Source: a virus
Direction: 5' to 3' (one strand)
DNA: 22,088 nucleotides
Virus record (IMG/VR): IMGVR_UViG_3300022074_000416
Coordinates: 1-22,088 of that record
Part shown: positions 1 through 22,088 of the stretch, piece after piece
Numbering within the stretch: position 1 is the first letter of the stretch
Layout: every line of letters begins with the position of its first letter
Translations under genes and position numbers: made by a program
Notes under the pieces: generated by a model
The model's database searches: none
What the model was told of the DNA's origin: nothing
The model's input: only the letters and a program-made list of their open reading frames with translations

Positions 1-958
1 GGTTAATCTTCCTAGGATCTGTTTCAAACTGAGAGCTCTTGATAGAGCCGTACAGGGTTTGATAAACCTCAGCGGGGTCGGTTCCACTTTGAACGGCAGC
101 AGATGCAGCCCCAAAGTGTGCAATAGCACGCTCACTCTGGGCCGCCTCACGTAACACCCTGCCACGGTTGGAGATGGCTGTTGTGTATGCAGCCTTAGCT
201 TGTGAGAGATACGTTTGACGCAGAACCTTGGGATCCATATCCGCAAGGCCATATTGTCTGGTTAACTTCTGAATACCAATATTCGCTACAGCTGAAAGCT
301 GGGCAGGATCAGAAGCGTCACTTGCGCGGATCTGGGTACCATCTGGGAGGGTAACAATCTCGTCACTTTGCAGGAAAGCCTCAAGATCAAGACCAACCCT
401 TGCGGCAGCCTCATGCGTGCTGATCTTTGTAATACTACGGCTGGCAAGTGCGTTAGCTGAATCTTTAGCAACACTCTCTGCAACAGCCTTGTCCTCAATA
501 GAACTAGCTGCATCACCAATAGCGTATGCCTGGGCATCCTGCTGAGCTTCCACAGCGACAGCATTATCTAGGCGGGGAGCTGTCTGATTAAGACCAGTCA
601 GGAACCCCATAGCATCATCGTTAAGGGCTTGCTCCTGCTGTGCAATCTCCGCCTGTTCAGCCATCTGCCCCATTGTGGACAAGGCTGTCTTGGAGAGGCT
701 TAGCAGACCATTGATAGCTGCATTGTTAGCCTGCATCTTGGCCCTAGCAATACCTTGCTGGGCTTGGAGTATCCCCGAATCTAAGCCCTGCTGACGGCTA
801 AGAGACTTGGTTTGTGTATCAATATCGCGCAGCTCTTGTTGCATACGCTGCCTTTCTTTGCTCGTGTTATCCACGGCTTGAACGGCCTGGAATCCACGAG
901 ATTGTTGACGGGGACTGAACGACCCTTCGTACTGTTCTTGATTGTAGATTCTAGCCAT
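1..958 (-). CDS. Internal core protein, T7 gp15-like (N-terminal part, cut by window edge)
   Basis: The frame is open from an ATG at 958 to the first base of the window (about 319 residues), so the C-terminus lies outside. The start overlaps the stop of the upstream gp14-like gene (ATGGCTAG). The N-terminus (MARIYNQEQYEGSFSPRQQ) is followed by a long helical region rich in Gln, Ala and charged residues, probably coiled coil, with no signal peptide or membrane segment. In T7, gp14, gp15 and gp16 form the internal core that is ejected into the host envelope to build the DNA channel. The assignment rests mainly on position after the gp13/gp14-like genes and on composition; I see no catalytic motif. 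Function is inferred from synteny. Confidence 0.75.
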   Translation of the reverse strand, partial: MARIYNQEQYEGSFSPRQQSRGFQAVQAVDNTSKERQRMQQELRDIDTQTKSLSRQQGLDSGILQAQQGIARAKMQANNAAINGLLSLSKTALSTMGQMAEQAEIAQQEQALNDDAMGFLTGLNQTAPRLDNAVAVEAQQDAQAYAIGDAASSIEDKAVAESVAKDSANALASRSITKISTHEAAARVGLDLEAFLQSDEIVTLPDGTQIRASDASDPAQLSAVANIGIQKLTRQYGLADMDPKVLRQTYLSQAKAAYTTAISNRGRVLREAAQSERAIAHFGAASAAVQSGTDPAEVYQTLYGSIKSSQFETDPRKIN

Positions 959-1607
959 TAGACCAATCGTAAGCTGGGATTCCTAATCCAAGATCCTTAC
1001 CAATACCGACAGGCTTGTCAGCAAAGACAGGGGCTTGTGTAGGTGCAGGGAGCCTTGAATAGGCTTGATTATTTGCAGATTTAGCCTGCTCAGATGCAAT
1101 ATCCATGCCGATAGCAGATTGAGCTTCAGCACTACGGAGAGTGGCGTTCTGCTCTGCTGTAGCGAAGCCAGCCTGGCGTTCTGCATCCAGGGAAAGAAGC
1201 CCCACAGACTGACCTGTAGCACCACTGGCCAAGACCTTGCCTTGGGCGCCTACAGACTTGACATAGTTAGCCTGAGCCTGGAAAGCTGCTTTAGCCTTAG
1301 CCTCTTGAAGCTTTGCCTGCTCCTGAACGTAAGACTTATTGACTGCGTTGTTGTTGTTCTGCAGCTGCTGTTGATAAGCCTGATTAGCTGCAATCTCTTG
1401 TCTGATCTGGCCTTGATGCTGCGCCTGAATCTGTCGATTCTGCTGGGCGGCCTGCTGTTGGGCCTGCTGGAATTGCAGGTCATTCTGCTGCTGGTATTGA
1501 GCAGCTTGCATGTTCATACTGGCTTGGGCCTGGGCAATGCTTGCCACAGTCCCGACCATGCCGACAACCTGTGAGGCCGCCGTTAGACCTGCTGCTGGTA
1601 AGCACAT
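951..1607 (-). CDS. Internal virion protein, T7 gp14-like
   Basis: 218 residues, close to T7 gp14 (196). The N-terminus (about residues 5-28) is an Ala/Val/Gly-rich hydrophobic stretch that could insert in a membrane. Residues 30-100 are extremely Gln-rich (QQQ/QAQ runs) and likely helical, and the tail is Pro/Gly-rich. In T7, gp14 forms an outer-membrane pore during genome ejection. The ATG at 1607 lies inside the end of the gp13-like gene (25-base overlap), and the stop overlaps the start of the gp15-like gene. The call combines length, the hydrophobic N-terminus, composition and synteny; there is no enzymatic motif. Confidence 0.8.
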   Translation of the reverse strand: MCLPAAGLTAASQVVGMVGTVASIAQAQASMNMQAAQYQQQNDLQFQQAQQQAAQQNRQIQAQHQGQIRQEIAANQAYQQQLQNNNNAVNKSYVQEQAKLQEAKAKAAFQAQANYVKSVGAQGKVLASGATGQSVGLLSLDAERQAGFATAEQNATLRSAEAQSAIGMDIASEQAKSANNQAYSRLPAPTQAPVFADKPVGIGKDLGLGIPAYDWSNG

Positions 1608-2050
1608 AGTTTGATAATCTCCAAATAGGGGAGGTTGTTAGGTCCACTCGGAACAGACCTAAGCGCCTTGAACCCGAGCATCTTTAAAAGTTTGTGGTGG
1701 AAATGGTTCCTAGCGTCTGCCAGGTTCCAGAGGAGGCGGTAGTTGCGCTGTTCATCAGCTAGCCATTGTTTGGCTTGCCTCACGAACGTGAATGGCTCTT
1801 TCTGTACTTCAGGAGTGCAGAGCATCCAGATAATCCCGACACCTTCTTCGGCGTCTGGGACAATGCCTGCCACGCCAGCGATCGTCCCTTCTTTAGTGAA
1901 GAAAGCAATCGCAGCATCGCTCGCAAGAACACTGAACGGAACGCCCAGGGGTGTATGCCCTAGGCCTTCCAGTTCTTGAAGATCTTCTGGTCGAAGATTG
2001 TTGGCAACTTTGACCGCATCACCCACCGTGGCGGGGCGGTACTGTTTCAT
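1583..2050 (-). CDS. GNAT-like virion-associated protein, T7 gp13-like
   Basis: 155 residues starting at ATG 2050, overlapping the tail tube B stop by 4 bases (ATGA). The fold pattern resembles an acetyltransferase-like protein: an N-terminal strand/helix (MKQYRPATVGDAVKVANNL), a central AIAFFTKEGTIAGVAGIVP strand pair, IIWMLCTP, and a C-terminal NHFHHKLLKMLGFKALRSV segment like the last GNAT helix and strand. T7 gp13, in the same place between gp12 and gp14, is of similar size and is needed for internal core assembly; many cyanophages carry a GNAT-like protein here. I cannot confirm a complete acetyl-CoA binding loop, so enzymatic activity is uncertain. Confidence 0.7.
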   Translation of the reverse strand: MKQYRPATVGDAVKVANNLRPEDLQELEGLGHTPLGVPFSVLASDAAIAFFTKEGTIAGVAGIVPDAEEGVGIIWMLCTPEVQKEPFTFVRQAKQWLADEQRNYRLLWNLADARNHFHHKLLKMLGFKALRSVPSGPNNLPYLEIIKLCAYQQQV

Positions 2051-5025
2051 CGAATAGGAGAGATTCCTCGATTGTTATATGAACCCTCCCAGCTATATCC
2101 AGTGATGGATGAGGGGAAAGGGTCAGGAGCGGTGATCGTCGTTTTGACTAGGTCTCCGCTTGAGAATATAGGTACAGTTATAGTGTTGATCTCAGTCACA
2201 GGCGTAGCATCAGCGTCGTAGATGTTTGCTCTAGTCTGCTCAATACTCAGCTCAGAAGTTGGGTACCCAAGCTTGTCTACGCTCACTTGATAGCGGCCTG
2301 AGTAGTACAGGTCTAGGTAGAGGAAGGTTACCTGCGGGATGTTCACCCGGTCAGCCCGGCCTTCTTGTGTTGTGAAGATGGCGGGCAGGGTTACCCGACT
2401 CTCGTATTGAATGCCGACGATGAAGTCAGATTCAGTCAGGCGGGTATCTACTTCTAGCTGGTTAGCGTCGTTGATCTCTGGGCGGATGAACGTGCCTTTG
2501 AAATCACCAGACGTCACAACTAGGTTGTAGACCGCATCTACAAGCCTCAGGGGCTCAGGGACTTCAATGTAGGATGTCTTGTCTGTAGCAGGAGTAAGAG
2601 TTAGGTACTCCGACTCCATGTAGATATCCAGAAGCGGGGTGAACTTAGAGAAGCCCACATCCAGCGGAGCATCATCCGGATCATCGATCAACTTAGACCT
2701 AACCAGGACGTGCTGCGTTCCGTCATAGAGAACGATATGTGCCAGGTCATCTTCAGTAGCGAAGAGGTGGCATTTGGCTGGGTAGGTCCAACGGGACCAG
2801 CCTGCAAGCTGACGCTCTTCTCCATTGTTGAAGAACTTGAAGACATACACATCTTCGGTGTTATCTCCATAGAGGAGCATGTTGTTGTTGGGCATGACCT
2901 CACCCCACTCGAAGTTGGGTGGGAGGTACTCGGGGATCACACGCGTGATGTCAGCCACCACAGGACGGTTCTCCACGGAGTCCACAGCCATCTCCAACAC
3001 CTTGGAGTAAGTCTGGCTCTCAGAGATGAACGAGATCGACACGCCGGAGTTCAGCGGGAGCACCCGTGACCGGTAGAAGTAGTTGCTGATCTCTGTAAGC
3101 TTCACAGTAGACGAAGCGAATGCAATTTCACTTGAAGCCAGGAGGAACTGACTGGTCTCTGCAAATAGAATTAAACCTTTTGGGGATCCTACAGCTGCTT
3201 TCAGGATGGCAGGTTTTGTTGAGCTAGCCGTCAGGTCAATCGGATCCGCATCAGAGATGGTCAGAGCCGAGACTGAGAAGAAGTTGAAGTAATCACCAGG
3301 CTGGCTAAGCACAACCGAGTCCTCAGATAAGAAGCCGAGGCGATTGGCAAAGAAGAACATGTTGGAGATACCACGACCCACAAAGGTAGGCTCGGGGTTG
3401 CTCGTCTCATCACCAACTTCACGGGCAGCCCAGCCACCAAACGCTGAATCAGTGTTCAGAGCATCAAGGGTAAATGAGCCATCAGCCTGACGAATCAGGG
3501 CGTGAGGCATGGTGGAGGAGTTAAGGTTAGTTTTGATACCAGGAGCCACACACTCTTCCCATGCACCTGCACCTGGAATACCAGGGGACTGGGTCACAAA
3601 CTTGACGTAGTAATCGTCAGAGTCTGCGCTGTCGGTGTTGTTTACCTTGAGGGTGAATTGGTCGAAGCACTGATCGGGTAGGTCTGCAACGTCACGTGCT
3701 GCACCCTTGATAGGAGTCATCGCACTGTTGACTGCGCCACCACGAGCGCCAAGGTTAAAGTCTCGGCCATCAGTCCTGGTGATCTTGATGCAGTTACCTA
3801 CACCCTCAGCCTCAAAGTCGTCTAGGGAGTTGACACGATTAACCAACTCGCTAACCACATTGCCCAAGTCTAGGGCCCCTGTTTCGGTATCAGTGGGAGT
3901 TGTGAATGACACGCTACCAGCACCCGTAAAGGCATAGATAAAGCGCTCGTCAGTCACGCGTACTGTGTAGTTTCTACCGCCCATAGAGACGGTAGTTGTG
4001 TCGCCTTTACGCCAGCCTTGTCCACCATTCTGGAGGATGGCATCGACTGTGTATCGGGACACGTAGCGTGCATCAGAGTTGAAGCGCTGGTCTACCCTGG
4101 TCACCTTGACCTGAGTACCTTCGTCGCCCGTCAACCTCTTATCGTTGATGTCTTCTTCGGTCCACTGTGCATCCTCTACTTCTGGATACCACTCGACAAT
4201 GTTACTACCAGACCTTTCATCACGCGTCCACTTAACCTTGAATGTGTCGAAATCTTCTGTAAACGACTCATCCTTGTCAGGTTTTGGGCCAACAAGGCTA
4301 ACCCGTGTAGCCTTATACTCCGCCGTGTTATCACCTTTTAAGTAGGCTTGGCATTGGGCAACTAGGCGAAAGCTAAGGCCAACCTTATCGCCATCGTCTT
4401 TTTGGAAGTTCTGGGCATCGACCAGAGAGCACGAGCCACCATCTTCCACCTCAAACGTGCCCGGTATAACTTCGATACCAGTAGCTGAGTAGACCTTCTG
4501 CTGCTGATCATCACCATCTCTGGAGATGTCGATAGCGTAGTTAGTGTTATAGGAGACTTGGTTGATCGTTACCAGGGCTTCATTGTTGGTAACCCTGCTG
4601 AGATCAGAGGCCATGGAGACCTGACGCTTAACGTTGCTGATTAGTGTGTAATCAGAGATTGTCAGCTGCTCAATTGAATCTTTATCAGCATCCAGAAAGT
4701 AGGTGGATGCGGAGTCAGATATGGTTACGGTTCTCTCTAAGCCATCATTCAGGTCCCACACCCGGATCACCAGGTTAGATTCATTGTAGATAGCAACAGC
4801 ATAGCGCTCATTGTTATCTCTGAAGATTGGAAACCACCTAGCGGATCTAGGGACATCTGTAGCTAGCTGAGCCACCAACTCTGTGCTAGGACGCTTACGG
4901 CATCCAAAGGTGGGGTCTAGATAAACGTTCTCCGCTTCACGTACCTGTCCAGGCAGCTTCACGGGATCGGGTTGTTGTGAAACCCCACCGAGGAGGTTAG
5001 GGATCTTTTGTGAAACTGCAGCCAT
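2047..5025 (-). CDS. Tail tubular protein B, T7 gp12-like (nozzle)
   Basis: 992 residues, longer than T7 gp12 (794) but in the range I expect for cyanopodoviruses. The N-terminus (MAAVSQKIPNLLGGVSQQPD) is the typical gp12 start with the NLLGGVSQQP motif. The rest is beta-rich, with a central NRLGFLSEDSVVLSQPGDYFNF segment also characteristic of the family. In T7 the protein forms the tail nozzle and works with gp11 to complete the tail and gate DNA exit. It begins 2 bases after the tail tube A stop and overlaps the gp13-like start by 4 bases. There are no membrane segments. Identification is firm from the N-terminal motif, size and order. Confidence 0.93.
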   Translation of the reverse strand: MAAVSQKIPNLLGGVSQQPDPVKLPGQVREAENVYLDPTFGCRKRPSTELVAQLATDVPRSARWFPIFRDNNERYAVAIYNESNLVIRVWDLNDGLERTVTISDSASTYFLDADKDSIEQLTISDYTLISNVKRQVSMASDLSRVTNNEALVTINQVSYNTNYAIDISRDGDDQQQKVYSATGIEVIPGTFEVEDGGSCSLVDAQNFQKDDGDKVGLSFRLVAQCQAYLKGDNTAEYKATRVSLVGPKPDKDESFTEDFDTFKVKWTRDERSGSNIVEWYPEVEDAQWTEEDINDKRLTGDEGTQVKVTRVDQRFNSDARYVSRYTVDAILQNGGQGWRKGDTTTVSMGGRNYTVRVTDERFIYAFTGAGSVSFTTPTDTETGALDLGNVVSELVNRVNSLDDFEAEGVGNCIKITRTDGRDFNLGARGGAVNSAMTPIKGAARDVADLPDQCFDQFTLKVNNTDSADSDDYYVKFVTQSPGIPGAGAWEECVAPGIKTNLNSSTMPHALIRQADGSFTLDALNTDSAFGGWAAREVGDETSNPEPTFVGRGISNMFFFANRLGFLSEDSVVLSQPGDYFNFFSVSALTISDADPIDLTASSTKPAILKAAVGSPKGLILFAETSQFLLASSEIAFASSTVKLTEISNYFYRSRVLPLNSGVSISFISESQTYSKVLEMAVDSVENRPVVADITRVIPEYLPPNFEWGEVMPNNNMLLYGDNTEDVYVFKFFNNGEERQLAGWSRWTYPAKCHLFATEDDLAHIVLYDGTQHVLVRSKLIDDPDDAPLDVGFSKFTPLLDIYMESEYLTLTPATDKTSYIEVPEPLRLVDAVYNLVVTSGDFKGTFIRPEINDANQLEVDTRLTESDFIVGIQYESRVTLPAIFTTQEGRADRVNIPQVTFLYLDLYYSGRYQVSVDKLGYPTSELSIEQTRANIYDADATPVTEINTITVPIFSSGDLVKTTITAPDPFPSSITGYSWEGSYNNRGISPIR

Positions 5026-5027
5026 AA

Positions 5028-5624
5028 TCAGTATCTGGAAAGTACGGAGTTTGGACGATAGGTTATTGGGGTGTTCATGTTGTCTGCAGTGCCGAGCATG
5101 TTGTAATCACCCTGCTGGGTCTCGTACTCGAGCATTGCTGCGCGGGACATCATCTCCTCACGCTCACCAAACCTGACAGCCTCGGCGGAGCCTACGGAGC
5201 GGCCTGCAAAGAGGTTGGCAGCACGCATGGAAACGTAGTTCTGGAAGGCAGGTGGCATGTCATCGAATTCAACCAACCACACCACATCAAACTCCTGCAC
5301 ACCTTCAAACTCATATGAGTGGGAGCGCTTGTTGTATAGCTTCCCGTTACGCTGAACGGTATCGTTGGTTGAATTGTAACCAGCATCAATCTGGAGAACA
5401 TTATCGGGGATATAGACGCATCCATCAGTATCTGGCATGAATGGATAAGCCCGCTCAGTGTTAAATGTCCAACCCTCAGCCTGGAGGTTATTGGTTACCT
5501 CGTCGATCAGGTTTGCAGCCATAGCCACCATCGGGTTGGCGTTATCGATTGCAGTAACTGGAGCTTGACCAATGTTGGACAGCAGGATGTTCACTGCAGC
5601 CAGCTTGTTTAATTTAGTAGCCAT
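5028..5624 (-). CDS. Tail tubular protein A, T7 gp11-like (gatekeeper)
   Basis: 198 residues, near T7 gp11 (196). It starts at ATG 5624, just after the terminator that follows the capsid gene. The N-terminus (KLAAVNILLSNIGQAPVTAI) matches the gp11 family pattern of an AVN.LL..IG..PV motif, and the central EGWTFNTERAYPFMPDTDG and later FQNYVSMRAANLFAGR segments are also typical. In T7, gp11 forms a ring between portal and nozzle. The region before the start is AAAC-rich with no clear Shine-Dalgarno sequence. Good confidence from motifs and synteny. Confidence 0.93.
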   Translation of the reverse strand: MATKLNKLAAVNILLSNIGQAPVTAIDNANPMVAMAANLIDEVTNNLQAEGWTFNTERAYPFMPDTDGCVYIPDNVLQIDAGYNSTNDTVQRNGKLYNKRSHSYEFEGVQEFDVVWLVEFDDMPPAFQNYVSMRAANLFAGRSVGSAEAVRFGEREEMMSRAAMLEYETQQGDYNMLGTADNMNTPITYRPNSVLSRY

Positions 5625-5640
5625 TTTGTTTCGGGTAATG

Positions 5641-5672
5641 ATGAAACCCGGAGGCCCCGAAGGACCTCTGGG
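5641..5672 (-). terminator. Rho-independent terminator after the capsid gene
   Basis: On the minus strand an 11-position stem (5672-5662 with 5657-5647, one A-C mismatch) closes a TTCG tetraloop at 5661-5658 and is followed by TTTCATCATT. The core GGTCCTTCGGGGCC is shared with the terminator at 19508-19529. It sits between the capsid stop and tail tube A, the position of T-phi downstream of gene 10 in T7, and would make capsid transcripts more abundant than tail transcripts. The T-run is short, so partial read-through is likely. Confidence 0.8.
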
Positions 5673-5680
5673 AGTTGTTA

Positions 5681-6679
5681 TCAGGCAGCCTGGAGGGAGC
5701 CAGCAACAGACACGCGCAGGGTGTCAGCACCCATGGCGAGTTTGCCCACGATCAGGTCGCCCTGATACTGGACATGGAAGTCACCAGAAGTGGTGTCGAT
5801 AGAAGGAGCGATGGCCTCAACGGTGCCAGCAGCTTCCTTATGGAACACGAGACCAGCCAGAGAGGTGCAGTCGACGTCGTAGTCGTTCTGCTCACCAGCC
5901 ACGCTGGTGCTGGAGAGGTCTTGGCCGTACAGGTCGGCGAGCACGTTGGACTTGTAGATCCGGATGCCAGCGATGCTGTAGAGACCCTTGCCGCTGTTCA
6001 TGTCACCCTGGCTGTTACCGATTTCACGGTTCAGGATGTTGGTGTCAACGGAAGAGATCAGGCTGTAGTACTGGCGGGGGCTCAGCACTGCACAGCGGCC
6101 GTCCTGGGGAGCGGAACGCTCGTCGAGAACAGCAGCAGCTTCAAAGAAGCCGTCAACCAGAGCCTGAGCATCGAGAGTCTTGCCAGATCCGATGTTCACC
6201 TGGAAGCCGCCGGGCTCACCAGTGACAACGGAAGCTTCGGTAGCGCCTTTGGCCAGCACGCGAGCAATACGCTCGTCATAGTGCAGGGCGAGGGCTTCGC
6301 CGATTTGCTTGGAGATCTCAGAGCGGGCGGACCACTGGCTGAGGATCTCGTCGAGGTCGTAGACAAACTGGCTGGAGACCAGGAGGTCATCCATCACGAT
6401 GGTCTTTTCGTTGCTCTTCAGGCCGTCAGCGGGGGCGATGGCGGTACCAGGGGTGTGGTAGCCAGCGGCCAGCTTGCCGGTCAGCAGGAACTGCTTGCTC
6501 TTACCGCCACGGAGGCTGTAGTTGCGGACCAGACCCTTGAAGATGGTGGCGTCGTTGAAAGCGTTGAACACTTCGCCGCTGAACAGCTTCAGGCTGGTTG
6601 CGTAGCGAGTGTCGTAGTTCTGGGAGGGCGTACGTGAGCCGTCGGCCACGTTGTTGCCCTGGAAGGCAGAATAAGTCAA
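5681..6679 (-). CDS. Major capsid protein, T7 gp10-like
   Basis: 332 residues if started at TTG 6679. The segment LKLFSGEVFNAFN...GGKSKQF corresponds to T7 gp10A LKVFGGEVLTAF...SGKSAQF, and the protein has the expected HK97-type capsid size. No ATG exists in frame between the upstream stop at 6722-6724 and the fold, so the start must be non-ATG. TTG 6679 gives an N-terminal arm as long as that of T7. GTG at 6649 has a better Shine-Dalgarno (AGGG, 7 bases upstream) and would give 322 residues. Codons are strongly biased to G/C third positions compared with the tail genes, as expected of the most expressed virion protein. Followed directly by a terminator. Confidence 0.93.
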   Translation of the reverse strand: MTYSAFQGNNVADGSRTPSQNYDTRYATSLKLFSGEVFNAFNDATIFKGLVRNYSLRGGKSKQFLLTGKLAAGYHTPGTAIAPADGLKSNEKTIVMDDLLVSSQFVYDLDEILSQWSARSEISKQIGEALALHYDERIARVLAKGATEASVVTGEPGGFQVNIGSGKTLDAQALVDGFFEAAAVLDERSAPQDGRCAVLSPRQYYSLISSVDTNILNREIGNSQGDMNSGKGLYSIAGIRIYKSNVLADLYGQDLSSTSVAGEQNDYDVDCTSLAGLVFHKEAAGTVEAIAPSIDTTSGDFHVQYQGDLIVGKLAMGADTLRVSVAGSLQAA

Positions 6680-6847
6680 TGTTCTAAATGAATTAGGAGA
6701 AAGATTGTTGGTCGTCTCAGATCAATCCTTTTCAGTGAAAGTTATCCCTCGTAAGGGGCTTCCTCCTACTTCGATATGTTCTTTATTAGACCTAGGTTGT
6801 TGCTTTAACTCATGAGTGCCAGATACAAAGCCTCTGGTCGGGGCAAT
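6680..6847 (-). other. Non-coding leader immediately before the capsid gene
   Basis: About 170 bases with no convincing gene. A strong Shine-Dalgarno-like AGGAGG (minus strand, around 6763-6768) is not followed by any usable start codon, and the capsid frame is closed by TGA at 6722-6724, so it cannot serve the capsid gene directly. The sequence is more A/T-rich than its neighbours. By analogy with T7, a phage promoter for the capsid gene would be expected in or just upstream of this stretch, but I cannot point to a sequence matching a known phage promoter. Confidence 0.4.
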
Positions 6848-6956
6848 AGGTAGGCAGGGAATCGAACCCTGCTGAGCACCAGCTCTACCAAGCACCCCCG
6901 CTTTCCGGGACAGGGGTTCCTTAAACCGTTCCTCCGATTATTAACCGGAAGTACCT
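6848..6956 (-). ncRNA. Candidate structured RNA with a tRNA-like T-arm upstream of the capsid gene
   Basis: The 109-base minus-strand sequence can form a closed multibranch fold: AGGTA (6956-6952) pairs with TACCT (6852-6848) and encloses four hairpins. These are CCGGTT/AATCGG (6948-6934), ACCCCTG/CGGGGGT (6917-6894), GAGC-TGGT-GCTC (6885-6874) and GCAGGG-TTCGATT-CCCTGC (6872-6854). The last has exactly the seven-base T-loop of a tRNA (TTCGATT), and TTGGTAGAGC just before it looks like a D-arm. It is too long and in the wrong arm order for an ordinary tRNA, and tRNA-like 3' CCA is absent. It may be an eroded tRNA or a regulatory or processing structure in the capsid mRNA leader. The fold was assembled by eye. 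Confidence 0.45.
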
Positions 6957-6962
6957 GTATTA

Positions 6963-7076
6963 TCAGCCCAGGGTAGGCAGTTGCTTCAGGTAAGACACGC
7001 CACGGTAGACGAGTTTGGCCTGACGCACGGCAGCTTTTTGTGCTTTGACGGCTGCGCGGATTTGAACTTGGGTCAT
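6963..7076 (-). CDS. 37-residue protein with a DUF4278-like YRGVSY motif
   Basis: ATG 7076 to TGA 6963 encodes 37 residues: a basic amphipathic N-terminus (MTQVQIRAAVKAQKAAVRQA) followed by KLVYRGVSYLKQLPTLG. The LxYRGVSY motif is the hallmark of DUF4278, a small cyanobacterial domain of unknown function, and supports this as a real gene despite its size. Its codons use G/C in third position like the neighbouring capsid gene. No good Shine-Dalgarno is seen; the start lies just after the T-run of the hairpin at 7083-7116. It lies between scaffold and capsid, where T7 has no gene. Function unknown. Confidence 0.65.
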   Translation of the reverse strand: MTQVQIRAAVKAQKAAVRQAKLVYRGVSYLKQLPTLG

Positions 7077-7082
7077 TGGATT

Positions 7083-7150
7083 AAAAACACGACCTAACCC
7101 CCGTTCCATGGTTAGGCATCATGCGGCCCGAAGGCTGAACGTACGTGTTT
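7083..7150 (-). terminator. Hairpin/terminator between scaffold and the DUF4278-like gene
   Basis: On the minus strand CCTAACC (7116-7110) pairs with GGTTAGG (7099-7093) around a 10-base loop, followed by TCGTG and five T (7087-7083). A second pairing, AAACACG (7150-7144) with CGTGTTT (7091-7085), would enclose this hairpin and a small GCC-TTCG-GGC hairpin (7134-7125), making a three-way junction immediately after the scaffold stop. The two pairings compete for the T-run, so it may act as a terminator or as a processing site. Moderate confidence. Confidence 0.55.
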
Positions 7151-7151
7151 A

Positions 7152-7988
7152 TCAGAGAAGATCTGTCGAGCGTGAAAGCTTGGCCTCAACGTCTGCCCGA
7201 TACGCCGGGTCAGTGCTATAGCGAGGATCAGAGATTGCACGGCTGAGCTCCGCATGACTACGGAAGCGGTCCTTGGCGGGGGCAGCCTTACGGCCGGTCA
7301 CCAGGGGAGCTTCGGAGCCTTCAGAGGATTTGTAGCGGTTACTCAGGGCCTCCACAGCAAACTTGACTGCTGCGGTGTTGCCACTCGAGGTCACCTCGTT
7401 ATACGAGGCAATCTCCTCGGGGGAGAGGTTATTAGCAGCCCAACCAATCATCTCGGTGTAGGCCTCTTCGCCACCCACAGAGTCGTAGATGGACTTGGAA
7501 TCAACAGCCTGCTGTTGTTGGGCAGCTTGGCTGGCTTGGTTCTTGGAGTAATACTGAACGTACGCCTGGATCAGCTCTTTGCTGTCCATCTTGGAGAGCT
7601 CTTCGATGCTGGCTTCATCAAGCTTGCCATCTTTGGCATAAGACTCAGAAGCCCGAGTGAGGGCAGACTCAGCATCAGAGACCTCCTCCACTTCCTCTTC
7701 TGTTGAAGGCTCAGCGGGTGTCTCTTCATCACTGGACTCCTCCTCTTTCTCGCCGGAGCTCATCTTCTTTTGCAGCTCTTCGTAAGCCTTCAGGAGTTCA
7801 TCCTGAGACTTGAACTTGCCACCGATGAGCTCAGGGTTTTCGTTAGAAGCATCAGCCTCGGCATAACGCCGGGCCTTGTCTTCTGCCTGCATCTGGGCGA
7901 TCTTCTCGCCTTGTTCTAGTGCTGCCGCTTCTGCAGCCTTCTCGGCATCAGAGCGATCTTCGGATGGATCAAATACGGTTGTGGCCAT
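7152..7988 (-). CDS. Capsid assembly scaffolding protein, T7 gp9-like
   Basis: 278 residues (T7 gp9 is 307). Strongly acidic and helical: Glu/Ser/Ala-rich through residues 75-115, a Gln-rich run around 155-165 (ASQAAQQQQAVDSKS), and a basic C-terminal segment (ALSNRYKSSEG...SRSTDLL). Scaffolds of this type have a charged helical body and a C-terminal part that binds the capsid protein. The segment IGGKFKSQDELLKAYEELQ is seen in many T7-like cyanophage scaffolds. ATG 7988 overlaps the stop of the preceding small gene (TGATGG). It lies between portal and capsid, as expected. Confidence 0.88.
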   Translation of the reverse strand: MATTVFDPSEDRSDAEKAAEAAALEQGEKIAQMQAEDKARRYAEADASNENPELIGGKFKSQDELLKAYEELQKKMSSGEKEEESSDEETPAEPSTEEEVEEVSDAESALTRASESYAKDGKLDEASIEELSKMDSKELIQAYVQYYSKNQASQAAQQQQAVDSKSIYDSVGGEEAYTEMIGWAANNLSPEEIASYNEVTSSGNTAAVKFAVEALSNRYKSSEGSEAPLVTGRKAAPAKDRFRSHAELSRAISDPRYSTDPAYRADVEAKLSRSTDLL

Positions 7989-8245
7989 CAGTTGTAAGTG
8001 GTTCTAGTTTTACCAACCCCAGGCCGTTTAACCTTAGGGGTTTTGCTGTATTTACCAGCGGTGTTGTTGCTAATACCTGAAACCTTCGGGGCAGGGGCAT
8101 ACTTCTCTTTAGGAAGAGCAGCCTCTACGGGGATAGGTTCCCAGGCTTCATTTGCTGGAGTTGTGGGGTCGTCAGCTCTGAACTGTCCGTCAGGCTTCCG
8201 CGCCCGGCGGCGGGCCGGCCGGGGCTTCTTGGGGGTTTCCGCCAT
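7988..8245 (-). CDS. Small basic protein of unknown function between portal and scaffold
   Basis: 85 residues, highly basic with a Pro/Arg/Lys-rich N-terminus (KKPRPARRRARKPDGQF) and a basic C-terminus (KYSKTPKVKRPGVGKTRTTYN). It has no cysteines or membrane segment and is probably disordered, with possible nucleic-acid or capsid binding. Its first 56 bases overlap the end of the portal gene in another frame, in a very G/C-rich stretch. The stop overlaps the scaffold start. I do not recognise a characterised family; it could be a minor virion or packaging-associated protein. Confidence 0.7.
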   Translation of the reverse strand: MAETPKKPRPARRRARKPDGQFRADDPTTPANEAWEPIPVEAALPKEKYAPAPKVSGISNNTAGKYSKTPKVKRPGVGKTRTTYN

Positions 8246-9836
8246 CGATCATTTGTTGGGTGAGTGCTTCGCCTGCTGGGCTCTTTGCCAGCTGCCCGGC
8301 CTGGCTCATGAGAGATGCCTGCATAGCTTTCTGTTCAGCCTGCTGGCTCTCTTCTGCCATGGTCTCGGGAGACTTGACGAGGTTGAGAGTGTCAATACCA
8401 CTGGCAGCTGCGAGCCGCTTCATGAACTCAGTGGGATTGATGTATTGCATAAGTGCCTCAGGACCCATGGCTTGACCAATGGTCGTCACGAATTCCATGA
8501 GGGCTGCTTTGTCCTGACCACGACCAACACCACCTAGACCTGCGACCACGGTTGGCATCACCAACCCCTTAGGCAGGGACGGCATAGCCTTTGAACGCTG
8601 CAGGAGATGCAGCTTGCGGCTCAGATAAGGGGTCAGTAGTTCAACAGTCAGAGACCCAAAGATGTTGCCCAGCTGCTCATTGAGCTCCTGCTGTACGGCC
8701 TGCACTTCGGTGGCAGTAGTCCGCTCAGATTGGCGAACGTTAAGGATCAGGAAGGCGTCAGACAGACGTTGCGTCAGGTCCCGGATCATCTCCTGGACAG
8801 TACGGAAGTCAGCGGTCTTACCGACCTGGACCACACCAACATCGTCGGGACGGCCTTGAATGATTGCACCGTTACTGGCGGCTGCCAGGGACTGGGCCTT
8901 GGTGGTAGCACTAGGGCTAACCATGAACACAACCTTGGCGGCTGCGGCAGAACCTTCGACCATTGCCTGCATCAGGCGTTCGAGGCTCTGGACATCACCG
9001 ATGTACTCCTCAACGCGAGAGCGGCCATAGCTTTCGCCATCGACCACGTTGAAGCGCAGAGGCATCCAAGGGGTGTGCTTGAGGGGGCTGGTCGACTTGG
9101 AGTTAGGGATGATCTTCCCGTCACACTCCTGATGCCAGCGATGTTGTCCGTCCTGCAGTTTCACGCAGGTGTAGACCACAGCGTCGTCGCTTTGGCCTTT
9201 ATTGGGGCTTGCTCCGGTTACACCGAACTTGGGGCCATCTTCACCGACAGCGTTGGAATCTCCTTCAGGTGTAAGACCTCCAGCATTCTGGAACTCTTTG
9301 GGCAGGAGTGACCGATCAACAATCTCTTTGGTGATGATCTCGGTTACTGTTCCATCGCCATCGCGTGCGATGACATAACGATCTAGGGGAAAGACTTTAA
9401 GGGCTTTCTTCCCGGCAAAGACTAAGCAATTGCCAGTGACGACCAGATGCTTCATGGCTACCGTCAGCATCACCCGGTCGGATGTCTCCGCGATCTGTTG
9501 CATCACGGTCTTCTCCATTTTGGAGAGACTCATGTCGATCTCGGAGCGAACCTCGGGGGTCAGCTCGGGTACTTCCATCAGCTCAGCATCATTGATCTGC
9601 AGCTTGAAGAAGCTCGTATTGATTGGGAAGAGGGCCAGCATCAACTTGGATGCGAGCACATTGACACCCTTAGCCCCGACGGATTGCCACGGGGTCTTGA
9701 GCCGCTCGCCTGAAGTGAAGCCGTCTTCGGTCAACAAATAGGGGAGCGTAAGAGCCGCACAACGGCGGCCCATGTCGAGAAAGTCTTCGCGGTCGCTAGT
9801 GAGTTCGGTGTACCTAGACTGTGCGTAGGCTTCCAT
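8190..9836 (-). CDS. Portal (head-tail connector) protein, T7 gp8-like
   Basis: 548 residues, close to T7 gp8 (536). It begins MEAYAQSRYTELTSDREDFL with the helical start seen in gp8 relatives and contains the family segments RRCAALTLPYLL, QSVGAKGVNVLASKLMLALFP and YGRSRVEEYIGDVQSLERLMQ. The C-terminus is Pro/Gly-rich. Twelve copies form the ring through which DNA is packaged and ejected and to which gp11 binds. It starts 3 bases after the gp7.3-like gene stop. The last 56 bases are shared with the next gene. Very secure. Confidence 0.95.
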   Translation of the reverse strand: MEAYAQSRYTELTSDREDFLDMGRRCAALTLPYLLTEDGFTSGERLKTPWQSVGAKGVNVLASKLMLALFPINTSFFKLQINDAELMEVPELTPEVRSEIDMSLSKMEKTVMQQIAETSDRVMLTVAMKHLVVTGNCLVFAGKKALKVFPLDRYVIARDGDGTVTEIITKEIVDRSLLPKEFQNAGGLTPEGDSNAVGEDGPKFGVTGASPNKGQSDDAVVYTCVKLQDGQHRWHQECDGKIIPNSKSTSPLKHTPWMPLRFNVVDGESYGRSRVEEYIGDVQSLERLMQAMVEGSAAAAKVVFMVSPSATTKAQSLAAASNGAIIQGRPDDVGVVQVGKTADFRTVQEMIRDLTQRLSDAFLILNVRQSERTTATEVQAVQQELNEQLGNIFGSLTVELLTPYLSRKLHLLQRSKAMPSLPKGLVMPTVVAGLGGVGRGQDKAALMEFVTTIGQAMGPEALMQYINPTEFMKRLAAASGIDTLNLVKSPETMAEESQQAEQKAMQASLMSQAGQLAKSPAGEALTQQMIDGGNPQEAPAGPPPGAEA

Positions 9837-9839
9837 TTA

Positions 9840-10121
9840 TCACGTAGGGATGTTGAGGGATCCGGTCTTCTTGGCAGGAGTGCCAGCAGTGCCGGTATTG
9901 AGGGGGATTCGCAGAGCGTTAGCACCAGAGCTTGCTTGCTGCAGCTCTTGACGCTTGGTCGTGCGCTTCTTGATCTTGGCCGCATCGCTCTCGCCAGCAG
10001 ACACGTTGGTCGGCGGAGGCAGGGGAGCTTTAGGCTCTTGAATAGGAGCCGGCGGCGGGGGAGTAGGAGCCGGAGGCGGTGCCTCGGGCATCTCTGGCAT
10101 GGACGGTCCACCCATACACAT
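9840..10121 (-). CDS. Small Pro-rich protein, possible T7 gp7.3-like virion/tail assembly protein
   Basis: 93 residues from ATG 10121, with a clear Shine-Dalgarno (GGAG, 8 bases before the start) inside the end of the previous gene. The N-terminus MCMGGPSMPEMPEAPPPAP is followed by a long Pro/Ala run, a basic linker (KIKKRTTKRQ), then ANALRIPLN and a C-terminal TGSLNIPT. A Gly/Met/Pro start with LRI... and ...LNI endings directly before the portal is common in T7-like phages. T7 gp7.3, a virion protein needed for adsorption, has the same place and ends GGGINI. The relation is suggested by position and ends only. Confidence 0.65.
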   Translation of the reverse strand: MCMGGPSMPEMPEAPPPAPTPPPPAPIQEPKAPLPPPTNVSAGESDAAKIKKRTTKRQELQQASSGANALRIPLNTGTAGTPAKKTGSLNIPT

Positions 10122-10123
10122 GG

Positions 10124-10312
10124 TTATTTCTCCGTGTTGTGTTTGGCTTTGATGTACTCGACGACAGAGCGTTGACCAGCTCGAAACATGATCACGCGAT
10201 CGTCGTCTTTTGGTGATGGGTTGGATAGCGGGTACATAGCCTCAAGCTCCTCACAGAGGCGCTCAAGGAATGTGTCCCCACCGAATACTTCGGAGGCAGA
10301 TAGGTCAGCCAT
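10124..10312 (-). CDS. 62-residue protein, possibly Bbp19-like
   Basis: I place the start at ATG 10312 (MADLSASEVFGGDTFLERL), overlapping the end of the small-subunit reductase gene by 8 bases. A longer reading upstream would overlap that gene far more. The protein is short and helical, ending DDDRVIMFRAGQRSVVEYIKAK. The pattern of a conserved FRAGQRSVV helix resembles small phage proteins of the Bbp19 type found before portal or packaging genes, but this is from memory and weak. It probably belongs to the virion cluster that follows rather than to nucleotide metabolism. Confidence 0.6.
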   Translation of the reverse strand: MADLSASEVFGGDTFLERLCEELEAMYPLSNPSPKDDDRVIMFRAGQRSVVEYIKAKHNTEK

Positions 10313-11024
10313 ATTGGGGCAGATTGATGTTGCTTGATTCAAAGAAGGCCGGCATCCGGGCTCGCTGTGTCTCGGCAAGCTCTGTTGCTTTGCCTTGGTG
10401 ATACAGGTTGTCGGAAGCCTTAAGCCAGAAGTCCTTGTTCAGGTACTTGTTCTCACTAACACCCAGCTGATCCATGGCCCAATGGACAGTTGCCTTACGG
10501 AGCTTGTCGAGGGCTGGAGTTGTCTTCTCGCCGAGGTCATGAGCGACCATGGCGTGGATCAGAGTGTGAGTTTGTTCGTCTCGGGAGATGTCTGATGCAA
10601 CAGTCCTAATCCCCATGTCTCCGTTGAAACGGAAGAACGGTAGGAGGACGAAGAAGACAGACCTCTCAAGGATGGCTGTTTTGAGGAGCGGATGTGACGG
10701 ATTGCTGAGCCAAGCCTTGCGGATTCTCGCGGCCTCATCTTCAGCTCTCCCATCCACCCCGTGAGCAGCCACAATGTAGTTGAGAGCAAGATCGTGCTTG
10801 TCCTCATCGGCTTGATTAGAGCGAAGGGCAGGGATAATTCCCGGGTCATCTGGAAGCTCTCTCTCCAGTCCTTGCTGGAGCATCTCTTTAACCGGGAGCT
10901 CTAAGGTGCGAAGGGCGAGACACCGCTTGAGGGTGTCTTCGCTGCCTTCAGTTACTTGTCCTTTATCTACGGCGACGGGTGTCCAGGTTCTCTTCCGGGA
11001 CATGATTTTCAAATACTCAGACAT
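10305..11024 (-). CDS. nrdB: Ribonucleotide reductase small subunit, divergent class I NrdB
   Basis: 239 residues, much shorter than bacterial NrdB (about 375). Metal ligands of a ferritin-like di-metal site can be placed: E42, E74-x-x-H77, E120 and E150-x-x-H153. Their spacing (31, 33 residues) resembles the bacterial ligands. The radical tyrosine four residues after the first His is Leu (L81); the nearest Tyr is Y83. The C-terminus ends NLPQYG, offering a tyrosine like the Y356 relay. Start ATG 11024 overlaps the NrdA stop (TAATG), so both are co-translated. Reducing ribonucleotides would feed phage DNA synthesis. I recall a published reannotation of the P60 reductase as class I with such a subunit. 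Confidence 0.75.
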   Translation of the reverse strand: MSEYLKIMSRKRTWTPVAVDKGQVTEGSEDTLKRCLALRTLELPVKEMLQQGLERELPDDPGIIPALRSNQADEDKHDLALNYIVAAHGVDGRAEDEAARIRKAWLSNPSHPLLKTAILERSVFFVLLPFFRFNGDMGIRTVASDISRDEQTHTLIHAMVAHDLGEKTTPALDKLRKATVHWAMDQLGVSENKYLNKDFWLKASDNLYHQGKATELAETQRARMPAFFESSNINLPQYG

Positions 11025-12421
11025 TACTCAGCGCAAGATGTGCAATAAAGATCGTTGTCATCTGCGTCCAGGTCATTCACCAATCCAAAGAGATCGGCAT
11101 AATCCGAGCCATCATCTAGAAGTGAGGCGACATCATCCTTGCGGAGAGTGTCGGGCATGACCTGAAGCGCGTAATAAAGGCTGGTCTGAGGGGAGTCAAA
11201 CCAGTCCGATATGAAGGCTTGGTCGTAGGTCACGACGTCACTCCAACTATTGAACGAGTAACCATGGAAGAGTCCAGTGTTCTCGTATGTACGGCAGATC
11301 TCGTCTGCCACTTTCTTATAAGCGTGCCAGCCCACTTCGCTGGCTATTTCTACATCCCCGTAGTCGAAAGACTGAACTCCAAAAGTACCTGAATCACGAT
11401 CAACGTGACGAGCGATGGGAGGAGCAATCTCAGGGGTTGTTGTATACCCTCGGAGATCTTTGTAGTTGTAGGAGCAGGAGGCTGTTGGAGCGATCGTGAA
11501 AGCTCGGTCCATCCCACTGGCACGGGCAATCTGTGCCGCACCAGCAACGGCTCCCACCCACTCTTGGGCCAGGACAATCGCAGGAGTCTGCTCAAAGTCC
11601 AGTCCGAGATTGACAGCCTCAAGCGCTTCGCCAAAGGCTGCGTAGCTAACTCCGTGATAAGCCAGGAAGTTAGCCAGTCCGAGTACGCCCAGGCCAACCT
11701 GTCGGTCAGTTTCGGGCGGCAGGTACTCACCTGTATCACCCACCCCTGTTTGTCCATGGAGAGCGACCAGTTCGGACATACCTTTTGTAAAAGCAGGCCG
11801 TAGGTCTTCCACATTGCAGGCCCCCAGCTGGACATGCTGGAGTAAGCAAGTTCCTCGTGAGGGGAGGTAGATCTCGAGACAGACGTTTCCGTAAATACGG
11901 AGACCTCGGGGGTCGTATTTGACTTTGTTGAGCCAGAGATCACCAGCTTGTATGCCACGGAGGATCTTGGCTTGAACAGGTTCAGTAAGTTCATCCCACC
12001 ATTCGCGGGTAACATCAATACACTTTTTGACCCAGGGCAGTTCTGCACGACTTGCGTCGACGAACTCCTCAAGGTCTGCATGATTAGCGTCGAGGTGAAT
12101 TACACAGGCGCCGTTCTTGTACGTTCCACCGCGTCGAAGAGTCTCGTTAAGTACGCTGTAGATTCGGGCGAATGACACCGGGCCGCTAGCCACAAGGCCC
12201 TTTCCGTTCTCTTCACCCCTTGGACGTAACTTAGAAAGGTGAACAGCGACTCCGGCAGCATTCCGAAGTGCATGAGACACAAAGCGCCAAGACGCTTCGA
12301 TTCCATTGAATCCTTCCATGGTGTCGTCGACGACGAACACTGTGCAGGAGACGGGGAGTTTTGATTCGGGATTGTCGAGCCAGGATTGGACCCGGCCGGT
12401 TCGTGCAACATAATCAGACAT
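11024..12421 (-). CDS. nrdA: Ribonucleotide reductase large subunit, compact class I NrdA
   Basis: 465 residues from ATG 12421, which overlaps the MazG stop (TGATG). Active-site residues are present: C26 (PVSCTVF), N179-C181-E183 (YGNVCLEI, thiyl radical Cys), C202 (second reductase Cys), the APTASCSYN phosphate loop, and C460/C463 near the C-terminus (YCTSCAE) for re-reduction. Y416-Y417 (TSLYYALQ) match the tandem tyrosines that carry the radical in class I enzymes, arguing against the class II label often given to such proteins. The usual N-terminal 200 residues, including the ATP cone, are missing, so activity regulation is probably lost. It pairs with the small subunit encoded next. The enzyme makes deoxyribonucleotides for replication. 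Confidence 0.85.
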   Translation of the reverse strand: MSDYVARTGRVQSWLDNPESKLPVSCTVFVVDDTMEGFNGIEASWRFVSHALRNAAGVAVHLSKLRPRGEENGKGLVASGPVSFARIYSVLNETLRRGGTYKNGACVIHLDANHADLEEFVDASRAELPWVKKCIDVTREWWDELTEPVQAKILRGIQAGDLWLNKVKYDPRGLRIYGNVCLEIYLPSRGTCLLQHVQLGACNVEDLRPAFTKGMSELVALHGQTGVGDTGEYLPPETDRQVGLGVLGLANFLAYHGVSYAAFGEALEAVNLGLDFEQTPAIVLAQEWVGAVAGAAQIARASGMDRAFTIAPTASCSYNYKDLRGYTTTPEIAPPIARHVDRDSGTFGVQSFDYGDVEIASEVGWHAYKKVADEICRTYENTGLFHGYSFNSWSDVVTYDQAFISDWFDSPQTSLYYALQVMPDTLRKDDVASLLDDGSDYADLFGLVNDLDADDNDLYCTSCAE

Positions 12422-12804
12422 CAAACAAGATCAATAAGGTTGGCGGGTTTGTAGTTAGGTCCTTTCATGACCTTTCCATCAGCCCGCTTTATGGGCTTGA
12501 GGTCGTCATCTAATTTGGACAGGTTGGCAACATGTTTGCGGGTCAGAGCTTCGTCCAGATCCCAACCAGCAGCAGCTGCGTACTGATAACAGACATAAGC
12601 AATGTCAGCCAACTCACCCAGGCAGGCTTCACGAGCCCGCTTGTTCTGGATGTATGTAACAGACTCGGCATGGGCCTCGAGGAACTCCTCATACTCTTCG
12701 GAGATGAGGCGTTGCTGTAGTCGTGCAGTCTCAGGGTTGAATGAGTCGGTAGGTTGACCCATCAGGACCCGGAAAGTCCGGGCCTCTTTTTGGTGCTCAA
12801 ACAT
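12421..12804 (-). CDS. MazG-type nucleoside triphosphate pyrophosphohydrolase
   Basis: 127 residues. The all-alpha NTP-PPase motif EExxE...ExxD is visible: E36-E37 and E40 in LISEEYEEFLEA, then E64 and D67 in GELADIAYVCYQYA. The domain spans about residues 10-95, with a C-terminal extension ending ANLIDLV. Such enzymes cleave NTPs to NMP and pyrophosphate; in cyanophages they are thought either to clean nucleotide pools or to alter alarmone signalling. Position directly before the reductase genes and overlap with the DUF3310 gene (8 bases) suggest a role in nucleotide supply. It could equally be labelled a phosphoribosyl-ATP pyrophosphohydrolase-like protein. Confidence 0.85.
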   Translation of the reverse strand: MFEHQKEARTFRVLMGQPTDSFNPETARLQQRLISEEYEEFLEAHAESVTYIQNKRAREACLGELADIAYVCYQYAAAAGWDLDEALTRKHVANLSKLDDDLKPIKRADGKVMKGPNYKPANLIDLV

Positions 12805-13117
12805 CGGTGGATTCGATAGCTTTGTTGATATATGCCTGCGCTTTCAGCAGGTCATCCATGCGGGATTCGCCAGGCTTAGTGCCTGCGCGGCAGACGTACT
12901 TCACGACGTTGCCTAGAACGAAGTCCAGGTCTTGATCGATAATGAAATCCCAGACCTGAATCTTGCCCATTTGGTAGTGGTCAGGATTCTGCTTCGATCT
13001 TTCCGAGGAGTTGCTCGTGCCAGTCCTCCCAGAGCTGGGCTCCGAGAGGTATTGGGGAATCGCGGTATATTCGTCGGGAACGTAATAAGTTCGAGAGGAA
13101 TAGTCGTTCTCGTTCAT
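12797..13117 (-). CDS. DUF3310 protein, C-terminal domain like T7 gp1.7 nucleotide kinase
   Basis: 106 residues. The first 40 are Ser/Tyr-rich and probably disordered. Residues 44-102 form a DUF3310 domain: NPDHYQMGKIQVWDFI, then LGNVVKYVCRAGTKPG and a DLLKAQAYINKAIE helix. In T7, gp1.7 with this domain is a nucleoside monophosphate kinase acting on dTMP and dGMP, which would fit the neighbours (MazG, reductase). DUF3310 also occurs in other phage proteins of unknown role, so kinase activity is an inference. It starts 6 bases after the exonuclease stop. Confidence 0.8.
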   Translation of the reverse strand: MNENDYSSRTYYVPDEYTAIPQYLSEPSSGRTGTSNSSERSKQNPDHYQMGKIQVWDFIIDQDLDFVLGNVVKYVCRAGTKPGESRMDDLLKAQAYINKAIESTDV

Positions 13118-13123
13118 CGAGAT

Positions 13124-13852
13124 TCACGGTGTGTAGAGGATAGGGGTTTGGTTCTCACAGTCCCAGTCTTGAGATTGCAAGATTCGTGCAAGACGCAGGT
13201 TGCGGAGTGCGTCTTCTTCGGACATTTCTGCAGACTTAAATGCCTTTACTGTTGCTGTCCAGTAGTCACCCTTGGAGGCGTCAAGAATGTCCTTTGCTCG
13301 CTTAGGTCCCACGCCTTTGCAGCCGCTATAACCGTCAGTAGAGTCACCAGTAAGAGCCTGTTCGTAAAGCTTGCGCTCTGCGTCTTCAGCAGTCTGGGTG
13401 AACTCATCTTTTAGGTTGTAAATGCGGCAGGGGATCTGTTGCATGTCCTTGTCCGGTGAGACAAGAACGAAGTTGTCGTACTGACCAGAGGTGGCAGCAA
13501 TACCCAGGGCATCGTCAGCCTCGAGGGCCGGCATGATGAGAGATGGGTATTTCTCCAAGCCCCAGTTCTTCAGCTTGAGATAACCAGCAGGCTTACGCTT
13601 TCGGCGGTTGCCCTTGTAGCTGGGGTCGATCTCTTTGCGGAAGTTCTTTCTGTCGGTGAAGAACAGCTCCAGGTCTTGTGTATCGAACCGAGAGCGAAGC
13701 TTGTTCAGCTCCTGTTCCACGATCCGCTTGCCTTGGCGAAAGTCACCAACGACAACGGTCAGGTCTTCGCTGTAGTCCATCTCCGTCTCGGCTGCAGATG
13801 CGGCTCGGTAGAAGAAGAAGTCGGCGTCAACTAGCAGCTTCGGGGCTTTCAT
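13124..13852 (-). CDS. 5'-3' exonuclease, T7 gp6-like (FEN family)
   Basis: 242 residues (T7 gp6 is 300). FEN-type metal ligands are visible: D9 and D11 (LLVDADFF), E111-A-D113-D114 (PALEADDALG), D134 and D136 (SPDKDMQQ), and D170 and D173 in GDSTDGYSGCKGVGPKRA, where the last part is the helix-three-turn-helix DNA-binding motif. In T7 this enzyme removes RNA primers and degrades host DNA to nucleotides, acting together with endonuclease I. Start ATG 13852 overlaps the upstream nuclease gene by 26 bases. Identification is secure. Confidence 0.93.
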   Translation of the reverse strand: MKAPKLLVDADFFFYRAASAAETEMDYSEDLTVVVGDFRQGKRIVEQELNKLRSRFDTQDLELFFTDRKNFRKEIDPSYKGNRRKRKPAGYLKLKNWGLEKYPSLIMPALEADDALGIAATSGQYDNFVLVSPDKDMQQIPCRIYNLKDEFTQTAEDAERKLYEQALTGDSTDGYSGCKGVGPKRAKDILDASKGDYWTATVKAFKSAEMSEEDALRNLRLARILQSQDWDCENQTPILYTP

Positions 13853-14261
13853 GTGTAAAGGGGATAGCGGATTTGTTCCAGAAGTTCTCCAGTTCTTTCG
13901 GATACCGGTTACGGATCCACTGGACCTTCCATTCGGTGATGTCGCCCTGGGGGATAACCAGGACGGGGATGACAGGATCAGCGACCTTGTCGGTGTTGCC
14001 TCTCCAGGAACCTCTGGAGTTGGGTCGGGCCAGCTTCACGTCCAGTTGGTAGGGGACGCCATCGACAACCATGATGAAGTCGGTTGGCCCAGTGCAATTG
14101 AGATTCGGATAAACTTCGGCCCCTTTCCAAGCAGCCAACATGGCCACCCAGTGTTCGGCGATGTCTCCGAGTCGGGAGGGACTAGTGACAGTCCGCCCAG
14201 GACTGACCTTCTTGAGCTTCTGAGTCAAGCTCGCAACGGAACTTAAGAGCATGTTGGACAT
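13827..14261 (-). CDS. Putative PD-(D/E)XK nuclease of unknown role
   Basis: 144 residues from ATG 14261. A nuclease-like arrangement is visible: an N-terminal helix with E36 (LGDIAEHWVAMLAAWKG), D61 (CTGPTDFIMVV) and D74-V-K76 (PYQLDVKLAR), matching E...D...DxK of the PD-(D/E)XK fold used by resolvases and homing-type nucleases. Its reading frame overlaps the end of the DNA polymerase gene by 80 bases, long for this genome; ATG 14252 or a later non-ATG start near residue 12 is possible without losing the motif. Placement between polymerase and exonuclease suggests a role in recombination or host DNA breakdown. The family call is from residues I can see, not from a search. Confidence 0.65.
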   Translation of the reverse strand: MSNMLLSSVASLTQKLKKVSPGRTVTSPSRLGDIAEHWVAMLAAWKGAEVYPNLNCTGPTDFIMVVDGVPYQLDVKLARPNSRGSWRGNTDKVADPVIPVLVIPQGDITEWKVQWIRNRYPKELENFWNKSAIPFTHESPEAAS

Positions 14262-15933
14262 CCTTCATAGCGAGTGCGGTGATCTGTGCAGCCATCTCCG
14301 CTTGGTCAGGTGCAACTGAGAGCTGTTGCTCATCGTGCACAAAGGCCAGCGGGTAGTAATCGATGCCTGCTTCCTGCAACATCTCGTGGGTACGAATCAC
14401 CCAGAGCTTGCAGATAACGGCTCCAGCAGATTGGAGCAGGTAGTTGAGTGCAGCGTGACGCTTGCCCTGCAGGCGGATGGGTCGACCATCTAGCCCTCTG
14501 AGCACGTCACCTTCTGAACGCTTGCCGATAGCTGACGAAAGATCAGCGAAGCCGGGCAGGCCTTCCATGATCCGTTTGCGGATCTCTTGTCCTTTACGGG
14601 TGGCGCCGGATTTGGTAGCCCCAGCTGTCAGACCTAGCTTGAGGTTGCCCCCTCCATAGATCAAACAGTACGTGACCCCCTTACCTGACTTGCGATCTGT
14701 TCCATAGATCTCTGCCAGTTCTGAGTGAATGTCTCCTTCAACGACAGTGCGACTGAATGCGCCACCATCAAACGGAGATAAATAATGACCAAGGCACCTA
14801 AGCTCCAACCCAGAAGCGTCAGAGCCAACCTGGACACGATCCTTACCGGGATAGAAAAGAGCACGGTATTCAGAAGCAGAAGGGACTTGAGCAAGGTTTG
14901 GCCGCAGGTGGGCCATTCTTCCCGTGTTGGTGTTGAGGATGCAGCTGTGATGAATGCGACCGTCTCGCTCTTGTTTGAGCCAGGCGTTCTTGCCTTCACT
15001 CAGTTGACCCAGGTGCTTCTGGAGTTCCAGAATGCGGGCAAACTTGAGTGATTCATCTGTACCGATCTCACGCAAAACTGCGTCGTCGATCTTGGGGGTA
15101 CCACCAGCTGTCCGCTCCTTAGCGGTCCAGCCTCTGAAGGTCTCGAAAGCCCAGGCAATGTGATGCCTGCTTGTCGGATTGAACTCCTTAAGTTTGCACA
15201 TAGGCGCATCAGCGAAATAGCCCTGGGGCTTGTTGTTGCGCTTAGGGGTGAATGTGCCACCGTCCACATGAAGGAAGGTGGAACGCATCTGGTCAGAGAG
15301 TGCGTCGAGTTCAGTCCGGAGCTTTGACTCCAGCTGGTGTGCTTTGGCTACATCGAATGGGAAGCCGAGATTCTCTTGCCAAGACATGAGCTCAGCAATC
15401 TTGTGCTCTGTTTCAATGCAGTCTTTGTAGGTGACGAGCTTGGGCTCGAACATCTTCGCCACTGCAACAGAGACGACAACGTCCTGAGTGCAATACTCCA
15501 ACATCTCAGGGGTATAAGTTGACCAATCCCCATCAAGGGACTTGCCAAACTCAGACTTGTGAACGCCCAGCCGGTGACCCCACGCTTCGAGAGAGTGGCG
15601 ACCGTAAAGGTTGGCTGGCATGTTGGCTGGTCGGGATCGGAAGTCACGATCCAGCAGGTCGGTGAAGAACAACCGCGAGAGGATAAGAGTGTCATAGGTC
15701 TGACCTTTGAACTCCCAGTTCGGGTGGATCTTCTTGATGGCCTGGTAGTCATAACCAATGATGTTGTGACCCCAGACCTCGTCTGCATCTTTCAGCATCT
15801 TCAGGCCCTTCTTGTAATCAGAAGGACCAAAGCGGTACTTGGTACCGTCGTCGATGTTGATCAGAACAATGCAGTGGATCTTGGTTAGATCCTGGAGGAG
15901 ACCATCGGTCTCAATGTCAAACGCTAGGCGCAT
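14182..15933 (-). CDS. DNA polymerase, T7 gp5-like family A
   Basis: 583 residues starting at ATG 15933 (MRLAFDIETDGLL), shorter than T7 gp5 (704). The 3'-5' exonuclease domain has D6/E8, the N...D of WGHNIIGYDYQ and Y...D of YCTQDVVVSV. Polymerase motif A is VGSDASGLELRCLGHYL, motif B is DRKSGKGVTYCLIYGGG, motif C is FVHDEQQLS, and the C-terminus FRCELDSEAQEGQSWADCH aligns with the end of T7 gp5, so the gene is intact. The insert that binds thioredoxin in T7 (between the thumb and FNPTSRHHI) is about half length here. The residue equivalent to E. coli F762 is Tyr. Overlaps both neighbours. Replicates phage DNA with the primase-helicase and SSB. Confidence 0.97.
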   Translation of the reverse strand: MRLAFDIETDGLLQDLTKIHCIVLINIDDGTKYRFGPSDYKKGLKMLKDADEVWGHNIIGYDYQAIKKIHPNWEFKGQTYDTLILSRLFFTDLLDRDFRSRPANMPANLYGRHSLEAWGHRLGVHKSEFGKSLDGDWSTYTPEMLEYCTQDVVVSVAVAKMFEPKLVTYKDCIETEHKIAELMSWQENLGFPFDVAKAHQLESKLRTELDALSDQMRSTFLHVDGGTFTPKRNNKPQGYFADAPMCKLKEFNPTSRHHIAWAFETFRGWTAKERTAGGTPKIDDAVLREIGTDESLKFARILELQKHLGQLSEGKNAWLKQERDGRIHHSCILNTNTGRMAHLRPNLAQVPSASEYRALFYPGKDRVQVGSDASGLELRCLGHYLSPFDGGAFSRTVVEGDIHSELAEIYGTDRKSGKGVTYCLIYGGGNLKLGLTAGATKSGATRKGQEIRKRIMEGLPGFADLSSAIGKRSEGDVLRGLDGRPIRLQGKRHAALNYLLQSAGAVICKLWVIRTHEMLQEAGIDYYPLAFVHDEQQLSVAPDQAEMAAQITALAMKDVQHALKFRCELDSEAQEGQSWADCH

Positions 15934-16180
15934 TGTTGAATACGTTGGGGCGAATACGTCCGAAGCCAGAACGGATCTCCAACACCGCATAACCGGCGTC
16001 ATGGAGGTGGTCGAAGATGTCAACCTGGCGGAATGCCCGGATTGCAGAGACTTTCTGCTTCTTCTTCCAGCTAGGTTTCTTGTATCGGACGAGGTGGATA
16101 TCAGAGGGAAGCTCAGCGTCGAGCTTCTGAAGCTTTTCGAGAGAGGTGCTCTCGATGTGAATAATCACAGGATCCTTCAT
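15917..16180 (-). CDS. 87-residue hypothetical protein between thioredoxin-like and DNA polymerase genes
   Basis: I do not recognise the family. The protein begins MKDPVIIHIESTSLEKLQKL, has a Lys-rich middle (YKKPSWKKKQKVSAIRAF) and ends GFGRIRPNVFNNAPSV; it has no cysteines and no membrane segment. ATG 16180 overlaps the stop of the thioredoxin-like gene (ATGA), and its end overlaps the polymerase start by 17 bases, so translation is coupled with replication genes. The predicted mixed strand/helix pattern and basic patch could suit nucleic-acid binding, but that is a guess. Confidence 0.75.
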   Translation of the reverse strand: MKDPVIIHIESTSLEKLQKLDAELPSDIHLVRYKKPSWKKKQKVSAIRAFRQVDIFDHLHDAGYAVLEIRSGFGRIRPNVFNNAPSV

Positions 16181-16479
16181 CGATTACGGAAGTAGTCGTT
16201 ATGGCGATTGATGGTTGAGAGAAGATTCACGATGTTGTCGCGAATCCGTTGACCACCAACGAGGCGGTCGATCTCCTCACCGTGGTCATCCACGATCAGG
16301 AAGGTCGGGAAGAGCTCCAGCTGATAAGCCTCAACAAGTGCGGAGTGGTTCTCCTTCTTCATCACCGAGAGGTTCTTGTGCAAAGCAGGCTTGAGGGCAA
16401 AGACAAGCTCTTTGGTGAGCTCGCATGGCTTGCAGTTCTCCTTGGTGAAAAGGACTGCACGCTGCCTAGAAATCGTCAT
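16177..16479 (-). CDS. Thioredoxin-like protein with CKPC active site
   Basis: 100 residues from ATG 16479, chosen because it overlaps the primase-helicase stop by 14 bases; a longer upstream reading would lie wholly inside that gene. The thioredoxin fold is shown by a first strand RAVLFTKE, the C16-K-P-C19 redox motif, a cis-proline segment ELFPTFLIVDD, and a C-terminal helix GGQRIRDNIVNLLS. It is smaller than E. coli thioredoxin (109) and has CKPC rather than CGPC, nearer to glutaredoxin/NrdH-like proteins. Possible jobs are reducing the ribonucleotide reductase or serving as a polymerase processivity factor, as host thioredoxin does for T7. Confidence 0.85.
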   Translation of the reverse strand: MTISRQRAVLFTKENCKPCELTKELVFALKPALHKNLSVMKKENHSALVEAYQLELFPTFLIVDDHGEEIDRLVGGQRIRDNIVNLLSTINRHNDYFRNR

Positions 16480-18073
16480 AGGAAGTTGGCGTAGTGGAAT
16501 CGGTAGCGTCGAAAAGCGCGGTCTGCAAGCGACCGGTCTCGGTGCTATATGCAAGGTTGCCGGCGGGGCCTGTCTGACCGTTGAAGCGGTTCTTCAGGAC
16601 CTTTAGGCACGCTCTGTTGTCCCCGTTGCTGATGTCCCGTTCAAGGGCCACCACGAGGTCAGACAGCTGAGCGATGGAATGTGAGCCTCTGAGTTGGCCG
16701 AGTGACACCGAAGCGCCATCCTCGTGACCTTTGTCGCCCTGTGCGCGACGTAGATGAGAGATAAGGATCATTCCGATCCCGGTCTCCTCCACGAAGCTGC
16801 GGAGCTTGGTCATCACAACGTCGATCATCTTGCGCTCATCGTTGCTCTCGTTACCCGAAAGCAGAATGGACAAGTGATCAAGGACAATCCACTTCACCTC
16901 GTGTGTCATCACGAGATAGCGGATGTCGCTCAGAAGAGAATCCGGATCAACGCTACCGAAGCCATCGCGCAGGTAAGCGTAACCACTTCCGAGGGTATCC
17001 CCAAAAGCTTCCTTGAAGGCGTCACTTGGAATCTCATTGTTGAGATGCAGAGGTTTGTTTGCAGCCACCGTCATGAGGCGGAGGCCAGTACGTTTAACGC
17101 TCTCTTCGAGCGCGATATATCCGATGTGCTGCTGCTGTTTAATCAGCGATACTGCGATCTCCCCGCATAGGGTCGATTTCCCAGTACCAGAGCCAGCAGT
17201 AATAGTAACCAGCTCACCAAGACGGAGCCCACCAGTAACGTTGTTGAGGTCATCGTATGGGTAGTCGGCATCCCGACCGTGTAGAGGTGTGCTTACTAAA
17301 TCGAAGAGCTCCCGACCATCAATGATGGATTTAGGGATGAACTTCTTCTTATTCCATACAGCCTGTCTAATCGCATCACCGTCACCAGCTTGCAATGCCT
17401 CTGAGGCGTCCTTGTAAGAGCCTAGAGAGGCGATGAAAACCTTCTCGTGTGGGAATAGACCTATACATTCTTCCGTGGCTTTTACGCCCGCTTCGTCATT
17501 ATCGAACATCAGCACGATCTCGTCGAAACCGAGGAGATACTTGAGCTGATATTGGAGAGACTTGCGTGCGCTTTGTGCTCCATTAGGAACAGACACTACG
17601 GGCCAGTTAGGCCGAGCTTGCCAAACGGATAGGGCATCTAGTTCACCCTCTGTGATGACCACACACTTGCCACCACCAAAGAGGTGTTGACCAAACAGTG
17701 TGTTGTCTTCGTTGCTGCCCTTCCAAGAGAACTTCTTGTTAGGGTCTCGCTCCTTGTAGGCGACGACAGAGCCAGCGCCTGCGTAGTAAGGGAACCGGAG
17801 AGCCGGGCCTTCCTGACGGACGTTGAACTTCTTGCAGGTTTCCTCCGTGATCTTGCGAGAACGAAGGGGAGCGAAGTCGCCGGAATAGTTCACCATTCGG
17901 GACGACGTTTTACGTGGCAGTTGTGCTTCATCGGAACTGCCCCGACCGTGATAGCCACAGCTGAAGCAGTGGTAACCGCCATCAGAGTACACAGTGTAAG
18001 CATCTGATGAAGTGCAGTTGGGGCATGGTCCCTGTGAGATGACGTGGTTGTCATCGGAGTAATCCGAATTCAT
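16466..18073 (-). CDS. Primase-helicase, T7 gp4-like
   Basis: 535 residues (T7 gp4A is 566). The N-terminal C4 zinc finger is C17, C20, C36, C39 (CPNCTSSD...YHCFSCGYHG). The TOPRIM primase core has E142 (VVITEGELDALS) and D191/D193 (LMFDNDEAG). The RecA-type helicase has Walker A at 293-301 (AGSGTGKST), the Walker B-like VKWIVLDHLSILL, motif H3 GMILISHLRR and H4 GQLRGSHSIAQLSD. The C-terminus is an acidic tail ending TSYDDF, which in T7 contacts the polymerase. A Shine-Dalgarno GGAG lies 7 bases before ATG 18073, inside the small upstream gene. Unwinds DNA and makes primers. Confidence 0.96.
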   Translation of the reverse strand: MNSDYSDDNHVISQGPCPNCTSSDAYTVYSDGGYHCFSCGYHGRGSSDEAQLPRKTSSRMVNYSGDFAPLRSRKITEETCKKFNVRQEGPALRFPYYAGAGSVVAYKERDPNKKFSWKGSNEDNTLFGQHLFGGGKCVVITEGELDALSVWQARPNWPVVSVPNGAQSARKSLQYQLKYLLGFDEIVLMFDNDEAGVKATEECIGLFPHEKVFIASLGSYKDASEALQAGDGDAIRQAVWNKKKFIPKSIIDGRELFDLVSTPLHGRDADYPYDDLNNVTGGLRLGELVTITAGSGTGKSTLCGEIAVSLIKQQQHIGYIALEESVKRTGLRLMTVAANKPLHLNNEIPSDAFKEAFGDTLGSGYAYLRDGFGSVDPDSLLSDIRYLVMTHEVKWIVLDHLSILLSGNESNDERKMIDVVMTKLRSFVEETGIGMILISHLRRAQGDKGHEDGASVSLGQLRGSHSIAQLSDLVVALERDISNGDNRACLKVLKNRFNGQTGPAGNLAYSTETGRLQTALFDATDSTTPTSYDDF

Positions 18074-18191
18074 CAGCCATCTCCATGTATTCAGTGAGAG
18101 CCTCGAAGATCAGTTGAGTCGGGTAGTCCTCTTCGAGGTGGGCTACCAGACGATCAATCTCAATTAACAGACTCATGGGTGTGTCAGTCAT
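18051..18191 (-). CDS. 46-residue acidic protein upstream of primase-helicase
   Basis: ATG 18191 to TGA 18051. The start overlaps the stop of endonuclease I (ATGA) and the end overlaps the primase-helicase start by 23 bases, so it fills the gap exactly as a translated gene would. The sequence MTDTPMSLLIEIDRLVAHLE continues through LIFEALTEYMEMADEF and looks like a two-helix acidic peptide. It has no recognised domain. Besides any protein function, its translation would deliver ribosomes to the primase-helicase start. Confidence 0.65.
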   Translation of the reverse strand: MTDTPMSLLIEIDRLVAHLEEDYPTQLIFEALTEYMEMADEFGLLR

Positions 18192-18541
18192 TCGAGCCAA
18201 TCCTGTGGAATGTTTGGGAATATGCAGTAGGGGAACCCGTGCTTTTCAGCCCAAGCGCCATAAGTGGTCTTGCTGTTCTTGCTTAAGGTGTTATTTCGTT
18301 GGAAGACAAACCGGATATCGAGCTCAGGGTTCTGCTCTTTCACAGCCAACATCTTCCGCCTGTCGGAGGGCTTGAAGAAGCCTTTGGCCTCCAAGATCAC
18401 CCCGTTAGGCAGGAAGAAATCAGGTGTGTACTTCGACTTGGTCACGTAGTCGTATTTGCTCACCTCGTAGAGGAAAGGGACTGCGTTCTTGTCAAAGAGT
18501 TTTCCGATCCGCTCCTCCAATCCGGAGCGGTAGTTGTTCAT
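18188..18541 (-). CDS. Endonuclease I (Holliday junction resolvase), T7 gp3-like
   Basis: 117 residues (T7 gp3 is 149). The catalytic pattern of T7 endonuclease I is intact: E9 in YRSGLEERI (T7 E20), D41 in YTPDFFLPNG (D55), E51 and K53 in ILEAKGF (E65, K67), with identical D-E-K spacing. It cleaves branched DNA to resolve replication and packaging intermediates and breaks host DNA for reuse by the exonuclease. Start ATG 18541 overlaps the SSB stop (TGATG) and its own stop overlaps the next gene. The N-terminus is about ten residues shorter than in T7, which should affect dimer swapping more than catalysis. Confidence 0.95.
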   Translation of the reverse strand: MNNYRSGLEERIGKLFDKNAVPFLYEVSKYDYVTKSKYTPDFFLPNGVILEAKGFFKPSDRRKMLAVKEQNPELDIRFVFQRNNTLSKNSKTTYGAWAEKHGFPYCIFPNIPQDWLE

Positions 18542-19119
18542 CAGAAGTCGTAGGACTCTCCATCACCGACGGTCTCTTCTGCCTTACGGACAGCAGGCTC
18601 GGAAGCCTTGAAGCCATCGACAGAACCGAACAGGCTGGCCACGTCCTCGACGGACAGGGTGCCGGAGTCGACAGCGCCGTTGCCGGATGCCAGCTCGATG
18701 ATCTGCACGCCGATGACGCGCATGGAGGTTCCAACGTTGGGGCCCATTGCGTAGGGCTTCTGATCAACGATGAGGTTCACCTTGGTGCCCTTGCGGACGC
18801 TCAGGAGGACGCTCTTCTCGATGGGTTGACCGTCAGAGTCAACGAAGATCGGCTCGGGCTTGGGCTTACGGGAACCATCGCCGGCGCCGTAGGTGTACTT
18901 GCAGACGCCAGCGTCATCCCAAGGGGTCATTGCCTCTTGGACTCGGCCGGAAGCCTTGGACTTGGCCCACTTGATCAGCTCTTCCCGGTCGGCTTCGACC
19001 TGGGTGAGGGTCTCGTGGGGGATGGCGTAGGCGAATGTGCGGTTGTTGAACTTGCCGGAGTCTTCCCCGACAGACACGAAGCCTTCGAGGGTGGTTGCGA
19101 ACTTGTAGCGGTTAGCCAT
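18541..19119 (-). CDS. Single-stranded DNA-binding protein, T7 gp2.5-like
   Basis: 192 residues from ATG 19119 (MANRYKFATTLEGFVSVGE). The body is beta-rich, as expected of an OB fold, with a conserved core VLLSVRKGTKVNLIVDQ and MRVIGVQIIELA. The C-terminus is acidic and ends DGESYDF; T7 gp2.5 also ends in an acidic tail with terminal Phe, which binds the polymerase and helicase. Position before endonuclease I matches T7 (2.5 then 3). Codon use is strongly G/C-ending, suggesting high expression. No clear Shine-Dalgarno precedes the start. The function is coating single-stranded DNA and coordinating the replisome. Confidence 0.9.
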   Translation of the reverse strand: MANRYKFATTLEGFVSVGEDSGKFNNRTFAYAIPHETLTQVEADREELIKWAKSKASGRVQEAMTPWDDAGVCKYTYGAGDGSRKPKPEPIFVDSDGQPIEKSVLLSVRKGTKVNLIVDQKPYAMGPNVGTSMRVIGVQIIELASGNGAVDSGTLSVEDVASLFGSVDGFKASEPAVRKAEETVGDGESYDF

Positions 19120-19148
19120 GAGAGATACGGTTGGTGTAGTGGATGGGA

Positions 19149-19271
19149 CTATTTGCCTTGGCCGCGGCGCTTTTTGCGGCCGTGGTTGGGCTTGCTGTGG
19201 GTGCCGTTGCCCTGTTTCGTCTTTTTGGGTTTGCCAGGTGTAAACGAGCCGGCAGAGAGTTTGTTTCTCAC
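19149..19271 (-). CDS. 40-residue highly basic protein
   Basis: GTG 19271 to TAG 19149; the start overlaps the stop of the upstream 62-residue gene (GTGA), which supports it. The protein is MRNKLSAGSFTPGKPKKTKQ followed by a Gly/His/Lys/Arg-rich end (KPNHGRKKRRGQGK). It has no hydrophobic core and is probably disordered and nucleic-acid binding. Short basic proteins with a K-R-x-RGQG end occur in other cyanophages, as far as I recall, but the function is unknown to me. Confidence 0.6.
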   Translation of the reverse strand: MRNKLSAGSFTPGKPKKTKQGNGTHSKPNHGRKKRRGQGK

Positions 19272-19456
19272 AGGTCGAAGCTCCGGTTGTAGGACTCAAG
19301 TGCCAGCAGGGAATCACGGCTCAATGCCATCGATTGGAGGTACTCGTAGTCGTCAACGTTGAAGCGTCCGCCCTCTTGGGCTTCCAGCTCAGCGAAGTAT
19401 TTCAGCTGTGAGGAGGCCATCGGAGAGGGGTCGATCTCGTAGGTGTCGAGGATCAT
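19268..19456 (-). CDS. 62-residue acidic hypothetical protein, first gene after the terminator
   Basis: ATG 19456 with a good Shine-Dalgarno (AGGA, 5 bases upstream in CCAGGAACTAATG). The sequence MILDTYEIDPSPMASSQLKY is followed by acidic helical segments (FAELEAQEGG, DDYEYLQSMALSRDSLLALE) and ends SFDL. No domain is recognised. It is the first gene downstream of the terminator at 19508-19529, so it likely opens the DNA-metabolism transcript and a promoter should lie between 19457 and 19507. Small acidic proteins at this place in T7-like phages are often host-takeover factors, but nothing in the sequence proves that here. Confidence 0.75.
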   Translation of the reverse strand: MILDTYEIDPSPMASSQLKYFAELEAQEGGRFNVDDYEYLQSMALSRDSLLALESYNRSFDL

Positions 19457-19507
19457 TAGTTCCTGGTTTTAGTTGGTTGGCTTAGTGGAATCTGCGAGAC
19501 GCCAATG

Positions 19508-19529
19508 AAAAAGGGCCCCGAAGGACCCT
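19508..19529 (-). terminator. Rho-independent terminator downstream of attP
   Basis: On the minus strand AGGGTCC (19529-19523), loop TTCG (19522-19519) and GGGCCCT (19518-19512) form a 7-bp stem (one T-G pair) followed by five T (19512-19508). It ends transcription coming from the RNA polymerase, regulator and integrase genes and separates that module from the DNA-metabolism genes. Its core is the same as that of the terminator after the capsid gene. Confidence 0.85.
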
Positions 19530-19561
19530 CACTTCCACATAGCGCCTTGCGGCTAATTCGA

Positions 19562-19601
19562 ACCTGAAACTAGCGCGTCTACCAGATTCCGCCACATCCG
19601 C
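19562..19601 (-). other. attP: Probable attP core: 5' half of a tRNA-Leu gene
   Basis: The minus strand reads GCGGATGTGGCGGAATCTGG from 19601, then TAGACGCGCTAGTTTCAGGT to 19562. It is a tRNA-Leu from the first acceptor base through the D-arm to the anticodon loop (anticodon CAG). After that the match stops: the next bases do not complete the anticodon stem and no leucine variable arm, normal T-arm or CCA follows. It lies about 80 bases downstream of the integrase stop. The cyanophage P-SSP7 carries a similar 42-base tRNA-Leu match beside its integrase, so this is the expected integration site. The exact host tRNA was not checked. Confidence 0.8.
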
Positions 19602-19608
19602 AACGGTT

Positions 19609-19625
19609 CTCAGCGATGGGCTGAG
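19609..19625. repeat. Short perfect inverted repeat beside attP
   Basis: CTCAGC-GATGG-GCTGAG (plus strand), a 6-bp inverted repeat with a 5-base spacer, lies 7 bases from the tRNA-Leu copy on the integrase side. It could be a protein-binding site (integrase or accessory factor) or an RNA hairpin just before the tRNA half. Its role is not shown by the sequence. Confidence 0.4.
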
Positions 19626-19683
19626 GACTGAATGAAGGTAGCAGAGCGGTAAACGCGGGGTTTTTCAGAGTCATTAGTCGCGC

Positions 19684-20550
19684 CTAGATGGCCATAATGG
19701 CGGATCTAGTGGCCTCGTCAGTGGCCTTGCAATAGCGCAGGGACATGTCGATGGTCGAGTGTCCCAGCAGCTCCATCAGCGTGCGCGGATGGGCGACGGC
19801 TCCGACCCAAGTCCCGAAGGAATGGCGGAACGTGTGCCAGACGTAGTCTTCGGTAAATCCGGCGGCATGGCGAACCTTTGTGAACGCAGCGTAAAGCTGG
19901 TCTTTGTTGTTCCAATCCTCGTGAAAGAGACGAGACTGGTTCAAGCGGTTCATTACGATGCCGCGAATCTTGTCGTTGACAGGCAGCTGGCGGACCTTTC
20001 CAGACTTGGTCTGATTCCAGGGCTTACCACCGATAATGAGTTTATCGAGTGCCGGGTCATAGTCAGCCGGGCGTAGCTTGAGCAGCTCGCCTTGTCTGAG
20101 TCCGGTGTAGGCAGACACCAACATGGCGTCAGCCAGATTGTCTCCCCAGCGGTCCCCGTAGAGGTCCCGTGAGAGATACGCCAGGCGATCCACTTGGTCC
20201 TTGGTGAACCAGGTGAGGCGCTGGGCGGTTTCATCAGCCCGCTGAAATTTGGGGACCACCACGGTGTGGAGCTCCGCCATGCGGGTGAAGTTGAGGACCG
20301 TAGAGCCGGCCGAAAGGATCCGGTTGATGGTGCCTCCAGATCGTCCCTCGTCCTCGAGGGTTGATTTGAATTCCATCCACCAGCCCATGGAGCTCATTCG
20401 CTTAAGTGGAAGCGAGCGGCCGCCATATTCGGTCACGTGTCCGGCGTTGATTCCGTTGGTCTTGGCTGAACGCATCCGTTTCCAGTGCGTCTTCCAAGTG
20501 AAGTCAAACGCTTCGCCCCAGGTCTTGATCTGTGGCTTCTTGGTTGTCAT
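19684..20550 (-). CDS. int: Tyrosine-family site-specific integrase
   Basis: 288 residues from ATG 20550 (MTTKKPQIKTWGEAFDFTWK); I prefer this to a TTG at 20625 that would overlap the regulator much further. The N-terminal 100 residues look like a SAM-like core-binding domain. The catalytic set is complete: R152 (AYTGLRQGELLKLR), a Lys at 182 or 185 (KPWNQTKSGK), H239-x-x-R242 (HTFRHSFGTWV), H264 (LLGHSTIDMS) and Y273 (LRYCK). It should recombine attP, found just downstream, with a host tRNA-Leu gene. The start overlaps the regulator gene by 47 bases, so the two are one transcriptional unit. Intact, with no sign of decay. Confidence 0.95.
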   Translation of the reverse strand: MTTKKPQIKTWGEAFDFTWKTHWKRMRSAKTNGINAGHVTEYGGRSLPLKRMSSMGWWMEFKSTLEDEGRSGGTINRILSAGSTVLNFTRMAELHTVVVPKFQRADETAQRLTWFTKDQVDRLAYLSRDLYGDRWGDNLADAMLVSAYTGLRQGELLKLRPADYDPALDKLIIGGKPWNQTKSGKVRQLPVNDKIRGIVMNRLNQSRLFHEDWNNKDQLYAAFTKVRHAAGFTEDYVWHTFRHSFGTWVGAVAHPRTLMELLGHSTIDMSLRYCKATDEATRSAIMAI

Positions 20551-20980
20551 AGGCAGCAAGAGCGGCTTTTGCTTTAGGCAGGTTGGGCAAGCCTTCGCGT
20601 ACTGGTTGGGTCCAGTAGTCCTCAATGAGGTGGACGAAGGACTTTCCCTTGGGTGTCAGGTACAACCGATAAGCCTTGTAGTTGTCAGGGTCGCGTTCGC
20701 GTCTGATCAACCGAAGGCCGGATCGATGCTCCAGACGGTGACGAGGGCCAAGCCATGTCACGCAGCGGGACACCGAAGATGGGGACATGTTGCAGCTCTC
20801 GGCTAAGTTCTCCTGCTTGCAACCGTCGTGGGCCGCAATCCAGAAGAAGATCCCCATGAGCTGCGCGGGGAACTCTCGTTCTCCCGTGGACCGCATCAGT
20901 TCAACAATCGCGTGGACGCGGTAGGCGGCCTGCGAGCTGATAGGTGTGCTACGTGGCATTGGTCTAACCATGCGTCTCAT
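20504..20980 (-). CDS. MarR-like winged helix-turn-helix regulator
   Basis: About 158 residues from ATG 20980; ATG 20971 and 20959 and a TTG at 21013 are alternatives, none with a strong Shine-Dalgarno. A helix-turn-helix is clear in CKQENLAESCNMSPSSVSRC, followed by a wing of the MarR type (GLRLIRRERDPDNYKAYRLY, then LTPKGKSFVHLI). It probably binds DNA as a dimer. Wedged between the RNA polymerase and integrase genes and overlapping both neighbouring small gene and integrase, it is the natural candidate for controlling the lysis/integration choice or early transcription. MarR proteins often sense small ligands; none can be named here. Confidence 0.75.
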   Translation of the reverse strand: MRRMVRPMPRSTPISSQAAYRVHAIVELMRSTGEREFPAQLMGIFFWIAAHDGCKQENLAESCNMSPSSVSRCVTWLGPRHRLEHRSGLRLIRRERDPDNYKAYRLYLTPKGKSFVHLIEDYWTQPVREGLPNLPKAKAALAAYDNQEATDQDLGRSV

Positions 20981-21113
20981 CGAAACTAACATCCCAGAGG
21001 TAACACTCTTCAAGATGGTCAGCGACCTGGGCCAGGGTCTCGGCCTTTTCGTATTCGCCCATCTCCACGTAGGTCTGGAGCCGTTCGAGCAGGGTCTCGT
21101 TCGTAAAAGCCAT
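20964..21113 (-). CDS. 49-residue acidic protein between RNA polymerase and regulator
   Basis: ATG 21113 overlaps the RNA polymerase stop (TAATG), and TAG 20964 lies inside the start region of the regulator. The sequence MAFTNETLLERLQTYVEMGE, then YEKAETLAQVADHLEECYLW, is Glu-rich and helical, like a small helix-hairpin dimer. No family is recognised. Exact stop/start coupling with the polymerase makes it very likely to be translated. It might be an antagonist or partner of the polymerase or regulator; that is speculation from position. Confidence 0.7.
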   Translation of the reverse strand: MAFTNETLLERLQTYVEMGEYEKAETLAQVADHLEECYLWDVSFDETHG

Positions 21114-22088
21114 TAGCAGAAGAAGTAAGGGGATTCGAGAACTTCATCCATGTCCAGGTCGCCAATGATCATTCCGTCAGGGATGACGGCACCAACTTGG
21201 TTGGCCCAATCAGCGAGCGGCAGAGCCTTGTACATTTCGGCATGGTGATGCCGGATCTCGTGGCTCATCTGGTCCATGTCACAGGAGCGACCCAGCACAC
21301 AGTCATGAATGACGGTGAAGGGTTGGTCCCAGTGGACGAAGGTCAGGTGGATGAGAGATGCGTCGAGGCTGTGCACCAAGTTGGGTGCGATAGCGCCGAC
21401 GTGATGCTTGACGTCCGGGTCACCCCAGCCATCACCGACTACGCATTCAGTGACGGATCCCATGAGCTTGGTCTTGATGACCTTGCTCTTGGACTTCCGT
21501 AAGTCCTGCGTGACGACGAAGCCAGAGGGCGTGGTCCAGGTGATGACCTCACGCGTCTCGAGGAGATCGCGGGCTGTCTGCTGTAACCACTGCATGACCT
21601 TGACCGGACCCTCAAAGACTTCAGGCACTGCCTTCTCGTAGATGGCGGTGACGATCTCTGGGAGTCGGCCCTTGATGGACATGTCAAAGCCCTTCTCAAT
21701 GAGGGCTGATCGGATGTAGTCCCGAGCGCTGTTCCGACTGACCCCGTAAGGGACGGTCATCACGGTGCGCTTGGTGGTCTTCCGGTCGATGTAGTCGTGG
21801 ACCTCAGGGTCCTTGATGTACTTGCAAGCTGCAGCTGCCACGGTTCGGTAGCCATCAGCTGGGCGGTCCTCGTCACCGCGCACAACGTTGACCTGAGCCG
21901 CAGCGGTGCGGTCCAGGGTCATGGAGGCGAGATGTTGGAGGCCGGAGCAGGTGGCATCAATCCCGATCGGGAGGCCGCTGGTTTGCTTAGTGCAATCAAC
22001 GAAGCAAGCCACATAGTCGAGGCAGGCTGCAAGGAAGCACCAAGGCTCACCCGCGTTCTCCCACTGGGCAATGTTGCCGAGGGGGTCG
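21113..22088 (-). CDS. Phage single-subunit RNA polymerase, T7 gp1-like (C-terminal part)
   Basis: The frame enters from the window edge at 22088 (upstream part outside) and runs to TAA at 21113, about 324 residues. The catalytic palm and fingers are present: motif A GIDATCSGLQHLA (T7 D537), motif B KRTVMTVPYGVSRNS (T7 K631, Y639), and motif C FTVIHDCVL (T7 H811, D812). The upstream EPWCFLAACLDYV matches T7 FQFLAACFEW. The C-terminus is LESPYFFC where T7 has the foot ending FAFA; the terminal residues shape the active site in T7, so a Cys end is a small difference. It transcribes the middle and late phage genes from its own promoters. Confidence 0.97.
   Translation of the reverse strand, partial: DPLGNIAQWENAGEPWCFLAACLDYVACFVDCTKQTSGLPIGIDATCSGLQHLASMTLDRTAAAQVNVVRGDEDRPADGYRTVAAAACKYIKDPEVHDYIDRKTTKRTVMTVPYGVSRNSARDYIRSALIEKGFDMSIKGRLPEIVTAIYEKAVPEVFEGPVKVMQWLQQTARDLLETREVITWTTPSGFVVTQDLRKSKSKVIKTKLMGSVTECVVGDGWGDPDVKHHVGAIAPNLVHSLDASLIHLTFVHWDQPFTVIHDCVLGRSCDMDQMSHEIRHHHAEMYKALPLADWANQVGAVIPDGMIIGDLDMDEVLESPYFFC

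Follow-up and report, generated by a model that had tools for sequence, protein, structure and literature searches.

The site studied here is very probably the attachment site (attP) of a T7-like cyanophage, at which the phage integrase would recombine with the host gene for tRNA-Leu(CAG) and install a phage allele of the tRNA 5' half, with a promoter that is likely its own. In a related T7-like prophage in the single-cell genome of Synechococcus AG-670-B23, both junctions, the allele swap, and the rebuilt tRNA can be observed directly. We infer that the window phage itself is able to integrate in this way.

A half tRNA gene downstream of the integrase gene

The window, i.e., the whole stretch of 22,088 bases analyzed here (IMG/VR record IMGVR_UViG_3300022074_000416, positions 1 to 22,088), comes from a T7-like ocean phage of Synechococcus and covers part of its genome. 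The nearest annotated genome is that of Synechococcus T7-like virus S-TIP28 (MZ803112), with 90.8% identity across 88% of the window, and this match (91% when rounded) and a T7-type RNA polymerase place the carrier among the T7-like podoviruses. The minus strand holds all main genes: a partial T7-type RNA polymerase gene, a MarR-like open reading frame (ORF), the integrase gene, and then, with names taken from colinearity with S-TIP28, genes for a single-stranded DNA-binding protein, an endonuclease, a primase-helicase, a DNA polymerase, and virion proteins. A MarR-family gene followed by int is also found in annotated relatives. In the window, the MarR-like ORF, which scores below the gathering threshold, is the only candidate for a maintenance or immunity function in temperate life. 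The genes and the attachment site are as follows.

21113..22088, minus strand: T7-like RNA polymerase, C-terminal part, running off the window edge (PF00940, E 3e-60)
20504..21013, minus strand: small MarR-like DNA-binding ORF upstream of int (PF01047, E 4e-4, below gathering score)
19684..20625, minus strand: tyrosine-recombinase integrase gene, start codon not certain (PF00589, E 1.6e-13; phrog_1 and phrog_216, integrase)
19562..19601, minus strand: very probable attP core, comprising tRNA-Leu(CAG) bases 1-40, whose D-loop has an additional C; single exact copy
19562..19568, minus strand: anticodon-loop heptamer TTCAGGT, putative crossover region, where phage-host identity stops

The 39-mer GCGGATGTGGCGGAATCTGGTAGACGCGCTAGTTTCAGG runs from 19601 to 19563 on the minus strand and is present once in the window; judging from 100 shuffles, chance matches to it are not expected even at three mismatches. 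Extended by the next base, a T at 19562, it is identical to the first 40 bases of a tRNA-Leu(CAG) detected by ARAGORN in Synechococcus AG-670-B23. Past 19562, the DNA continues with non-tRNA sequence (TCGAATTAG...), the other tRNA half is missing from the phage, and no complete tRNA was found in the window. The half tRNA lies directly downstream of int on the same strand, 82 bp past the end of the gene at 19684. The initial annotation had read this element as a tRNA-Leu half serving as attP, and the exact 40-base half beside int, the same layout in the AG-670-B23 prophage, and a published precedent for this type of site (PMC8776855) bear this out.

The same arrangement recurs across viral contigs. 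The tRNA 3' half was missing in 85 of 86 viral loci carrying the core, with or without the extra C, and these loci are therefore attPs. An integrase gene was located just upstream in 80 of the 81 core loci that had enough upstream sequence to be testable. A near-identical phage (L005) carries the same attP as the window in unrecombined form. The exact core was found at six viral loci and one cellular locus; the sole junction among them belongs to another phage, and the window phage was not found in integrated form. Some int-bearing relatives (Syn5, S-CBP42, and L014) have no tRNA half downstream. In further T7-like cyanophages (L031, L034, L035, L015, L016, L017, L027, and L032), int is followed by 5' halves resembling other tRNA-Leu isoacceptors, with anticodons TAA, TAG, and CAA.

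In the alignment, the window integrase retains R177, K207, H264xxR267, H290, and Y298, that is, the complete catalytic R-K-HxxR-H/W-Y set of PF00589. It is 72% identical to the integrase of L013, 65-66% to that of S-TIP28, 33-35% to those of S-TIP37 and P-SSP7, and 32% to that of the AG-670-B23 prophage. In the latter integrase (L066, 2707-3750, minus strand), the first catalytic H of HxxR is replaced by K. We considered this substitution as a mutation locking the prophage in place and rejected this explanation, since the free relative L069 has K at this position as well.

An integrated relative and the extra D-loop base

Contig C12 of AG-670-B23 (QCSL01000012.1; IMG/VR 2716884610_000003; L066-L068) contains the core twice, with about 45.5 kb between the copies. 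The copy at 2571-2610, which includes the extra C, begins a complete tRNA-Leu(CAG) that closely follows an integrase gene, while the copy at 48086-48124, on the host-DNA side (attL), lacks this base. Thus, the tRNA now starts with the 5' half from the phage, and the original host 5' half has been displaced to the opposite end of the prophage. With the extra C present on the int side only, the crossover must have taken place 3' of the D-loop. Open frames between the copies encode RNA polymerase, integrase, primase-helicase, DNA polymerase, portal, capsid, tail protein, and large terminase, the terminase being 76-81% identical to those of known T7-like cyanophages. Their order, from terminase through early genes to RNA polymerase, suggests that the phage ends had joined to each other by the time of integration, or joined in its course. 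The upstream host flank of 4.1 kb is colinear, at 88% identity, with relatives whose site is unoccupied. Taken together, this contig, which belongs to one single amplified genome assembly, apparently holds a complete T7-like prophage of about 45.5 kb with both junctions in Synechococcus tRNA-Leu(CAG). Its layout agrees with two further proposals of the initial annotation, namely, that integration rebuilds the tRNA downstream of int and that the phage terminator ends up at the other prophage end. AG-670-B23 was named in no paper of the open-access literature searched.

The far side of the rebuilt tRNA is less regular. We rejected the C12 sequence downstream of it as the native flank; stretch 1-2525 had no match in two relatives, and the native flank is found on contig C79, where a tRNA 3' half is joined to native-like sequence. 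Probably, another island lies downstream of the rebuilt tRNA on C12, unless C79 is chimeric. Lone tRNA-Leu(CAG) 3' halves without a 5' half were observed at the start of C79 (L203) and in L204 and L205, which suggests that this tRNA is also targeted by other islands, entering from the 3' side. At L018, a Glutamine-II riboswitch (1004-1062, plus strand; 60.5 bits, Rfam) lies downstream of the rebuilt tRNA. AG-670-B23 being a single amplified genome with a non-native downstream flank and the native one on C79, the prophage might be an assembly artefact of an infected cell, in which the host site (attB) and a free attP collapsed via the shared core. We regard this as rather improbable, because attB and attP have no identical stretch longer than about 27 nt across the junction, and an assembly with longer k-mers would not falsely yield both reciprocal junctions. 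Moreover, C12 is continuous on one side with 4.1 kb of colinear host sequence, and on the other it has a rebuilt tRNA whose 3' half is exactly that of the host.

The window core (GGAATCTGG) has GGAATCTGGTAGA in its D-loop, as the initial annotation had pointed out, whereas the core without the extra C (GGAATTGG) is found in S-TIP28, S-TIP37, S-CBP1, S-CBP2, and S-SRP01. Viral contigs show the C form at six loci, in phage lineages represented by the window and L005, by L004, by L006 and L007, and by L008, and the form without C at no fewer than, i.e., at least, 120 loci. Among 300 host-family genomes, the site was present in 173, and the C was missing among the matches listed except in G001, the only one of the 300 showing two copies of the site. 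The C form was detected at up to three mismatches in 1 of 400 host-family genomes, and no unoccupied host tRNA with the extra D-loop C was found in these 400. The exact 39-mer occurred on one contig among 84,980 species genomes, that of the Synechococcus single cell AG-670-B23.

These data speak against the expectation that the host tRNA shares the extra base: unoccupied hosts lack it, and the sole tRNA bearing it received this half from a phage. We thus rejected the extra base as a host trait for the sampled hosts (300 and 400 family genomes) and conclude that it is a phage allele differing from them. The exact cellular match anticipated earlier was obtained in part, as all 40 bases are identical in AG-670-B23, but unoccupied hosts differ by one insertion. 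The accompanying rule, by which a host tRNA with fewer than about 35 contiguous identical bases would speak against the site, proved too strict. Unoccupied hosts share runs of only about 16 and about 23 bases to either side of the inserted C, yet a core with this same C did integrate in AG-670-B23. The hybrid tRNA of AG-670-B23 scores 53.5 bits against 55.8 for the native one, and the extra base is therefore structurally tolerated. Alternatively, the C could be the allele of an unsampled Synechococcus clade and not of the phage; several phage lineages share it, which calls for a common source. This is unlikely, considering that besides the lysogen no host has the C, be it by exact search (1 contig in 84,980 species genomes) or at up to three mismatches (1 of 400 family genomes), and that the displaced host half in the lysogen itself lacks it. 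On the preferred reading as a phage allele, the phage half differs from the host by one D-loop base, and integration therefore replaces the host allele by that of the phage.

Flanking elements and opposite-half sites

Four further elements bracket the half tRNA in the window.

19675..19683, minus strand: GCGCGACTA, a near-copy of core TAGACGCGC in inverted orientation, putative integrase arm site, from its conserved motif and spacing
19635..19643, minus strand: extended -10-like element TGCTACCTT (TGnTAnnnT), proposed promoter for the rebuilt tRNA
19609..19625, minus strand: hairpin CTCAGC-CCATC-GCTGAG in the leader, immediately preceding the half tRNA, with a 6-bp stem, present in the predicted fold
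19506..19530, minus strand: intrinsic terminator downstream of attP, with an 8-bp stem (stem 19530-19511) and a T tail

For comparison, 91 att loci were gathered and reduced to 53 by dereplication (upstream sequences less than 80% identical). The promoter and arm motifs were picked after viewing the data, and their counts across the 53 loci are descriptive: TGnTAnnnT lay 20-60 nt upstream of the half tRNA in 35 of 53, compared to 1.5 in shuffles and 0 on the reverse strand, with 18 of 53 lacking the -10 motif, and GCGYGWCTA, the inverted near-copy of core TAGACGCGC, was located upstream in 39 of 53, compared to 1.3 in shuffles. Leader stems of at least 5 bp were found in 29 of 53 relatives (10.5 in shuffles), and a terminator-like hairpin within 120 nt past the att site in 40 of 53 (4 in controls). 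A consensus scan recognized no -35 element or sigma-70 promoter at the window site. A downstream motif, CACTARTG, was dropped, as the 50 bases beyond contained it almost as often (11 of 52, versus 17 of 53). The distance from the arm motif to the crossover heptamer is -115 in the window and -115 or -116 in most 5'-half phages with the motif.

Three T7-like phages carry the opposite half, that is, the tRNA-Leu(CAG) 3' half after int and then a terminator: L013/L209 (att site near 3217-3261), L208 (near 5780-5822), and L211 (near 2404-2445). 5'-half and 3'-half attPs meet at the anticodon-loop heptamer TTCAGGT. In L208, the GCGCGACTA motif is placed exactly 115 nt before this heptamer, as in the window, and this conserved spacing is evidence that recombination takes the anticodon loop as its reference point. 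The spacing fails in L013, the nearest 3'-half relative (degenerate motif, -129), and in L211 (-103). The extended -10 element was found in none of the three 3'-half phages. Its absence from these three fits a model in which 3'-half integration leaves the host promoter in place and 5'-half integration must bring its own.

According to this model, the integrase would recombine attP with the host tRNA-Leu(CAG), with strand exchange probably in the anticodon loop. On the int side, a complete tRNA would be restored from the phage 5' half and the host 3' half; at the opposite end, the host's promoter and 5' half would lead into the phage terminator. Integration would thereby separate the rebuilt tRNA from its native promoter, so that a replacement most likely comes from the phage; the extended -10 element about 33 nt upstream of the half tRNA is the candidate. 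The promoter activity, the role of the arm site, and the exact crossover bases are deduced from motifs and spacing, and these assignments are putative.

It is conceivable that the window site is a relic, an attP that worked once and is now carried passively beside int. The exact-core loci yielded no junction of the window phage, and the absence of a tRNA half downstream of int in Syn5, S-CBP42, and L014 demonstrates that the site can be lost. However, all 40 attP bases are intact bar one tolerated insertion, the catalytic residues of the integrase, the arm-motif spacing, and the terminator are kept in the window, and the identical core is shared by four or more separate phage lineages and has taken part in one real integration event, so that we give a relic little credence. 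Most relatives have the half tRNA enclosed by a promoter-like element and a terminator, and this might point to a small RNA gene of about 130 nt, expressed in the lytic phase as a tRNA-half decoy or regulator, as an additional or even the main function. Against this, the predicted fold of the promoter-to-terminator RNA is not unusually stable (z -1.3), an Rfam scan of this stretch gave sub-threshold matches with none at gathering score, the att function accounts for the sequence identity, and the opposite-half relatives without a promoter are better explained by tRNA rescue than by a conserved small RNA; there is a slim chance at best for this function. Phages do pick up host tRNA pieces, and the half tRNA might be host DNA caught by accident, through imprecise excision or transduction, and have no role. 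Such a capture is extremely improbable, given that dozens of phages carry the half at the same place next to int and with the same bounds, from tRNA base 1 to the anticodon loop. Deletion of attP in S-TIP37 revealed that the equivalent site is needed for integration, which refutes accidental capture for the family (PMC8776855).

Implications and comparison with known systems

It is tempting to speculate that T7-like cyanophages form real prophages in wild Synechococcus and that their attP is a self-contained tRNA-replacement cassette of arm site, promoter, leader, half tRNA, and terminator. The host would then depend on a hybrid tRNA-Leu with a phage D-loop, expressed from a phage promoter, and the opposite-half sister phages would rely on the host promoter. 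We put this forward tentatively, as a possibility that may well turn out otherwise. If true, lysogeny by these supposedly lytic phages could be tested with existing single-cell reads. Three observations go beyond the published description: an apparently complete T7-like prophage in a Synechococcus single cell, compared to the published absence of intact prophages from these cyanobacteria; an integration that swaps half of a host tRNA for a phage allele differing from sampled hosts; and close integrase relatives carrying opposite tRNA halves, with a promoter-like element accompanying the half that would lose the host promoter. With novelty judged within the open-access literature, all three merit following up: the prophage of AG-670-B23, the exchange of tRNA alleles, and the switch in polarity between tRNA halves.

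In kind, the window site is ordinary, a further member of the published T7-like cyanophage tRNA-Leu attP type. First-half tRNA-Leu attP sites of 39 bp in T7-like cyanophages were already described by Shitrit et al. (PMC8776855), who detected integration of S-TIP37 and P-SSP7 at tRNA-Leu by PCR, reported from deletion mutants that S-TIP37 integration needs both int and attP, and found no stable lysogens of these phages. Like the S-TIP37/P-SSP7-type sites, the window carries the tRNA-Leu first half by int; unlike the cores of S-TIP37 and S-TIP28, its core has the extra D-loop base and matches sampled unoccupied hosts imperfectly. S-TIP28 shares the RNA polymerase-MarR-int-att-SSB order with the window, but differs in having no extra C in its core and an integrase of only 65-66% identity. 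The AG-670-B23 prophage has the same 40-base C-bearing core at tRNA-Leu(CAG) and T7-like genes colinear with the window at about 66% nucleotide identity in matching stretches; it is integrated, whereas the window phage is free, and the two integrases are only 32% identical.
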